A DNA stretch of 64,000 bases from Lysobacterales bacterium 63-13 (GTDB taxonomy: Bacteria; Pseudomonadota; Gammaproteobacteria; Xanthomonadales; Rhodanobacteraceae): NCBI GenBank assembly GCA_001899855.1, contig MKWR01000029.1, positions 141,212-205,211 on the forward strand, read 5' to 3'. The notes below the pieces were generated by a model. It searched no databases. It was not told where the DNA came from and was given only the letters and a program-made list of their open reading frames with translations. How positions within the stretch are numbered: the stretch's first letter is position 1; the number at the start of each line of letters is the position of its first letter. Shown piece after piece: positions 1 to 64,000 of this stretch. The position numbers and the translations under genes were made by a program.

Positions 1-632
1 TTCAGGCCGAGCACGGCGATGCGCGGCTGCTCGATGGCAAAGTGCCGGCGCAGGTCGGCATGCAGGATGCGCAGGGTGCTGGCCAGTCCTTCGCACGTGA
101 TCGCCGCGGGCACCGCTGACAAGGGCAGGTGGGTGGTGGCCAGGGCGACGCGCAGGCGATCGGCGACCAGCATCATCACCACCTCGCAGTCCGCACGCTC
201 GGCAAAGAAACCGGTGTGGCCACTGAACGCATACCCGGCATCGTTGATGATGCCCTTGTGCACCGGCGCAGTGACGATGGCATCGAACTCGCCCGATTGC
301 GCGCCCTCGGCGGCACGGGCGAGGATGTCGAGCACGTGGCGGGCGTTGCGCCGATCAAGCTGGCCGGCGCGCGAGGGTACGGCCAGGGGCACGTCGATGA
401 CGGCGATGCGGCCGCTCTTGCCGACAGGCGTGCCAGCGTCATGGGCATCGAGCGCAAGCTGCCGTCCGTCGGCCCGGGCGCGCTCGATGAGCAGTTCGGC
501 ATTGCCGATGAAGACCAGGTCGGCGGCGAATTCCCCGGCGCTGATGGCACCGAGCAGTTCCGGGCCGATGCCGGCGGGTTCGCCGGCGGTCAGCGCAATC
601 CGCGGGCGCTCAGCTGCCGCTGCCGCTGGCAC
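1..632 (-). CDS. pdxA: 4-hydroxythreonine-4-phosphate dehydrogenase PdxA (partial, C-terminus beyond the left edge)
   Basis: PdxA oxidises 4-phosphohydroxy-L-threonine in the DXP-dependent pyridoxal phosphate pathway in the cytoplasm. About 210 codons are present. The frame opens with the family motif TAGEPAGIGPE close to the N-terminus, then has APVHKG and SGHTGFFAE (a conserved metal-ligand His), and ends at the edge with RIAVLGLN, typical of the middle of the protein, so roughly a third is missing. The best start is a GTG at 632, followed by a short Ala-rich leader. It lies inside the last codons of surA, so the two genes overlap by about 23 nt and are probably translationally coupled. The lptD-surA-pdxA order is widely conserved in Gammaproteobacteria. 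Confidence 0.93.
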   Translation of the reverse strand, partial: MPAAAAAERPRIALTAGEPAGIGPELLGAISAGEFAADLVFIGNAELLIERARADGRQLALDAHDAGTPVGKSGRIAVIDVPLAVPSRAGQLDRRNARHVLDILARAAEGAQSGEFDAIVTAPVHKGIINDAGYAFSGHTGFFAERADCEVVMMLVADRLRVALATTHLPLSAVPAAITCEGLASTLRILHADLRRHFAIEQPRIAVLGL

Positions 633-1929
633 CGGCGGCTCCCGGCAAGCGGATCTCGATGTAGGCCTCGGCGCGGATCTGGCGCAGGAAATTGCCGTAT
701 TCCTCTTCGGCCTTGCGCGAGCCGAGGGTCTGCCGCGCCTTGTCGCGTTCGGCTTCCGCGGTCTTGTCCTCGGTGCGTGTCGCCAGCGGCTCAAGGATGT
801 GCCAGCCGGCGTCGCTGAGGAAGGGTTCGCTGATTTCGCCGACCTTGGTCTCGGTCAGCATTTCGGCGATCTTGCTGCCGTAGGCACCCTTGACGAACCA
901 GCCCATGTCGCCGCCAAGGTTGGCGGTGCCGGTGTCGTTGGAGAACTCCTTGGCCAGCTTGGCGAAATCCTCGCCGGCAAGGATGCGCGCACGCAGGTCG
1001 CGAATGGTCTTTTCCGCCTGCGCCGCGCTGACAATTTCGGTGATGCGCACGAGGATGTGGCGCGCATGGTATTCGGTGACCAGGTCGCTGGCCGCCTCGC
1101 GGCGTTCGATCAGCTTGATGATATGGAAGCCGTTCGGGCCGCGCACCGGCGGTGCGCTCTGGCCGATCTGCAGTTTCTCGGCAATCTCGGCAAATGCCGG
1201 CGGCAGCTCGTCGTAGCTGCGCCAGCCGAGATCGCCACCATCCAGCGCGTTCTGCGCATCGGAATAGCGGATCGCCGCGGCTGCGAAATCCATGCCGCCC
1301 TGGATCTGCCTGGAGACATCCTCGGCCTTGGCCTGGGCGGCAGCGATCTGTTCCGGGCTTGCGCCATCGGGCAGGGTGATCTGGATGTGGCCCAGGTGCA
1401 GCTGGCCGCGCTTGACGCCGCCATTCTTGAGCAGCAGTTCGATCTCGGTATCGCTGACCTGGACGCGACTCTGCACCACGCGCTGGCGCAGTTTCTGGAT
1501 CAGTGACTCGTCGTGGACATTGTGGCGGAACTGCTCCCACGACATGCCCTGGCGGGTGATCGCCTGGCGCAACTGGTCGACATCCATGCGGTTCTGCGCG
1601 GCTATCTGGCCGAGGGTCTGGTCGATCTCCGAATCGGCAATGCGGATGCCGGTTTCATCGGCGCGGGCAACCTGCAGTTTGCTCATGATCAGGCGATCGA
1701 GCACCTGCCGCTCGAGCTCGGCGCGCGGCGGCAACTGCTGCGGATTGTTGGCGTACTGGGCCTGGACGGTGGCGACCTGGCGCTCCAGTTCGCTGCGCAG
1801 GATGACGTCACCATCGAGGACGGCGACGATGCCATCGAGCTTTTCGGTCGGCATCAATTGCGCCTGGGCAAATGGCGCGGCAGAGGCGAGGAGCAGGATC
1901 AGGGTGGCGAGCAGCTTGTTCATGCGCAT
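610..1929 (-). CDS. surA: Periplasmic chaperone / peptidyl-prolyl isomerase SurA
   Basis: SurA escorts unfolded outer-membrane proteins, including LptD, across the periplasm to the BAM complex. The 439-residue product has a signal peptide (basic start, Leu/Ala-rich core, cleavage near AQA-QL at residue 23). A SurA N-terminal chaperone domain follows (EKLDGIVAVLDGDVI onward), then two parvulin (PpiC) domains at roughly residues 170-275 and 285-385; the second begins at EYHARHIL. Length fits the family (about 430). It lies between lptD upstream and pdxA downstream, with pdxA starting inside its 3' end. The C-terminus is Gly/Ser-rich. Confidence 0.97.
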   Translation of the reverse strand: MRMNKLLATLILLLASAAPFAQAQLMPTEKLDGIVAVLDGDVILRSELERQVATVQAQYANNPQQLPPRAELERQVLDRLIMSKLQVARADETGIRIADSEIDQTLGQIAAQNRMDVDQLRQAITRQGMSWEQFRHNVHDESLIQKLRQRVVQSRVQVSDTEIELLLKNGGVKRGQLHLGHIQITLPDGASPEQIAAAQAKAEDVSRQIQGGMDFAAAAIRYSDAQNALDGGDLGWRSYDELPPAFAEIAEKLQIGQSAPPVRGPNGFHIIKLIERREAASDLVTEYHARHILVRITEIVSAAQAEKTIRDLRARILAGEDFAKLAKEFSNDTGTANLGGDMGWFVKGAYGSKIAEMLTETKVGEISEPFLSDAGWHILEPLATRTEDKTAEAERDKARQTLGSRKAEEEYGNFLRQIRAEAYIEIRLPGAAGASGSGS

Positions 1930-2053
1930 GAAGTTTCCGCAGGAGCCGGAAGAAACGGGGCTGGATTGTAAGGGGCTGCAGCCGCAGCGGCGTTAACAAA
2001 AAGTGCGCTGGCGGGCCGGTTCCGCTGCCGTTTCGGGCGAGCCGGAGCCGGCA

Positions 2054-4309
2054 TTATTGATAGCCGAGAATAGCACGGCGCAGGAAATCGCCGGTCTTCT
2101 GGCCAAGCGAGCCGACACCCTTGAACTCGACTTCGAAATACAGGGCATTGGACATGTCGCGCTCGATGTTGTGCACGTAACGCCGCGCCAGCAGGCGCCA
2201 GGCAATGCAGCAACTGTCATGCTCGATGCCGGCAAAGGCCTCCAGGGTCTTGCGATCGAACATCGAGTAGTTCCAGCGCCCGACCAGGCGCCAGGATGGA
2301 TTCAGCGGGATCAGCACCGAGGCATCGGCCTGCTCCAAGAGGTTGCGGCGGAAGCGGTAGGAGACATTGAACACGCCGTCGTTGCCGAAGCGGTTCTGGA
2401 TGCCGACCGCGGACAGTTCGGTCCGGTCGGAATTCGGATTCCACTGGTTGGAGAAGGTGGCGCGCCAGCGCTCGTTGATGCGCAGGTCAAGCTCGCCGAC
2501 ATAGGTCGAGCCGTTGAAGTCGGTGCCGGCGCGACCGGGCAACTGCACGCGCTGGTCGTCGAAGTAGCGGATCTGTCCGATGCTGGCGGAAACCCGCTCG
2601 CTGCCGCTGCTGTCCTCGATCAGGCGCGAGGTCAGGGCGAGGGTCAGGTTGTTTGCATCCATCTGCCGGTCGGCGCCGACGAAACGGTTGCTGCGGAACA
2701 ACTGGCCAAAGCTGAAAGGCACTTCCTGCGTGTCAAACAGCGGCAGGTTGTCCTGGTCGCGATAGGGCACGCGCAAGTAGTAGGCGCGAGGCTCCAGCGT
2801 CTGCGTGTAGCCGCTGCCGCCAAGATCCAGCGCGCGCTCGAAGCGCAAGCCGGCATCGACACTGGCAATCGGCGTGCCGCGATGGGGCGATTTGTCGGCA
2901 TCGCGATCGATCTGGTAGCTGGTGTAGCGGAAACCGAGTTCGGGGCGCACGAACCAGGCCGCGCGCTCGATCGGCATGGCCAGGTAGGGATAGAGATCGA
3001 GGCGATGGGCGTCAACGGCGTTGTCCTTGCTGAAGGACACATACTCGGAGCGGATTCCCGCATCGAGGTTGCCGAGCAGGCTGTGGTCGGCATCGAATGT
3101 TGCCCGCGGCAGGCGCCGGTAGGGTTCGGCGGCAACGCTCAGGGTTGGATCGGTGATCTGGTATTCGTCGCCGCCGACGCTGGCTTTCCACCAGCTGCCC
3201 TGGCCGCGGAAATACGCGCTCGAAGGCAGCAGGGTGGTCGCGGCGATGCTCAGGCTGCGCCCGAAATCCTCGAAGTAGCGATCATCGGAAACATGGTTGA
3301 AGTCGACCGTGGCGCCCCAGTAGGCATTGAAGCGCATCGCATCATCCCAGTGCAGCAGGCTGCGGCGGCTGTCGGTGTCCCGATCGTTCGGCAACCATTC
3401 GGCTTCGATCGTGCCGCGGCTGCTGTCGGTCAGGTAGCGGAACTGGCCGCCGAGCATGAGTCCGCGCTGGGTCATCAGGCGCGGTGTCAGCGTCGCGTCG
3501 TAGTTTGGCGCGAGGTTGAGGTAATACGGCACGGCAAGATCGAAGCCGCGCTGGTTGCTGTAGCCGAGTTCGGGATAGAGGAAGCCGGACTTGCGCCGGT
3601 CATCAAGCGGAAAGCTCGCGTAGGGCAACCAGAAAACCGGCACGTCGCCGATGCGGAACGTCACATCGTGGGCGCGGCCGATGCCGTTGGTCTGGTCGAG
3701 GTCGATGTCGGCGGCACGGAATTCCCAACCTGGCGCATCCAGCGCGCAGGTTGAAAACGTCGCCTGGTCGAGACTGGCGTGTTCGCTGTCGGCGAGCACG
3801 GCGCTGGCCGCGCGACCATTGCCGCGCGAGGACAGCAACTGGTAGCGCACCTGCTTGACCTTGGCCTGGTTCGGCGCGGTCGTGCCGCTGGCCTCGCTGG
3901 CCGAAAGCAGCATGTCGCGATCCTGATAGCGGACATTGCCCTGCGCGGTCCACTGCGTCGACGTGCGCGCATAGGTGAAGCGGTCGGCGCGGATCAGTTG
4001 ATCGAGTTGCTGGATGCTGGCATCGCCTTCCAGCACATAGGTCTCGCCGTCGCCCGACTGCGTCTGCCGACCCTTGATCTCGGTATCGGCGAGGGCGCGT
4101 TCACCTTGCGTCGGCAGGTCGGCGACGTGGAAATCGAGGAGGTCGTTCTTCGGGCACAGGGACCAGTCCAGGGCCGGCTTCTTGCAGACCAGGGTGCCGA
4201 TCGGGCAGGTCGGTGATTGCGCCGAAACCCAGCCCGGCGTGGACAGGATCAAGGCGATGGCCGCCGCAATGGCGCGGCGGCGATGGTCGCGGGACGTTGT
4301 CAGCAGCAC
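2054..4309 (-). CDS. lptD: LPS-assembly outer-membrane protein LptD
   Basis: LptD is the outer-membrane beta-barrel that, with LptE, inserts lipopolysaccharide into the outer leaflet. The 751-residue product starts at a GTG and has a signal peptide (Arg-rich start, hydrophobic core, cleavage near VSAQ). An OstA/LptA-like N-terminal domain covers about residues 55-190, and a long LptD barrel domain follows. Cysteines match the disulfide plan of the family: several near residues 35-52, one in FSTCALD, and an adjacent Cys-Cys pair near the C-terminus (HDSCCIAW). It heads the lptD-surA-pdxA operon with a 124-nt gap to surA, whose product helps fold it. Confidence 0.96.
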   Translation of the reverse strand: MLLTTSRDHRRRAIAAAIALILSTPGWVSAQSPTCPIGTLVCKKPALDWSLCPKNDLLDFHVADLPTQGERALADTEIKGRQTQSGDGETYVLEGDASIQQLDQLIRADRFTYARTSTQWTAQGNVRYQDRDMLLSASEASGTTAPNQAKVKQVRYQLLSSRGNGRAASAVLADSEHASLDQATFSTCALDAPGWEFRAADIDLDQTNGIGRAHDVTFRIGDVPVFWLPYASFPLDDRRKSGFLYPELGYSNQRGFDLAVPYYLNLAPNYDATLTPRLMTQRGLMLGGQFRYLTDSSRGTIEAEWLPNDRDTDSRRSLLHWDDAMRFNAYWGATVDFNHVSDDRYFEDFGRSLSIAATTLLPSSAYFRGQGSWWKASVGGDEYQITDPTLSVAAEPYRRLPRATFDADHSLLGNLDAGIRSEYVSFSKDNAVDAHRLDLYPYLAMPIERAAWFVRPELGFRYTSYQIDRDADKSPHRGTPIASVDAGLRFERALDLGGSGYTQTLEPRAYYLRVPYRDQDNLPLFDTQEVPFSFGQLFRSNRFVGADRQMDANNLTLALTSRLIEDSSGSERVSASIGQIRYFDDQRVQLPGRAGTDFNGSTYVGELDLRINERWRATFSNQWNPNSDRTELSAVGIQNRFGNDGVFNVSYRFRRNLLEQADASVLIPLNPSWRLVGRWNYSMFDRKTLEAFAGIEHDSCCIAWRLLARRYVHNIERDMSNALYFEVEFKGVGSLGQKTGDFLRRAILGYQ

Positions 4310-4389
4310 GATGATTGGATTCGCCAGAGGCTCGGGACGCGCTAGTGTAATGCCTCACGCGGATGTGCAGCGAGCCCGGCCAGCAGGCT

Positions 4390-4402
4390 GTTGAAATTCA
4401 AC
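4390..4402. promoter_or_regulatory. Perfect inverted repeat upstream of lptD
   Basis: GTTGAA-A-TTCAAC is a perfect 6-bp inverted repeat about 80 nt upstream of the lptD GTG, in the 204-nt gap before the 3' end of the deacetylase gene. A TACACT hexamer on the minus strand (4344-4349) could serve as a -10 box, but I see no good -35 at the right distance. The palindrome may be an operator or chance. Confidence 0.25.
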
Positions 4403-4513
4403 TCGGTGGGCACGATCCGGCGGCGAAACGCGCCTCAAAATGCCCATTTGCCGCATGTAAACTGCGCTTTTTACGGCCGCGATCGCCTTGTCTCGCACTC
4501 GCCTGGGCGAATA

Positions 4514-5440
4514 TCAACGACCTGCCAGGGCGTTGACGTGCGCAATCGTCGATTCGTGCAGGGCGGCCAGGCTGTAGCCACCTTCCAGGCTGGAAACAAT
4601 GCGGCCGCCTGCGTGCCGCTCGGCGATCGCCACGAGTTCGCCGGTAACCCAGGCATAGTCTTCGGCATCGAGGTTCAGGTTGGCCAGCGGGTCGAGGCGA
4701 TGGGCGTCGAATCCGGCCGAGACCAGCAGCAGCTGCGGGGCGAAGCGATCCAGTTCCGGCAGGATGCGGCTGACAAAGGCCTCGCGGAATTCCCTCGATC
4801 CGGCACCGGCGGCGAGCGGCACATGGACCAGGTTGTCGACCCCGCGCTGGCGCACGCCACCGCTGCCCGGATACAGCGGCGACTGGTGCGTCGAGGCATA
4901 CAGGACACGCCCTTCGCCGGCGAAGATTTCGGCCGTGCCATTGCCGTGGTGGACATCGAAATCAATGATGGCGACGCGTTCGATGGCCTGCGTGGCCAGC
5001 GCATGGGCGGCACCGATGGCGACGTTGTTGAACAGGCAGAAACCCATGGCGGTGTCGTGCGTGGCGTGATGGCCTGGCGGGCGCACCGCGCAGAACGCGC
5101 GACGCCGGGCATCGGCAAACACCGCATCGACGGCAGCGCAGACGGCACCGGCCGCGCGCAACGCCGCACCCAGCGAATGCGCGGACATCACCGTATCGGC
5201 ATCGAGGTGAACGTGGCCCTGCGCCGGCGCGGCGGCAAACAGCGCATCGATCATTGCCGGCTCATGCACGCGGGCCAGTTGCTCGCGCGTGGCCGCTGGC
5301 GCTTCGATGCGTTCGCTGCGCGCGCAGGCTGGATCATCCAGCGCGTGCAGGACAGCCCGCAGGCGCGAGGGCGATTCGGGATGTCCGGGGCCGGGTTGGT
5401 GATCGAGGCACAACGCGTGGGTGTAGACCTGGATCCGCAT
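4514..5440 (-). CDS. Histone-deacetylase-family (class II / acetylpolyamine amidohydrolase-like) hydrolase
   Basis: This is a zinc-dependent amidohydrolase of the arginase/deacetylase fold. In bacteria this family deacetylates small acetylated amines or proteins; the substrate here is unknown. The 308-residue protein shows the hallmarks in order: RPPGHHA (His-His at 124-125), DFDVHHGNGT (zinc ligands Asp162 and His164), SAGFDAH (zinc ligand Asp245) and LEGGYS near 287. There is no signal peptide, so it is cytoplasmic. It follows the cobalamin adenosyltransferase gene by 12 nt on the same strand, so the two are probably cotranscribed, although no functional link is evident. All catalytic residues are present. 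Confidence 0.9.
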   Translation of the reverse strand: MRIQVYTHALCLDHQPGPGHPESPSRLRAVLHALDDPACARSERIEAPAATREQLARVHEPAMIDALFAAAPAQGHVHLDADTVMSAHSLGAALRAAGAVCAAVDAVFADARRRAFCAVRPPGHHATHDTAMGFCLFNNVAIGAAHALATQAIERVAIIDFDVHHGNGTAEIFAGEGRVLYASTHQSPLYPGSGGVRQRGVDNLVHVPLAAGAGSREFREAFVSRILPELDRFAPQLLLVSAGFDAHRLDPLANLNLDAEDYAWVTGELVAIAERHAGGRIVSSLEGGYSLAALHESTIAHVNALAGR

Positions 5441-5452
5441 GCGGTTTTGCGC

Positions 5453-6007
5453 TCAGCGCTTGACCCGCTCGTGCTGCCAGAGCACCTCGCCATGCGCGGA
5501 GGCGCGCGCGAGCACGCGGGCGATGACGAAGAGCAGGTCGGAAAGCCGGTTCAGATAGCGGGTCGCCTCGCCGCGCACGCTTTCCGTGCGGGCCAGGCTG
5601 ACGACGCCGCGCTCGGCACGCCGCGCGATGGTGCGGGCGAGGTGGCAGTGCGCGGCCGCCATGCCACCACCGGGCAGGATGAACTCCTTGAGTACCGGCA
5701 GATCCTCGTTGAATCCATCCAGCTCGCGTTCGAGCCGTGCAATGTCGCTGTCGTGCACCAGGGCCATGCCGGGGATGCACAGCTCGCCGCCGAGGTTGAA
5801 CAATTCATGCTGGACGCGGATCAGGGTCTCGCGAATATCGTCAGGAACCTCGCAGGCCAGCACGATGCCGATCGAACTGTTCAGTTCATCGACCGTGCCA
5901 TAGGCGCTGACGCGCAGCGAATCCTTGGCGACGCGCGAACCGTCGCCGAGGCCGGTGCTGCCGTCGTCGCCGGTGCGCGTGTAGATTTTCGAGAGGCGGT
6001 TACCCAC
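5453..6007 (-). CDS. pduO: Cob(I)yrinic acid a,c-diamide / cob(I)alamin adenosyltransferase, PduO type
   Basis: The enzyme transfers the adenosyl group of ATP to cob(I)alamin, making adenosylcobalamin in the cytoplasm. The 184-residue protein carries the PduO ATP-binding signature TRTGDDGSTGLGDG near residues 10-23, a DELNS segment near 40, and a helical C-terminal half with conserved RTxARRAER-like helices. Length is typical of the family (180-190). It starts at a GTG and overlaps the 3' end of the BtuM-like gene by 8 nt, indicating translational coupling between uptake and adenosylation. Confidence 0.93.
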   Translation of the reverse strand: MGNRLSKIYTRTGDDGSTGLGDGSRVAKDSLRVSAYGTVDELNSSIGIVLACEVPDDIRETLIRVQHELFNLGGELCIPGMALVHDSDIARLERELDGFNEDLPVLKEFILPGGGMAAAHCHLARTIARRAERGVVSLARTESVRGEATRYLNRLSDLLFVIARVLARASAHGEVLWQHERVKR

Positions 6008-6596
6008 GATTCCCGCTGACTTCGGGTGCCGTCGCGAGCACGCGCAGCCAGCGTGCGCCGATCACGTGCGCGGCGGCGGCGACGCTGACATAGGCGAGGG
6101 TCGTGCGCAGATAGCCCAGGTACCAGTCACCCATGTTCTTGAACCAGCCGGCAAGGCTGGGCGAGGTCACTTCGTCGCTGAGCTGGTAGTAGGAACCGTT
6201 GGAAATGACGAAGCAGATGCTGGTGGCAAGCACGAGCACAGTGGTCAGCAGCAGCAGCGAGCGGACGCCGATCTCGCGGTGCAGCCGCTGCAGCAAGGCG
6301 CCGCCAAACCACATCACGGCATAGGCGACGAGGAGGAAGGCATAGGCCGGCGACATGCAGTAGTGGCCCCAGAAATTGAGGCCCATGCTGTTGATGACGA
6401 GGAAATCGATGAGCACCGCAAGCGCCATCAGCAGCGGGAAAACCCAGCGCAGCGAATCGCGCAGGTAGAAGCCGGCGACAAAGAACACGGCCCACGAGGC
6501 ATCCGGCAAGGCACCGAAATGGTTGATGCGCGTGCTTGCCATGACGAGGGCGAGGACGAGGAAGATGCCGATGCGCTGGCGCGGCGAGAGGTTCAT
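6000..6596 (-). CDS. btuM: BtuM-like vitamin B12 membrane transporter (ECF S-component-like)
   Basis: The 198-residue polytopic membrane protein has about six hydrophobic segments and no signal peptide, the size and shape of ECF-transporter S components. It overlaps the cobalamin adenosyltransferase gene by 8 nt and follows a CobC-like phosphatase gene, so B12 handling is the natural inference. The solitary transporter BtuM, studied in Thiobacillus denitrificans, binds cobalamin through a conserved cysteine that I recall as residue 80. Here the cysteine in NFWGHYCMSPAYAF falls exactly at residue 80, after the motif LIDFLVIN. Family membership is inferred from size, context and this residue; no alignment was made. 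Start is ATG at 6596. Confidence 0.72.
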   Translation of the reverse strand: MNLSPRQRIGIFLVLALVMASTRINHFGALPDASWAVFFVAGFYLRDSLRWVFPLLMALAVLIDFLVINSMGLNFWGHYCMSPAYAFLLVAYAVMWFGGALLQRLHREIGVRSLLLLTTVLVLATSICFVISNGSYYQLSDEVTSPSLAGWFKNMGDWYLGYLRTTLAYVSVAAAAHVIGARWLRVLATAPEVSGNRG

Positions 6597-6626
6597 TTTG
6601 CTGATTCCAGAGACAACACGGGCCCT

Positions 6627-6632
6627 ATCTTA
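6627..6632 (-). promoter_or_regulatory. Possible -10 element upstream of the B12 gene pair
   Basis: On the minus strand TAAGAT lies about 30 nt upstream of the BtuM-like start, in the 81-nt gap after the phosphatase gene. No convincing -35 hexamer sits 16-18 nt before it. I looked for a cobalamin riboswitch in this gap and saw none. Confidence 0.25.
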
Positions 6633-6677
6633 GCCTCTTGGGCGATGATCGGCACAGCGACGCGGCAGGCGTCGGCG

Positions 6678-7283
6678 TCAATCCTTCTCGAAGCGGCTGC
6701 TGTTGATGCAGCGCACCTCGAACTGCCCGCCCGCATAGCGCAGGCGCGAGACGCGCGAATGATCGACGGCGATGCCGAGCGCGCGCGCCGGCGGCAGGCC
6801 GAGGGCATGGCAGAGCACGGCGCGGATCGATCCGGCATGGCCGATGGCGAGCACACGGTCATCGTCGCCGGTGGTGGCGAGCAAGGCCGCCAGCCAGGCA
6901 CCGGTGCGGCGCAGGACATCGGCAAAGCTCTCGCCATCCGGCGCCTCCTGGATGACCCAGTTGTCGAACCAATGCCGGTAGTGATCGGCGTCGGCCTGCA
7001 TGACCTCGTTCCAGTGGCGGCCATTCCAGCGACCGAAATCCGCTTCGCGCAGGCGCGGATCGGACAGCGGTTCGATGGCAAACGCCGCCGCGAATACCTG
7101 CGCGGACTGCTGGGCGCGACGCAGGTCGCTGGTGAACAGGAAGCGCGGCGGCACGCCGACCCAGGTCGTCGCAAGCTGCTGCACATCGGTAAAGCCGCGC
7201 GCCGACAGCGGCAGGTCGGCGTGGCCGACGCACAGGCCCGGGCGCGCTTCGGTCTGGCCGTGGCGAACGAGGATCAGATCCAT
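6678..7283 (-). CDS. Histidine phosphatase family protein (possible alpha-ribazole phosphatase, CobC-like)
   Basis: This is a member of the phosphoglycerate-mutase/acid-phosphatase superfamily. The 201-residue protein has the catalytic LVRHGQTE at residues 5-12 (phospho-accepting His8), an acidic READFGRWNG segment, and the second catalytic His in AIGHAGS. The family dephosphorylates many small molecules. The downstream BtuM-like and adenosyltransferase genes suggest alpha-ribazole-5'-phosphate, a cobalamin lower-ligand intermediate, but a general sugar-phosphatase role is equally allowed by sequence. The gap of 81 nt to the next gene leaves cotranscription likely but unproven. Confidence 0.8.
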   Translation of the reverse strand: MDLILVRHGQTEARPGLCVGHADLPLSARGFTDVQQLATTWVGVPPRFLFTSDLRRAQQSAQVFAAAFAIEPLSDPRLREADFGRWNGRHWNEVMQADADHYRHWFDNWVIQEAPDGESFADVLRRTGAWLAALLATTGDDDRVLAIGHAGSIRAVLCHALGLPPARALGIAVDHSRVSRLRYAGGQFEVRCINSSRFEKD

Positions 7284-7309
7284 CGGCGGCGTGCGCCTGC
7301 CGGCGGAAG

Positions 7310-7329
7310 ATCCCCGCTTGGGCGGGGAT
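7310..7329. terminator. Hairpin between the M14 peptidase and the phosphatase gene
   Basis: An 8-bp perfect stem ATCCCCGC / GCGGGGAT with the loop TTGG lies just past the 3' end of the M14 peptidase gene. On the minus strand it is followed by CTTCC rather than a U-run, so it is at best a weak intrinsic terminator or an RNA 3'-end stabiliser. Confidence 0.45.
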
Positions 7330-7352
7330 TGCCCGATCGGTCCTGGCGGGAA

Positions 7353-10313
7353 TCAGAGTGCATCGAAATTGAGGATCGCATTGGTCACCAGCGGATAACT
7401 GCCGACGGTTGCCGCGCGCCACATGGGATTGATCGCGAACAACAGCACGTGACCCTTGCCAAGCCGCGCATCGACGACTGCGGCATGCTTGGCCAGGCTG
7501 CCGCCATTGTCGAGCAGGCCCGAGACCAGCAGATCGTCGCTGTCGGCAAAACGCAGCAGGGCGCGCGGACGCTGATCCTGCGGCAGCAGGAAGGGATTGT
7601 TGCGCGCCTGTTCGGCATTCAGCGGCAAGGCCTGCCAGGGCTTGACCGAGGGCAGCTCGGGCGGCTCCGCATAGCCGGCGCCTTGCGGCAGATCAATGTC
7701 GTCGGCACCACCACGTCCGGTCGGACGCTTGTGGTCGTCGGCGCTGACAATGCGACTATCGCCACGGATCTGGTTGCTGACCTTGAAGGCCATGCCGCTT
7801 TCGCTGTAGACCGTGAACGGCTTGTCGTAGCCCCAGGTCACCGGACTCGCACTCTCCGTGGTCTGCGCGCGCACCAGCGTGCCGGTGACGCGCAGGTTGC
7901 CGGGCTTGGCCACGCTGACGCCGGGAGCAAGCCCGCTGTCGATGGCGAATTCCGCCGTGTCCATCGAGGTGATCAGCAGGCCGCCATCGCGGACGAAGCG
8001 CTTGAGGTGATCGACGCCGCTGCCGCCAAGGCCGGGGCGGATGTCATCGGTGCTGTCGATGCGACCGAGGTTGGGCGTCAGTGCGCTCTTTTTCCACGGC
8101 ATCGCATTGCCGTGCATCGGCAGGCCATCGATGATCAGGCGCGAATCGCCATAGCCGATCGGGCCGAACAGGATCACGTCGTAACGCTTGCGCAGGTCGT
8201 CGTTGCGCGCGACATCCTGGGTGCTGATGTAGCTGAAGGGGATGCCGAGATCGTCCAGCGCCATGCGCCACCAACCTTCGGTCTGCGTGTTGAGCCAGGT
8301 GTGCATGATCGCCACGCGCGGCATGCCGAGCTTGCGCGTCGCCACCTTTGGCAGGCTGTCGCTGTGCAGGACATCAAGGCCAAGCCGGGCGGCGTTGTTG
8401 TCGAAGGCGGCGTCGGCGCGGCGTACGATCAGTGAACCGGCGGCGAAATCGCGCTCGCCAATCCTGAAGGACTCGCCGGCAATCTCGATGGTCGTGCCTT
8501 TCGCGGCGAAGCGCAGCGAAGCCAGTTCGGGCGCGGCCGGATTGGCGATGACGCGGATCGCGCCATGGCCCTCGGCGACCTTGCCCGGCAACGGCCAGGT
8601 CACGGCCTGCATCGGTGCCTTGAGCAGGGCGGCATCGGTCACGCGCATGAGATCGATGCCAAACTGGTCGCCAAGCGACCAGCCGGTATCGTCATACGGA
8701 TGCTTCTGCGGATCGTCCGGCGACCAGTACTGGCGATCGAGGAGGACATCGGCAATGCGTGAATACGGCTGGTCCATGCGCACCACATAACTGCCGGCCG
8801 GGAAAGTGCGCGTGCTCGGCGCGTCATCGGTCTTGGCCTCCTTGTCGTCGCCGGATGCAGCGCTTTTCTTCTTCGCCGGTAGCTGGATGGTCAGGGCCGC
8901 GTCGAGGCGCTGCACCTCGACCTTCTGCCGCTGCAGGACCTGCAGCAACTTGCGTTGCGCACTGCTGCGCGGATCATCCGCGGCCAGCACGTAGCCGGCC
9001 GGCCCGGAATCGGTCGCCTTGGTCACCGAGCGTTTCGATTTCAACCAGAAATTGCGCAGGAAGGCCTGGCTGTTGCCGGCGAAATAATCCAGTGCGGTGA
9101 GCATGCCGCTTTGTGAATAATTGTTGTTGTTGCGTTGCGACCACAGCACTTTCGCGCGCGGCGGGTTCGGGCGGAACCAGGTGCGCTCGTACTCGTCCGG
9201 ATCGAGGATGCGCTCCTCGGTGTCGGCACCGTCATTGCCGAAGGTTTCATAGAGCCGGCTGATGCCGTTGTGGGTGGCGGCGATGAACATCAGGTAGCCG
9301 GGGCTCCAGGTGTCGAAATCGCCATGCGTGAACACGCCGGGCAGGCCGAGCCGGGTCAGCGTATCGACATTGTTCCAGCCCAGTTGCTGCCACTCGCCGA
9401 CCAGCAAGGGATCGATCCAGGCATTGTACGGGCCGGCGCCGACCGTGTTGTCGTAGAGGAAGGGCACCGATTCGTGCATGTCGTGCAGCACCTGGGCATG
9501 CCAGCCGGTATAGGTGTCGATGACATTTCGGGTCAGTGCCAGCGAGGCAAGCATGGCATCGCGGTTGTTGTCGTGGGCGACGTAATGGCCCCAGTACAGC
9601 AGCGGCGGGTATTTCTGGTCGGGATGCGCGCGATGCCAGTTGTAGACATCGACCTTGCGCTCCCAGCCATCGGTTTCGACCACCGGCGTGATCAGGGTGA
9701 TCACCTTCGAGCGGATCGCGCGGATGTACGGCGCCTCGTCGACGGTCAGGCGATAGGCAAGTTCCATCAACGAGGTCGGCGTGCCGGTTTCGTTCGAGTG
9801 GATCGTCCCGGTGATGTAGTAGACAGGCACCGATTGCTCGATCAACTTCGCCGCGCGTTCGTCATCGAGGCCGATCCTGCGCGGATCGGCAAGCTGCGCC
9901 AGCCGCTCGCGATTGCCCTCGAGATCTGCGAGCAGGCTCTCATCGGCGATGGCCACGGCCAGCATCTCGCGGCCTTCCTCGGACGTGCCGATGCTGAACA
10001 CCTTGACCCGCGGGCTGCGCGCGGCGAGCGTGCGGAAATAATCGTGCACCGTCTGCAATCGCGGCAGCATGTTCGGCGCACCGGAAACATCGCCCAGCGC
10101 CTTGGCCGGCGACGGCACCGTGTCCGAGGCCGGCAGGTAGTCGGTCAACTGCGTATTGAACGCGGGATCGGTCGTGTATTTGGCAATCTGCTCGCCATAC
10201 CAGGCATCCACCTTTTGCCCGGGATCCGCCGCGAAATGCGCCTCCAGCGGCGAGGCGGCATGGACATGGGTCGCGCAAAGCAGCACGACAAGCGAAACAA
10301 GAATGCGTTGCAT
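7353..10313 (-). CDS. Large secreted M14-family zinc carboxypeptidase
   Basis: The ATG at 10313 was chosen over the longer frame because it is preceded by a GGGGA ribosome site and begins a clear signal peptide (MQRILVSLVVLLCATHVHA, then ASPLEAHF). The 986-residue product has an M14 metallopeptidase domain in its first third: the zinc motif HSNE (His172, Glu175) in TGTIHSNETG, then HYVAHDNNRDA. The C-terminal two thirds include segments resembling class I amidotransferase/ThuA-like folds (for instance LGMPRVAIMHTW and GGLLITSMDTAEFA). It probably degrades peptides in the periplasm or outside the cell. Homologues of about 900-1000 residues are common in Xanthomonadales. It is transcribed alone, divergent from ubiH. 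Confidence 0.88.
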   Translation of the reverse strand: MQRILVSLVVLLCATHVHAASPLEAHFAADPGQKVDAWYGEQIAKYTTDPAFNTQLTDYLPASDTVPSPAKALGDVSGAPNMLPRLQTVHDYFRTLAARSPRVKVFSIGTSEEGREMLAVAIADESLLADLEGNRERLAQLADPRRIGLDDERAAKLIEQSVPVYYITGTIHSNETGTPTSLMELAYRLTVDEAPYIRAIRSKVITLITPVVETDGWERKVDVYNWHRAHPDQKYPPLLYWGHYVAHDNNRDAMLASLALTRNVIDTYTGWHAQVLHDMHESVPFLYDNTVGAGPYNAWIDPLLVGEWQQLGWNNVDTLTRLGLPGVFTHGDFDTWSPGYLMFIAATHNGISRLYETFGNDGADTEERILDPDEYERTWFRPNPPRAKVLWSQRNNNNYSQSGMLTALDYFAGNSQAFLRNFWLKSKRSVTKATDSGPAGYVLAADDPRSSAQRKLLQVLQRQKVEVQRLDAALTIQLPAKKKSAASGDDKEAKTDDAPSTRTFPAGSYVVRMDQPYSRIADVLLDRQYWSPDDPQKHPYDDTGWSLGDQFGIDLMRVTDAALLKAPMQAVTWPLPGKVAEGHGAIRVIANPAAPELASLRFAAKGTTIEIAGESFRIGERDFAAGSLIVRRADAAFDNNAARLGLDVLHSDSLPKVATRKLGMPRVAIMHTWLNTQTEGWWRMALDDLGIPFSYISTQDVARNDDLRKRYDVILFGPIGYGDSRLIIDGLPMHGNAMPWKKSALTPNLGRIDSTDDIRPGLGGSGVDHLKRFVRDGGLLITSMDTAEFAIDSGLAPGVSVAKPGNLRVTGTLVRAQTTESASPVTWGYDKPFTVYSESGMAFKVSNQIRGDSRIVSADDHKRPTGRGGADDIDLPQGAGYAEPPELPSVKPWQALPLNAEQARNNPFLLPQDQRPRALLRFADSDDLLVSGLLDNGGSLAKHAAVVDARLGKGHVLLFAINPMWRAATVGSYPLVTNAILNFDAL

Positions 10314-10452
10314 GGACTTCCCCGGTTGAGTCTTCAGGCACGAATGCTTCGGCATTCTGCCAGACCCGCATGGCCGCAAAGGAGTGGCATCAGTCATCCA
10401 CCTGGCTAGCCTCGACTTCATGATCTGCCGGGCCAGCGCTTATCATGGGCGC

Positions 10453-11673
10453 ATGAACGAGATGCACGACATTGCCATCGTCGGTGGCGGGCTGGTGGGT
10501 TCTAGCCTGGCGATTGCGCTGGAGGGTTGCGGGTTCCGCGTGGCCTTGATCGAGGCGGCGCTGCCGCATGTTTCCGCGCAGCCGAGTTATGACGAACGCA
10601 ATCTCGCCCTGGCCCGCGCCAGCATCAATGCGCTGGAGTCGCTGGGCGTCTGGGCTCATTTCGCCACGCCGCCTGCGGCCATCGAACGGATCCAGATCAG
10701 CCGGCGCGGCGATTTCGGTACGGTGAAACTGGATGCGGCCAAGCTCGGCTTGCCCGCGTTCGGCGCGGTGGTGCCGGCCCGCGAGCTTGGCAATGCCTTG
10801 CTGCATCGACTGGATGAATGCGCAACCCTCGAGCGCATCGCGCCGGCGCAACTCGTCGGCATCGAGTGGCAGGCGGATCGCATCGAGCTGGGCTTGCGCG
10901 CTGGCGATGGCGGTGGCGAACGGCGGTTGTCGACGCGCCTGCTGGTGGGTGCCGATGGCACCGCATCGTTCGTGCGCGAGAGCGCGGGCATCGGCGTGCA
11001 ACGCACGGATTATGCGCAAAGTGCATTCGTGACCACGCTGACCACGCAACATGCGCTCGATGGCACGGCCTATGAGCGCTTCACCGATTCCGGACCGGTG
11101 GCCTTGCTGCCGATGGCGGGGAATCGGGCCGGACTGGTCCTGACCGTTGCCGCCGAGGATGCCGAGCGCGTGGCGGCGCTCGATGATGCGGGCTTCCTCG
11201 CCCTGGTCCACGAGCGTTTCGGTTTTCGCCTCGGGCGCTTCAGCCGACCCGGCAAACGCAAGCCGTATCCGCTCGCGCGCCTGCTTGCCGAGCGCCTGAC
11301 TGCGCCGCGCACCGTGCTCGTCGGCAATGCCGCGCAGACCGTGCATCCGCTGGGTGCGCAAGGCTTCAACCTTGGCCTGCGCGATGCGCTGAGCCTGTCC
11401 GAACTGCTGCTCGCGGCACGGCGCGACGATGCCGACCCGGGCAGTGCCGACCTGCTCGCACGCTATGTTGAGCGGCGCACGCCGGATCGCGCGGCGACGA
11501 CCTCGTTCAGTGACGATCTGGTGCGCTTGATGGGCAACGATTCGCCACCCTTGCGCGTGCTGCGCTCGTTTGCTTTCAGCGCGCTGGATCGCCTGGCTCC
11601 GCTCAAGCGTCGCGTCGCGCTGCGCGGCATGGGTTTTCGCGGTGATGTCTCGCAACGAGGCTTGAGTCGATGA
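10453..11673 (+). CDS. ubiH: 2-octaprenyl-6-methoxyphenol hydroxylase UbiH
   Basis: This flavin monooxygenase acts in the late steps of aerobic ubiquinone synthesis. The 406-residue protein opens with the FAD/NAD dinucleotide fold IAIVGGGLVGSS and has the second FAD motif GADGTAS. It then has VGNAAQTVHPLGAQGFNLGLRDA, whose GNAAQT variant is characteristic of UbiH as opposed to GDAAHT in UbiI/UbiF. The ATG at 10453 is preferred because the upstream extension lacks conserved features. Its stop overlaps the start of the next hydroxylase gene (ATGA), giving a two-gene ubi operon. The gene is divergent from the M14 peptidase gene, separated by 139 nt. Confidence 0.92.
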   Translation: MNEMHDIAIVGGGLVGSSLAIALEGCGFRVALIEAALPHVSAQPSYDERNLALARASINALESLGVWAHFATPPAAIERIQISRRGDFGTVKLDAAKLGLPAFGAVVPARELGNALLHRLDECATLERIAPAQLVGIEWQADRIELGLRAGDGGGERRLSTRLLVGADGTASFVRESAGIGVQRTDYAQSAFVTTLTTQHALDGTAYERFTDSGPVALLPMAGNRAGLVLTVAAEDAERVAALDDAGFLALVHERFGFRLGRFSRPGKRKPYPLARLLAERLTAPRTVLVGNAAQTVHPLGAQGFNLGLRDALSLSELLLAARRDDADPGSADLLARYVERRTPDRAATTSFSDDLVRLMGNDSPPLRVLRSFAFSALDRLAPLKRRVALRGMGFRGDVSQRGLSR

Positions 11674-12869
11674 ACCGTCGCGGCGAACTGGATGTGATCG
11701 TGGTCGGTGCCGGCATCGCCGGATCGGCCATGGCCCTGGCCCTCGTCCGCGATGGCCTGGATGTCGCCCTGATCGAGGTGCGGCCGCCACCGGCATGGAA
11801 GGTCGAGGACGAAGTCGATGCGCGCGTGGTCGCCCTCGCCGCCGACGCCGTGGCCTTGTTCGAGGATCTGGGTGTCTGGGCCGACGTGCTCGCGGCGCGT
11901 GCCAGCCCGTATCGGCGCATGCGTGTGTGGGATGCGCTGGCACCCGGTCAGCTTGAGTTTGATTCGGCTGATCGCGGCGAAGCGGCGCTGGGCTGGATTG
12001 TCGAAAATCGCCTGCTCCAGCATGTCCTGTGGCGCGCCTTGTGCAAGGCCGTCGATGACGGCAAGTCGCTGCGCCTGCTGTGTCCGGCAGAAGTCAGCAC
12101 GGTCGAGAACGAGGCTGATGGCGTCGTCGTCGGCTTGGCCGATGGCGCGCGCCTGCGTTCGCGCCTGCTGGTTGCGGCGGATGGTGCGAACTCGCCGATC
12201 CGCCAACAGCTTGGCATCGGCACGCGCGATCGCGATTACCGCCAGCGCGCCATCGTCGCCCATGTCGGCACCGAGCGGGCGCACGAGGCGACCGCCTGGC
12301 AACGCTTCCAGCCCGGCGGGCCGCTGGCCTTCCTGCCCTTGGCCGATGGCCGCTGCTCGATCGTCTGGTCGCTGCAGAACGACGAGGCGACGCGGCTGCT
12401 GGCGCTCGATGATGCGGCCTTTTGCAGCGAGCTCGGCTGCGCGCTGGATTTCCGCCTCGGCGCGATCACCACGACCACGCCAAGGCTCGCCTTCCCCTTG
12501 CGCATGCGTCTGGCCGAGCGTTATGTGGCCGGTCGTTGCGTGCTGCTCGGCGACGCCGCGCATGCCGTGCATCCGCTGGCCGGGCAGGGCCTCAATCTCG
12601 GCCTGCGCGACGTGCGCAACCTGCGCGAACAGGTGCAGCGCGCACGTTCACGCAACAGCGATCACGGTGCCGCCCATGTGCTGCGTCCCTACGAGCGCGA
12701 ACGGCGCAGCGAAAATACCCTGGCCGCAAACAGCTTCAGCCTGATCGAAACCAGCTTCGGTGCGGATTCCAGCGTCGTTGCAGGTTTGCGCGGCCTCGCC
12801 CTCGGCGTGGCCAACCGCATCACGCCACTGAAACGCTTGCTGGGTGACGCGGCGGCGGGACGGCTCTGA
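11670..12869 (+). CDS. ubiI: UbiI/UbiF-type FAD-dependent ubiquinone hydroxylase
   Basis: This second FAD-dependent hydroxylase of the UbiH/COQ6 family has 399 residues. It shows the N-terminal dinucleotide fold VIVVGAGIAGSAMALAL, a VAADGANS motif, and LLGDAAHAVHPLAGQGLNLGLRD with the GDAAH form found in UbiI and UbiF. It probably hydroxylates C5 or another ring position of the polyprenylphenol intermediate. The ATG overlaps the ubiH stop by 4 nt. Sequence by eye does not separate UbiI from UbiF or UbiM-type enzymes of broader regiospecificity, so the symbol is provisional. Confidence 0.82.
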   Translation: MNRRGELDVIVVGAGIAGSAMALALVRDGLDVALIEVRPPPAWKVEDEVDARVVALAADAVALFEDLGVWADVLAARASPYRRMRVWDALAPGQLEFDSADRGEAALGWIVENRLLQHVLWRALCKAVDDGKSLRLLCPAEVSTVENEADGVVVGLADGARLRSRLLVAADGANSPIRQQLGIGTRDRDYRQRAIVAHVGTERAHEATAWQRFQPGGPLAFLPLADGRCSIVWSLQNDEATRLLALDDAAFCSELGCALDFRLGAITTTTPRLAFPLRMRLAERYVAGRCVLLGDAAHAVHPLAGQGLNLGLRDVRNLREQVQRARSRNSDHGAAHVLRPYERERRSENTLAANSFSLIETSFGADSSVVAGLRGLALGVANRITPLKRLLGDAAAGRL

Positions 12870-13041
12870 GCGGATCGATGGCGTAGCCATGCAGGCCAGG
12901 CAATCCTGCGGGTCGTCCCGGTGCGGTGACGATCCCCGGATATCCGGACCATGGTGATTGCCGCACGCGCTGCCCTCGCGTTTGGTTGTGATTCGGGGTC
13001 GGGCGGGTCTACTTGGCGTTCCCGCCAACGAGGATGCCGCC

Positions 13042-13338
13042 ATGCCTGAATTGCATGTTCGATTGACCGCTGACGATGACGTCACCGGTGCCGTGATCAA
13101 TCTGATCGGTTCGCTCGAGGGCATTGAATCGGTGGAGGAAATTGCCGACCTGATGCCGCACATGGATGACCCGGATTCCAGTTCGGCGGGTTTGTCGGAT
13201 GACATCGGTCCGGGTACCCACTTGATCCGCATCGAGGGCGGCAATGACCTCGCCATCAGGCGCGGCCTGGATGTCGCCGAAGCATTCGCCCGCGATCAGG
13301 AAGCAGCGCTTGAAGTGGTCGACAACGACGAGTTCTGA
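13042..13338 (+). CDS. Small acidic protein of unknown function
   Basis: I do not recognise this 98-residue protein. It begins with a beta-strand-like segment (MPELHVRLTADDDVTG), has an acidic middle (ESVEEIADLMPHMDDPD), and a predicted alpha-helical C-terminal half ending in EVVDNDEF. There is no signal peptide, membrane segment or cysteine. The ATG at 13042 has a GAGG ribosome site about 9 nt upstream and is preferred over the upstream in-frame start. It stands alone, 172 nt after the ubi operon, and is followed by a strong hairpin shared with the convergent H1-like gene. Codon use resembles its neighbours. Confidence 0.75.
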   Translation: MPELHVRLTADDDVTGAVINLIGSLEGIESVEEIADLMPHMDDPDSSSAGLSDDIGPGTHLIRIEGGNDLAIRRGLDVAEAFARDQEAALEVVDNDEF

Positions 13339-13360
13339 GGCGGCGGCGGTCGACAGGGGA

Positions 13361-13391
13361 AGATCGCGCGGCTGATCGGGACGCGCGATCT
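13361..13391. terminator. Bidirectional terminator-like hairpin
   Basis: The perfect 10-bp stem AGATCGCGCG / CGCGCGATCT encloses an 11-nt loop, 22 nt after the stop of the acidic protein and 23 nt before the end of the convergent H1-like gene. T residues after the second arm (and A residues before the first) are few, so it is a modest terminator serving either direction. Confidence 0.6.
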
Positions 13392-13413
13392 TTGCCAGCT
13401 TCGCCGAGCGAGC

Positions 13414-14187
13414 TCAGCTCTGCCCGCGCTTGCCCTGGTTGCCGCGTCCGTGCATGCCGGCAACGCCAAGATTGGATTGCGGGTCAACCGGCAGGCTGGC
13501 CAGATCGTGGGCATCGTGGCGCGTGGCGCCGGCGCCATCGACATGGCCGGCATGCGCGTTGGCCGCGGGCCAACTGGGTCCCTGCCGCACGCGTTCGTTC
13601 TTGGCTTCAAGCAGTGCGCGCATCTGTTCCGCAGCCTGCTCCGGGGTAAAGGTCTTCGTGCGTGAGCGCGGTGGCTTGCCGGCCGCCGGATTCCTGCCTG
13701 CGCTGACTGGAGCTGGCTTGCTCACGGACTTCTTCGTGGTGACGCGTGCCGTGCGCGGCGACGTGGCTTTGCTGATCTTCCGGCTCGCGGATTTCTTCGT
13801 CGCCAGGGACTTCTTCGCTGCCGGCTTGCGTGCAGGCGTCTTGCGTGCCGTTTTCTTGCTTGCGGCGGCGGTTTTCGCGATGACCTTCCTTGCCGTTGTT
13901 TTCTTCACGGGCGACTTTTTCGCGGTGGTCTTGGCCGGTGTCGGTGCTTTCACGCTTTTCTTCACGGTCGCTTTCTTCGCAGTCGCCTTCTTCGCCACCG
14001 GCTTTTTCGCTGCGGCCCTGCGTGGGCTGGTCTTGCTGCCGGTCGTGGATTTCCCTGTCGCGGATTTGCTCGCCGGCTTCGCACGTGCAGTCTTAGCAGC
14101 GATCGATTTCTTGCGGCTTGCCGTCTTTGTCGCGGTCTCTTTCTTTGCGCTGCGAGTCGTCTTCTTGCTGGTCGTCTTCGTCGCCAT
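13414..14187 (-). CDS. Lysine/alanine-rich histone H1-like (AlgP-type) nucleoid protein
   Basis: The 257-residue protein is dominated from residue 2 to about 190 by Lys/Ala/Thr/Pro repeats of the KKxxAKK and AKKPxAKK type. This resembles eukaryotic H1 tails and bacterial AlgP, Hc1/Hc2 or HupN-like DNA-binding proteins. A short conserved-looking segment follows (TFTPEQAAEQMRALLEAKNERV), which is predicted helical, and then a Gly/His-rich tail. The start at 14187 has GAGGAGA 6-8 nt upstream. It probably compacts or bridges DNA, perhaps modulating transcription. Repeats of this sort vary in number between strains. The low-complexity composition produces a long mirror frame on the other strand, which I do not regard as real. 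Confidence 0.8.
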   Translation of the reverse strand: MATKTTSKKTTRSAKKETATKTASRKKSIAAKTARAKPASKSATGKSTTGSKTSPRRAAAKKPVAKKATAKKATVKKSVKAPTPAKTTAKKSPVKKTTARKVIAKTAAASKKTARKTPARKPAAKKSLATKKSASRKISKATSPRTARVTTKKSVSKPAPVSAGRNPAAGKPPRSRTKTFTPEQAAEQMRALLEAKNERVRQGPSWPAANAHAGHVDGAGATRHDAHDLASLPVDPQSNLGVAGMHGRGNQGKRGQS

Positions 14188-14337
14188 GAGATCTCCTCGG
14201 AAGGGATGAGCAGGCTCTCCGCAGTGGGGGCCGTGCCGGTACGCACGGCAGCCGGATCGCGCGCTGGCATGCGTGGCGGCCAGTGATGACACGAAGGCGC
14301 TGGATAGGCGCTGAATGCGCGCCGCGAATTCGCAAGG

Positions 14338-14670
14338 TCAGCGTTGCCCGGGAAGATGGGGAACGACGCGTGCGCGCAACAGTTCGATAAGGTCGGGGTC
14401 CATGTATTCGTAGTCATCGGCAATGCCGAGACAGATCAGGTTCGTGTCACGCAGATGGGCGCGGAACTTCGACAAGACCTTGCGCCGATGCATGGGCTCC
14501 ATGACGAAGACGAGATCGGCCCATTCGAGCAGTTCGGCCGACAACGGCGTATCGGCTCCGCGATTGATTCCGGCAGACGCCGTGAGCAGGCCGGGCCAAC
14601 TCGCGAAAACGTGCTCGGCTGTCGGGCTGCGCAGGCGGTTCCGGCTGCAGATGAAAAGCAGGTTGGTCAC
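14338..14670 (-). CDS. Small low-molecular-weight protein-tyrosine-phosphatase-like protein
   Basis: The 110-residue protein begins MTNLLFICSRNRLRSPTAE, carrying a C-x5-R-S loop (CSRNRLRS, Cys8) at the N-terminal position where low-molecular-weight tyrosine phosphatases and arsenate reductases keep their catalytic loop. It then has WADLVFVMEPMHRRKV, matching the conserved DLVxVME segment. It is shorter than classical enzymes (about 150 residues). This compact subfamily is usually annotated as phosphotyrosine-protein-phosphatase-like, with no defined substrate. The Asp general acid may be in DDYEYMDPDL. It ends the cluster after the DUF985 gene, 30 nt away on the same strand. Confidence 0.82.
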   Translation of the reverse strand: MTNLLFICSRNRLRSPTAEHVFASWPGLLTASAGINRGADTPLSAELLEWADLVFVMEPMHRRKVLSKFRAHLRDTNLICLGIADDYEYMDPDLIELLRARVVPHLPGQR

Positions 14671-14700
14671 TGTCGCCTGTCGAGTGATCGGCCTGGATCG

Positions 14701-15186
14701 TCAAGCCAAGGCAAGCAATTCAGGATCCGCTTCGCGCAGCATGTCGATCACGGTGGCTTCGTCGCCCAGCGTGCTGAAGCCGCGCCACTCGTATCCTGGG
14801 GCGACGGTGCAGCCGACCAGGGCGTAGCTGCCGAGCGGGCGCGCGGCCTGCCAGCAACCGGCAGGGACGACAAAGACCGGCGCGGAATCGTGGCTGACCG
14901 GGCCAAGCCGATGCCGGGTCAATTGCCGCTCGCGTGGATCGAATCGAAGCATCTCGATCGGCTCGCCTTCGTACCAGTGCCAGATCTCGTCGGCATCGAT
15001 GCGATGCCATTGGCTGACTTCGCCGGCGCAGAGCAGGTAGTAGATCGACGTTGCCATCGGTCGCTGGCGCTGCTCGTCGCCAAAGGCAACGCTGCTGGTC
15101 GATTCGTAGATGCGCCGGTAGTGGCCGCCTTCGACATGAGGTTCGAGGGCAAGCAGGCGCTTGAGGTGTTCTGCACGTTCATTCAT
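14701..15186 (-). CDS. DUF985 (cupin_5) family protein
   Basis: The 161-residue protein is a single cupin of the DUF985 family. The order LEPHVEGGHYRRIYES, then SIYYLLCAGEVSQWHRIDADEIWHWYEGEP, then VVPAGCWQAARPLGSYALVGCTVAPGYEW and a terminal FSTLGD is characteristic. The two small beta-barrel motifs include possible metal-binding His and Glu residues (HRIDADEIWH). Biochemical function is not established for most members. It is cytoplasmic, without a signal peptide. It lies 24 nt downstream of tamB on the same strand and may be a trailing gene of that operon. Confidence 0.87.
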   Translation of the reverse strand: MNERAEHLKRLLALEPHVEGGHYRRIYESTSSVAFGDEQRQRPMATSIYYLLCAGEVSQWHRIDADEIWHWYEGEPIEMLRFDPRERQLTRHRLGPVSHDSAPVFVVPAGCWQAARPLGSYALVGCTVAPGYEWRGFSTLGDEATVIDMLREADPELLALA

Positions 15187-15210
15187 GCCGACATGATAGT
15201 TGGAACGCGG

Positions 15211-18200
15211 CTATTTCTCGAAACGATAGTTGATGCCGGCGCGGCTGCCGGTGGTCGCGTTTTGCGCCTCGAAGTTCCAGCGCTGGCTGAACAGGTAGCG
15301 CAGGGTGACCACCTCGCCGGGGTCGAAGACGCCGACGCCGTAACTCAGATAGAGTTTGGGAGAAAGATACTTTCCGACGGTGAACGCCGCACCGCCGAGG
15401 GCATCGTTGTCGGCGACGCCGATGTCATCGATGCCCATCTTGCTGCCGATGCTCTTCGCCAGCAGGTCGCCGCCGGCGGTGCCGAGTGCGCGCGCGGCGG
15501 TGCCGAGCATGTCGCCCTCGCCACTTTTCAGCGCCGACAGCGGCTTGCCGGTGACTAGGTAGGAAAGCGCCTCGGATTGCTCCATGGCCGGATCGGCAAA
15601 CACGGTCAGCACCGGAATCTGCGCGGTGCCGCGCACGATCAATCCGGCGGTCACGTTGTCGGCCTTGATCGTGCGTGTCGCGCGGAGGTCGATGCCAGGG
15701 TTGTCGATCGGCGTGCTGGCGAAAAGGATGCGCCCGGTCTCGATCTTCAGATCCTGTCCGTACGCCTTGTAGGTGCCGCCGGCGTTCAGCGTGCCGTTGC
15801 CGGTGGTGGTCCGGCCGGGGCGTTCGATGACGATCAGGTCGCCACTCAGGCTGCCATCAAATCCGTAGCCTGCCAGCTTGACCTGGTCACCGAGCGATAC
15901 CGTCACCGTGGCGGTGACCGGCAACGGTTTGCCCGGTTCGACCTGCTCGGCATCGACGATGACGACATCGGCGGAAGCCGCGCTGGCACCGCCGCCCGGC
16001 AACTTGGCGAGGTCGATATTGGCCGCGGGCAGGACCAGCTTGCCGCTGACGAGGATGCCCTCGCTGCTGCGCTCGATGGCCAGGTCCGGGCTGATCACGA
16101 CACGCGCGGCGGGGATGTCGGCGGCAAGGAATTGCTCGCCCTTGATGCTGATTGTCATCGGCGCGTCGGCAGCCAGCCCGCCTTCACCGGAGATCAGCAG
16201 CTTGCCCTCGCCCGAGTTCAGCGAGCCCTCCAGCACGTAGCGTTGCGCGTCGTTGGCGCGCAGGCTGACCTTGCCTTCCTTGAGCTTGATTCCCGCGGCA
16301 GGGATTTCCGCGGCAAAGCCGTCGAGGTTCAAGGCGCCGTCGAGACGCGGCGCGGACAGCGTTCCGGCAATTGCGTAGTTGGCCGACAGCCTGCCGCCGG
16401 GGTTGGTGACTTCGCTGCTCAGCAATTCGATGAAGGCGAGGCTGTTGAGTTCAAGTGCGAGGTTGCCGTCAAGGACCTGCTGCTCGCCTTCGCCCGGCGT
16501 CATCCTGATGTCGCCGGCAATGCGGCCACCATGATCGAGCGCGGCGCGGACCTGCGCAGTGGTCGCCGAATCATGCAAGGCCGCCTCGATGCTGAAGCCG
16601 GTGTAGCTCAGCAGCGGCTTGTTGTCGCCACCGGCATAGAACACCTCGCCCTTGTCCGATTGCAGGGATGCGTTGCCGCCGAGTGCGCCCTGGCCCTTGC
16701 GCGAAACCGCTCCCGAACCATGGATTTCGCCGCGCAGGCGCACCGGCGACTCCGGCGCGCCGAGACGCACCAGCAAGCGCAAGGGCAGGTGCTCGATGGC
16801 GTAGCTGCCGGCCAGCGAGCCGTCGCTGTCGCTGCTGCCGCCCACGCACAGGCGTGCCGGCACTTCCGGCTCAGGTGCGGCCACCGATTCCGCGGCAACT
16901 TCGCCGGCCTTGAGCGGAATCTTCGGATCGGCGGGGCCAGCGCGTTCCCGCGACGGCGGTTTGCCGACGAGGCAGCTTTGGCTGAGTTCGAAGCGGCTTC
17001 CATCCCAGCTCATTCGTGCCGCCTGATCCAGATCGAGATCCGGAAGATTGCGCCCGGCCGGATTCAGGTGCAGGGTCTTGACCTGGCCGCTCCAGATGCC
17101 GTTCGTGCTGCCGCCGCTCAGCGACACGTCGATGCTTGCCGGCGTGCCTTTCGCGGTCAGGCTGGCCTGGTGGGATTCCTTGTTGCCATCGCCTTCGATG
17201 ACAAGGCTGTCGAAATGCGCATCGCCACGCGCGAGGTTTTCCGCTTTCAGCGTCAGCGCGCCGGCGGGTTTTTCAAGATCGGTGATCTTTGCCACCAGTT
17301 CCATCGATTCGATGCGGACTCCCGCCCAGGCAATCGCGCTGGCGCTGACATCACCATCGACATCGAGCTTCGGCCAGTTGCCACTGACGCGGATCTTGCC
17401 ATTCGCCTTGCCACCTGCATCCGGCAGCCAGTCGCCGAGCGAGGCCACGGCAAAGCGGATCTGCGCATCGGTCTGCGTGCCGCCGCTGCCTTCGACGACA
17501 AGGCGACTGCCACCCGATTGCACATCGAGCGTGCCATCGACGATGTAGCCGGGCTGCAGGTGCAAGTCGGCCGAGCCGCCCAGCGGTTTTCCACGCAGCG
17601 TGCCGCCGACCTTGGCCAGGGTCAGCGTTGCATCGGGACCATCCGCCGTCTGCGTCCCCGCCGTGTCGAGGATGAAATCGATCGCGCCGGGCCAGTCGGC
17701 GAGGAAAGCGCCCGGATCGAGCTTGCTTGCGCTTGCCTTGATGTTCCAGGCCAGCGTCGGTTGCAAGGTGACGCTGCCGCTGGCATCGAGTCCGCCGTCG
17801 GCCTGTTCCAGGCGCACGGTGTTCAGGGTGATTGCATCCGGCGTGCCGCTGATGTCGACATTGATGTCGGCCAGTGCATCGGGCGGGCCAAGGGCCAGCG
17901 AACCCTTCGCCGCGAATTGCGCGGCGCTGCCATTGATCGCCAGGCTGCCATGCGTGGCGAGTGGCTGACCGACCAGGTCAGCGGGCAACTCGATGCCTTG
18001 CCAGTCCGCCTTGAGATCCGCTGCCAGGGGCGAGGCGCCGGTGTCGAGGGTGCCGCTGATATCGAGCGCGCCGGTCGATGCGGGCGAAGTCAGATGCAGC
18101 GTGTCGATGCTGATGATGCCGTTGTTCAAGGCGTAGCGCAGCGGCGCGATTGCCAGCGTGTGCTGGTCGATCCGTGCCGTGGCGCTGACTTCGCCGTTGC

Positions 18201-19098
18201 CGCGATTGCCGCTGCCTTGCAGGTGCACGGCCAGTTGCCCCAGCGTGCTGTCGGGGATGACTGATTTCGCGTCGAAGCCGGGAACGTCGAGGACGAGGTC
18301 CCACGTCGCCTTGGCATCCTGCTCGATGGTGATGGTCGCCGTCGCCGGAGTCGGCCTTGCCAGATGCAATTCAATGCGGGCCTGCTTGCCGTCGCTGCGA
18401 CTGGTGAGCGCGCCGGCAATGTCGGTTTCGCCGGTGCGCCACGAAAACGTGGTTTCACCACTGCCCGAGTAGCCGCCGATGGTTCCCAGGTTGCCGGTCA
18501 GATTGACGCTGCCATCAGGTGAGTGCAGATCCATCTGCTTGACCAGCACGCCAACGCCGGTCCATGCGCCGACCAGGTCGAGACGATCGACCAGCAGGAT
18601 CGGCTTGCCATCACTCTTGATCGTGGCGCGTTGCAGGGCGAGTTTGTTGATGAGGATGTCGATCGGCGCGGTCAGCGAGAACCCGCTGCTGCTGTCTTCG
18701 GGTTTCTCTGCGACCGTGCTCAAGGCGACATCGACATCGTCGGCGAGCACCTCATCCAGCTCGACGCGGCCACCGAGCAGGGCGAGGATGACCGGATCAA
18801 GGCTGATCCGGCCCATGCGCGCATCGATACCGGCGGCGGCATCGGCATAGCGCAGGTCGTCCAGCACGAGCGGGCCGGACAAGCTGCCGCTGCTGTGGCC
18901 GATGACGAGCTTGTCATCGAGGGCGGATTGCACGCGGGCCAGCACGAAGCGGGCGCCGGATTCGCTGTTGAGCGCCCACAGCAGGAGGCCGCCAATGACG
19001 ACGAGCAAGGCCAGCAGGGTCCAGCCGATGCCACGCAGGATTCGACGCCTGACGGGGCGCCTGGTCGGCTTGGCTGCGGCTTGCCCGGCGGCGCTCAC
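15211..19098 (-). CDS. tamB: Translocation and assembly module inner-membrane subunit TamB
   Basis: TamB is an AsmA-like protein spanning the periplasm, which with TamA aids outer-membrane protein assembly and phospholipid transport. The start is the GTG at 19098, which overlaps the tamA stop (GTGA), giving 1295 residues. A single N-terminal signal anchor (RILRGIGWTLLALLVVIGGLLL) is followed by a very long beta-rich groove region. The conserved DUF490/TamB domain fills about the last 350 residues, with signatures such as LAPAANIDLAKLP-like repeats, RGTAQIPVLTVFADPAMEQSEALSYLVTGKPL and the terminal strand NYRFEK. The in-frame extension upstream of 19098 lies inside tamA and lacks any family feature. 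Confidence 0.95.
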   Translation of the reverse strand: MSAAGQAAAKPTRRPVRRRILRGIGWTLLALLVVIGGLLLWALNSESGARFVLARVQSALDDKLVIGHSSGSLSGPLVLDDLRYADAAAGIDARMGRISLDPVILALLGGRVELDEVLADDVDVALSTVAEKPEDSSSGFSLTAPIDILINKLALQRATIKSDGKPILLVDRLDLVGAWTGVGVLVKQMDLHSPDGSVNLTGNLGTIGGYSGSGETTFSWRTGETDIAGALTSRSDGKQARIELHLARPTPATATITIEQDAKATWDLVLDVPGFDAKSVIPDSTLGQLAVHLQGSGNRGNGEVSATARIDQHTLAIAPLRYALNNGIISIDTLHLTSPASTGALDISGTLDTGASPLAADLKADWQGIELPADLVGQPLATHGSLAINGSAAQFAAKGSLALGPPDALADINVDISGTPDAITLNTVRLEQADGGLDASGSVTLQPTLAWNIKASASKLDPGAFLADWPGAIDFILDTAGTQTADGPDATLTLAKVGGTLRGKPLGGSADLHLQPGYIVDGTLDVQSGGSRLVVEGSGGTQTDAQIRFAVASLGDWLPDAGGKANGKIRVSGNWPKLDVDGDVSASAIAWAGVRIESMELVAKITDLEKPAGALTLKAENLARGDAHFDSLVIEGDGNKESHQASLTAKGTPASIDVSLSGGSTNGIWSGQVKTLHLNPAGRNLPDLDLDQAARMSWDGSRFELSQSCLVGKPPSRERAGPADPKIPLKAGEVAAESVAAPEPEVPARLCVGGSSDSDGSLAGSYAIEHLPLRLLVRLGAPESPVRLRGEIHGSGAVSRKGQGALGGNASLQSDKGEVFYAGGDNKPLLSYTGFSIEAALHDSATTAQVRAALDHGGRIAGDIRMTPGEGEQQVLDGNLALELNSLAFIELLSSEVTNPGGRLSANYAIAGTLSAPRLDGALNLDGFAAEIPAAGIKLKEGKVSLRANDAQRYVLEGSLNSGEGKLLISGEGGLAADAPMTISIKGEQFLAADIPAARVVISPDLAIERSSEGILVSGKLVLPAANIDLAKLPGGGASAASADVVIVDAEQVEPGKPLPVTATVTVSLGDQVKLAGYGFDGSLSGDLIVIERPGRTTTGNGTLNAGGTYKAYGQDLKIETGRILFASTPIDNPGIDLRATRTIKADNVTAGLIVRGTAQIPVLTVFADPAMEQSEALSYLVTGKPLSALKSGEGDMLGTAARALGTAGGDLLAKSIGSKMGIDDIGVADNDALGGAAFTVGKYLSPKLYLSYGVGVFDPGEVVTLRYLFSQRWNFEAQNATTGSRAGINYRFEK

Positions 19099-20876
19099 AG
19101 ATCCGGCCCGATGATGATGTGGAGTTCGATGCCGCTGGCGTAGGGATCGCCGATCGGCGTGCCGAGATCGACGCGAACCAGCCCCACCGGCGAGCGCCAG
19201 CGCATGCCGAGGCCGGCACCGATCTTGAGATCGAAATCCTTGCCACTGAAGGCATCGCCGGCATCGACGAATGCGGCCGCGCCCCATTTCGGCGTGAAGT
19301 AGTATTCGTACTCGGCGCTGCCGACAAGGAGTTGCTTGCCACCGATCACCTTGGGTACGGGATTGTCGGCAAATTGCCGGCGTGGGCCGACGGTCTGGAA
19401 TGCATAGCCACGGATCGAGCGATCACCGCCGGCAAAGAAGCGCAACTCGGGCGGCAACTTGTCGAAATCGTCGACCCGGGTATAGCCAAAGGCACCACGG
19501 GCGATGAAGCGGCTGTCATCGCCAATCCCGCGTATCCACTTCGCATCCGCCGTGATCTGGGCAAAGCTGGTGTCGGAAAGCAGGCCCTTCTGGCCGGCGC
19601 GCGCGGCCATCGTCAGCGACCAGCCCTTGCGCGGAAAGTTGAAATCATCGGCACGCTTCCTGGCCAGCACGATTTCCGGGTAGAGCAGGGTGGTGCTTCC
19701 CTTCTGTTCCGCGACCTTGAAATCGCCGGTCAGGAACTGCAGGCCGAGGGTGCGCGTCCAGCCATGCCAGACCTGCGAATCATTCGCTGCCAGGCGCAGG
19801 GTTTTCGATTCGCTGGTCTTGGTGTTTTCGTCGCGATAGGTGATGCCGAAGTTCAAGCTGTGGTTGTTCTTGCCGGGCAGTGGAACCTGGTAGAGGGTCG
19901 ACAAGGTCTTCAGGCGCTGGGCGAGTATGGTCTCGAACTTCATCTTGTGGCCGCGGCGATTGACCCAGCGTCGTTCGATGCCGCCGCGGATGCCGGCGCC
20001 GGTATCGGTGCCGACGAAGACGCCGCCGGTATAGACCGTGCGCTTGGCCGGGGCCAGGGTCACCGCGATTGGCACCGATCCCGCGCTCGCCTTGTCGAGA
20101 TCCGGCTGCACCTGCGAGATGGCGAAATAGTTGGCATCGAACAGGCGCTGCTGCAGGGCCAGCAATTGTGTCTGGTCATAGTAGTCGCCGACCTCCCAGG
20201 GAATGTAGCGCTGCATGAATTCATCAGGAAACTGGCTGCCCTCGAAGCCGGTGTCGGCGAAGCGATAGCGCTGGCCGACTTTCCAGGCGAGCTTGATCGT
20301 CGCCGTGTTCGCCGCGCGTTGCACCTCGACCCGATGCGTGGCCAGCTCGGCATCGAGATAGCCGACGCTGAACAATGCTGCATGGATGGCCGCCTTGCTG
20401 CGCTCGTACTCGGCGTGGTCGAGGCGCTGGCCCTGGCGTGGCGAGAAGGCGGCACGTGCCATGTCGACGGCGCGCAGACCCTCGGTCTCGCCATCGATGT
20501 GGATGTCGACCGCAGTGATCTTGACCGGATCGCCGGGTTTCACGGTGAAGACGGCGCGATAGTCCTCGCCTTCGTTGGCGAGTTCCCCGGCCACGCCGAC
20601 GTTGTAATAGCCGTAGGGTTCGAGGGCGCGCTGGATCTGCCTTTCGGCACGCCGGTAAAGGCGCTGGACCTGGGCGCGACTGACCTCGCGCTTGCTGTAT
20701 TGCTGCAATTCCAGGGCGCCGAGCGCGGCCGCGGACAGTTCGTCGTCAAGTCCATCAAGCTGCACGCGGACATGCGCCGCCAGCGCCGGCAAGGAGGCCG
20801 CCGCAAAGACCAGCGCAACCAGGCCGGTTCGCAACAGAGGCAAACGGCGAGGATGGATTGAGGCGGCAGGGCTCAT
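19095..20876 (-). CDS. tamA: Outer-membrane assembly factor TamA (Omp85/BamA superfamily)
   Basis: The 593-residue protein has a signal peptide (MSPAASIHPRR, hydrophobic core, cleavage after ALA near residue 33). Periplasmic POTRA repeats cover roughly residues 35-270; the segment beginning YSKREVSRAQVQRLYRRAERQIQRALEPYGYY is typical of POTRA1. A 16-strand Omp85 barrel forms the rest, with the lid/strand motif RFFAGGDRSIRGYAFQTVGPR and a C-terminal aromatic-rich strand. It acts in the outer membrane with TamB, whose gene overlaps its stop by 4 nt. It is the first gene of the tam operon; the 106-nt gap upstream separates it from the glucan synthase gene. Confidence 0.95.
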   Translation of the reverse strand: MSPAASIHPRRLPLLRTGLVALVFAAASLPALAAHVRVQLDGLDDELSAAALGALELQQYSKREVSRAQVQRLYRRAERQIQRALEPYGYYNVGVAGELANEGEDYRAVFTVKPGDPVKITAVDIHIDGETEGLRAVDMARAAFSPRQGQRLDHAEYERSKAAIHAALFSVGYLDAELATHRVEVQRAANTATIKLAWKVGQRYRFADTGFEGSQFPDEFMQRYIPWEVGDYYDQTQLLALQQRLFDANYFAISQVQPDLDKASAGSVPIAVTLAPAKRTVYTGGVFVGTDTGAGIRGGIERRWVNRRGHKMKFETILAQRLKTLSTLYQVPLPGKNNHSLNFGITYRDENTKTSESKTLRLAANDSQVWHGWTRTLGLQFLTGDFKVAEQKGSTTLLYPEIVLARKRADDFNFPRKGWSLTMAARAGQKGLLSDTSFAQITADAKWIRGIGDDSRFIARGAFGYTRVDDFDKLPPELRFFAGGDRSIRGYAFQTVGPRRQFADNPVPKVIGGKQLLVGSAEYEYYFTPKWGAAAFVDAGDAFSGKDFDLKIGAGLGMRWRSPVGLVRVDLGTPIGDPYASGIELHIIIGPDL

Positions 20877-20982
20877 GGGCTGTTTTATAGCAGGGCGCGC
20901 GGCAGAGCAATGTTATGCGCGTGTGCCGCGTTCATCCACCGGCCACGATTGCCGTGCCGGCGCACGCGCATGCGCCGTCACT

Positions 20983-23574
20983 TCAGGCTGCCGCTTCACT
21001 CGACTGGTGCGCGATCCATGCGCCGACCAGGGCCGAGGCATAGGGGATCGCCTGCGCCGCGAGGATGCCGATCCACAATTTTCCTTCGATGTAATTGATG
21101 CCGGTGGAATGGATCATGGCGATGATGCTGGCGAGGAGGGCGATGAACATCAGCAGTTCCTCGCGCACCGACGAGAACGCGCTCGGCTTGCCGCCGAGGC
21201 GGCGGCTCTTCGCCGTGCGCACGAACTCGCCCTTCTTCTTCCACAGGCCGAGGAAGATGCCGCGGGCAATGGCGTGGCTGAGGCCCATGCTGGCGATCGA
21301 GGCCATGATCGTGTCGTACCACGAACACGGCACGCGCTTGCGATAGAGGACGATGCCGAAGAACACCTTGCTGATGATGAAGCCGATGATCGGGATGAGG
21401 AACAATTCCATGGGCAAGGTGAAATAGCGCGGCCAGCCGACCATGCCGATGGTCCAGGCGATTGCCATCATGGTGAAGACCAGGTGCAGGGCATCGGCGA
21501 ACCACGAGAACCAGCCGGTGAGGAAGTGGAACTTCTGGCCACGGCTTAGCGGACTGTCCTTGGCCGTCATCCAGCCAAAGCGTGCCTTCATGATCTGCAT
21601 CGCGCCAAACGCCCAGCGGTAGCGCTGCGACTTGTAGGCGGTGAAATCGGCCGGCGTCAGGCCCTTGCCCATCAACTCGTCGACATAGGCCAGCTCGTGG
21701 CCGGCATGCATCAGGCGCAGGCCGAGCTCGGCATCCTCGCAGATCGTCCACTCGGACCACTTGCCGGTGTTGTTGAGCAGATCCTTGCGTACCATGGTCA
21801 TGGTGCCGTGCTGGATGATGGCGTTGCGCTCGTTGCGATGGTGCATGCCGATGCGGAAGAAGCCGTCGTATTCCCATGCGGTCATGCGCCGGAATGGGTC
21901 GGATTCGAAATCGCGATGCGCCTGCGGACATTGCACCACGGCGATCTTCGGATCCTTGAAGTGCCCGGTCAGGGCACTGAGCCAGTCCTCGCGCACGACA
22001 TAGTCGGCATCGACGACGGCAACGATTTCGGCTCGCGGGTCGGTCTGTTCAAGGCCGAAGTTGAGCGCGCCCGCCTTGAAGCCCGGCCACGGGTTGAGGT
22101 GGAAGAAGCGGAATCGCGCGCCGAGTTTCGCGCAGTATTCCTCGACCGGTTTCCACACATCCTCGCGCTTGGTGTTGTTGTCGATGACCAGCACTTCGTA
22201 GTTGGCGTAATCGAGCGCGGCCAGCGAATCAAGCGTGAGGATGACCATCTCCGGCGGCTCGTTGCAGCAGGCCAGGTGGATCGAGACAAACGGCTGTTCG
22301 GCGGCCGGCGAGGGTTGCAGCAGCTCGAAGTGGCGCAGCCATCGCGGTCGCCACAGGACTTCGGTGAATTCGAAACCGTTGATCAGCAGGACGAGGATGA
22401 TGGCGAGCTGGGCCGGCACCAGCAGCAGGAACATGGTCCAGTCCAGCGGGCTCAGGTAGAACGCCAGCGGCACGCTGACCGACCAGACGATGACCGACAC
22501 CGACAACTGGATCAGCCCGAGGAAGAACAGGATGCCGCTCACATAGAAGCGCATGAAGTGCCGGGCGAACCAGAACATCGGCAGCAGCGCCAGCAGGGAT
22601 GCCGCGAGCGCCTTGATCCACCAGGTCGGATCCTCGATGACCTTGCCGGTCAGCGCGAACTTCGGCTCGCGCGCGGCATTGAACATGCCCCAGTAGGCTT
22701 CGACGCGGCCGGCGACGACTTCCTTCCACGGCTGGTCGATCGCTTCCATCACGTAGTAGTCGATGTGCTCGCGTTCGGCGACGTTGAACCACTCGCGCAA
22801 GAACTGCGCTTCGTCCTCGATCGAGGGCTGCGCGTGTTCAAGACGGTCGCCGTTCGACGGCCAGCCCACTTCGCCGATGACCACCGGCTTGCCGGGAAAC
22901 AGTTCCTTGAGCCTCTTGTACTGGCCAAGGGTGAAGTTGATGGCATCCTTGCGCGGGATTTTTTCCCAGTACGGCAGCAGGTGCACGCTGATGAAATCGA
23001 CGTGCTCGGCGAGCTTTGGATTGCGCTCCCAGACATAGAACGGTTCGGCGGTTGAAACCGGGATCTTCAACTGCGCGCGGGCACGATCGATGTAGTTGAT
23101 CAGCTGGTCGATGCTGACATCGCCGCGCAGGATCGTCTCGTTGCCGATCATGGCGCGGGTGATGTTGTCGTGCTTGCGCGAGAGCGCGATCAGCGCCTCC
23201 AGTTCGGCTTCGTTGTTGTGCATGCGCCGGTCGATCCACGCACCCGACATGACCTCCATGTCGTAGAACGCGGCGAGTCGCGGGATCTGCGGACTTTCCA
23301 GCGAGGAATAGGTGCGCAGGCGCTTGGTATGCCGCGACAGCATGCGGATGTCGCTGGCCAGTTCGGACTCGCTGGGGAACAGGCCCTTGGTCGGATCCTG
23401 GTAGCGCTGGAAGGCGTTGTAGGCCATGCCTTCGACGCGGCCGCTCCAGTCATCGATCTGCTTGGGCCGATTGAGGAATGCCCAGAGGGCGAAGTTCAAC
23501 GCGGCGACGATGGCTGCGAACAGCACGGCGCGCCAGAAGGATTTCTTCACCAGATCAGAGCGGGTAGTGAGCAA
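20983..23574 (-). CDS. Membrane beta-1,3-glucosyltransferase with N-terminal GH17-like domain (NdvB-type)
   Basis: The 863-residue protein fuses a periplasm-facing glycoside hydrolase family 17-like domain (about 45-310) to a membrane-embedded GT2 glycosyltransferase (about 425-660). In the first, GNE (Glu146) and VIGEVGWPS (Glu235) match the acid/base and nucleophile of GH17 laminarinases/transglycosylases. In the second, DAD (522-524), ED (613-614) and QRYRW (650-654) are the catalytic motifs of processive GT2 enzymes. Hydrophobic helices lie near 13-33, 325-405 and after 665. This architecture matches Pseudomonas NdvB, which makes cyclic beta-1,3-glucans linked to biofilm tolerance. Chain initiation by GT2 and elongation or cyclisation by GH17 is the likely division of labour. 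Confidence 0.88.
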   Translation of the reverse strand: MLTTRSDLVKKSFWRAVLFAAIVAALNFALWAFLNRPKQIDDWSGRVEGMAYNAFQRYQDPTKGLFPSESELASDIRMLSRHTKRLRTYSSLESPQIPRLAAFYDMEVMSGAWIDRRMHNNEAELEALIALSRKHDNITRAMIGNETILRGDVSIDQLINYIDRARAQLKIPVSTAEPFYVWERNPKLAEHVDFISVHLLPYWEKIPRKDAINFTLGQYKRLKELFPGKPVVIGEVGWPSNGDRLEHAQPSIEDEAQFLREWFNVAEREHIDYYVMEAIDQPWKEVVAGRVEAYWGMFNAAREPKFALTGKVIEDPTWWIKALAASLLALLPMFWFARHFMRFYVSGILFFLGLIQLSVSVIVWSVSVPLAFYLSPLDWTMFLLLVPAQLAIILVLLINGFEFTEVLWRPRWLRHFELLQPSPAAEQPFVSIHLACCNEPPEMVILTLDSLAALDYANYEVLVIDNNTKREDVWKPVEEYCAKLGARFRFFHLNPWPGFKAGALNFGLEQTDPRAEIVAVVDADYVVREDWLSALTGHFKDPKIAVVQCPQAHRDFESDPFRRMTAWEYDGFFRIGMHHRNERNAIIQHGTMTMVRKDLLNNTGKWSEWTICEDAELGLRLMHAGHELAYVDELMGKGLTPADFTAYKSQRYRWAFGAMQIMKARFGWMTAKDSPLSRGQKFHFLTGWFSWFADALHLVFTMMAIAWTIGMVGWPRYFTLPMELFLIPIIGFIISKVFFGIVLYRKRVPCSWYDTIMASIASMGLSHAIARGIFLGLWKKKGEFVRTAKSRRLGGKPSAFSSVREELLMFIALLASIIAMIHSTGINYIEGKLWIGILAAQAIPYASALVGAWIAHQSSEAAA

Positions 23575-23643
23575 GAGGATCCCAAACGGGCGAAGCGCAG
23601 CGCGGCAGCATAGCCGAGCGCGCCGTAGGCCTCAAACGGAAGG

Positions 23644-23817
23644 CGGGGATTGGGGATTCGGGATTGGGGATTCGGAAAGGCCCATTTCGCCACTCGTCGT
23701 CCCGGCGCAGGCTTGGACCCAGTAACTTTTGCTGGGGCGTGAAAGCGCGGCTACCTCAAGGGCGGCCGGCATTCCGGGCTTTTGCGAATCTCAAATCCCG
23801 AATCCCGGCTTTCCAAG
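23644..23817. repeat. Intergenic repeat cluster: 14-nt tandem duplication and inverted partner
   Basis: A 14-nt unit GGATTGGGGATTCG occurs twice in perfect tandem (23647-23674). A related sequence in the opposite orientation lies at 23784-23809 (GCGAATCTCAAATCCCGAATC and onward). Between them is TCGTCCCGGCGCAGGC followed by GGACCCAGTAACTTTT (23696-23729), a type of sequence common in intergenic repeats of Xanthomonadales. The region fills the 256-nt space between the start of the glucan synthase gene and the RNase P RNA gene, and could form a long stem. Confidence 0.6.
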
Positions 23818-23818
23818 C

Positions 23819-23824
23819 TAGAAT
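23819..23824 (+). promoter_or_regulatory. -10 element of the RNase P RNA gene
   Basis: TAGAAT lies 7 nt upstream of the inferred 5' end of rnpB, the expected spacing for a sigma-70 -10 box. No clear -35 hexamer is visible at 16-18 nt; the inverted repeat element occupies that place. Confidence 0.5.
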
Positions 23825-23830
23825 GCGCGC

Positions 23831-24187
23831 TGGAGTCGGCCAGGCAGTCGCGACGTGTTTCGACACGGCGAGGAAAGTCCGGGCTCCGCAGGGCAAGGTG
23901 CCAGGTAACGCCTGGGCGGCGTGAGCCGACGGAAAGTGCAACAGAAAGCAAACCGCCGAACGGCATCGCAAGGTGCGCGTGGCAAGGGTGAAACGGTGTG
24001 GTAAGAGCACACCGCATGCGGGGTCAACGCCGCATGGCACGGCAAACCCCACCTGGAGCAAGACCAAATAGGGGAGCCATGGCGCGGCCCGCGTCGCTCC
24101 CGGGTTGGTTGCTTGAATCCTGCGGCGACGCAGGATCCAGAGGAATGGCTGCCCACGACAAAACCCGGCTTATCGGCCGACTCCTTC
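23831..24187 (+). ncRNA. rnpB: RNase P RNA, bacterial class A
   Basis: This is the catalytic RNA of RNase P, which matures tRNA 5' ends. The 5' strand GGAGTCGGCC (from 23832) pairs with GGCCGACTCC (24175-24184), forming helix P1. Conserved core blocks appear in order: GAGGAAAGTCCGGGCTCC near 23869 (P4 5' strand region), ACAGAAAGCAAACCGCC near 23940, AAGGGTGAAACGGTG followed by GGTAAGAGCACACCGC near 23984-24014, and ACAAAACCCGGCTTAT near 24157 (P4 3' strand and the tRNA-CCA binding area). The length of about 355 nt fits class A. Ends are approximate. Confidence 0.96.
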
Positions 24188-24222
24188 TATCTTCCTTGTT
24201 CCACTGAAACTTCTCGGGCCGG

Positions 24223-24244
24223 GGCGCTGCCGACAGGCAGCGCC
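24223..24244. terminator. Strong hairpin between rnpB and typA
   Basis: The perfect 9-bp stem GGCGCTGCC / GGCAGCGCC with the loop GACA lies 36 nt after rnpB and 58 nt before the stop of convergent typA. A T-rich stretch sits between rnpB and the hairpin, not after it, so it may act in the typA direction or simply insulate the two genes. Confidence 0.5.
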
Positions 24245-24302
24245 GACGTGCCTCACCGTGCCGGGTGATTTGCCGGATCGGCCAGCAGCCGATCCAGGGT
24301 GA

Positions 24303-26135
24303 TCAGGCGGCGGCGCGCGAGGCGCGCTTGCGGTCGTTCTCGGTCAGGTGCTTCTTGCGCAGGCGGATCGCCTTGGGCGTGACTTCGACCAGTTCGTCGT
24401 CCTCGATGAACTCCAGCGCCTGTTCCAGCGACATCCTGATCGGCGGCGTCAGCTGCACGGTTTCATCCTTGCCGGCGGCGCGCACGTTGGTCATCTGCTT
24501 GGCACGCAGGGCGTTGACGGTGAGGTCATTGTCCTTGGCGTGGATGCCGACCAGCTGGCCTTCGTAGATTTCGTCGCCTTCGTTGATCAACAGGCGACCG
24601 CGCTCCTGCAGGCTGACCAGCGAATACGCTGGCGACGGGCCCTGGCCGTTCGAGATCATCACGCCATTGGAGCGTTTGGCGATCGCGCCTTCCGAGCGCG
24701 GACCGTAGTGATCGAAGACATGGAAGAGCAGGCCGGTGCCGGCGGTGATGGTGCGGAACTCGGTCTGGAAACCGATCAGGCCACGCGCCGGGATCATGTA
24801 CTCCAGACGAGCGCGACCGCGACCATCGAGTTCGATATTCGAGAGCTGCCCGCGACGGTTGCCGAGACGCTCCATGACGCCGCCCTGGAATTGTTCATCG
24901 AGGTCGACGACCAGTTGCTCGTAGGGTTCCTGCAGCTCGCCGTCGATTTCCTTGACGATGACCTCGGGGCGCGAGACGGCCAGTTCGTAGCCTTCGCGAC
25001 GCATGGTCTCGATGAGCACGGACAGATGCAGTTCGCCACGACCGGAAACCTTGAACTTGTCCGGATCCTCGGTCTCTTCGACCTTCATGGCGACGTTGTG
25101 CAGGGTTTCGCGAAGCAGGCGCTCGCGGATCTGGCGGCTGGTCAGGAACTTGCCGCCGCTGTGTTCCTTGACTCCGGCGAACGGCGAATTGTTGACCTGG
25201 AAGGTCATGCTGATGGTCGGCTCGTCGACGTGCAGCACCGGCAACTGCTCCGGCGCTTCCGGCGCGCAGATGGTGTCGGAAATGCTCAAGCCCTCGATGC
25301 CGTTGATGGCGATGATGTCGCCGGCTTCGGCTTCGGCGACTTCGCGGCGCTCCAGGCCCATGAAGCCGAGCACCTGCAGCACCTTGGCATTGCGCTTCTT
25401 GCCATCCTTGTCGAGCACGGCGACCGGCATGTTGGTGCGCACCTTGCCGCGCTGGATGCGGCCGATGCCGATCAGGCCGACATAGTTGCTGTAGTCGAGC
25501 TGGCTGATGCGCATCTGGAAGGGGCCGTCCGGATCAACCTGCGGCGGCGACACGTGCTTCATGATCGCCTCGTAAAGCGGCGTCATGTCGCCGGAGCGCA
25601 CATCGGAATCGAGACCGGCATAGCCGTGCAGGGCCGAGGCATAGACGACCGGGAAATCGAGCTGCTCGTCAGTCGCGCCGAGGCGGTCGAACAAGTCGAA
25701 GGTGGCGTTGAGCACCCAGTCAGGACGCGCGCCGGGACGATCGACCTTGTTGATCACGACGATGGGCTTGAATCCCATCTCGAAGGCCTTCTGCGTGACG
25801 AAGCGCGTCTGCGGCATCGGCCCGTCCATGGCATCGACGAGGATCAGCACGGTGTCGACCATCGACAGCACGCGCTCGACCTCGCCGCCGAAATCGGCAT
25901 GGCCCGGCGTGTCGACGATGTTGATGCGGTTGTCGCGCCAGGTGATCGCGGTGTTCTTGGACAGGATGGTGATGCCGCGTTCCTTTTCCTGGTCGTTGGA
26001 ATCCATGACGCGTTCGGCGAGCACGGTGCGCTCGCTGAAGGTGCCGGATTGCTTGAGCAGGCAGTCGACCAGGGTCGTCTTGCCATGATCGACGTGGGCG
26101 ACGATCGCGATATTGCGCAGTTTTTCGATGGACAT
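24303..26135 (-). CDS. typA: Ribosome-associated translational GTPase TypA/BipA
   Basis: TypA is an EF-G-like GTPase that binds ribosomes and helps 50S assembly and growth under stress. The 610-residue protein starts [22 protein letters not shown], with the G1 P-loop AHVDHGKT, the switch region near residues 45-60, [10 protein letters not shown] (G3) and NKVDRPGAR (G4). Translation factor domains II, III and V and the TypA-specific C-terminal domain follow ([20 protein letters not shown] near the end). Family length is about 605-615. The ATG at 26135 gives the canonical N-terminus; TTG and GTG codons 9-12 nt upstream are closer to an AGG-type ribosome site, so a four-residue extension is possible. 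Confidence 0.97.
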
Positions 26136-26459
26136 CGGGAACACCAAACGACCTCGTAGCGGGCCGTCACAGGAAGAAAGTCGGGGGCCGCGATTTCGCG
26201 GCAGCCGGGCATTATGCCCGGATTTCGGATCGGGCGCTTGATTTCCGCCAGTCGGGGCGATGCTGCCGCCGCGCCAATGCGCACGTCATGTCGATGCGCC
26301 CGGCTGGTCCGGATGAGCCATGGCAACGCTGATTCGCCTTCACATCGGCCACGGAAAAGCGAGGCGTGGCGCCGGCTGCCGTCACACTTGCGGCGCAGGC
26401 GCACTGTCGAATCCGCGAAAATCGTTTAGGCTAGTCCGTTCATGATCTGGAGCAACGCA
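26136..26459. other. 324-nt divergent intergenic region between typA and ppiB
   Basis: No gene is visible here. It must hold the promoters of typA (leftward) and ppiB (rightward). The only promoter-like hexamer I can point to is TAGGCT at 26427-26432 upstream of ppiB, without a good -35. I see no riboswitch, hairpin of note or repeat. Confidence 0.5.
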
Positions 26460-26978
26460 ATGAATGCACCCAACCACCTGACTGCCCTGTTCAGCACATC
26501 CAAGGGGCCGATCCGGGTCAATCTGTTTGCAGACAAGACCCCGATCACGGTGGCAAATTTCGTCAATCTCGCCCAGCGCGGCTACTACAACGGCTTGATC
26601 TTCCATCGCGTGATCCCCGATTTCATGATCCAGGGCGGCTGCCCGAGCGGCAGCGGCACCGGCGGTCCGGGCTATCGCTTCGAGGACGAGATCGTGCCGA
26701 GCCTCAAGCACAATTCCGGCGGCGTGTTGTCGATGGCCAATGCCGGTCCGGGCACCAATGGCAGCCAGTTCTTCATCACCCATGTCGCCACGCCGTGGCT
26801 GGATGGCAAGCACACCGTGTTCGGCATGGTCGATGGCCCGGCCGATCAGAAAGTCGTCGATGCCATCCGCGGCGGCGACACGATCGAGTCGATCACGATC
26901 AATGGCGACACCAGCGCCTTGTTCGCGGCGACCAAGGCGCACCTGGACAAGTGGAACGCGATCCTCGACGCGGCTTGA
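26460..26978 (+). CDS. ppiB: Cytoplasmic cyclophilin-type peptidyl-prolyl isomerase
   Basis: The enzyme catalyses cis-trans isomerisation of proline peptide bonds. The 172-residue protein contains the cyclophilin signature ([19 protein letters not shown] near residues 40-58), then [12 protein letters not shown] and [14 protein letters not shown] (the active-site Gln/Phe segment), and HTVFGMV. There is no signal peptide, matching cytosolic PpiB. The ATG at 26460 is preferred over the upstream in-frame ATG because GGAG lies 7 nt before it. It is monocistronic, with a hairpin after its stop, and convergent with the second cyclophilin gene. Confidence 0.93.
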
Positions 26979-27021
26979 GGCTGTCCCCTGGCAGAAGCTC
27001 TCGGGCCTGATGCTTTGCGCC

Positions 27022-27043
27022 AGCCTGCGGCAAGCCGCAGGCT
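27022..27043. terminator. Terminator hairpin between ppiB and the convergent isomerase gene
   Basis: The perfect 9-bp stem AGCCTGCGG / CCGCAGGCT with the loop CAAG is followed on the plus strand by GTTTCC. It sits 43 nt after the ppiB stop and 25 nt before the end of the convergent gene, so it may serve both. Confidence 0.6.
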
Positions 27044-27068
27044 GTTTCCTCCGGGATCGCTGCAGCCG

Positions 27069-28103
27069 CTATTGGGTTGCCTTGCGCTCGCGCACCGGGA
27101 TCGGCACGTTGCACAGGTCGATCTTGCCGGCGGGATGGATGTACCACGCATCACTGCGGTTGCGGCGTGATTCGATCAGCGCGCTGAAGGTCGGCGTGTC
27201 GGTGCGCAGGATTTCCAGCGGGATGCGTTCGCTGGCGGCCACATCGGCGGCGAGGCGCACCGAGGTGATCGGCGGCCTGGCCTGATCCTTGTCGTAGAAC
27301 CCGGCCGCGTCGTTGCCGCGCGGCAGGGCGGCTAGCAACTCCATGCCCTTGACCACGCGTCCGACCGTGGCGATGTTGCGATCAAGCTGGCGCGGCGCGT
27401 GACCGATGACGACATACAATTCGGCGCCGCTGCCGGATTCCGGTTCGTTGTTGCGGCCGGCGCCGACCATGCCGTAGCAGTGCGCAAGCCAGGCCTGGCC
27501 GGATTTCGGATCACGCGCGGCCGGAAAACCGTTGGAGAAACCGGCTTCGGGCGCATACAGATCGCCGTCGGGCAGCACGGTGAACGCAAGACCCTCGGCA
27601 GGCCGCGTGAATTCGGCGGCCAAGGTCGCCCTGGCCTTGCCGAGCGAGCGGGATTTCTCCGCGTCCTCGCCATTCGGGTCACCCCATTGGGTCACGAAAT
27701 TGTCCTGCACGCGCAGGATGGCGAGACCATCGAAATACTTCTGCCTGACCAGGGTGCGGATATTGACCACATGCAGGGGCGCGAACGCCTGGGCCAGTTC
27801 AATGACGACGCGCCCGCCAGGCAGTTCCATGTAAAGGGTGTTTTCCGCATCCAGCGTACGCCAGTCGCTCGCCGCGGAGGCATCGATGACCTCCTGCATG
27901 GTCGGCTTCTTCGCCGGTGCATCGGCCGCCGTGGCCAGGCCGCCCAGCATCAGGCCCATGCCCAGTGCGGCGGCCAGCGGCCAGCGGCTGCTGATCGAGA
28001 TGCGCCGATCCGAGGGCAATGCGGCAGCGGCCCGGCTAGGCAAAGCCCGCTGTCCGATGCGCACCCCGAAGTGTCTTGCGGCTGCGCCGATCTCCTTGCT
28101 CAT
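27069..28103 (-). CDS. Exported cyclophilin-like peptidyl-prolyl isomerase (divergent)
   Basis: The 344-residue protein has an unusually long N-terminal region before its hydrophobic export segment ([25 protein letters not shown], about residues 40-64), then a cyclophilin domain. The signature is recognisable but degenerate ([23 protein letters not shown]), with a late YGMVGAGR and [11 protein letters not shown] segment replacing NGSQFFIT. Loss of the usual catalytic Arg/Phe context leaves isomerase activity uncertain. The ATG at 28103 has GGGGA 5-8 nt upstream; a shorter start within the hydrophobic segment is less likely. It probably acts in the periplasm. The C-terminal 80 residues extend beyond the standard fold. 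Confidence 0.8.
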
Positions 28104-28232
28104 GCTGTCCCCAAACCTGGTGGCTGAAGGCGCAAGCCTAACCGTTCCGCTGGCTTGCGCGGCGCATGACTTCTGGCGCATTCACTAGTGCGAAGTCAAT
28201 ACTATGATCCATTCAACGCTATGGCGTGATGA

Positions 28233-28625
28233 ATGGCAGCTCCCATGACCGAACTCGAAAGCCACCTGAAGAAATTCCAGAAGGAATTGTCCGCCGGATC
28301 CGTCTCGCTGGTGTTGCTCGCCGTTCTCGCCGGGACCGACGAACCGATGTATGGCTACCTGATTGCCAAGCGCCTTGCCGACGGCGGCGAGGGCGTGCTG
28401 GCCGGCAAGCAGAGCGCGCTGTATCCGGTGCTGCGCAACTTGAGTGCCTCGGGTCTGCTCGACAGCGAGGTTGAACCGTCCGTGGCCGGGCCGCCGCGCC
28501 GCTATTACCGGATCACCGCGCTCGGGCGTGCGGTCCTCGAACAATGGATTGCGGCGTGGACGACGACACGGGATTTTGTCGACAGCGTGCTCGAAAGCAA
28601 CAGTTTGCAAGGGGCGAAACCATGA
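28233..28625 (+). CDS. PadR-family transcriptional regulator
   Basis: PadR proteins are winged-helix repressors. The 130-residue product has the family layout: the first helices (SLVLLAVLAGTDEPMYGYLIAKRL), then the recognition segment and wing (LAGKQSALYPVLRNLSASGLLDSEV, GPPRRYYRITALGRAVLEQWIAAW). Its stop overlaps the start of the next gene (ATGA). That next gene encodes a membrane protein of the HAAS/DUF1700 type that is often paired with PadR, so the regulator probably controls this small operon. An alternative ATG lies at 28245; neither start has an obvious ribosome site. Confidence 0.88.
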   Translation: MAAPMTELESHLKKFQKELSAGSVSLVLLAVLAGTDEPMYGYLIAKRLADGGEGVLAGKQSALYPVLRNLSASGLLDSEVEPSVAGPPRRYYRITALGRAVLEQWIAAWTTTRDFVDSVLESNSLQGAKP

Positions 28626-29530
28626 ATCATCCGATTCCGAAAACCATCCGTGAATACCTCGACCAGTTGCGTGTGGAGCTGCGCGGGGCCGATGCGGCGA
28701 TGATCCAGGATGCCTTGTACGACGCCGAGGAACACCTGCGCGCCGAACTGGCGGAGCATCCCGAGCTCGACGAGGCGGCGGTCCTGGCCAAGGTTGCGAC
28801 CAGCTACGGCGCGCCCGACGAGGTCGCCGAGATCTATCGGGTCAAGGAGGGCGAGGTCGAGCAGGCCTTGCGGCCACGCCGTGTGCGCCCCGTCACCGAG
28901 AAATCCTTCATCGCCAGGTTCTTCAGCGTTGCGGTTGATCCGCGCGCCTATGCGGCAATGTTCTACATGGTGCTGGCGCTGGCGACCGGAATTTTCTACT
29001 TCACCTGGGTGGTCACCGGCTTGAGTCTCTCGGCGGGGTTCGCGATCCTCATCATCGGCATTCCGTTCATCGTGCTGTTCTTCGCCACGGTGCGCGCCTT
29101 GTCCTTTGTCGAAGGCAAGATCGTCGAGGCCATGCTCGGTGTGCGCATGCCGCGTCGCCCGCTGTATGTCGATCTCGAAAAATCGATCTGGCAACGCATC
29201 GGCGCGATGTTCACCGATCCGCGCACCTGGAGCACGCTGTTCTACATGCTGCTGATGCTGCCGCTGGGCATTGTCTATTTCTGCATCGTCACCATCGGCA
29301 TGTCCTTGGCACTGGGTTTCATTGCCGCGCCGTTCCTGCATGTGTTCGGAGTTCCCGGCGGAATCATCATCAACGATCGCTCGGATCTGTTCATGACATC
29401 GCCATTCTGGCTGCCGCTGGTGTTTATCGCGGGTGTGTTGCTGCTGTTCGGCATGCTGCATATCGCCAAGGCGATCGGACAGCTGCATGGTCAGTTGGCC
29501 AAGCATCTGCTGGTCAAGTCGCAGAGTTGA
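28622..29530 (+). CDS. Membrane protein with N-terminal HAAS/DUF1700-like domain and putative sensor domain
   Basis: The 302-residue protein begins with a soluble helical domain (TIREYLDQLRVELRGADAAMIQDALYDAEEHLRAEL) like the HAAS domain of DUF1700 proteins. It then has two repeats of a hydrophobic hairpin module (about residues 110-160 and 205-290). Each repeat opens with the pattern DPRxYxxMFYM or DPRTWSTLFYM and leads into paired membrane helices, as in the Sensor family. The internal duplication is visible by eye. It is translationally coupled to the PadR gene, so it may sense a membrane signal and act on or with that repressor. The ligand is unknown. Confidence 0.82.
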   Translation: MNHPIPKTIREYLDQLRVELRGADAAMIQDALYDAEEHLRAELAEHPELDEAAVLAKVATSYGAPDEVAEIYRVKEGEVEQALRPRRVRPVTEKSFIARFFSVAVDPRAYAAMFYMVLALATGIFYFTWVVTGLSLSAGFAILIIGIPFIVLFFATVRALSFVEGKIVEAMLGVRMPRRPLYVDLEKSIWQRIGAMFTDPRTWSTLFYMLLMLPLGIVYFCIVTIGMSLALGFIAAPFLHVFGVPGGIIINDRSDLFMTSPFWLPLVFIAGVLLLFGMLHIAKAIGQLHGQLAKHLLVKSQS

Positions 29531-29654
29531 GGAAACGACACGGTGCCGGCTTCGCGCACGCCCTGTCCGGACGTGGCGCGAAGCCGTTCGCACCTGCCGG
29601 TGTGGATCCGGCAAACTGCGCGCTCCGTGCAGACAGGTTCCAGCCGAAGCAGCC

Positions 29655-30116
29655 ATGCTCAATCTTGAACACCGGATCCCGCCACCCCTCGTTGCGTTGC
29701 TGACGGTTGCCGCGATGTGGGCACTGGCGCAGATCGGCCCGCGCTTTGCCATGCAAGCGGAACTGCGCCACGTCCTTGTCGTCGTGCTGGTGCTGATCGG
29801 CATCGCCTTCGATGTGTCCGGCATCCTCGCGTTTCGCGCCTCGCGCACGACCGTCAATCCGCTCAAGCCCGAGCGCAGTTCGAGCCTGGTCGTCGGTGGC
29901 ATCTACCGCATCACGCGCAATCCGATGTATGTCGGCATGGCCATCCTGTTGCTGGCCTGGGCAGTGCATCTTTCCGCCTGGTTGCCGTTCGCAGGCATCC
30001 TCGCCTTCGTCCTCTACATCACCCGCTTCCAGATCCGTCCGGAAGAGCGCGCCCTGCAACGCATCTTTGGCGAGGCGTTCAGCGCCTATTGCGCGCGGGT
30101 GCGGCGCTGGCTTTGA
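29655..30116 (+). CDS. Isoprenylcysteine carboxyl methyltransferase (ICMT/PEMT)-family membrane protein
   Basis: The 153-residue integral membrane protein has about four hydrophobic segments. It carries the conserved SAM-binding motif of the ICMT/phospholipid methyltransferase family: GGIYRITRNPMYVGM, followed near the C-terminus by RPEERALQRIFGEAFSAYCARVRRW. Bacterial members methylate small molecules or lipids, mostly undefined. The chosen ATG at 29655 begins MLNLEHRIPPP, and the longer upstream frame is the shadow of the preceding gene. It lies 124 nt after the sensor gene, possibly as part of the same transcript. Confidence 0.85.
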   Translation: MLNLEHRIPPPLVALLTVAAMWALAQIGPRFAMQAELRHVLVVVLVLIGIAFDVSGILAFRASRTTVNPLKPERSSSLVVGGIYRITRNPMYVGMAILLLAWAVHLSAWLPFAGILAFVLYITRFQIRPEERALQRIFGEAFSAYCARVRRWL

Positions 30117-30263
30117 CAGCGACCGTGCAGCGGCGGCCAATGATGCGCCTGCCGTCCGCGCGATCGGGAGCGCCGGACAAGGTGAAGCCGATGCAACGGA
30201 CGCGCCGCTCGAGGTGACGGCGTGCAGGCCGTTGCGGGATGCCGCAAACACCGCCTGGATCAT

Positions 30264-30292
30264 TTGCAAAGTTCGCGCGCTGTCGCTGTAAT
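30264..30292 (+). promoter_or_regulatory. Sigma-70-type promoter of pgk
   Basis: TTGCAA (30264-30269) and TGTAAT (30287-30292) are separated by exactly 17 nt, matching the -35 and -10 consensus at four and five of six positions. The -10 ends 37 nt before the pgk start codon. Confidence 0.65.
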
Positions 30293-30329
30293 GGCGCGCT
30301 CATCTTCTTCCAATGACCAGGAAAGCCCG

Positions 30330-31505
30330 ATGCCCATCCTTCGCATGAGCGATCTCGATCTCGGCAACAAGCGCGTCCTCATACGACAGGATCTCAACGT
30401 GCCGATCGAGGCGGGCAGGATCACCTCCGAGCAGCGCATCACGGCTTCATTGCCGACGTTGAAACTGGCCCTGGAAAAGGGCGCGACGGTGCTGGTCACC
30501 TCGCATCTGGGACGGCCCAAGGAGGGCGTCTGGAGCGAGGCGGATTCGCTGGCCCCGGTGGCCGCGCGTTTGTCGGAGTTGCTTGGCCGCGAGGTGCCGC
30601 TGATCCGCGACTGGGTCGACGGCGTCGAGGTTGCGCCCGGCTCGATCAGCCTGCTTGAAAACTGCCGCATGAATGTCGGCGAGGCCAAGGACGACGAGGC
30701 GCTCTCGCGCAAATATGCGGCATTGTGCGATGTCTTCGTCATGGATGCGTTTGGCACCGCGCACCGCGCGCAGGCGTCCACGCATGGGGTGATCCGCTTC
30801 GCGCGGATCGCCGCCGGTGGACCATTGCTGATGGCCGAGCTCGATGCGCTGGCCAAGGCGCTTGAATATCCATCGCGACCGCTGCTGGCGATCGTTGCCG
30901 GATCCAAGGTGTCGACCAAGCTGACCCTGCTGGAGAACCTCGTCGACAAGGTCGATCAGTTGATCGTCGGTGGCGGCATTGCCAACACCTTCCTCGCTGC
31001 AGCCGGCTACAAGGTCGGCAAATCGCTGTGCGAGCCGGAACTGGTCGACACGGCCCGACGCATCAGCGCGGCAGCCGCGGCGCGCGGCGGACAGGTGCCG
31101 ATTCCCGTCGATGTCGTCGTCGCGCCGCGCTTTGCCGCCGATGCGCCAGCGACGGTGAAGCTCGTTGCCGAGGTCGGCGACGAGGACATGATCCTCGATA
31201 TCGGCCCGCAGACCGCCGCGCATTACGCCGCCATGATCGACAAGGCCGGCACCGTGGTCTGGAACGGCCCGGTTGGCGTATTCGAGTTCGATGCCTTTGG
31301 CGGCGGCACCAGGGTGCTGGCGCAGGCCATCGCGAAATCGCCGGCGTTCTCCATTGCCGGCGGCGGCGACACCCTCGCCGCAGTCGAGAAATACGGCATT
31401 GCCGACAAGGTTTCCTACATCTCCACCGGCGGCGGCGCCTTCCTTGAATTCCTCGAGGGCCAGGAGTTGCCGGCTGTCACCGCGCTGCGTGCACGCGGCG
31501 CCTGA
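30330..31505 (+). CDS. pgk: Phosphoglycerate kinase
   Basis: The enzyme makes ATP from 1,3-bisphosphoglycerate in glycolysis and runs backwards in gluconeogenesis. The 391-residue protein shows [10 protein letters not shown] and TSHLGRPK (substrate-binding Asp and Arg), [14 protein letters not shown] at the domain interface, and the C-terminal nucleotide signature [17 protein letters not shown] with [11 protein letters not shown]. Length is standard. The ATG at 30330 has AGGAAA 7 nt upstream and removes an unconserved 36-codon extension. It starts the pgk-pyk-fba glycolytic block and has its own clear promoter. Confidence 0.97.
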
Positions 31506-31608
31506 TCCGCTCCGCGCAATCCATGCGCAGGCGTGCGCGGGGACGTGCCGACACGTTGCCGCCGCACGCCTGTGATAGCTTCATGCGTTGACCCGGAGGG
31601 ATCACTGG

Positions 31609-33075
31609 ATGTCTGAGCAGTTGCGTCGCACGCGGATCATTGCCACGTTGGGCCCGGCCACCGATGCGCCCGGGATGTTGAAGAAGGTCCTTGCCGAAGG
31701 CGTGGATGTGGTGCGCCTGAATTTCTCCCACGGCGTTGCCGACGACCATCGCGCACGTGCCGCGGCGGCGCGTGCCGCAGCGGCGGAACTTGGTCGTGAG
31801 GTCGCCGTGCTTGGCGACCTGCAGGGACCGAAGATCCGCGTCGAGCGCTTTGCCGATGGCGCGGTGCATCTTGAGGTCGGTGCGCGCTTCACCCTGGACT
31901 GCCGTGCCGATGCACCACCCGGCGATGCCAGCCGGGTTGGCGTCGGCTATCTCGACCTGTGGCGCGACGTGAAGCCTGGCGACCTCCTCCTCCTCGATGA
32001 CGGCCTGATTGCCCTTGACGTTGTCGAGGTGGTTGTCGAACTGGTGCATTGCCGCGTGCGTATTGGCGGTCGCCTGTCCGATCGCAAGGGCATCAATCGC
32101 CAGGGGGGCGGGCTTACGGTTGCCGCGCTTTCGGACAAGGATCGCCACGATATCCAGCTTGCCGCCGAACTGCAGGTCGAATTTCTCGCGGTATCCTTCG
32201 TCAAATGCGCGGCCGATGTCGAACAGGCGCGTCGCCTGCTGCGCGAGGCCGGCGGCGATGCCGCCATCGTCGCCAAGATCGAACGTACCGAAGCGATTGC
32301 CGCGCTCGGCGAAATCATCGACGCCAGCGATGTGGTGATGGTCGCCCGCGGCGACCTCGGCGTGGAAATCGGTGATGCGGAATTGCCCGGGCTGCAGAAG
32401 AAGATCATCCGCGAAACGCTGGAGCGCAGCCGCGTCGTCATCACCGCCACGCAGATGATGCAATCGATGGTCGAGTCGCCCATTCCGACCCGCGCCGAAG
32501 TGCTCGATGTCGCCAACGCGGTGATCGACGGCACCGACGCGGTGATGTTGTCGCAGGAGACCGCCTCGGGCCGCCATCCGGATACGGCCGTTGCCGCGAT
32601 GCGCCGGGTCTGCCTGGGTGCGGAACGCCAGTTCGAGCCAAAGATCGATTTCGGGCCGGGCGCGCATGCACTTGATCGCACCGACCAGGCCATTGCCCTG
32701 GCGAGCATGTTCCTCGCCGACCGCATTGGCGTGCGTGCCATTGTTGCCTTGACAGAATCCGGTGCCACGGCGCGCTGGCTGTCACGCCATCGCTCCAGCG
32801 TGCCCATCTACGCGCTGTCGCGCAATGCTGCCGCGCGTCGGCGCATGCTGCTGTTTCGCGATGTCCACCCGATCGAATTCGATCCCCACGATGTCGGCCC
32901 GATGCAAGCCGCGCGCGAGGCGATCCAGCACCTGTACCACCTTGCTCACCTGGTCGAGGACGACCGCGTGATCCTCACCACCGGCGACCACACCGGCCAG
33001 CTCGGCGGCACCAATACGTTGAAACTGTTGCGCGTCGGCGCGGATGGAATGGCTGAGGGGTTGGGAGATCTCTGA
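31609..33075 (+). CDS. pyk: Pyruvate kinase
   Basis: The enzyme converts phosphoenolpyruvate and ADP to pyruvate and ATP. The 488-residue protein has the N-terminal RRTRIIATLGPAT, the active-site region AIVAKIERTEA with MVARGDLGVEI, and the helix DGTDAVMLSQETASGRHP. A C-terminal domain (about 350-488) ends with GDHTGQLGGTNTLKLLRVG, the allosteric region of the bacterial class. The ATG at 31609 is preceded by GGAGGG. It lies 103 nt after pgk on the same strand, a gap that may hold its own promoter. Confidence 0.97.
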   Translation: MSEQLRRTRIIATLGPATDAPGMLKKVLAEGVDVVRLNFSHGVADDHRARAAAARAAAAELGREVAVLGDLQGPKIRVERFADGAVHLEVGARFTLDCRADAPPGDASRVGVGYLDLWRDVKPGDLLLLDDGLIALDVVEVVVELVHCRVRIGGRLSDRKGINRQGGGLTVAALSDKDRHDIQLAAELQVEFLAVSFVKCAADVEQARRLLREAGGDAAIVAKIERTEAIAALGEIIDASDVVMVARGDLGVEIGDAELPGLQKKIIRETLERSRVVITATQMMQSMVESPIPTRAEVLDVANAVIDGTDAVMLSQETASGRHPDTAVAAMRRVCLGAERQFEPKIDFGPGAHALDRTDQAIALASMFLADRIGVRAIVALTESGATARWLSRHRSSVPIYALSRNAAARRRMLLFRDVHPIEFDPHDVGPMQAAREAIQHLYHLAHLVEDDRVILTTGDHTGQLGGTNTLKLLRVGADGMAEGLGDL

Positions 33076-33100
33076 TTTCGGGTCCGAAGGCTGAGGGCGC

Positions 33101-33308
33101 TCCTGCGACAGGCTCAGGGCGAGCGGGTGGGGCGGACTCAACCCTCACTCTCTGTTCGTCCCGAGCCTGCCGAACGATTGACGGGAATGCGACCAGGCGC
33201 CGGGTTTCGCTTGTCTTCGCGGTTTTCGGCGAAAGAATCGCACCAGGCCGCCAGAATGCAAATCCGCTCGCCTCCGAAAGTCCTGAGCCAGTCGAAGGAT
33301 GAACAGGG
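33101..33308. repeat. Cluster of three degenerate copies of a 25-nt palindromic intergenic repeat
   Basis: Copy 1 (33101-33127, CCTGCGACAGGCTCAGGGCG) is inverted relative to copy 2 (33153-33176, GTTCGTCCCGAGCCTGCCG), and the pair can form a stem. Copy 3 (33281-33307, TCCTGAGCCAGTCGAAGGAT) is in the orientation of copy 2. All resemble the widespread proteobacterial element GTTCGTCCTGAGCCTGTCGA. They occupy the gap between pyk and the small periplasmic protein gene. Confidence 0.7.
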
Positions 33309-33361
33309 TTCGCTTGCCCCGGATTCGCTATCCTTCGTCCCTTTCCAGCGGAGTAACTGCC

Positions 33362-33817
33362 ATGTATCTGCGCCGTGCCATTTTGCTGGTTGCCAGCATG
33401 TCCGTGATGTCGTTTGCTTTTGCGCAAAAGGTTCCGCGTTCGGTCGCGCCGGAGGACCTTGAAAAATACTGGGTGCTGATGAAGGCCTCGGTCGCGGGCA
33501 ATGCGCCCCTCGGTGGCAAGAACATGGATCAATCCGGTTGCGCGGCGGTGTCGTTCATCGTCGAAGGCAATGGCCGTGCCAGCAATATCACCGTCGAGAA
33601 GGTCGAGCCACCGGGCGGTCTCGGCGAGCTGGCCCGGAGCATCGCCGAAAACATCGAGTTCGAGCCGACCATCAGCAACGCCGGGCGTGATCGCGTGTTC
33701 AGTTCGCTGATCTTTCCGTTCAATCTCCCGGCGGATGCAGATGCGCGTCAGGCGATCATGGAGAAGTGTGTCATCCCGGCACGGCGCTGGAATCCGAAAA
33801 GCCAGCAAAAACAATAA
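33362..33817 (+). CDS. Small exported protein, possible TonB C-terminal-like fold
   Basis: The 151-residue protein starts with a signal peptide (MYLRRAILLVASMSVMSFAFA, cleavage near AQ). A short domain follows containing GCAAVSFIVEGNGRASNITVEKVEPPG and FEPTISNAGRDRVFSSLIFPFNL. The pattern of a central strand with xVxFxVxxxGxxxxIxV resembles the TonB C-terminal/energy-transducer fold, which is often found in stand-alone periplasmic proteins. No transmembrane or proline-rich TonB region is present, so a genuine energy-transduction role is unlikely. GGAG lies 10 nt before the ATG. Function is otherwise unknown. Confidence 0.72.
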   Translation: MYLRRAILLVASMSVMSFAFAQKVPRSVAPEDLEKYWVLMKASVAGNAPLGGKNMDQSGCAAVSFIVEGNGRASNITVEKVEPPGGLGELARSIAENIEFEPTISNAGRDRVFSSLIFPFNLPADADARQAIMEKCVIPARRWNPKSQQKQ

Positions 33818-33878
33818 CGTGCCGACAATCGTTGCGACGCTTTGACGCGTCGCCAGTGTGCCGATGGCGGACCCGGGC

Positions 33879-33910
33879 GGACTGCAGTCCGACGCGATCT
33901 GGCCTATACT
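33879..33910 (+). promoter_or_regulatory. fba promoter region with a 12-bp palindrome
   Basis: TATACT (33905-33910) is a good -10 box 90 nt before fba. The perfect palindrome GGACTGCAGTCC (33879-33890) covers the place where the -35 box should be, and no consensus -35 is present. The overlap suggests an operator or activator site, but the palindrome could be fortuitous. Confidence 0.45.
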
Positions 33911-34000
33911 CCGCGCCCCTGAAAGTCCCATCCCTCCCTGTCCGGCACCCAGCATCCTGCGTGACGGCATAACGCGTTTGTTTTACGGAGTCGTTCATCC

Positions 34001-35011
34001 ATGAGTATCGAGCAGCTTGAAAGCATCGCCCAGGCGATGGTGGCACCGGGCAAGGGCATCATTGCCATCGACGAATCCAACAACACCATCAAGAAGCGTT
34101 TTGACACGGTGGGCGTGCCGAACACCGAAGAGAATCGCCGCGCCTATCGCGAGATGCTGTTGACCACGCCGGGCCTGAACCAGCACATCTCCGGTGCGAT
34201 CCTGTACGACGAGACGATCCGCCAGTCGACCAAGGCCGGCGTGCCGTTCACCAAGCTCATGCTCGATGCCGGCATCCTGCCGGGCATCAAGGTCGACAAG
34301 GGACCTTTCCCGCTGGCCGGTTTTCCGGGCGAGCTGGTTACCGAAGGCCTCGATGGCCTGCGCGAGCGTCTCAACGAATACGCCAAACTGGGCGCCAAGT
34401 TCGCCAAGTGGCGTGCGGTCATCACGATCAGCGGCGATGCACCGAGCGGCACCTGCATCGAAGCCAATTGCCACGCATTGGCCCGTTATGCGGCGCTGTG
34501 CCAGGAAGCCGGCATCGTGCCGATGGTCGAACCGGAAGTGCTGATGGATGGTTCGCACGACATCGACGAATGCTATGAAGTGACCGAAGCCACCCTGCGC
34601 AGCCTGTTTGCTTCCCTGTACGAGCAGAACGTGTTTCTCGAGGGCACCATCCTCAAGGCGAGCATGGTGCTGGCGGGCAAGGATTGCGAAGAGCAATCCG
34701 ACATCGACGATGTCGCCGACGCGACCATCCGCTGCCTCAAGGCCTCGGTGCCGGCATCGCTGCCGGGTATCGTCTTCCTCTCCGGTGGCCAGTCCGATGA
34801 ACTCGCCACCGCGCATCTCAATGCGATGAACCAGCAGGGTCCGCACCCTTGGCCGTTGTCGTTCTCATACGGTCGCGCCATGCAGCAGGCGGCACTCAAG
34901 CTGTGGGGCAAGGACATGGCGGCCAATTTCGCCGCCGCGCAGAGCACGGTCGCCCAGCGTGCCCGCGAAAATGGCTTGGCCGCCCTCGGCCAATGGAAGA
35001 AAGGGGCCTGA
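34001..35011 (+). CDS. fba: Class I fructose-bisphosphate aldolase
   Basis: This Schiff-base aldolase cleaves fructose 1,6-bisphosphate to triose phosphates. The 336-residue protein begins MSIEQLESIAQAMVAPGKGIIAIDESNNTI, and has the conserved KWRAVI segment (substrate Lys) and VFLEGTILKASMV, whose Lys is the Schiff-base residue. GIVFLSGGQSDELATAHLNAMN follows, with a YGRAMQQAALKLW helix near the end. The animal-like class I form replaces the class II enzyme, as is common in Xanthomonadales. A strong intrinsic terminator follows the stop. GGAG lies about 11 nt before the ATG. Confidence 0.97.
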   Translation: MSIEQLESIAQAMVAPGKGIIAIDESNNTIKKRFDTVGVPNTEENRRAYREMLLTTPGLNQHISGAILYDETIRQSTKAGVPFTKLMLDAGILPGIKVDKGPFPLAGFPGELVTEGLDGLRERLNEYAKLGAKFAKWRAVITISGDAPSGTCIEANCHALARYAALCQEAGIVPMVEPEVLMDGSHDIDECYEVTEATLRSLFASLYEQNVFLEGTILKASMVLAGKDCEEQSDIDDVADATIRCLKASVPASLPGIVFLSGGQSDELATAHLNAMNQQGPHPWPLSFSYGRAMQQAALKLWGKDMAANFAAAQSTVAQRARENGLAALGQWKKGA

Positions 35012-35033
35012 TTCTCCGCCTCCGCATTCCCGA

Positions 35034-35060
35034 AAAGGGCGCCGCAAGGCGCCCTTTTTG
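35034..35060 (+). terminator. Rho-independent terminator of fba
   Basis: The stem AAAAGGGCGCC / GGCGCCCTTTT has the tetraloop GCAA and runs into a T-tract (TTTTT). It is the clearest intrinsic terminator in the window, 23 nt after the fba stop. Confidence 0.92.
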
Positions 35061-35133
35061 CATCCGTTGCAGGAACATTCGCCCAGCCGGGAAAACCGAG
35101 CTTGGCCGAACTGGAATACGCGAGTGCCGGTGC

Positions 35134-36090
35134 TCAGCCCAGCGCGGCCAGCCACTCATCGTCGGAACCCTCGTTGACGCCCTCGAACAAATAGGTCGAC
35201 AGATAGCGTTCGCCGGTATCCGGCAGCATGGCCAGGATCACCGAACCCGCTTTCGCCTCGCCGGCAATCTCCAGTGCGCTGGCCAGGGTGGCACCGGCGG
35301 AGACGCCGGCGAAGATGCCTTCCTTTTGCGCCAGCAGTCGCGCCGTATCACGGGCGACGGTGTCGTCGACGGTGAGGATGCGATGGGCAACATTGCGATT
35401 GAGCACGGACGGGATCAAGTCCGGTGTCCAGCCCTGGATCTTGTGCGGCTTCCATTCCTTGCCCGAGAGCATCGCCGCCGCCGCCGGTTCACTGGCGATG
35501 ATCTGCACTTCCGGGCGAGCCAGGCGCAGCACTTCACCGACGCCGGTCAGGGTGCCGCCGGTGCCCCAGCCGCTGACGAAATAATCGAGGCGCTTGCCGG
35601 CGAAGTCGCGCAGGATTTCCGGGCCGGTGGTATTGCGATGCCAGGCGGGATTGGCCGGATTGTCGAACTGCGCACTGAGGAACCAGCCGTGCTTTTCCGC
35701 CAGTTCGCGGGCCTTGGCGACCATGCCGGTGCCGCGCGCCGCCGCCGGCGTGAGGATGACCTTGCCGCCATAGGCACGGATCAGCTTGCGCCTTTCGATG
35801 GAGAAGGTTTCCGCCATCACCGCGACGAACGGATAGCCGCGCGCGGCGGCGACCATGGCCAGGGCGACGCCGGTGTTGCCCGAGGTTGCCTCGACGATGG
35901 TCTGCCCGGGTTTCAGCTTGCCGCTTTTCTCGGCATCGAGGACCACCGCCAGGGCGAGGCGATCCTTGACCGAGCCACCCGGATTGAACGACTCGACCTT
36001 GACGAAGAGGTCGATGCCCGGCGGGGCGAGGCGCTGCAGCTTGACGACCGGAGTATTGCCGATCGTGTCGAGGATGGATGCGTAGGACAT
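35134..36090 (-). CDS. cysK: Cysteine synthase (O-acetylserine sulfhydrylase)
   Basis: This PLP enzyme makes L-cysteine from O-acetylserine and sulfide. The 318-residue protein has PLP lysine 42 in NPGGSVKDRLA, the phosphate- and substrate-binding loop EATSGNTGVALA, the GWGTGGTLTGVGE turn, and GVSAGATLAS. The sequence is nearer CysK than CysM by length and by the C-terminal GERYLST segment. The ATG at 36090 has AGGAAC 9 nt upstream. It lies 19 nt downstream of cysG on the same strand, so cysteine synthesis and siroheme synthesis are transcribed together. Confidence 0.95.
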   Translation of the reverse strand: MSYASILDTIGNTPVVKLQRLAPPGIDLFVKVESFNPGGSVKDRLALAVVLDAEKSGKLKPGQTIVEATSGNTGVALAMVAAARGYPFVAVMAETFSIERRKLIRAYGGKVILTPAAARGTGMVAKARELAEKHGWFLSAQFDNPANPAWHRNTTGPEILRDFAGKRLDYFVSGWGTGGTLTGVGEVLRLARPEVQIIASEPAAAAMLSGKEWKPHKIQGWTPDLIPSVLNRNVAHRILTVDDTVARDTARLLAQKEGIFAGVSAGATLASALEIAGEAKAGSVILAMLPDTGERYLSTYLFEGVNEGSDDEWLAALG

Positions 36091-36109
36091 GGGATGGTGT
36101 TCCTTGTAG

Positions 36110-37540
36110 TCAGGCAGCGCGCAGAACATGCGCTTTGTCGACCGGGATGGTCAATGGCTGCGGGCCAAACCAGTTGAGCTGATCGGCCAGGGCAGCGACT
36201 TCGCCAACAATCAACAGGGTCGGCGACTGCAGGCGATGCTGGCGGGCGCTGCTGGCGAGGTCGCCGAGCGTGGCGCGAACCACGCGCTGGTCGGGGCGCG
36301 AGCCGTTTTCGATGAGGGCAATCGGCGTTTCCGGTGCACGTCCGTTTTCGATCAAGTTGCGCTGTATTCGCGGCAGTTCGCCAACGCCCATGTAGACAGC
36401 CAGGGTCTGACCTGGCGCGGCGAGCATGCGCCAATCGAGGGTGTCGATCGATTCGCGGCAATGCGCGGTGAGCAGGCGCAGCGATTGCGCATGTTCACGA
36501 TGGGTCAGCGGGATGCCGGCATAGGCGGCACAGCCGATTGCCGCGGTGATCCCCGGGACGACCTCGAAATCGATCGCGTGCGCGCGCAGGAACTCCAGTT
36601 CCTCGCCACCGCGACCGAACACGAACGGGTCGCCACCCTTCAGGCGCACGACGCGCCGGCCGGCGTTGGCATGTTCGAGCATCAATGCGTGGATGCGATC
36701 CTGCGGCGTCTGCGCGCCGCCGCCCTGCTTGCCGACTTCAATGAACAGCGCGTCGCGGCGGGCCAGTTCGAGGATCGGCGTGGAGACCAGCCGGTCATGC
36801 AGGATCACGTCGGCTTGTTGCAGGGCGCGCAAGCCGTGCAAGGTCAGCAGGCCCGCATCGCCGGGGCCGGCACCGACCAGCACCACCGAGCCGCGTGGAT
36901 TCGGCATGGTGACTTCGGCGAGTGCGGCTTCCAGCGCGCGCTCGGCAGCAAGCGGACGATCGCGGCGCAGCTCGGCGGCAACCTTGCCGCCGAACAGGGT
37001 TTCGAGGAACGCGCGGCGTCGCGTCAGATCCGGGAAGCGCGCGCGGATGCGCTGGCGATAGCGGGCGGCCAGCGCCGCCAGCGGGCCAAGCGAGGCATCC
37101 AGCAAGGATTCGATGCGTTCGCGCAGCAGGCGCGCCAGCAGCGGTGCCGCGCCGGCCGTGGAAATGGCAATCAGCAAGGGGCTGCGATCAACCACGGCGG
37201 GCACGTGGAAGCTGGACAGCTCGGCATCGTCGACGACATTGACGAACACGCGGCAACGTTCGCCTGCCGCCGCGATGCGCCGATTCAGCGCCCGATCCGC
37301 AGTGGCGGCGACGACCAGCCAGGCGCCCTGCAGCCAGTCATCCGCAAATTCGGCTCGATGATGGCCGATGCTGCCGCTGGCAACCCACAGCGCCAGTTGC
37401 CGGCTGATCCGCGGCGCACCGACCTGGATGTCGGCACCGGTCTTGCGCAGCGCGGCGACCTTGCGCTCGGCAACGTGGCCACCACCAACGACAAGCACGC
37501 GTTTTCCACGCAGGTTGGCAAACAGGGGATACAGGTTCAT
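36110..37540 (-). CDS. cysG: Siroheme synthase CysG (dehydrogenase/ferrochelatase fused to uroporphyrinogen-III methyltransferase)
   Basis: CysG makes siroheme, the cofactor of sulfite reductase, from uroporphyrinogen III. The 476-residue protein has an N-terminal NAD-dependent precorrin-2 dehydrogenase/ferrochelatase domain (1 to about 210), with [13 protein letters not shown] and the conserved [12 protein letters not shown]. It is fused to a SAM-dependent uroporphyrinogen methyltransferase (about 218-476), with [19 protein letters not shown] and [17 protein letters not shown]. Both domains are complete. The ATG at 37540 gives the canonical [19 protein letters not shown] start. A tandem GACGTC palindrome lies 84 nt upstream. 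Confidence 0.96.
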
Positions 37541-37623
37541 GGCCGGCAAGCTAGGAGCAGTCCGTCGCCAGCGGAAATGCCATTCGCTCAGGCGCATATG
37601 CGAAACGGTGATGAGGGCGGAAA

Positions 37624-37639
37624 GACGTCTAGACGTCCA
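37624..37639. promoter_or_regulatory. Tandem met-box-like operator upstream of cysG
   Basis: AGACGTCT directly abuts AGACGTCC: two 8-bp near-palindromes in tandem, the first identical to the enterobacterial MetJ consensus (AGACGTCT). Read toward cysG it is GGACGTCT-AGACGTCT. The same arrangement occurs before cysJ with 14 of 16 positions identical. It lies in the 264-nt region between cysG and the divergent cysB-like gene. No MetJ gene is in this window, so the protein that binds is not known. Confidence 0.65.
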
Positions 37640-37804
37640 TGGTGGACGCAGCCAGCGCAAGTCCCTATGCTGGGCAAGCAGGAATCCCGCCGTGCGGTTG
37701 TCGATTCGGCAAGGCGGGATTCGGCTTCGGGACAATCGATCGATGTGCCGGACCTGCGCCGACCGTCAGGCGCAGGAGCAAACAATTCCCGAACGTGGCC
37801 TGCC

Positions 37805-38803
37805 ATGACCCTGACCCAGTTGCGCTACATCGTCGCCATTGCCGACGCCGGCCTCAACATCACCCTGACCTCCGAGCGCGTGCATGCGACCCAGCCGGGT
37901 ATTTCGCGTCAACTGCGGCAGCTTGAGGACGAGCTGGGCTTCCAGATCTTCCTGCGCAAGGGCAAGAGCCTCGAATCCATTACCGCACCCGGTGCCCAGG
38001 TCATCGCCCGCGCCCGCAGCATCCTTGCCGAGGCGGCGAACATCCGCGTGCTGGCGGCCAACCTGCGCAACGAGAATGCCGGCGAGCTGGTCCTGGTCAC
38101 CACGCATACCCAGGCGCGCTTCGTCTTGCCCGCGGCCATCGCCAGGATCAAGCGCCGCTATCCCGCAGTCGGCATCCGCCTGGAGCCGCATGGCGATACC
38201 GAATTGATCGACCTGCTCGGCAAGGGTGCCGCCGATCTGGCCATCATCAGCACCGCGAGTACGCCGCCAAACGCCGAACTGGCCATCCCGATCTTTCGCT
38301 GGGATCGACAGATCCTGCTGCCGAAAGACCATGCCCTGGCCAGGCTGGGCCGCGTGCCGCGCATCGACGAGCTCGCCGCGCACGCGCTGGTCAGCTACGA
38401 ATCCTCGCTGGCGCCGGAATCCTCGCTGCGCCGCGCCATCGTCGAGGCCGGCTGCGAGTTGAAGCTGGCCGTCGCGGCGCGCGATGCCGACCTCATCAAG
38501 ACCTATGTGCGCGCCGGCCTCGGCATCGGCGTGCTCGCCGAAATGGCGCTGGATGACGCGGATCGTGCCGATTTCTGCGTCTATTCGGCGCGCGGCCTGC
38601 TGCCGTCCTGCACCAGTTGGGTGATCCTGCAGCGTGATCGCGTGCAGCGGGACTACGCGCTTGACCTGATTGTCGCCCTGGCCCCGCAGATCGATCGCCG
38701 CGATCTGGTTCGCGTCGTCCAGGGTGCCGCCGCCGCCAACTGGCCGCCGCCACCGCATTGGCGCGAACTCAAACCACGGGAATCGGTGGTTCGCGCGGCC
38801 TGA
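37805..38803 (+). CDS. cysB: CysB-like LysR-family transcriptional regulator
   Basis: CysB-type activators respond to O-acetylserine and switch on sulfate assimilation genes. The 332-residue protein starts MTLTQLRYIVAIADAGLNITL, with the HTH segment ATQPGISRQLRQLEDELGFQIF (about 28-50). The effector domain has TTHTQARFVLPAAIARIKRRYP, the CysB/Cbl signature, followed by GAADLAI. CysB rather than Cbl is favoured by position between cysG-cysK and cysHIJ, but the two cannot be separated by eye. It is divergent from cysG and convergent with cysH. A much longer frame extends upstream but is the mirror of cysG. Confidence 0.9.
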   Translation: MTLTQLRYIVAIADAGLNITLTSERVHATQPGISRQLRQLEDELGFQIFLRKGKSLESITAPGAQVIARARSILAEAANIRVLAANLRNENAGELVLVTTHTQARFVLPAAIARIKRRYPAVGIRLEPHGDTELIDLLGKGAADLAIISTASTPPNAELAIPIFRWDRQILLPKDHALARLGRVPRIDELAAHALVSYESSLAPESSLRRAIVEAGCELKLAVAARDADLIKTYVRAGLGIGVLAEMALDDADRADFCVYSARGLLPSCTSWVILQRDRVQRDYALDLIVALAPQIDRRDLVRVVQGAAAANWPPPPHWRELKPRESVVRAA

Positions 38804-38851
38804 GTGTTCAGCTCGCGGTGTTTTTCGCCAGTGTGGCGAAGACCATCACGC

Positions 38852-39577
38852 TCAAACTTCCAGATGGATGCCGCACTCGCGCTTGAGGCCGAAATAGCGG
38901 GTGTCTTCCTCGCGCATGCCGGGTTGCCATGGGCGCGTCGTGTGCACGTCGCCGATGGAGACATAGCCTTCGTGCCACAGCGGGTGGTAGGGCAGGTCGT
39001 GGCGGCTGAGGTATTGCCGGATGTCGCGGTCGTTCCAGTCGATCAGCGGATGCATTTTCCAGCGCCCGTGCCTGAGCTGGAGCACGTCGACGTTTTCGCG
39101 CGTGCTGGCCTGGCTGCGGCGCAGGCCGGCGAACCAGGTGCGCGCGCCGAGTTCCGCAAGGGCGCGACGCAGCGGTTCGACCTTGCGCAGGTTGTCGTAG
39201 CGACTGAGGCCTTCGAGGCCTTGTTCCCAGAGGCGGCCATGGCGCGCCTCCATCCAGGCGCGACCGAGCTTTGGCCGGTAGACATGCAGATCGAGCTCGA
39301 GTCGCTCGGTCAGTTCATCGGCAAAACGATAGGTTTCCTCGAACAGGTAGCCGGTATCGATGAGGATCACCGGCACCTTGCGGCACTGGCGACTGACCAG
39401 ATGCAGGGAGACCGCCGCCTGCGCCCCGAAGCTCGACGACAGCACATGCTGGTCCGGCAGCGTTTGCAGCGCCCAGGCCACGCGCTCCTCGGCGCTCCGC
39501 GTTTCCAGCCACTGGTTGAGGATGGCCAGGGCGCGCGAATCCTCGGCGGCCGCGACCAGATCCGGAAGCATGCTCAT
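38852..39577 (-). CDS. cysH: Phosphoadenosine phosphosulfate (PAPS) reductase
   Basis: CysH reduces PAPS to sulfite using thioredoxin. The 241-residue protein has the PP-loop-like segment [17 protein letters not shown] near residues 45-61, [17 protein letters not shown], and the C-terminal [10 protein letters not shown] with the single catalytic Cys. The extra paired cysteines that ligate an iron-sulfur cluster in APS reductases (CC...CxxC) are absent, so PAPS is the substrate. Its start overlaps the cysI stop by 4 nt, making it the last gene of cysJIH. Confidence 0.95.
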
Positions 39578-41265
39578 GCGATCACCTCCAGGGGGATGCC
39601 GGCAGCGGGTCGAACGACGCCAGCGCGCACCAGGAAATCGCCGAACGCTTCCGCGGCATTGCGCTCGGCCGCGTAGCGCGCAAACAGCGTGTCGAGATGG
39701 GCAAGGATCGCGGCTTCATCGATGTTCTCGGCGTACAGCGCGTTGAGGCGCTGGCCGCGGCGATCCGCGCCGAGCATGAGGTTGTAGCGCCCGGGCGCCT
39801 TGCCGACGAGGGCGATCTCGCCGAGATACGGACGTGAACATCCGTTCGGGCATCCGGAAATGCGCAGGTGGATCGGCGCATCGGCGAGCGCATGCTTCTC
39901 CAGCAGGCCTTCGACCTTGCCGAGCAGGTCGGGCAGGTAACGTTCGGCCTCGGCCATGGCCAGGCCGCAGGTTGGCAGGGCCACGCAGGCCAGCGCATGC
40001 AAGCGCAACGGGCTGGCGCGTCGATGCAGATCCAGTCCATGCCTTGCGACCAGGGCATCGATGGCGGCGCGGTCTTCTGCCGCGACATTGGCGATGACCA
40101 GGTTCTGGTTTGGCGTCAGGCGGAAATCACCACGATGGCTGCCGGCGATCGCGCGCAAGCCGCTCATCGGCGTCGACGCGCCGCGATCGGCGATGCGTCC
40201 GGCTTCGATGCGCAGGGTCAGGTGCCAGCGACCGTCATGGCCTTCGCTCCAGCCAAAGCGATCGCCGTTGTGTTCGAACGCGAATGGGCGCGTGACAGCC
40301 AGCGCGAAACCGGCGCGGCGTTCGACCTCGCCCTTGAACCAGTCAAGGCCACGATCCTCGATCGTGTATTTGAGGCGTGCCCGCTTGCGCGCGCTGCGGT
40401 TGCCGAAATCGCGTTGCGTGGCGAGCACGGCCTCGGCGATGGCGAACAACTGATCGGGCGTGGCGAAACCGATGAGCTGGCCGAGCAGGGGATAAGTCTC
40501 GGCATCATTGTGCGTGGCGCCCATGCCGCCACCGACACTGATGTTGAAGCCGGCGAGCGCGCCCTCTTCGAGGATGGCGACGCAGCCGAGATCATGCGCG
40601 AAGACATCGACATCGTTGTGCGGCGGCACGGCGAAGGCGATCTTGAACTTGCGCGGCAGATACGTATCGCCGTACAGCGGTTCGCTTTCGGCCTCGCCAC
40701 CGGCAATGCGTTCCTCGTCGAGCCAGATCTCGTGGTAGGCACGGGTGTTCGGCTTCAGGTGCTCGGAGAGCCGCCGCGCCCAGTCATGCACGAGCGCATG
40801 TGCGGGCGACTCGACCGGATTCGCCGAAACCATCACATTGCGATTGACGTCGCCGCAGGCGGCAATGGTGTCGATCAGGCTGGCGTTGATGGCCTGCAGG
40901 GTGGCCTTGAGTTTGCGCTTGATCACGCCGTGGAACTGCAAGGCCTGGCGCGTGGTGAGTCGCAGCGAGCCGTTCGCATGGCGCGTGGCAATCGCATCGA
41001 GGGCCAGCCATTGCCGCGGCGTGACCACGCCACCCGGCGTGCGCGTGCGGATCATGAAGCTGTAAGCCGGTTCGAGTTTCTGCTGGCGACGTTCCTCGCG
41101 CAGGTCGCGATCATCCTGCTGGTAGCTGCCGTGGAACTTGATCAGTGCCGTGTCATCGGCGCGGATCGCGCCGGTATGCGCATCGCCAAGGCTCTCGCGC
41201 AAGCTGCCACGCAGGTGTCGGCTGGCCTGCTTGATCTGTTCGACGTTGGAGATGGGGGTAGTCAT
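39574..41265 (-). CDS. cysI: Sulfite reductase hemoprotein beta subunit
   Basis: CysI reduces sulfite to sulfide at a coupled siroheme and [4Fe-4S] centre. The 563-residue protein carries the two half-sites of cluster ligands near the C-terminus, [18 protein letters not shown] and [21 protein letters not shown]. It also has the N-terminal ferredoxin-like repeat [20 protein letters not shown] and the siroheme-binding GDVNRNVM. It works with CysJ, encoded upstream, and depends on CysG for siroheme. It overlaps cysH by 4 nt; the 87-nt gap to cysJ contains a large palindromic repeat. Confidence 0.97.
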
Positions 41266-41303
41266 GGGATTTGCCGGGAAATCGTCACGCCTTGATCTTG
41301 ATT

Positions 41304-41335
41304 TCCGTCATCCCGGCCTTCGCCGGAATGACGGA
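41304..41335. repeat. Palindromic repeat (CGTCATCCCGG family) between cysJ and cysI
   Basis: TCCGTCATCCCGGC pairs with GCCGGAATGACGGA as a 14-bp stem with one mismatch and a 4-nt loop. It belongs to the CGTCATCCCGG...CCGGGATGACG class of intergenic palindromes; a second copy is at 52651-52678. It lies between two genes of one operon, so it will be part of the cysJIH mRNA. Confidence 0.75.
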
Positions 41336-41352
41336 GCGGTGGTGGCCGGGGC

Positions 41353-43155
41353 TCAGTACACATCGCGCGCATAGCGACCCTCCTGGCGCAGGAGTTCGAG
41401 TTTCCCGGCCGCCTGTGCGCGATCACCATTGGCATGCCCGGCGAACACCTCGAGCAGGGTGTCCTCGACGTCGCGTGCCATGCGCGTGGCATCACCGCAC
41501 ACATACAGATGCGCGCCGTTGCCCAACCAGTCGAGAAGCTGGCGACTGTTTTCACGCAGGCGCTGCTGCACGTGGATCTTGCTGGCCTGATCGCGCGAGA
41601 AGGCGAGATCGAGGCGATGGAGACGACCCTCGCGCAAGGCTTCCTGCCATTCGACCTGGTAAAGGAAATCGCTGTGGAAACGCGGATTGCCGAACAGCAG
41701 CCAGTTGCGCCCGCTGGCCCCCCTCGCCGCGCGCTCCTGCACGAAGGCCCGATACGGAGCGATGCCGGTGCCGGCACCGATCATGATGATGTCGCGGCTG
41801 TCATCGGCAGGCAGGCGGAAGCGCTCGTTGCGTTCGATGAAAACCGCAATGCGCGTCTCGTCGCCGGCATCGGCAAGGTAGCCCGATGCCACGCCCTGAT
41901 GGCGGTGGCCAAAGGCCTGGTATTCGACATGGGCGACGGTCAAATGCGCTTCCTCGCCGACCAGCTTGCGGCTGGAGGCAATTGAATACAGGCGCGGGGT
42001 CAGCGGACGCAGGGCGTCGACCAGTTCCTCGGCGCCCCAGTCCGCCCGCCAGGCGCGCAGCACATCGGGCAACTGGTGACTGCCGAGCAGGGTGGCCAAG
42101 GCCGCCGATTGCCCTGTGGCAAGCAGGTGGTTCAATCCGGCATTGCCGGCCAGCGCCGCGTGACGGGCGAGAAATGGCCGGCCAATCCGGGTCAGCTCCC
42201 GGCGCACCTGCAACCAGTGACGCAACGGATGCGTTTCGCCGCCGTGGCTGATCGCGGCATCGCCATCCAATGCCAGCAGATCAAGCACGCTGTAGACGAG
42301 CGCGGTCGCGTTGCGTGGCCAGACGCCGAGCGCGTCGCCGGGCTCGTACTCAAGGCCGGAACCGTGCAGCGACAGTTCGAGGTGGCGGACATCCTTTTCA
42401 CTGTCGCGCGCGCTGATGCGCTGGTTGGCCAGCAGCTCGGCGGCAAACGGCGCATCGCGATCGTGCCGTGGCGTCGTCGCCACGGCGCGCAATGGCACCA
42501 CGCTGGCGCACGGCGTGGCTGCGGGTGTGGATTCGATGGCGTGATCAAGCGCCTGCCGACGCCACGGATCGGCAATGGTTTCAATGTCGAGATCCGCTTC
42601 GCCCAGGGCGAACAGGCGCTCGGCACCCAGCTCGGCGAGGCGCGCGTCGAGCTTGCGCGCAACCGCGTTGAACTGCGGATAGCTCGAGTCGCCAAGACCA
42701 AGCACGGCAAAGCGCACGCCGGGCAGTGGCATCGCGCGCTTGCCGGCCAGGTATTCGACCAGGGTGCGCGCATCATCCGGCGGATCGCCATCGCCCTGGG
42801 TACTGATGACAATGTAGAGAAGGCGCTCGTCCTTGAGCTCGCGCCGCGCGTACGCATCCGCGCGCAGCAGGCGCACCGCGCTGCCGGCGGATTCGATATC
42901 GGCGGCAAGGCGTTCGGCCACGCGTCGTGCATTCCCGGTCTGGCTGGCATACAGCACCGTGATCGGCGCGAGTGCCTGGGTTGGAGCCACTGCCGGTGCC
43001 AGCGCCTGTGGCTGCAACTTGCTGGCCAAACCGGCGCTGTAGCCGGACAGCCACCACAAGGCCTGCGGATCGAGGCCATCGACGAGGCGCGCCAGCTGGA
43101 TGCCCTTTTCACCGGCAATGGGTAATTGTGCTGGGGTGTGGATCTGGGCGGACAT
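41353..43155 (-). CDS. cysJ: Sulfite reductase flavoprotein alpha subunit
   Basis: CysJ passes electrons from NADPH through FAD and FMN to CysI. The 600-residue protein has a flavodoxin domain from about residue 65 (ITVLYASQTGNARRVAERLA), an FAD-binding reductase domain (RLYSIASS), and an NADPH site (MIGAGTGIAPYRAFVQERAA). It ends RYARDVY, as CysJ proteins do. The start at 43155 begins the usual short N-terminal extension; the longer upstream frame has no family similarity. A tandem met-box-like site begins 19 nt upstream of the ATG. It is the first gene of cysJIH. Confidence 0.96.
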   Translation of the reverse strand: MSAQIHTPAQLPIAGEKGIQLARLVDGLDPQALWWLSGYSAGLASKLQPQALAPAVAPTQALAPITVLYASQTGNARRVAERLAADIESAGSAVRLLRADAYARRELKDERLLYIVISTQGDGDPPDDARTLVEYLAGKRAMPLPGVRFAVLGLGDSSYPQFNAVARKLDARLAELGAERLFALGEADLDIETIADPWRRQALDHAIESTPAATPCASVVPLRAVATTPRHDRDAPFAAELLANQRISARDSEKDVRHLELSLHGSGLEYEPGDALGVWPRNATALVYSVLDLLALDGDAAISHGGETHPLRHWLQVRRELTRIGRPFLARHAALAGNAGLNHLLATGQSAALATLLGSHQLPDVLRAWRADWGAEELVDALRPLTPRLYSIASSRKLVGEEAHLTVAHVEYQAFGHRHQGVASGYLADAGDETRIAVFIERNERFRLPADDSRDIIMIGAGTGIAPYRAFVQERAARGASGRNWLLFGNPRFHSDFLYQVEWQEALREGRLHRLDLAFSRDQASKIHVQQRLRENSRQLLDWLGNGAHLYVCGDATRMARDVEDTLLEVFAGHANGDRAQAAGKLELLRQEGRYARDVY

Positions 43156-43173
43156 GCTCGGTGCGATCGGTTT

Positions 43174-43189
43174 GGACGTCTGGACGTCC
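43174..43189. promoter_or_regulatory. Tandem met-box-like operator upstream of cysJ
   Basis: GGACGTCT abuts GGACGTCC, read toward cysJ as GGACGTCC-AGACGTCC. It matches the site upstream of cysG at 14 of 16 positions and sits 19-34 nt before the cysJ start codon, where a bound protein would block transcription or initiation. It also lies 142 nt before the divergent NYN gene. Confidence 0.65.
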
Positions 43190-43330
43190 GTCGACCGGCG
43201 ATACTGGGAGTGGCAACCGGATCGCGGAAGGAAGCGTTGCACATGGCGATATGCAAGGCGCGCATGAGGGCGGCGACGAACACGGCGGAATGGCGTTATC
43301 CTCGGCGCATCCCGCCACGGAGCCAGAGCC

Positions 43331-44065
43331 ATGAGCAGCCCCGCATCCAGCCGGCTTGCCGTCCTCATCGATGCAGACAACGCGCAGCCCTCGATCGTCG
43401 AAGGCCTGCTCGCCGAGGTCAGCAAGTACGGCACGGCCAGCGTCAAGCGCATCTACGGCGACTGGACCGGGCCGCAGTTGAAGGGCTGGAAAGAGGTATT
43501 GCTGTCGCACTCGATCCAGCCGATCCAGCAATTCCGCTACACGGTCGGCAAGAACGCGACGGATTCGGCGATGATCATCGACGCCATGGATCTGCTCTAC
43601 AGCCAGCGTCTCGACGGCTTCTGCATCGTCTCCAGCGACAGCGATTTCACCCGCATCGCGGCACGCATTCGCGAGTCCGGCCTGACCGTGTACGGCTTCG
43701 GCGAACGCAAGACGCCGCAGCCCTTCGTCTCCGCCTGCGACAAGTTCATCTACACCGAATTCCTGCTCGACAAGGGCGAAGGCAAACCCGCCGCGGCCAA
43801 GCCGGCATCGGGCGTGGCCAAGGACAAGCGCCTCGCACGCTTGCTGCGTGATGCGGTCGAGGCGTCATCGGACGACACAGGCTGGGCCTTCCTCGGCCTG
43901 GTCGGCAACTACCTGGTCAAGCAGATGCCTGATTTCGACGCGCGCAGCTACGGCTATTCCAAGCTGCGCGAACTGGTCGCGGCCAGCAACCTGTTCGACA
44001 TCGAGGAGCGGCCCATGGCGGGCGGCGGTTCGGCGAAATCCGTGTATGTGCGCGAGCGCGCCTGA
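43331..44065 (+). CDS. NYN-domain (LabA/PIN-like) protein with C-terminal OST-HTH/LOTUS domain
   Basis: The 244-residue protein begins with a NYN nuclease-like domain (about 8-145): the acidic residues in LAVLIDADNAQ and in VSSDSDFTRIAARIRESG are the metal-binding positions of the PIN fold. After an Ala/Pro/Lys-rich linker, an OST-HTH (LOTUS) domain (about 165-240) has the segment GWAFLGLVGNYLVKQMPDFDARSYGYSKLRELVAA. Such proteins are thought to bind or cleave RNA; cellular targets in bacteria are largely unknown. It is divergent from cysJ with 175 nt between, and stands alone. Confidence 0.9.
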   Translation: MSSPASSRLAVLIDADNAQPSIVEGLLAEVSKYGTASVKRIYGDWTGPQLKGWKEVLLSHSIQPIQQFRYTVGKNATDSAMIIDAMDLLYSQRLDGFCIVSSDSDFTRIAARIRESGLTVYGFGERKTPQPFVSACDKFIYTEFLLDKGEGKPAAAKPASGVAKDKRLARLLRDAVEASSDDTGWAFLGLVGNYLVKQMPDFDARSYGYSKLRELVAASNLFDIEERPMAGGGSAKSVYVRERA

Positions 44066-44092
44066 GCGCGCGCGGGCAACCTCGGCTCCGCC

Positions 44093-44575
44093 TCAGCGCA
44101 GCGGCTTGGTCAGGCGCAGGATGTCGACGCCAAAGCCGGCTTTTTCGTAGATCGTCCGCGCGCGCTCGTTGCCGGGGAAAACGGCAAGTTGCAGATGGCG
44201 GTATTTGTGCTCGCGCGCCCAGCGTTCGGCGTAGGCGAGCAGGGCGCGGCCAACGCCCTCGCCATCGTGGTGGTTGGCGACGGCAAGATCGGAGATGTGG
44301 CCGTTCTGCGCGTCGCTGAAATAATCCTTGACCGTCTGCAGATGGATGAAGCCGACGCGCTTGCCGTCGTCGTTTTCGGCAACGAAGACATGCGAGCCTG
44401 GCGGCTGTTCAGACAGGTGGCGGGCGAGGTCGAGCTTGATGTGTTCGGCGCATTCGCCCCGCCGTCGCCAGGGTGGAAGCTCGAAGCCTTCGACGAATCG
44501 GGGCACCAGGCCGAGGATGAAATCGTCATCGTCGGCATCGGCGAGGCGGATGTGGATATTGGCTTCCGAATCCAT
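44093..44575 (-). CDS. GNAT-family N-acetyltransferase
   Basis: The 160-residue protein is a single GNAT domain. It has HIRLADADDDDFILGLVPRF at the N-terminus, a strand VGFIHLQTV, then ISDLAVANHHDGEGVGRALLAYAERWA, in which the HDGEGVGRALL segment corresponds to the acetyl-CoA pyrophosphate loop (Q/RxxGxG/A). The C-terminal strand is HLQLAVFPGNERARTIYEKAGF. The substrate is unknown. The ATG at 44575 is preceded by GGAAA at 7 nt and lies 16 nt after the acyl-CoA dehydrogenase stop, so the two are probably cotranscribed. Confidence 0.88.
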   Translation of the reverse strand: MDSEANIHIRLADADDDDFILGLVPRFVEGFELPPWRRRGECAEHIKLDLARHLSEQPPGSHVFVAENDDGKRVGFIHLQTVKDYFSDAQNGHISDLAVANHHDGEGVGRALLAYAERWAREHKYRHLQLAVFPGNERARTIYEKAGFGVDILRLTKPLR

Positions 44576-44591
44576 CTGTCGTTTCCAGGTT

Positions 44592-46382
44592 TCAACCAAA
44601 TTGCGAATCGGGCATGGCCATCAGTGTATCCGCACCGGCGCGGATCGCGGCACCGTGGCTGTGGATGCGCGGCAGGATACGGCTGAAATAAAAGCGTGCA
44701 GTATGCCGCTTGGCTTCCTTGAACGCTTCGGACTGCGCCGAACCCTCCAGCGCGGCGACGCTGCGCGCCCAGCAGTAAGCCACGGCCACGTAACCGGAGT
44801 AGAAGAGATAGTCGACGGCGGCGGCACCGACTTCCTCGACATTCGCCTGTGCCTTGCGGGCGATTTCCTGGGTCAGGTCGCTCCACTCCTTGGTGACGAT
44901 GGCCAGTGGCGCGATGAACTCGCCGAGGTCGGGCTTGTTGGCGCTGGCCTGGCAGAACGCCGAGATCTCGCCGAGGAAGTGCTTGAGGCCGGCCCCCTGC
45001 AATTGCAGGATCTTGCGCCCGAGCAGGTCGTTGGCCTGGATCTGGGTGGTGCCCTCATACAGCGTGGTGATGCGCGCATCGCGGGCAAACTGCTCGACTC
45101 CGGTTTCGACGATGAAGCCATGTCCGCCGAAGATCTGGATGGCATCGTAGGTCGATTCCTGGGCCAGTTCGGTGAGCAGGCCCTTGACGATCGGAGTCAG
45201 GAACGAGACCAGTTCCTCGCCGCGCTTGCGTTCTTCCGGATCCGCCGCATGGGTGGAGATGTCGTGCTGCATGTAGGCATACAGGGCGAGCACGCGGCAA
45301 CCTTCGGCAAAGGATTTCTGCGTCAGCAGCATGCGCCGCACATCGGCGTGCACGATCAGCGGATCCGCCGGCTTGTCGGGGAACTTCGGCCCGCTCGCCG
45401 CGCGCATCTGCAGGCGGTTGCGCGCGTAGTCCAGCGAGCTCTGGTAGCCGCGTTCGATCTGCCCGAGGCCCTGCACGCCGACCGCCATGCGCGCCGTGTT
45501 CATCATCGTGAACATGGCGTTGAGGCCCTTGTTCGGGCCGCCAATCAGCCAGCCCTCGGCCTGGTCGAAATTCATCACGCAGGTGACCGAGGCATGGATG
45601 CCCATCTTGTGCTCGATCGAGCCGACGGCGAGCGAATTGCGCGCGCCGACCTTGCCCTGCCGGTCGACCTTGAATTTCGGCACGATGAACAGCGAGATGC
45701 CCTTCACCCCGGGCGGTGCGTCGGGCAGACGCGCGAGGACGAGGTGGATGATGTTGTCGGTGAGGTCATGCTCGCCGGCAGTGATGAAGATCTTGGTGCC
45801 GCTGATGCCGTAGCTGCCGTCGGCATTCGGTTCGGCGCGCGTCTTCAGCAGGCCGAGGTCGGTGCCGCATTGCGGTTCGGTCAGGCACATCGTGCCGGTC
45901 CAGCGGCCCTCGATGATCGGCGTCAGGAACGCCTCCTGCTGCCATTTCTCGCCGTGCACCTTGAGTGCTTCGCTGGCGCCGTGCGAGAGCATCGGGAAAT
46001 TGCTCCAGGACATGTTCGCGGCGTCGATCATCTCCTTGAGGATCACGCCGATCGTCTCGGGCAGCTCCTGGCCACCAAACGCCGCCGGGATGGTCAGCGC
46101 CGGCCAGCCGCCTTCGACGAATTTCGCATAGGCTTCCTTGAAGCCCTTTGGCGTGCGCACGCTGGCCGTGGCCTTGTCCAGCGTGCAGCCCTCCTGGTCG
46201 GCGCTGGCATTCAGCGGTGCCAGCACCTGCTCGGCGAAGCGCGCTGCTTCGTCGAGCACGGCGTCGACGATATCGGGCGTCGCTGATTCAAAGCCGGGCA
46301 GGCGCTGGAACAGCGCTGCGGCACCGAGCACGTCATTGAGGGCGAAGCGGATGTCCTGGATGGGGGCCTTGTACTGGGTCAT
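44592..46382 (-). CDS. Acyl-CoA dehydrogenase (long form with C-terminal extension)
   Basis: This flavoenzyme introduces the alpha-beta double bond in beta-oxidation. The 596-residue length and the N-terminal sequence MTQYKAPIQDIRFALNDVL mark the long DmdC/FadE-like subgroup common in proteobacteria. Signatures are GTMCLTEPQCGTDLG, and GGHGFIVETGVEQFARDARITTLYEGTTQIQ with the conserved YEGT. An extra C-terminal helical domain runs from about residue 470. The fatty-acid or carboxylate substrate is not deducible. It is 28 nt downstream of the lipoprotein gene on the same strand. Confidence 0.93.
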   Translation of the reverse strand: MTQYKAPIQDIRFALNDVLGAAALFQRLPGFESATPDIVDAVLDEAARFAEQVLAPLNASADQEGCTLDKATASVRTPKGFKEAYAKFVEGGWPALTIPAAFGGQELPETIGVILKEMIDAANMSWSNFPMLSHGASEALKVHGEKWQQEAFLTPIIEGRWTGTMCLTEPQCGTDLGLLKTRAEPNADGSYGISGTKIFITAGEHDLTDNIIHLVLARLPDAPPGVKGISLFIVPKFKVDRQGKVGARNSLAVGSIEHKMGIHASVTCVMNFDQAEGWLIGGPNKGLNAMFTMMNTARMAVGVQGLGQIERGYQSSLDYARNRLQMRAASGPKFPDKPADPLIVHADVRRMLLTQKSFAEGCRVLALYAYMQHDISTHAADPEERKRGEELVSFLTPIVKGLLTELAQESTYDAIQIFGGHGFIVETGVEQFARDARITTLYEGTTQIQANDLLGRKILQLQGAGLKHFLGEISAFCQASANKPDLGEFIAPLAIVTKEWSDLTQEIARKAQANVEEVGAAAVDYLFYSGYVAVAYCWARSVAALEGSAQSEAFKEAKRHTARFYFSRILPRIHSHGAAIRAGADTLMAMPDSQFG

Positions 46383-46410
46383 TTCGATTCCTGGGAGTGT
46401 CGGTGATGGT

Positions 46411-46854
46411 TCAGCGCCAGGTGCCGGGCAGGCCGGGGGCCGGGCTCAGCTGGCTCTCGCGCGTGAACTTGAAGTTGCCTTTCGGCTCGCTGCTGCTGAT
46501 CGTGCCGTGCAGGCGATAGGCGAAATCGCCCACCGGTGCGCGAGTGCCGGCGAGCGGGAGCAGATCCGCCTCGAAGACGTCGGCGCTTTCGCCGGGGATA
46601 TCGAGCTTGAACGGCAGCTTGATCGTGCCCACCGCGTCGTCGCCGATGGCGAGCTCGGCATCGATGCCGCTGAAGGTCATCGGCACATTGCTGAAGTTCT
46701 GCAGGCGCACGCGCAGGTGCCAGTTGCCGTCGGCACGAACGACCAGCTCCTGCACGCTGGCAGTGGGCGGGCTGACGCGCTTGACCGGGCCGCCGCCACA
46801 GGATGCGAGCAGCAGGCTGCCCAGCACGAATGCAATCCAGGTGCGCAGTTTCAT
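46411..46854 (-). CDS. Outer-membrane-type lipoprotein with LEA14-like domain
   Basis: The 147-residue protein begins MKLRTWIAFVLGSLLLASCGGG, a lipoprotein signal peptide with the lipobox LASC (Cys19). Cys is not followed by Asp, so sorting to the outer membrane is expected. The mature domain (VQELVVRADGNWHLRVRLQNFSNVPMTFSGIDAELAIG) has the paired-strand pattern of LEA14/WHy-like domains, which are often found in bacterial lipoproteins of unknown role. ATG at 46854 has GAGGA about 7 nt upstream. It heads a minus-strand group with the acyl-CoA dehydrogenase and acetyltransferase genes. Confidence 0.78.
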   Translation of the reverse strand: MKLRTWIAFVLGSLLLASCGGGPVKRVSPPTASVQELVVRADGNWHLRVRLQNFSNVPMTFSGIDAELAIGDDAVGTIKLPFKLDIPGESADVFEADLLPLAGTRAPVGDFAYRLHGTISSSEPKGNFKFTRESQLSPAPGLPGTWR

Positions 46855-46940
46855 CGGCAATCCTCAAACGATCGTTTCAAGTGCCTAGCCTAACGCGTTG
46901 ATCGCAAGCAGAAAAGCATTCCCCGTTTCCGGTGCCGGCA

Positions 46941-47609
46941 TCAATCGCGCTGGCTCTGGAATTGCGCCATGTCGAGCTGCGCGGTCATCGTGCCGGCATG
47001 CACGCGGATCACCTCGTCGGCCAGGGCGATGACCTCGTCGGCCTGGTGCGAAACGAGCAGGGTGGCCACGCGCAAGGCCTGCTTGAGTCGACGCAGGTGA
47101 TCAAGCACCTGCACGCGCGCTTCGCGGTGCAGGCCGGTCAGTGGCTCATCGAGCAGCAGGATGCGCGGCTCGGACATCAGCGCGCGGCCGATGGCGACGC
47201 GCTGGCGCTCCCCGCCGGACAAGGTTTGCGGGCGCCGTTCGAGCAGGGGTGCCAGTTCAAGCAGGTCGACGAGGCGCTCGAACTGCGTCGCCTTGCGCTG
47301 CCGCGCCTGGCTTGCGTAGAGCAGGTTGGCACGTGCGCTCAGGTGCGGAAACAGGCGGCCATCCTGGAACACATAGCCGACTTCGCGCGCAGCTGGCGGC
47401 ATGTCGATGCCGGCTTCGGTATCGACGAGCACCTGCCCATCGAGGACGATGCGCGCCTGGCGTGGGCGGAGCAAGCCGGCAATGGCATTGAGGATGGTGG
47501 TCTTGCCGGCACCGGAATCGCCAAACAGGGCAAGGCAGCGCGCGGCCGAGGAAAAACGGATGTCGATATCGAGATCCGCCAGCTTGTGCGAGAGCGCCAG
47601 TTCAATCAT
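46941..47609 (-). CDS. modC: Molybdate ABC transporter ATPase ModC (short form)
   Basis: ModC powers molybdate import with ModB and ModA. The 222-residue protein has Walker A GDSGAGKTT, a Q-loop (GYVFQDGRLFPHLS), the ABC signature LSGGERQRVAIGRAL, Walker B ILLLDEPLTGL and a switch His in LVSHQADEV. It stops after the ATPase core. Typical ModC is about 350 residues with a C-terminal TOBE/Mop domain that binds molybdate, and that domain is absent here. The ATG at 47609 overlaps the end of modB by 8 nt. Sulfate or tungstate ATPases share the core, so the call rests on modB and modA. Confidence 0.9.
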   Translation of the reverse strand: MIELALSHKLADLDIDIRFSSAARCLALFGDSGAGKTTILNAIAGLLRPRQARIVLDGQVLVDTEAGIDMPPAAREVGYVFQDGRLFPHLSARANLLYASQARQRKATQFERLVDLLELAPLLERRPQTLSGGERQRVAIGRALMSEPRILLLDEPLTGLHREARVQVLDHLRRLKQALRVATLLVSHQADEVIALADEVIRVHAGTMTAQLDMAQFQSQRD

Positions 47610-48294
47610 CGCGGCGACGCCCCCACAGCGAACCGCCGAGTATCGCCGCGCCGACGGTGGCGCCAAGCGCAACGACCAGGGCGACCACGGTCAGGCGCTG
47701 CACGCCGGCATCGCCAGCGGGCAGGCTCATCAGTTCGTAGATGGCGATCGGCAGCGTGCGCGTCTCGCCGGGGATGCTTGAAACAAAGGTGATGGTCGCG
47801 CCGAATTCACCGAACGCGCGCGCGAATGCGAGCACGCTGCCGACGATGATGCCGCGTGTGGACAAGGGCAGGACAATCGTGACGAAGCGCCGCCACGCCG
47901 ATGCGCCCAGCGTTTCAGCGGCGCGTTCGAGGCGTCGATCGACATTGTCGAACGCCGCCCGGATCGACAGCACGAGCAGGGGGAAGCCCATCACCGCCGC
48001 AGCCAGCACGGCACCCGTCCAGCGGAAGGCAAAGACGATGCCGAACTGCGCCAGCCACTCGCCAATCCAGCCGTGGCGTCCAAACAGCACCAGCAAGGCA
48101 TAACCGGTGACCACGGGTGGCAAGGTCAGCGGCAGGAACATCAGCGCCTCGACCAGCAGGCGTCCCGGAAAGCGCCGCCGCGACAAGAGCCAGGCCAGGG
48201 CCAGCGCGAAGGGCATGGAAACGATCACGCTGAGCGTGGCGACACGCAGGCTGAGGGCCAGCGCCTGCCACTCATCGGCGGACAGCGCGAACAT
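47602..48294 (-). CDS. modB: Molybdate ABC transporter permease ModB
   Basis: The 230-residue inner-membrane permease has about five transmembrane segments. The cytoplasmic EAA-type coupling loop is RLERAAETLGASAWRRFVTIVLPLS, and the ModB motif LPLTLPPVVTGYALLVLFG appears near residue 55. A conserved GEFGATITFVSSIPGETRTLPIAIY precedes the last segments. It lies 2 nt after modA and overlaps modC by 8 nt, so all three are translated from one mRNA. Confidence 0.95.
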   Translation of the reverse strand: MFALSADEWQALALSLRVATLSVIVSMPFALALAWLLSRRRFPGRLLVEALMFLPLTLPPVVTGYALLVLFGRHGWIGEWLAQFGIVFAFRWTGAVLAAAVMGFPLLVLSIRAAFDNVDRRLERAAETLGASAWRRFVTIVLPLSTRGIIVGSVLAFARAFGEFGATITFVSSIPGETRTLPIAIYELMSLPAGDAGVQRLTVVALVVALGATVGAAILGGSLWGRRRDD

Positions 48295-48296
48295 CC

Positions 48297-49118
48297 TCAG
48301 AGGCGGTCGAAGCCGAAGCGCACGAAGATTGCCGCTGCCTGCGCGGAATGCAGCAGTCCAAGCAATTGCCGACCACCGGCATTGTTCCCGGCATCGAGCA
48401 GGGCGACCGGATAGACGATGGGCGGATGCGAGGAGGCGGGAAAGGTGTCGACCACGCGCACCGCGCTCTCTGAAACGGCGTCGGAACGATAGACGATACC
48501 CAGCGGCACTTCATGGCGGGCGACAAAACCCAGCGCGGCACGCACATGCACGGCCGGGACCAGGCGGGATTCAAGCTGCGACCAGATGCCGAGATCGGTC
48601 AATGCCGCCTTCGCATATTTGCCGGCCGGCACGCTGTCGGGAGCGCCGATGGCGAGGCGGCCATCGGTGCCGAGCGCGCCGGCGAGATCGAAGCCCGGGG
48701 CGATCGTCAGCGCGGTTGGTGCGTCCTTTGGCGCAATCAGCACGAGGGCGTTGCCAAGCAGGTCGCTGCGGCTGCCGGCGACGATCCTGCCGGCGCGCTC
48801 GACCACGTCCATCCATTGCGGATCCGCCGAGATGAACAAGGCCGCGGGTGCGGCGTGCTCGATCTGCCGTGCCAATTGCGAGGAAGCCGCGTAGCTGACG
48901 GTGATATCGCCAATTGCCTGTGCCTGTGGCGAGGCGAGCACGCTGTCGAGCGCGGGCTTCAGGCTTGCCGCCGCGAACACCAGCAGTTTCGCCGCCTGCG
49001 CGCCGGGTGCGAGCAGCGCCAGGCCGAGGCTGGCGAGGACAAGCAGGTGCCGAGCGCGTCCAGTCCGGGCGCGTGGAAGCCCACCGCCGGGAAACTGGAA
49101 AAAGCCCGTCATGCTCAT
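48297..49118 (-). CDS. modA: Molybdate-binding periplasmic protein ModA
   Basis: ModA delivers molybdate to ModBC. The 273-residue protein has a long signal peptide (cleavage near AQAAK), then LLVFAAASLKPALDSVL, in which AAASL is the oxyanion-binding start of all ModA proteins. VSYAASSQLARQIEHAAPAALFISADPQWMD follows, with the second binding loop and a VPAGKYAKAAL segment. The ATG at 49118 overlaps the stop of the upstream SPFH gene (ATGA) and has GGGA just before it. A shorter ATG two codons later is possible. It is the first mod gene. Confidence 0.95.
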   Translation of the reverse strand: MSMTGFFQFPGGGLPRARTGRARHLLVLASLGLALLAPGAQAAKLLVFAAASLKPALDSVLASPQAQAIGDITVSYAASSQLARQIEHAAPAALFISADPQWMDVVERAGRIVAGSRSDLLGNALVLIAPKDAPTALTIAPGFDLAGALGTDGRLAIGAPDSVPAGKYAKAALTDLGIWSQLESRLVPAVHVRAALGFVARHEVPLGIVYRSDAVSESAVRVVDTFPASSHPPIVYPVALLDAGNNAGGRQLLGLLHSAQAAAIFVRFGFDRL

Positions 49119-50017
49119 TCGTTCCCGGTGTTCGCCTTGAGATTGAGGAAGGGCACTGCGCCGCCCGGAACCATCGTCGCCGGCAGCACGCCATTCCATT
49201 TTTCAGCCTGGGTCAGCGCGATCAGTTGCGCATTCTGCTTGAGGGCCTCGCCGCGTGATTTGATCGCATCGCCTTCGGCAATGCCGCGCACGCGGATCGC
49301 CTCGGCCTCGGCCTGGGCCTTGGCCAGCGCCGAATCAGCCTGGGCCTTGGCCTGGGTGACGGTGATCTCGGCATTGATGCGCTCGGTTTCGAGGTTCTGG
49401 CGCTTGGTCTGGATCTCGACCTCGGCCATCATGCGTTTCTCGATGGATTGTTCGTAGGCGTCGGAAAAGGTCACATCCTCGACCTGCACGCTGTCGATGG
49501 CGACCGGGCCTTCCACTGATTTCTTCAGCGTCTCGTTGATGTCGATGCCGAGCCGGGTGCGATCCTGGATGGCCGAAATCGCCGTGTAGCGGCCAAACAC
49601 GTTCTTCACCTCGTCGGGCACCTTGCGGCTGATCAGGCGGTCGACCATCTTCTCGATCGTGCCGTAGTGCGAATAAAGCTCCTCGACATCGGCCTCCGGA
49701 ACGCGATAGCTGACCGAGACGCGCAACGTCGCCGGTTGCTGGTCCTTGCTGTAGGACTCGACATGGTCGTAGAGGATGGTCTGGTTCTGCACCGAGACAT
49801 GCTCGACGGTGTCGACGAACGGAACCTTGAAATTGAGGCCAGGCTCGGCAATGCCGACGATCGCCCCGTAACGCAGCTTCACGCCGCGCTCGCCCTGGTC
49901 GACCGTGTACCAGCTGCCGAACACGATGGAAAGCAGCAGGATGGCGATGATCGCGCCGATCACGCCGACGGAGATGAAGCGGTTCGACTTGCCCAGGTAG
50001 GCGGCGGGTCGATTCAT
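49115..50017 (-). CDS. SPFH/prohibitin-family membrane protein
   Basis: The 300-residue protein has one N-terminal transmembrane helix (FISVGVIGAIIAILLLSIVFGS, about 13-34), then an SPFH/band-7 domain (YTVDQGERGVKLRYGAIVGIAEPGLNFKVPFVD). It ends with a long charged coiled-coil-like region rich in Ala/Gln/Glu (QAKAQADSALAKAQAEAEAI). Related proteins form membrane ring assemblies that scaffold proteases or organise microdomains; prohibitin-like rather than HflK/C is suggested by order and length. The ATG at 50017 has GGGGA 8 nt upstream. The stop overlaps modA (ATGA), an unusual coupling. Confidence 0.88.
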   Translation of the reverse strand: MNRPAAYLGKSNRFISVGVIGAIIAILLLSIVFGSWYTVDQGERGVKLRYGAIVGIAEPGLNFKVPFVDTVEHVSVQNQTILYDHVESYSKDQQPATLRVSVSYRVPEADVEELYSHYGTIEKMVDRLISRKVPDEVKNVFGRYTAISAIQDRTRLGIDINETLKKSVEGPVAIDSVQVEDVTFSDAYEQSIEKRMMAEVEIQTKRQNLETERINAEITVTQAKAQADSALAKAQAEAEAIRVRGIAEGDAIKSRGEALKQNAQLIALTQAEKWNGVLPATMVPGGAVPFLNLKANTGNE

Positions 50018-50052
50018 GGATTTCCCCTTTGCGAGCTGTTGGTTTTGTTCGG

Positions 50053-50154
50053 TCAACGATTCTTGCGCGTGAAATCCTGGTAGAAGGCAAATGCCCCGCG
50101 CACGACCAGGGCGACGAGGACGAGCCCGCCCACGACTTCGATCAGTATTGCCAT
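50053..50154 (-). CDS. 33-residue single-pass membrane peptide (previously overlooked small gene)
   Basis: A complete short frame opens with ATG at 50154, preceded by GGAG at 6 nt spacing, and ends in TGA at 50053. The product starts MAILIEVVGGLVLVALVVRG, a near-continuous hydrophobic helix of about 18 residues, and ends with a polar, basic tail (FYQDFTRKNR). It lies in the 215-nt space between the DUF1684 gene and the SPFH gene, 35 nt before the latter on the same strand. The strong ribosome site, topology and position support a real small membrane protein that may partner the SPFH protein. Function is inferred only from context. Confidence 0.6.
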   Translation of the reverse strand: MAILIEVVGGLVLVALVVRGAFAFYQDFTRKNR

Positions 50155-50232
50155 TGCGGACTCCCCGAAAGCCGGCGGCGAGCCGGTGGATCAAGAATGG
50201 TCGAGGCTTGATCCGACTTCAAGCGCGTGGCC

Positions 50233-51123
50233 TCAGGGCGGCGTGGCTCGATAGATCTTCTCGCCGGCCTCGACGCGCAGCCGCAGGCGGTTTTCCGGCG
50301 GCGCGGTCGGGCACACGACATGTGGCGACAACGCGCACGGCGGGTTGTAGGCCTTGTTGAAATCGAGCACGACCTTGCCGTCTTTCGCGGGATCGGCGTA
50401 CAGGAAACGCGCGGCCGGGTAGGTTTCCTTGCCGCTGGTCTTGTCGGTGAAGATGAAGAACAACTGGCCGTCGTCCTCGAGCACCGGTTGCAGCTCGAAG
50501 TGCTGGCCATCGCGTTCGAACACCGCCTTGCCCGGCACCGGTGCCTTGGCCAGGGTATTGATGATGGTGATCAACTCGATCTCGCGGACAGGCTCGAAGG
50601 CCTGCCAATCGGCCTCGATGCGCCAGCCCGGATCGATGGCGAAGTTGTCGATGCCACGGAAGGATTGCAGGCGCGGCGACTGCGGATCGCGGAAGCGCCA
50701 GCCGAGCAGGTCATCCATGCGCACGATGTAGAACCAGGCATCGCCAATGTCGATGCGCGTCGGCTTGGCACCGTCGGCGTTGTCCTGCAGTTTCACCGTG
50801 CTCTTGACCGGCTTGCCATCGATGCGCGCGTCACTGCCGCGTGCGGCGCGAAAAGTTGCCTTGCCTTTGCCATCGAGGATCAAGGTGCCGAGGTGCGTCG
50901 GACCCCGTGGCAGCACGATCGTGTTGTCACTGGCAGTGCCGATCGTGCTCTTGCCCGGATTGACGATGCCCGAGCCCGCATAGCTCAACCAGCCATCCGG
51001 CTTCTTCAGCGAGGCGATGCGCTCCGCACGCCATTGCTCGATGGATTGCGTATAGGCGTCGGCGGCCCGTGCGGCGGGTTGGTTGAGCAGCAGGAAAGCG
51101 AGCAGGAACAGACAGAAACGCAT
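50233..51123 (-). CDS. Exported DUF1684-family protein
   Basis: The product is 296 residues from the ATG at 51123. It has a signal peptide (MRFCLFLLAFLLLNQPAARA, cleavage near AADAY) and then the DUF1684 fold: QWRAERIASLKKPDGWLSYAG at the start, FYIVRMDDLLGWRFRDPQSP in the middle, and the C-terminal motif DFNKAYNPPCALSPHVVCPTAPPENRLRLRVEAGEK, the family hallmark with two conserved Cys. Its function is unknown. An upstream ATG at 51135 is an equal candidate start; the much longer frame upstream is the shadow of the MgtC-type gene. It is exported and may head the operon leading to the SPFH and mod genes. Confidence 0.85.
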   Translation of the reverse strand: MRFCLFLLAFLLLNQPAARAADAYTQSIEQWRAERIASLKKPDGWLSYAGSGIVNPGKSTIGTASDNTIVLPRGPTHLGTLILDGKGKATFRAARGSDARIDGKPVKSTVKLQDNADGAKPTRIDIGDAWFYIVRMDDLLGWRFRDPQSPRLQSFRGIDNFAIDPGWRIEADWQAFEPVREIELITIINTLAKAPVPGKAVFERDGQHFELQPVLEDDGQLFFIFTDKTSGKETYPAARFLYADPAKDGKVVLDFNKAYNPPCALSPHVVCPTAPPENRLRLRVEAGEKIYRATPP

Positions 51124-51351
51124 GCAAGCGGCCATTCGCGGGGATCTGGCGTCAGTATAAGTGTCCGTCGACATGGGCGGTACATCCGGTTCAGCCGCCG
51201 AGAGCTTCTGCTTTTCCTTGGCACCACTCCAGGGGTTGCTGACCGGCTGGATACTGCGACCTCCAGGCCGGATTGACGCGGGCATGCCCCGGGCTGACGC
51301 CATGCATTCAACGCGTGGCAGACTGCGCTCCTGCAAGCACTGGAAGCGGTC

Positions 51352-52590
51352 GTGACCGAAGATGCCGTCGAGCTGCTGTTCGCCTTTTCCGCCGCGCTGG
51401 GTGCCGGCTTGCTGGTCGGCCTGGTTCGCGAGCGGAGCCACACCACGCATTCCACCGCCGGCCTGCGCACCCATGCGCTGGTGGCGCTGGCTGCGGCGGT
51501 CGCGGCGTGGCTCGGCAGCGGCGTGTTGCTGGTGACGCTGGCCGCGGTGGCGCTGCTGGCGACAATGTCCTACCGCGCCACCCACGCGGAGGATCCCGGC
51601 TTGACCGGCGAGGTCGCGCTGCTGGCAACCGCGTTGCTGGGCGCGCTGGCGGTGCGCTCGCCGGCGATGGCCGCCGGGCTTGCGGTGGTGATGGCGGTGC
51701 TGCTGTATGCCAAGGAGCCGCTGCACCGGCTCAGCCGCGAACTGCTGAGCGAGGGCGAGGTCTTCGACGGCCTGTTCCTGCTCGCTTCCGCGCTGGTGGT
51801 GCTGCCGCTGCTGCCCGATCGCGGCATTGGACCTTATGGCGCGCTCAACCCGCGCACCCTGTGGTTGCTGGTGGTGCTGGTGATGGCGGTTGGTGCGCTG
51901 GGCCACGTCGTGCTGCGCGTTATCGGCAATCGCTGGGGGCTGGCGGTGTCGGGTTTCTTCGCCGGCTATGTGTCATCGACCGCGGCGGTGCTGGGTTTCG
52001 GCCAGCGCGCGAAGGAGTCGCCGCAGCTCACGCGTTCGGCGGTGGGTGCGGCGCTGTTGGCCAACCTGGCGTCGCTGAGCCTGAGCGTGCCGATACTGGG
52101 CGCGCTGTCGCCGTCGTTGGTGGCAGAGCAGCGCTGGGTGCTGGCGGCAGTTGGCGCCGTCCTTCTGGCCGGCGGCCTGCTGGGCGTGCACGCGGGACGC
52201 GAGGACGAAGTGCCGCCGCCGACCGCTCAGACGCGCATGTTCCGTTTCAGCCACGCGCTGGGTTTCGCCGCGCTGGTTGGCGGCCTGGTACTGGCCGCGG
52301 CGGCGCTGAACGAATGGATCGGCAACAGCGGCGCGATGGCGGCCGCATTGATCGCTGCGGCCGCCGAGCTGCACGCGTCCATCGCCACCCTGGGCAGCCT
52401 GCGCCTGGGTGGCACGATCGATGCGGCGCAAGGACAGTGGCTGATGGTTGGCCTGCTGGCCGCGAGCATGGGTGCGAAATCGGTGCTGGCGGTGGTCAGC
52501 GGCGGGCGCGCCTATGGCTTGCGCGTAGCCGCCGGATTGCTGGCATCGCTGGCCGCCGGCGTCGTCACGGCTGCATGGACATCAGGCTGA
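51352..52590 (+). CDS. MgtC/SapB N-terminal plus DUF4010 integral membrane protein
   Basis: The 412-residue, strongly hydrophobic protein has an N-terminal MgtC/SapB-like segment (about 1-140: FSAALGAGLLVGLVRERSH, GLRTHALVALAAAVAAWLG) and a C-terminal DUF4010 region with many helices, including a conserved SGFFAGYVSSTAAVLGFGQRA. Function is unproven; MgtC relatives influence magnesium or phosphate stress. The start is GTG at 52-54 past 51300, preceded by GGAAG at 6 nt. Codon use leans more heavily on CTG and GCG than the genes around it, hinting at transfer, but this is an impression by eye. Confidence 0.85.
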   Translation: MTEDAVELLFAFSAALGAGLLVGLVRERSHTTHSTAGLRTHALVALAAAVAAWLGSGVLLVTLAAVALLATMSYRATHAEDPGLTGEVALLATALLGALAVRSPAMAAGLAVVMAVLLYAKEPLHRLSRELLSEGEVFDGLFLLASALVVLPLLPDRGIGPYGALNPRTLWLLVVLVMAVGALGHVVLRVIGNRWGLAVSGFFAGYVSSTAAVLGFGQRAKESPQLTRSAVGAALLANLASLSLSVPILGALSPSLVAEQRWVLAAVGAVLLAGGLLGVHAGREDEVPPPTAQTRMFRFSHALGFAALVGGLVLAAAALNEWIGNSGAMAAALIAAAAELHASIATLGSLRLGGTIDAAQGQWLMVGLLAASMGAKSVLAVVSGGRAYGLRVAAGLLASLAAGVVTAAWTSG

Positions 52591-52650
52591 GATCGCGCTG
52601 CCGTGATCGTGCAGAACCCGGGCCGGAGTGGAATGGCAATTGCTGTGCGC

Positions 52651-52678
52651 CGTCATCCCGGTTTTCTCCGGGATGACG
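52651..52678. repeat. Palindromic repeat (CGTCATCCCGG family), second copy
   Basis: CGTCATCCCGG and CCGGGATGACG form a perfect 11-bp stem around the loop TTTTCT. It is the same family as the palindrome between cysJ and cysI. It lies 60 nt after the stop of the MgtC-type gene. Confidence 0.8.
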
Positions 52679-52789
52679 AAAGTGGCGCGTTGTGCTCACT
52701 TCGCAGTCATGGCAAACGAGCAGGAAAGGGGCCGGCTCTTGAGCCTTGAATCTTGAATGCCAACCCGCTGTGGCGCAGTTCGGGAAATA

Positions 52790-52831
52790 TCCCGACCGCT
52801 GCGCATTGAAGTTCCTGGCGTGCTGTATCAC
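52790..52831 (+). pseudogene. Remnant of a REP-associated tyrosine transposase (RAYT, IS200-like)
   Basis: In one frame this stretch encodes SRPLRIEVPGVLYH, which closely matches the conserved N-terminus of REP-associated tyrosine transposases (MARPLRIEFPGALYHVTSRG type). Similarity fades after the His and the frame leads into the convergent secreted-protein gene without the HUH motif. Only about 14 codons survive. RAYTs are associated with intergenic palindromes, and a palindrome lies 112 nt away, so the fragment is probably the relic of such an element. Confidence 0.65.
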
Positions 52832-52896
52832 TCGCCCTCGCGAAGTACACACGCAAGAAAAGTGCAAGAAGACCGGTGGCGCGAATTACCTGGCTC

Positions 52897-53997
52897 TCAG
52901 GGTACCGCCTCGAAGCCATTGGCGAAGATGAGGTCGGTGACGATGACGGTGCTGCGCACGCAGTTCCAGGTTTCGCCAATGCGCGGGCCGGTGTCGATCA
53001 CTTCGAAATGGCTGACCTGCACCGGTGTCGAGCCGTTGGCGCCATTCAGGAACACCTGTGCGGTGATGCCAAGGGTGTTCCACTTCGCCGTCGTGTAGCG
53101 GTCGGTCTCGAAGGTCAGGGCGATGTTGCCGCCATCGGCAAGGACGATGCCGTAGCGTTGCATCGTGCGCAGGATGACCTGGGCGGCGGCGTTGTAGCCG
53201 CTCATGTTGAAGTTCGACTTGAGGCGCATGCGCACGCCGTAAGGCACGGTATTGCTCGGCCCGCTGGGGCCGCCGGCATGCGACGCCGGGCGCACGTAGA
53301 GCCTGCCGCCGACACCGCCGAGCGAGCCATCCGAGGCCATGCGCGCATTCGGCAGGATGAAGCGGATGGCGTGGCCGAGGTCGGATCCGGCAATGCCGGC
53401 GTTGGCGGCGACTTCATCGGCATTGACCAGCAGGGGCGCGATCGGGAAGCCGGCCGCGTCCGCGCCCGTGCAATGCTCGCCGCGACCTTCCGGCGGATAC
53501 ACGGCATTGAGTTGCCAGACCACCAGGCAACGCGCATCGAGGACGCCGCCGGAATAATTGCCGGAGTACAGTTCGTAGAGCAGGTTGCCCTGGCGCACGA
53601 GCAGGTGGCAGTCCTGGGCATCGTTGTCGCAACTGAGACCGCTCTGGCCCTCGAACGCCGCACCGGTCGGCACCGGCATGCTTGCTGGCAGCGCCTCGCA
53701 ATCGGGATCGTAGTACTCATCCTCGGCGTGATGCGGAACCACCGGCACCATCTGCGTGCCGGGCGCTGCATCGGGAAATGTCTGCAACGAGAAATCAATC
53801 TGGAACTTGTTGCCATTGCCCCAGCCACCGAGGCCGATGAGGGCATTGATCATCGATGTCGAATTCGCATGCAGCGGTGCCGCGGCGATGTTCTGGTGCC
53901 AGACCGATGCGGACGGAAAACGCGGTGGCGGATCGGCCATGGCCGAGGCCGGGATCAACGTGCACAGCACGACAACGAGGTGGGTCGGGCGTTTCAT
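52897..53997 (-). CDS. Secreted protein of unknown function with C-terminal IFANGFE-type tail
   Basis: The 366-residue protein has a signal peptide (MKRPTHLVVVLCTLIPASAMA, cleavage near DPPPR). The mature protein contains six or more cysteines that could pair in the periplasm. A conserved-looking core (ADAAGFPIAPLLVNADEVAA, HAIRFILPNAR, YGVRMRLKSNFN, QVILRTMQRYGIVLADGG) resembles a family of exported bacterial proteins often annotated only as hypothetical. The last residues, VTDLIFANGFEAVP, match a short tail seen on many secreted proteins of Xanthomonadales. GGAG lies 9 nt before the ATG at 53997. A longer frame upstream is the shadow of the kinase gene. Confidence 0.78.
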   Translation of the reverse strand: MKRPTHLVVVLCTLIPASAMADPPPRFPSASVWHQNIAAAPLHANSTSMINALIGLGGWGNGNKFQIDFSLQTFPDAAPGTQMVPVVPHHAEDEYYDPDCEALPASMPVPTGAAFEGQSGLSCDNDAQDCHLLVRQGNLLYELYSGNYSGGVLDARCLVVWQLNAVYPPEGRGEHCTGADAAGFPIAPLLVNADEVAANAGIAGSDLGHAIRFILPNARMASDGSLGGVGGRLYVRPASHAGGPSGPSNTVPYGVRMRLKSNFNMSGYNAAAQVILRTMQRYGIVLADGGNIALTFETDRYTTAKWNTLGITAQVFLNGANGSTPVQVSHFEVIDTGPRIGETWNCVRSTVIVTDLIFANGFEAVP

Positions 53998-54230
53998 GCG
54001 CTTGCTCCGCTGCTGGTGACGAGGCCTGCTAATCCCCGAACGGCCAATCCTCGGCATCGATCGGTTGCACACAGTATTCCCGCGGCGACGCCGGGGTGGC
54101 GTGCCCGGGAACGGACTTGCGCTGTGCAGGATGCCTTGAACGCGGGTTGGAAACTGCCGCGTGCTTGACGTTTTCGCCAGGTTCCTGCCGCGAGCAGGCG
54201 CTGCAAGGCAGGCCCGGCAGTGCCGGGATG

Positions 54231-55166
54231 TCAGTCCAGCGCGTAGCCGAACTGCTGGCGGAACTGGTCGGCGAACTGGCGGTAGTCGAAGCGCTGGTTC
54301 TGCGTGCCGGGATGTTCGACCTTGAGCGCGCCCATCAGGTTGCCGATGCGGCCGATGGTCATCCAGTCGTAGCCCTTCATGATGCCGTGGATGAGTCCGG
54401 CGCGGAATGCGTCGCCGCATCCGGTCGGGTCGGTGATGCGGCGTTCGTGGGCCGGTGCCACATCGAGGGTCTTGCCATCGGCATGGATCTTCGCGCCCTT
54501 CGGGCCGCAGGTGGTGATGTAGGCCTTGACCCGACTGGCGATGTCCGCCTCGCTCCAGCCGGTGCGCTCCTGCAGCAGGTTCGATTCGTAGTCGTTGACG
54601 GTGACGTAATCGGCCAGTTCGACGAAATGGCGCAGCTCCTCGCCGTTGAACAGCGGCATGGCCTGGCCCGGATCGAAGATGAATGGAACGCCGCCTGCGC
54701 GGAACTCCTCGGCGTTCTGCAGCATGCCTTCGCGCCCGTCCGGGCTGACGATGCCGAACTCGACGCCTTCGACATCGCGCACGTGGTTCTCGTAGGAACG
54801 CATCATCGCGCCAGGGTGGAATGCGGTGATCTGGTTGTTGTCGAGATCGGTGGTGATGAAGGCTTGCGGGGTGAACAGGTCGCCCAGTTCCTTGACCTGG
54901 CCAAGCGGGATGCCGCACTCGACGAAATGCTCGCGATAGGGTCCGAAATCCTGGCCGACGGTGGCCATCGGCACCGGGTTGCCGCCCAGCAGCTTTAGGT
55001 TGTAGGCGATGTTGCCGGCACAGCCGCCAAATTCGCGGCGCATGCGCGGCACCAGGAAGGACACATTGAGGATATGCACCTTGTCCGGCAGGATGTGGTT
55101 CTTGAACTGGTCCGGAAAGACCATGATGGTGTCGTAGGCGAGCGAACCGCAGATCAAAGCCGACAT
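54231..55166 (-). CDS. PfkB-family carbohydrate/adenosine kinase
   Basis: This ribokinase-fold kinase has 311 residues from the ATG at 55166, with GGGG upstream. It begins SALICGSLAYDTIMVFPDQF, has REFGGCAGNIAYNLKLLGGNP (the substrate-binding GGxxxN motif), and ends with DPTGCGDAFRAGLIHG, the PfkB signature 2 with the catalytic Asp in GCGDAF. The N-terminal pattern and length resemble bacterial adenosine kinases. The sugar or nucleoside substrate cannot be fixed by eye. It is transcribed alone, 233 nt upstream of the secreted protein gene and divergent from mreB. Confidence 0.88.
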   Translation of the reverse strand: MSALICGSLAYDTIMVFPDQFKNHILPDKVHILNVSFLVPRMRREFGGCAGNIAYNLKLLGGNPVPMATVGQDFGPYREHFVECGIPLGQVKELGDLFTPQAFITTDLDNNQITAFHPGAMMRSYENHVRDVEGVEFGIVSPDGREGMLQNAEEFRAGGVPFIFDPGQAMPLFNGEELRHFVELADYVTVNDYESNLLQERTGWSEADIASRVKAYITTCGPKGAKIHADGKTLDVAPAHERRITDPTGCGDAFRAGLIHGIMKGYDWMTIGRIGNLMGALKVEHPGTQNQRFDYRQFADQFRQQFGYALD

Positions 55167-55287
55167 CAGTGAACCCCTGCATGACTGGATGCGCCGGCCT
55201 GCCAGCGGGCGGCGCACAAAGGATGCGATCTTGCCCGAACTTGGCGCTCGACGCACGCCAAGGGGTTCCGGATCGACATCTTCCTAG

Positions 55288-56436
<1,149 letters not shown>

Positions 56437-56465
56437 CGGCATGATTCGCCCGGAAGCCTGCGCGG

Positions 56466-56512
56466 CAGAAGCAAACACCACGCTGGCGTGTTTGCAGCCC
56501 GGTCGGCTTCTG
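56466..56512 (+). other. Nested inverted repeat between mreB and mreC
   Basis: An outer 7-bp pair CAGAAGC / GCTTCTG (56466-56472, 56506-56512) encloses an 8-bp pair GCAAACAC / GTGTTTGC (56471-56478, 56488-56495). The structure has no T-tract. It may act as an attenuator or mRNA processing and stabilising element, allowing more MreB than MreC to be made. Confidence 0.5.
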
Positions 56513-56528
56513 TCGTACAGACTTCCAG

Positions 56529-57452
56529 ATGCCGCTATCCAGTCCTGACAAGGTTTCGCTGTTTGCCGAAGGTGCGGTCAGCACCGCGCGCCTGATCGCC
56601 TATCTGACCCTGGCCATGATCGTCATGGTCGTCGATCATCGCGGCAATTACCTCGAACGCCTGCGCGTCGTGGCCGGCACCTTGGTCGAGCCGGTCTATC
56701 GCATGGCCGCGCTGCCCTCGGATGTCGCCCGCGCGGGCCGCCTGGCGGTGGCCACGCAGACCCAGCTGGTGGACGAGAACCGCGACCTGCGTGAAGCCCT
56801 GCTGCTGGCCCAGGTGCGCCTGAACCGGATGTCGGCGTTGACCGCGCAGAATGATCGCCTGAAGAAGTTGCTCGACGTGCAGAACGAGCTGGGCCTCGGT
56901 GTCCAACTGGCGCGCCTGATCGACATCGATCTGGATCCGTACCGCCATCGCGTCGTCCTCGATGCCGGCAGCGCGCAGATGATCAAGGTCGGGCAGCCGG
57001 TACTCGATGCCTTCGGCATCATGGGGCAGATCGTCGAAGTCCTGCCGAACACCTCGGTGGCCCTGCTGATCACCGACCCCACGCATGCGATTCCGGTCAT
57101 GGTGCGGCGCACCGGCTTGCGCACGATCGCCTATGGCACCGGTGCCATCGATCGCCTGCAGTTGCCGAACATCCCGATCAGCGCCGACATCAAGGTCGGT
57201 GACCAACTGGTCACCTCGGGCCTTGGCGGTCGTTTTCCGATGGGTTTCGAGGTTGGCCAGATCGTCGAGATCCGCAATGACGAGAGCGGCATGTTCGCCG
57301 CCGCCACTGCCAAGCCGGCCGCGGCACTCGATCGCAGTGGCGAGGTGCTGCTGCTGCAGGACCTGCCGCAGCCCATGGGCCCGCCGGCGCCGGAGGAACC
57401 CCCCGCGCCTGATGCCGCTGCCGCTTCACCAGCACCGGAGCCGGGCCGATGA
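56529..57452 (+). CDS. mreC: Rod-shape-determining protein MreC
   Basis: MreC is a periplasmic scaffold that links MreB to PBP2 and RodA. The 307-residue protein has a cytoplasmic start, one transmembrane segment (ARLIAYLTLAMIVMVVD, about 20-36), then a coiled coil (LVDENRDLREALLLAQVRLNRMSALTAQNDRLKKLL). Two beta-barrel subdomains follow (about 120-260), with DPYRHRVVLDAG and VGDQLVTSGLGGRFPMGFEVG. The C-terminal 40 residues are Pro/Ala/Glu-rich and probably disordered. The stop overlaps mreD by 4 nt. No strong ribosome site precedes the ATG. Confidence 0.96.
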   Translation: MPLSSPDKVSLFAEGAVSTARLIAYLTLAMIVMVVDHRGNYLERLRVVAGTLVEPVYRMAALPSDVARAGRLAVATQTQLVDENRDLREALLLAQVRLNRMSALTAQNDRLKKLLDVQNELGLGVQLARLIDIDLDPYRHRVVLDAGSAQMIKVGQPVLDAFGIMGQIVEVLPNTSVALLITDPTHAIPVMVRRTGLRTIAYGTGAIDRLQLPNIPISADIKVGDQLVTSGLGGRFPMGFEVGQIVEIRNDESGMFAAATAKPAAALDRSGEVLLLQDLPQPMGPPAPEEPPAPDAAAASPAPEPGR

Positions 57453-57940
57453 GTCGCCGTCGCGTGCAGACGTTCATCCTTGTCGGCAGCATCGTGCTTG
57501 CCTTCCTGCTGCAGTTGACCCCGCTGCCGCAGGCCTTCCTGCCGCTGAAGCCCTACTGGATCGCGCTGGTGCTCATCTACTGGTCGATCGAGGCGCCGGA
57601 ACGCATGGGCCTCGGTTTCGCCTTCCTGATCGGCCTTGCCGGCGATCTGCTGACCGGGCAGCTGCTCGGCGAGCAGGCCTTGCGCCTTATCGTGCTGGTT
57701 TTCATCGTCCTGCGTTTCCGCTCGCGCCTGCGTTTCTTCCCGCTCAGCCAGCAGGCCCTGGCCGTGCTTGCCCTGCTCCTCAACGACCGCATCGTGGTGA
57801 TCATGGTGCGTGGTTTTTCCGGGGATCCGATTCCGTCGCTGGGTTTCTGGGTTTCGCCCTTCATTGGCATGCTCGCCTGGCCGTTCGTGTTCCTGCTGCT
57901 GGATGACATGCGCGCACGTTTGCGCGCACACGAGACATGA
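57449..57940 (+). CDS. mreD: Rod-shape-determining membrane protein MreD
   Basis: MreD is an integral membrane protein of the elongasome. The 163-residue product has about five hydrophobic helices (from VQTFILVGSIVLAFLLQ to PFIGMLAWPFVFLLL) and the conserved PYWIALVLIYWSIEAPERMGLGFAFLIGLAGDLLTG segment. The ATG overlaps the mreC stop (ATGA), and its own stop overlaps mrdA in the same manner, so stoichiometric translation is likely. Confidence 0.95.
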   Translation: MSRRRVQTFILVGSIVLAFLLQLTPLPQAFLPLKPYWIALVLIYWSIEAPERMGLGFAFLIGLAGDLLTGQLLGEQALRLIVLVFIVLRFRSRLRFFPLSQQALAVLALLLNDRIVVIMVRGFSGDPIPSLGFWVSPFIGMLAWPFVFLLLDDMRARLRAHET

Positions 57941-59826
57941 AGTTCCGGCCGATCAAGGATGGTCGCCAGGAAGCGGCCATGTTCGCGCGCCGGGCGGTGA
58001 TCGGGTTCCTGATCATCTTCGTCCTGCTCGGCGTGCTCGGCGTGCGCTTCTGGTACCTGCAGGTGTCCCAGCACGACGAATTCCAGGCGCGCTCGGATGC
58101 CAATCGCATCCTCACCCGGCCGCTGGCACCGGCGCGCGGCCTGATTTATGACCGCAACGGCGTGCTGCTGGCCGAGAACGTCGCCGCATTCCGCCTCGAA
58201 GTGATCCCCGAGCAGGTCGCCGACATGGATGCCCTGCTGCACGACCTGCAGGACACCATCGGCGTCAGCGACGATGACATCGCGCGCTTCAAGTCCCTGG
58301 TCAAGTCCAAGCGTTCGTACCAGAGCGTGCCGCTGCGGCTGAAGCTGAGCGAAGAGGAGATCGCCCTGTTTTCGGTCAATCGCTGGCGCTTTTCCGGCGT
58401 CGACGTGGTGCCGTACCTGACCCGCTTCTATCCGAAGGGTGCCGGCTTCGGCCATCTGGTCGGTTATGTCGGACGCATCGATGCCGCCGATGTCGAGCGC
58501 CTCGACGCCTCGCTGTATGCCGGCACCACGCATGCCGGCAAGACCGGCATCGAGCGCTCCTACGAGGCACTCCTGCATGGCCAGCCGGGTTACGAACTGG
58601 TCGAGGTGAATGCCGATCGGCGTCCGCTGCGGGTCATCGACCGGGTCGCGCCGACGCCGGGGAAAAACCTCTACCTGACTGTCGACGCGCGCATCCAGGA
58701 GGCTGGCGAGGCGGCGTTCGAGGGGCGTGCCGGGGCGTCGGTGGCGATCGATCCGCGCAACGGCGAGGTGCTGGCGATGATCAGCGTGCCGAGTTTCGAT
58801 CCCAACCTGTTCGTCAACGGCATCAGCCAGGCGGATTACAAGGCGCTGCTGGACAATCCCGACAAGCCGCTGCTCGATCGCGCGCTGCGTGGCAGCTACG
58901 TGCCCGGATCCACGGTCAAGCCGTTCCTTGCTGCTGCCGGTCTCGAACTGGGCTTGCGCACGCCTTCCGACACCATCCTCTCGACTGGCGAGTTCTTCAT
59001 TCCCGGACAGACACGCGGCTACCGCGACGTGCGCGCCGGCGGCCATGGGCGGGTCGACCTGGTGCAATCGCTGGCGCAATCTGTGAACGCCTACTACTAC
59101 TCGCTCGCCCTCGACATGGGCATCGACAAGCTCAGTGATTCGATGGCGAAGTTCGGTTTCGGCCAGCCGACCGGGATCGACCTGGTCGGCGAGAGCGCGG
59201 GCGTGCTGCCGTCACGCGAATGGAAACGCGAGCGCATGAACCAGGCCTGGTATCCCGGCGAGACTGTCATTGCCGGCATTGGCCAGGGATTCTGGGTGGT
59301 CACGCCCATGCAACTGGCACATGGCGTGGCGACGCTTGCCGCCGCCGGCGTCTCGCGGCAGCCGCATCTGCTGCTCGCCACCCAGGATGGCATCGGCGAT
59401 GCGCCGGTGGCGATGGCGACGCCGGCCGCCGGGCCTTCATTCTTCCGCAATCCGGCGAATTTCGATGCCGTTCGCGAGGGCATGATCGCGGTGGTCAACG
59501 GCCCCACCGGAACGGCGCGCACCATGGGCGACGGCTTTCCCTTCGTCATCGCCGGCAAGAGCGGCACGGCCGAGCGCTTTTCGCGAACCAACGAGGTCTG
59601 GCAACACATCTCGCAAGTCGCCATCGAGCGCCACCAGGTGTTGTTCGAGGCATTCACGCCGGCCGACAATCCGCGCATCGCCGCCATCGTCGCCCTCGAG
59701 GCCGGCCGTGGCGGCGGCCGCGATGCCGCGCCGATCGTGCGCAGGATGATGGATGCGTGGTTGCTCGACCAGGCGCAAGCGCAAGTGCAAGCGCCCGAGG
59801 CGGGCGAACAGGCGGGCAATCGCTGA
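57937..59826 (+). CDS. mrdA: Penicillin-binding protein 2 (elongasome transpeptidase)
   Basis: PBP2 crosslinks peptidoglycan during lateral growth together with RodA. The 629-residue protein has a cytoplasmic tail, a transmembrane anchor (RAVIGFLIIFVLLGVLGVRFWYLQV, about 19-43), and a dimerisation/pedestal region with RPLAPARGLIYDRNG. The transpeptidase domain has STVK (catalytic Ser325, Lys328), SVN (382-384) and KSGT (539-542). All three motifs are intact. The tail after residue 600 is rich in Gln and Ala. The ATG overlaps mreD (ATGA) and the stop overlaps rodA (TGATG). Confidence 0.97.
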   Translation: MKFRPIKDGRQEAAMFARRAVIGFLIIFVLLGVLGVRFWYLQVSQHDEFQARSDANRILTRPLAPARGLIYDRNGVLLAENVAAFRLEVIPEQVADMDALLHDLQDTIGVSDDDIARFKSLVKSKRSYQSVPLRLKLSEEEIALFSVNRWRFSGVDVVPYLTRFYPKGAGFGHLVGYVGRIDAADVERLDASLYAGTTHAGKTGIERSYEALLHGQPGYELVEVNADRRPLRVIDRVAPTPGKNLYLTVDARIQEAGEAAFEGRAGASVAIDPRNGEVLAMISVPSFDPNLFVNGISQADYKALLDNPDKPLLDRALRGSYVPGSTVKPFLAAAGLELGLRTPSDTILSTGEFFIPGQTRGYRDVRAGGHGRVDLVQSLAQSVNAYYYSLALDMGIDKLSDSMAKFGFGQPTGIDLVGESAGVLPSREWKRERMNQAWYPGETVIAGIGQGFWVVTPMQLAHGVATLAAAGVSRQPHLLLATQDGIGDAPVAMATPAAGPSFFRNPANFDAVREGMIAVVNGPTGTARTMGDGFPFVIAGKSGTAERFSRTNEVWQHISQVAIERHQVLFEAFTPADNPRIAAIVALEAGRGGGRDAAPIVRRMMDAWLLDQAQAQVQAPEAGEQAGNR

Positions 59827-60941
59827 TGGACGGCATCTTCGCCCAGCTTCGCTATCGCTTCTCCGGCATGCTGCGGCGGCCGCGTTTCGACCTGCCGCTG
59901 GCCGGGGCCTTGGTCCTGCTCATCGTCATTGGCCTGATGACCCAGTACAGCGCCAGCGACCTTGATCGCGACAAGGCCATCGCCCAGGGCGTGCGCCTGC
60001 TGCTCGGCGTGCTGCTCATGGCGCTGGTGTCACGGGTGCCGCCATCGACCCTGCGCAACTGGTCGCCATGGCTGTACCTCGGCAGCGTGATCCTGCTGGT
60101 GCTGGTCGCGCTGCTGGGCGAGGGCCGCGGCTCGCATCGTTGGCTGGATCTGCATTTCGTGCGCTTCCAGCCCTCCGAACTGCTCAAGCTGACCATGCCG
60201 ATGATGGTTGCCTGGTATCTCAACCAGCGCCCGCTGCCGCCGGGTTGGGCTTCGCTTGTCGTGGTCAGCGTGCTGATCGCGATACCGGCCGGGCTGATCG
60301 CCGAACAGCCCGATCTCGGCACCGCCTTGCTGATTGTCGCCAGCGGCCTTTTCGCGGTGTTCCTCTCCGGCCTGGCCTGGTGGCGGATTGGCTTGATCAT
60401 CGGCAGCGTGGTTGCCGCGGCGCCGGTGGCCTGGCATTTCCTGCACGAATACCAGCGCAATCGCGTGCGCATGCTGCTTGATCCGGAGTCCGACCCGCTC
60501 GGCCTTGGCTGGCACATCATCCAGTCGAAGATCGCCGTGGGTTCCGGCGGTCTCTGGGGCAAGGGCTGGCACCAGGGCACGCAATCGCGGCTTGAGTTCC
60601 TGCCCGAGCACACCACCGATTTCATCTTCTCGGTGTTTGCCGAGGAATGGGGCCTGATTGGCGTGCTGCTCCTGCTGGCGCTGTATGTCTTCATCATCGG
60701 CCGTGGCCTGTGGATTGCCGCGAGCGCCAGGGATACCTATTCCCGCCTGCTGGCCGGTTCGATCACCATGGTCTTTTTCGTTTACGTGATGGTCAATGGC
60801 GGCATGATCACCGGCATGCTGCCGGTGGTTGGCGTGCCCTTGCCGCTGATCAGCTATGGCGGCACATCGGCGGTTTCGCTGCTGGCCGGTTTTGGCGTGT
60901 TGATGTCGATCCACGCGCATCGCAAGCGGGTGGCAGGGTGA
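59826..60941 (+). CDS. rodA: Peptidoglycan glycosyltransferase RodA (MrdB)
   Basis: RodA is a SEDS-family polymerase of glycan strands and partner of PBP2. The 371-residue protein has about ten transmembrane helices. Its motifs include MTQYSASDL in the first periplasmic loop, RWLDLHFVRFQPSELLKLTMP, EQPDLGTALLI, and the large loop QRNRVRMLLDPESDPLGLGWHIIQSKIAVGSGGLWGKG. The end is PEHTTDFIFSVFAEEWG and PLPLISYGGTSAV. The start at 59826 shares one base with the mrdA stop. The far longer upstream frame is the shadow of mrdA. Confidence 0.96.
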   Translation: MDGIFAQLRYRFSGMLRRPRFDLPLAGALVLLIVIGLMTQYSASDLDRDKAIAQGVRLLLGVLLMALVSRVPPSTLRNWSPWLYLGSVILLVLVALLGEGRGSHRWLDLHFVRFQPSELLKLTMPMMVAWYLNQRPLPPGWASLVVVSVLIAIPAGLIAEQPDLGTALLIVASGLFAVFLSGLAWWRIGLIIGSVVAAAPVAWHFLHEYQRNRVRMLLDPESDPLGLGWHIIQSKIAVGSGGLWGKGWHQGTQSRLEFLPEHTTDFIFSVFAEEWGLIGVLLLLALYVFIIGRGLWIAASARDTYSRLLAGSITMVFFVYVMVNGGMITGMLPVVGVPLPLISYGGTSAVSLLAGFGVLMSIHAHRKRVAG

Positions 60942-60970
60942 TTGCCCGGCACGCTACAGTGCCGCTCCGG

Positions 60971-62017
60971 ATGGTTGAGGATGATTTGAACTTGAACAGA
61001 AGCGTGTGGACGTGCATCGCCATCAGCCTCGTGCTGTGTGTGCCCATGGCCGGTTGCGCGGTGGATGCGCAGGCGCGAGCACAGGCTGCGGATTCGCTGG
61101 TGACCAGCGATCCCGGATTTGTCGAATTCGCCCGCGAGCTGCAGCGCAATGATGGACTGGACGAGGCCGATGTCCTCGCCACCCTGGCCAAGGCCAAGGT
61201 CCAGCAAGGCATCCTCGATGCGATTTCGCGTCCGGCCGAGGCCAAGCCGTGGAAGGACTACCGGCCGATCTTCCTCACCGACAAGCGCCGCGATGACGGC
61301 ATTGCCTTCTATCGTGCCAACCGCGAACTGATCGAGCGCGCTGCCGCGGAGTTTGCCGTGGCCCCGGAAATCATCGTCGCCATCATTGGCGTGGAAACCA
61401 GCTACGGCCGCAACTATGGCAGCTACAAGGTACTCGATGCCCTCGTCACGCTGGCCTTCCACTATCCGCCGCGGGCGAAATTCTTCCGTGGCGAACTGCG
61501 CCAGTTGTTCCTGCTTGGCGACGCGCACATGGCCTATCCGATCGACGAGATGGTCGGCTCCTATGCCGGTGCCATGGGCTGGGGCCAGTTCATCCCGACC
61601 AGCGTGGCCAATTTCGCCCGTGACTACGATGGCGACGGGCGCATCGACCTGTGGAACTCGCTGCCCGACATCATCGGCAGCGTCGCCAACTATTTTTCCG
61701 TGCATGGCTGGGAGCAGGGCAAGCCGGTGGCGACGCTGGCCACGCGCCGTGCCGATGCGCGCGAGATCACCCCGAACGGCCTCGAGCCGGTCTATCCGGT
61801 CGAGCAACTGGAAGGCTGGGGCTACGTGCCTGCACAGGCCATGGATCCGGCCGAACTGGCGACCCTGGTCACCCTGGACGGCAGCAACGGCAAGGAAACC
61901 TGGATGACCTTCCGCAATTTCCACGTGATCTCGCGCTACAACCGCAGTCCGCTGTACTCGATGGCGGTATGGCAGCTTTCCCGGGAAATCGCCGACGGCG
62001 TCGCCGGCGCGCCGTGA
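60971..62017 (+). CDS. mltB: Membrane-bound lytic murein transglycosylase B
   Basis: MltB cleaves peptidoglycan glycan strands, forming 1,6-anhydromuropeptides. The 348-residue protein has a lipoprotein signal (hydrophobic core, lipobox MAGC). The SLT_2 domain has IIGVETSYGRNYG, where the Glu is catalytic, and GSYAGAMGWGQFIPTS and DYDGDGRIDLWNSLPDIIGSVANYF, the MltB/SltB1 signatures. The start is uncertain: ATG at 60971 has no ribosome site, whereas TTG at 60986 is preceded by GAGGA and gives a shorter basic start. The stop overlaps rlpA (GTGA). Confidence 0.92.
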   Translation: MVEDDLNLNRSVWTCIAISLVLCVPMAGCAVDAQARAQAADSLVTSDPGFVEFARELQRNDGLDEADVLATLAKAKVQQGILDAISRPAEAKPWKDYRPIFLTDKRRDDGIAFYRANRELIERAAAEFAVAPEIIVAIIGVETSYGRNYGSYKVLDALVTLAFHYPPRAKFFRGELRQLFLLGDAHMAYPIDEMVGSYAGAMGWGQFIPTSVANFARDYDGDGRIDLWNSLPDIIGSVANYFSVHGWEQGKPVATLATRRADAREITPNGLEPVYPVEQLEGWGYVPAQAMDPAELATLVTLDGSNGKETWMTFRNFHVISRYNRSPLYSMAVWQLSREIADGVAGAP

Positions 62018-62895
62018 GCAGGCTGCTTGCCCTGCTCGTGGCGGCACTGTTGCTGGGCGCCTGCGCCGGGCACAAGCCACGCCAGCAGTCTGCCACCGCG
62101 CCGGGTCCGGCACCGGCGACGACGGTTCCTGAAACCAGCCTGCCGCAGTCCATGCGCTACCGCGATGCCCGCGATGGCGGACCGGATGCGCCAGCGGTAG
62201 ACGTCAGCACGCTCGTCGAGCCGACGCCGAAAGCCGAGGCGCGCGCCCGCTATGGCAACAAATCGCCCTACAGCGTTCTCGGCAAGACCTACCGGGTGAT
62301 GCCCGATGCGCGCAACTACGTCGAGCGCGGCATTGCCTCGTGGTACGGCAACAAGTTCCACGGCTACATGACCTCGAGCCTCGAACCCTACGACATGTAC
62401 CAGTTCAGCGCGGCGCACAAGACCCTGCCGCTGCCCAGCTACGTGCGCGTGACCAACCTCGAGAACGGCAAGAGCGTGGTCGTGCGCGTCAATGATCGCG
62501 GCCCGTTCCACGAAAACCGCCTGATCGATCTTTCCTATGCCGCGGCCGTGCGCATCGGCGTCTGGCCGAAGGGAACCGGCATGGTCGAAGTGCGCCTGCT
62601 GGATGGCAGCAGCCCGGAACCGAAGCCGTTGCGCGCGGTCCCAGCAGCCGACAGCCACTCGCGCGTCTTTGTCCAGCTCGGCGCGTTTGCCGATCAAGGC
62701 AATGCCGATCGCATCGTCCAGCGCATTGCCCGGACCGGCCTCGGCCGCGCGGACATCGTCACCACGCGGATCGATTCGCGCGCGATCCATCGCGTCCGCA
62801 TCGGCCCGCTGGACAGTGTCGAGGCCGCCGATGCGCTGGTCGTGCGCCTGGAAAAACTCGGCTTCGGCATGCCGCGCGTGGCGATCGAGGATTGA
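62014..62895 (+). CDS. rlpA: Rare lipoprotein A, septal/peptidoglycan lytic transglycosylase RlpA
   Basis: RlpA trims denuded glycan strands. The 293-residue protein starts at a GTG that overlaps mltB. It has a lipobox LGAC (Cys17), a proline-rich linker, a double-psi beta-barrel domain (about 100-205) with RGIASWYGNKFHGYMTSS (catalytic Asp/Glu/His neighbourhood) and VRVNDRGPFHENRLIDLSYAAA, and a C-terminal SPOR domain (about 215-293: VFVQLGAFADQGNADRIVQRI) that binds denuded peptidoglycan. All features are full length. It is followed by dacA after 55 nt. Confidence 0.96.
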   Translation: MSRLLALLVAALLLGACAGHKPRQQSATAPGPAPATTVPETSLPQSMRYRDARDGGPDAPAVDVSTLVEPTPKAEARARYGNKSPYSVLGKTYRVMPDARNYVERGIASWYGNKFHGYMTSSLEPYDMYQFSAAHKTLPLPSYVRVTNLENGKSVVVRVNDRGPFHENRLIDLSYAAAVRIGVWPKGTGMVEVRLLDGSSPEPKPLRAVPAADSHSRVFVQLGAFADQGNADRIVQRIARTGLGRADIVTTRIDSRAIHRVRIGPLDSVEAADALVVRLEKLGFGMPRVAIED

Positions 62896-62950
62896 ACCGG
62901 CGACAATGGCCGGCGCGTTGCCTTCACCTGCAAGTTCCAAGGAGTCTGTT

Positions 62951-64000
62951 TTGCCGACCAAGTTGCTGTTTGCCACTCTCGCCGCTGCGCTTGCAGCATT
63001 TGTCGCCAACGCGTTCGCGCAGACTCCGGCCGCAGCCGTGCCCAGGCCCGCGCCACAGCCGGTGGCAGCGGCCATCGCCACGCCGACACCGCCACCACCG
63101 ACGCTGGATGCCACGAGCTGGCTGTTGATGGATTACGCAACCGGCCAGGTCCTGCTTGACGGCAATGCCGATGCCCGCGTGGAACCGGCGTCAATCACCA
63201 AGATCATGACTTCCTATGTCGTCTCCGCCGAGCTGGCCCACGGCAAGATCCACATGGAAGACCCGGTCACGATCAGCGAGAACGCCTGGCGTTCGGGTGG
63301 CGCGGGCACTGATGGCTCGACCAGTTTCCTCGAACTGAACAGCCAGGTTCCGCTCAAGCAACTGCTCTACGGCATGATCATCCAGTCCGGCAACGATGCG
63401 GCGATCGCGCTGGCCGAGCACACCGCGGGCTCGGAGGAACTGTTTGCCACGCTGATGAACCAGTATGCCGCCCAGCTCGGCATGACCGGCACGCACTACG
63501 TCGACGCCAGCGGCCTGCCCAACGCCAACCACTACACCACCGCGCATGATGTGGCCCTGCTTTCGCGCGCTCTGATCCGCGATTTTCCCGACGAGTACGC
63601 GATCTACAAGATCAAGGATTTCGAGTGGAACGGGATCAAGCAGCACAATCGCAATACCTTGTTGTGGCGCGACTCGTCGGTCGACGGCATCAAGACCGGG
63701 CATACCAGTTCGGCGGGTTTCTGCCTGGCAACCTCGGCACTGCGCGGTGAGCAACGCCTGATTGCCGTGGTCATGGGCGCGAAAAGCGAAAAGGCGCGTG
63801 CCGATGCCAACCAGGAGCTGCTCAACTACGGTTTCCGCTTCTTCGAATCGCACAAGCTCTACACCACGAGCAAGCCGCTGGCCACGCCGGAATTGTGGAA
63901 AGGTGCAGCGCCGACGGTCGCCCTCGGTGTTGCCGAGGATGTTGTCGTGACCCTGCCACGTGGCCGCTACGCCGACCTGAAGGCAAGCATGGACCTGCCC
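62951..64000 (+). CDS. dacA: D-alanyl-D-alanine carboxypeptidase (PBP5/6 family, partial at right edge)
   Basis: The enzyme removes the terminal D-Ala of peptidoglycan pentapeptides in the periplasm. The start is TTG at 62951, preceded by AAGGAG. The visible 350 residues include a signal peptide (cleavage near AFAQ), a Pro/Ala-rich linker, the transpeptidase-fold domain with SITK (Ser81, Lys84), SGN and KTG (in VDGIKTGHTSSAGF), and the start of the C-terminal beta domain. The window ends before the amphipathic membrane helix expected at the C-terminus. It concludes the cell-wall cluster as in other Xanthomonadales, where lipoate genes often follow. Confidence 0.95.
   Translation, partial: MPTKLLFATLAAALAAFVANAFAQTPAAAVPRPAPQPVAAAIATPTPPPPTLDATSWLLMDYATGQVLLDGNADARVEPASITKIMTSYVVSAELAHGKIHMEDPVTISENAWRSGGAGTDGSTSFLELNSQVPLKQLLYGMIIQSGNDAAIALAEHTAGSEELFATLMNQYAAQLGMTGTHYVDASGLPNANHYTTAHDVALLSRALIRDFPDEYAIYKIKDFEWNGIKQHNRNTLLWRDSSVDGIKTGHTSSAGFCLATSALRGEQRLIAVVMGAKSEKARADANQELLNYGFRFFESHKLYTTSKPLATPELWKGAAPTVALGVAEDVVVTLPRGRYADLKASMDLP

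Follow-up and report, generated by a model that had tools for sequence, protein, structure and literature searches.

Two tandem palindromes standing before sulfate-assimilation genes in the window (the whole 64,000-nucleotide stretch of DNA analyzed here) very probably serve as operators for MetJ, the methionine repressor of the ribbon-helix-helix class that depends on SAM, a reading drawn from sequence comparison. One palindrome lies upstream of cysG and the other upstream of cysJ, amid the following features:

35134 to 36129, minus strand: cysK, cysteine synthase A, predicted co-target (TIGR01139, E = 1.3e-123, above cut-off)
36110 to 37540, minus strand: cysG, siroheme synthase, predicted target (NF007922, E = 4.4e-178, above cut-off)
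37623 to 37638, no strand assigned: tandem met box, predicted MetJ operator (two adjoining 8-bp boxes, 16/16 to RGACGTCYRGACGTCY)
37805 to 38803, plus strand: LysR-type regulator of the CysB type, divergent from cysG (Pfam LysR domains above cut-off)
38852 to 39577, minus strand: cysH, phosphoadenylyl-sulfate reductase, last of the cysJIH run (NF002537, E = 5e-90, above cut-off)
39574 to 41265, minus strand: presumably cysI, as we name the product, sulfite reductase hemoprotein subunit, 3' of cysJ (reading frame; relatives up to 77% identity)
41353 to 43155, minus strand: cysJ, sulfite reductase flavoprotein subunit, predicted target (TIGR01931, E = 9.6e-214, above cut-off)
43174 to 43189, no strand assigned: tandem met box, predicted MetJ operator (16/16 match)

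The cysG-side site reads AGACGTCT-AGACGTCC (full 16-mer AGACGTCTAGACGTCC) and lies 98 to 83 bases upstream of the cysG ATG (37540), inside the region from which cysG and the lysR gene diverge. An earlier note on this DNA had recognized this site and placed it one base off, at 37624-37639 instead of 37623-37638. The cysJ-side site, GGACGTCT-GGACGTCC (full 16-mer GGACGTCTGGACGTCC), was found where that note had put it, as an exact match to the motif 34 to 19 bases upstream of the cysJ ATG (43155). When oriented toward their genes, the two sites (GGACGTCTAGACGTCT for cysG and GGACGTCCAGACGTCC for cysJ) are identical at 14 of 16 positions, the agreement claimed earlier, and their proposed likeness to tandem met boxes was borne out, with both matching RGACGTCTRGACGTCC exactly and (RGACGTCY)x2 at 16/16 positions. 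These are the only 16-mers in the window that score at least 13/16 against the latter pattern. At up to three mismatches to the motif the window contains four matches, i.e., the two sites counted on both strands. Shuffled windows gave a mean of 1.32 matches at this threshold and 8 of 100 reached four, which makes the lax count alone weak proof and is a point in favor of coincidence, under which the sites would simply be AGACGTCT-like words of a GC-rich genome.

Downstream of the first site, the cysG start used here is a chosen ATG (a TTG farther 5' would open a longer frame), and cysK follows 3' on the same strand and is presumably co-transcribed with cysG. The divergent LysR-type protein scored under the cut-off of the CysB equivalog NF009326 (E = 6.5e-77, 259.1 bits against 436), and its best NCBIfam match, a general LysR model, was also below cut-off (430.6 against 482). 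It is probably an activator of cys genes. This neighbor suggests a different use for the boxes, namely as binding sites of the CysB-like activator instead of MetJ, since both sites stand before cys genes and the gene itself diverges from cysG. We consider this highly unlikely. By eye, a TAGCAT-like hexamer occurs upstream of the cysJ box in several relatives, and the box appears to lie 3' of a likely -10 element, a placement that would fit a repressor; further evidence against a CysB site comes from the distribution of boxes in the source genome and its relatives, as described below.

For MetJ itself, the source genome (3.75 Mb, 36 contigs) encodes a single copy outside the window:

L001:1240-1755 (contig C27 of the source genome G000), minus strand: metJ, 171-residue frame

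This corrects the reservation in the earlier note that MetJ should not be assumed in this organism group, and answers its proposal to search for a MetJ-type regulator. The protein passes curated models, with 128.2 bits (E = 1.8e-37) for PF01340 (cut-off 25) and 133 bits for the MetJ equivalog NF003622 (cut-off 110), and residues 4-88 were aligned to the met repressor chains 1cma (E = 1e-32) and 1mj2 (E = 3.8e-32). In met repressors the KITVSIP strand contacts the operator and a later segment lines the SAM pocket; in the ribbon-helix-helix core of the source-genome protein, both the DNA-contacting strand and the corepressor segment appear to be retained. The C-terminal part of the 104-residue met repressor is missing, as the match to the MetJ profile stops at position 85 of 97, where a Lys/Ala tail takes over. 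The curated MetJ cut-offs are passed without this part, and we know of no evidence that it defines the family. With a basic tail in place of the usual end, this MetJ could differ from the known repressor in binding and in corepressor response. The suggestion that a methionine- or SAM-responsive repressor controls siroheme formation and sulfite reduction is thus supported, as far as sequence can indicate, by the metJ gene, by the places at which boxes occur and by their recurrence in relatives.

Exact places of RGACGTCYRGACGTCY in the 3.75 Mb of the source genome number three, against ~0.014 expected under equal base frequencies; one precedes cysG, another cysJ, and the third, C17:96042 (16/16), lies ~335 bases upstream of where an aspartokinase gene is called to start, farther than usual. 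Two further places have one mismatch, C24:18121 before metX and C27:155979 before metJ, and both belong to in-register runs of three boxes (C24:18113-18136 and C27:155971-155994); the gene called metX is nearest to MetX models, yet scores under their cut-offs. The 0-1 mismatch class therefore has five members, all of them preceding cys, met or aspartokinase genes, compared to one place for a reversed control pattern, and on these counts random occurrence in the source genome, which the earlier note had named as grounds for coincidence, was rejected: the places are not scattered. At three mismatches the motif is common (66 places per strand), which speaks for coincidence, and at the same time rarer than the reversed control (310 places); since the control outnumbers the motif here, only the 0-1 mismatch class is informative. 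The boxes before metX, metJ and aspartokinase, none of them cysteine genes, also argue against a CysB site, and boxes occur near these genes in relatives too.

The genes metE, metF, metH and metK are usual MetJ targets and were not noticed near strong boxes of the source genome. Eight loci around weaker places were inspected using crude frame calls. Four sites lie inside frames: C15:46719, whose frame we take to be that of a transporter, C4:35723, C2:70882 and C2:213128. Three more (C4:260575, C1:24157 and C2:182384) were inspected and not taken for targets, while C2:126296 (13/16, before leuA) was kept as a regulon lead. Boxes ~300 bases upstream of leuA (2-isopropylmalate synthase) were seen in the source genome (L148, the C2:126296 site) and in two relatives (L188 of G030 and L204 of G024), with scores of 13, 15 and 15 of 16, respectively; crude calls place all three within open frames.

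Recurrence of the boxes was assessed in relatives with and without MetJ. A scan with CysI yielded 80 named loci, in which the regions upstream of cysJ and cysG, where these genes were located, were each assigned their best tandem-box score, and MetJ status was taken from 49 genomes of this named set (12 with and 37 without MetJ), keeping regions in which the N-terminal part of the gene was located (cysJ in 45/49, cysG in 34/49). Scores of at least 13 upstream of cysJ were obtained for 9/12 genomes with MetJ and 0/33 without; upstream of cysG, the corresponding counts were 7/8 and 0/26. Dinucleotide shuffles of the MetJ-bearing regions reached 13 in only 15/2400 (cysJ) and 13/1600 (cysG) cases. 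Fisher values were 2.5e-7 (cysJ) and 1.5e-6 (cysG), although these overstate independence and are not strict probabilities because the MetJ-bearing genomes are kin. The exceptions upstream of cysJ were three of the 12 MetJ-bearing loci (L085, L110 and L124), and upstream of cysG it was L082, whose site scores 14 at -251, just beyond the scored region. The mean share of the commonest base was 0.88 in the sites and 0.44-0.62 in their flanks, a difference that motif-based site choice inflates in favor of the sites. The comparison of cysG and cysJ upstream regions that had been proposed earlier, carried out here on CysI-centered loci, thus found boxes in most relatives with MetJ and in no tested one without it. 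Such recurrence, far beyond that of shuffled regions, adds to the five near-perfect places of the source genome in making coincidence hardly credible.

The MetJ-less relatives without a box include Xanthomonas and Lysobacter, and among them are genomes with both CysJ and CysG, which would again speak against the boxes serving CysB, provided that these relatives keep the LysR gene. They also bear on a further possibility, that the boxes are bound not by MetJ but by a different regulator responding to methionine or SAH, for example SamR, the SahR-like protein of Xanthomonas. In its favor, a survey that included four Xanthomonadales genomes describes SamR as their methionine regulator (PMC4239095). 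The SamR motif as described there, a 24-bp palindrome sharing ATC-10 nt-GAT (PMC4239095), was not seen in either site by eye, and SamR/SahR was set aside because of this difference in motif. Moreover, the boxes track MetJ and metJ is itself preceded by the same box, so that we give very little credence to a SamR site and regard MetJ as the probable regulator that the boxes serve.

A second collection, the family set, comprised 31 genomes including the source (it may overlap the named set), with near full-length CysJ in 23 and CysG in 23. Boxes scoring at least 13 preceded 17/22 readable cysJ loci and 19/25 cysG loci; 5/22 cysJ loci and 6/25 cysG loci lacked one, two of the latter being second cysG copies. 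Loci from Rudaea and Dokdonella have the same metJ coordinates as genomes of the family group, and both genera are Rhodanobacteraceae by taxonomy. Beyond the family, CysJ was found in 15/16 genomes of the sister groups f163 and f165, which have MetJ; a cysJ box of at least 13 was present at -17 to -61 in 8/15 loci and absent from the other 7/15. One f163 genome (G704, locus L341, C8:8500-12500) has the order metJ, 13/16 box, cysJ, cysI, with metJ directly 5'.

Boxes were also abundant away from known targets. Across 45 family genomes, 564 places with 0-1 mismatches were counted, compared to 46 for the reversed control, and the motif exceeded the control in 43 genomes, equaled it in one and fell below it in one. 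Sixty loci around near-perfect boxes from seven relatives were examined using crude frame calls. A MetJ, MetX, aspartokinase, CysJ or CysG gene was present in 17/60 (14/31 in five relatives, 1/9 in G013 and 2/20 in G023), and the box lay inside a crudely called frame at 29/60 sites. That most near-perfect boxes in relatives such as G023 are off known targets is a further point for coincidence. Given this abundance in some relatives, either the regulon is larger or a search for boxes by itself predicts too many targets, and the numerous off-target boxes of G013 and G023 slightly lower our confidence in the operator reading. The counts vary between genomes, with 67 near-perfect tandem boxes and no control places in G015, and 26 to 30 boxes each in G007, G009, G020 and G023; such box-rich genomes may have either a bigger MetJ regulon or a spread repeat. 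A glutamate synthase gene would be an unexpected MetJ target. The large-subunit gene of this enzyme is preceded by a box at position 1501 in two loci (16/16 in L152 of G024 and 15/16 in L187 of G030), whose proteins are 38% identical to each other.

The Lys/Ala-rich tail of the source-genome MetJ comprises 93 of the 171 residues and starts at Met 79. It was present in 29/29 script-matched metJ loci (31 were read, including the range L025-L054), the shortest being that of L036, near the end of its own stretch. For 42 sequences with a readable junction, tails had a median length of 87 residues and consisted of 43% Lys+Arg and 33% Ala. No such tail was found for f163 MetJ in the eight loci read, and f165 MetJ, judged by open frames of 80-87 residues (two of five with an internal TGA), is probably without one as well. 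The presence of a cysJ box in about half of the loci of these tail-less sister groups suggests that MetJ control of cysJ probably predates the histone-like tail. The tail scored below the cut-offs of H1-like models (23.4 bits against 40 for HC2 and 35.2 against 80 for NF038053), so "H1-like" is used here as a label of composition and not of membership. A literature search covering few subscription papers returned nothing judged related on MetJ with a histone H1 C-terminal part, as far as the texts retrieved extend.

The codons ahead of the tail are conserved at the nucleotide level. Among 54 distinct sequences, the mean share of the commonest codon was 0.87 for codons 60-74 and 0.60 for codons 0-59, and shares of at least 0.95 were reached by 7/15 and 0/44 codons, respectively; the pattern was first noticed in 39 sequences. 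The hexamer GAGGAG lies 12 bases (45/54) or 9 bases (9/54) ahead of the in-frame ATG at the start of the tail, in a count that kept only sequences with Met at the junction (the lone Met-less family match, L047, ends at a contig edge). At up to three mismatches, a 27-base metJ element was found in 39/150 genomes, once each and all in the window's family, and in none of the other 111, and the idea that H1-like genes across the order share this stretch as a common leader was rejected. A structured RNA at the junction was likewise rejected: a single fold, with z = +1.10, gave no hint of structure, and the 10 Rfam matches for five metJ loci (E up to 1) were all under gathering scores, with none at the junction by coordinates. 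The stretch is possibly an internal translation start or another nucleotide-level element, of which the simplest reading would be an internal start that yields a free H1-like protein. We tentatively suggest that metJ of this family could be a two-in-one gene, specifying an H1-tailed MetJ as well as a free H1-like protein (from the GAGGAG and ATG) with a calculated mass of 9.3 kDa in the source genome, by which a SAM-gated repressor would be tied to a nucleoid-type coating of DNA, with a regulon including cysG-cysK, cysJIH and perhaps gltB and leuA; this is a doubtful proposal for now. If true, such a tail would unusually combine general with specific DNA binding in a repressor that is well understood, and the near-invariant codons ahead of it allow a hidden second product to be tested for directly.

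MetJ is spread over nearly all of the window's family, the Rhodanobacteraceae, with matches in 193/197 genomes (192 over cut-off) and 26/26 genera. At the level of the order it was found in 116/298 genomes (100 of the family, 11 of f163 and 5 of f165), and in a class-wide sample in 6/377, three of them outside the family. Three metJ matches have one TGA within the matched frame (L144, a Luteibacter metagenome genome, G643 and G650), which may be genuine or an assembly error. The available text of a published survey reports MetJ in 62 genomes from six groups and in none of its four Xanthomonadales genomes (PMC4239095), and its main text makes no mention of cysG, cysH, cysI, cysJ, cysK, sulfite, sulfate, gltB or leuA. 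The literature search, with few subscription papers covered, returned none linking MetJ with Xanthomonadaceae or Dyella, or a methionine repressor with Lysobacterales, and MetJ is already in print for one genus. The range of MetJ is hereby extended to the Rhodanobacteraceae, absent from the six groups of the survey, and to two sister groups of the order.

Taken together, we propose that when SAM is ample, MetJ dimers would occupy the paired boxes as neighbors, at or close to where transcription starts, with SAM presumably acting as corepressor for the source-genome protein as well. With the promoter expected just upstream of the boxes, bound MetJ would block the cysG-cysK and cysJIH transcription units, and the output of sulfide and siroheme would therefore be lowered once the methionine branch is well supplied. 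When cysteine is short, the CysB-like LysR protein would in turn activate cys genes. If true, the reductive part of sulfur assimilation comes under the direct control of a SAM-sensing repressor, and how much sulfide and siroheme is made depends on methionine status and not on cysteine status alone.

Compared to the E. coli-type met repressor (1cma, 1mj2), the alignment spans residues 5-89 of 104, and the KITVSIP strand and a 24-residue segment are common to both, whereas here the end of the protein is swapped for the 93-residue Lys/Ala-rich tail, which begins at an in-frame Met. This tail resembles bacterial H1-like proteins and tails, i.e., HC2, the Burkholderia H1-like proteins and AlgP of Pseudomonas, in being Lys/Ala-rich, repetitive, basic and presumably disordered, as far as the available part of PMC9239181 describes them; the HC2 and Burkholderia H1-like models match the MetJ tail weakly, under their curated cut-offs, and the tail differs from the proteins of that source in being fused to a specific repressor. 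The SamR/SahR system of Xanthomonadales, in the portion of PMC4239095 available, belongs to the same order and has the same metabolic task, but regulator and operator differ. A further parallel is the MetJ regulon of Enterobacterales and allied Gammaproteobacteria, which, according to the same portion of PMC4239095, likewise pairs a MetJ family repressor with tandem 8-bp AGACGTCT boxes and has targets including metJ, metL and homoserine acyltransferase genes. Unlike in that regulon, boxes here stand at cysG and cysJ and MetJ extends across nearly the whole family, and the predicted placement of cysJ under MetJ is an extension of the usual target set.
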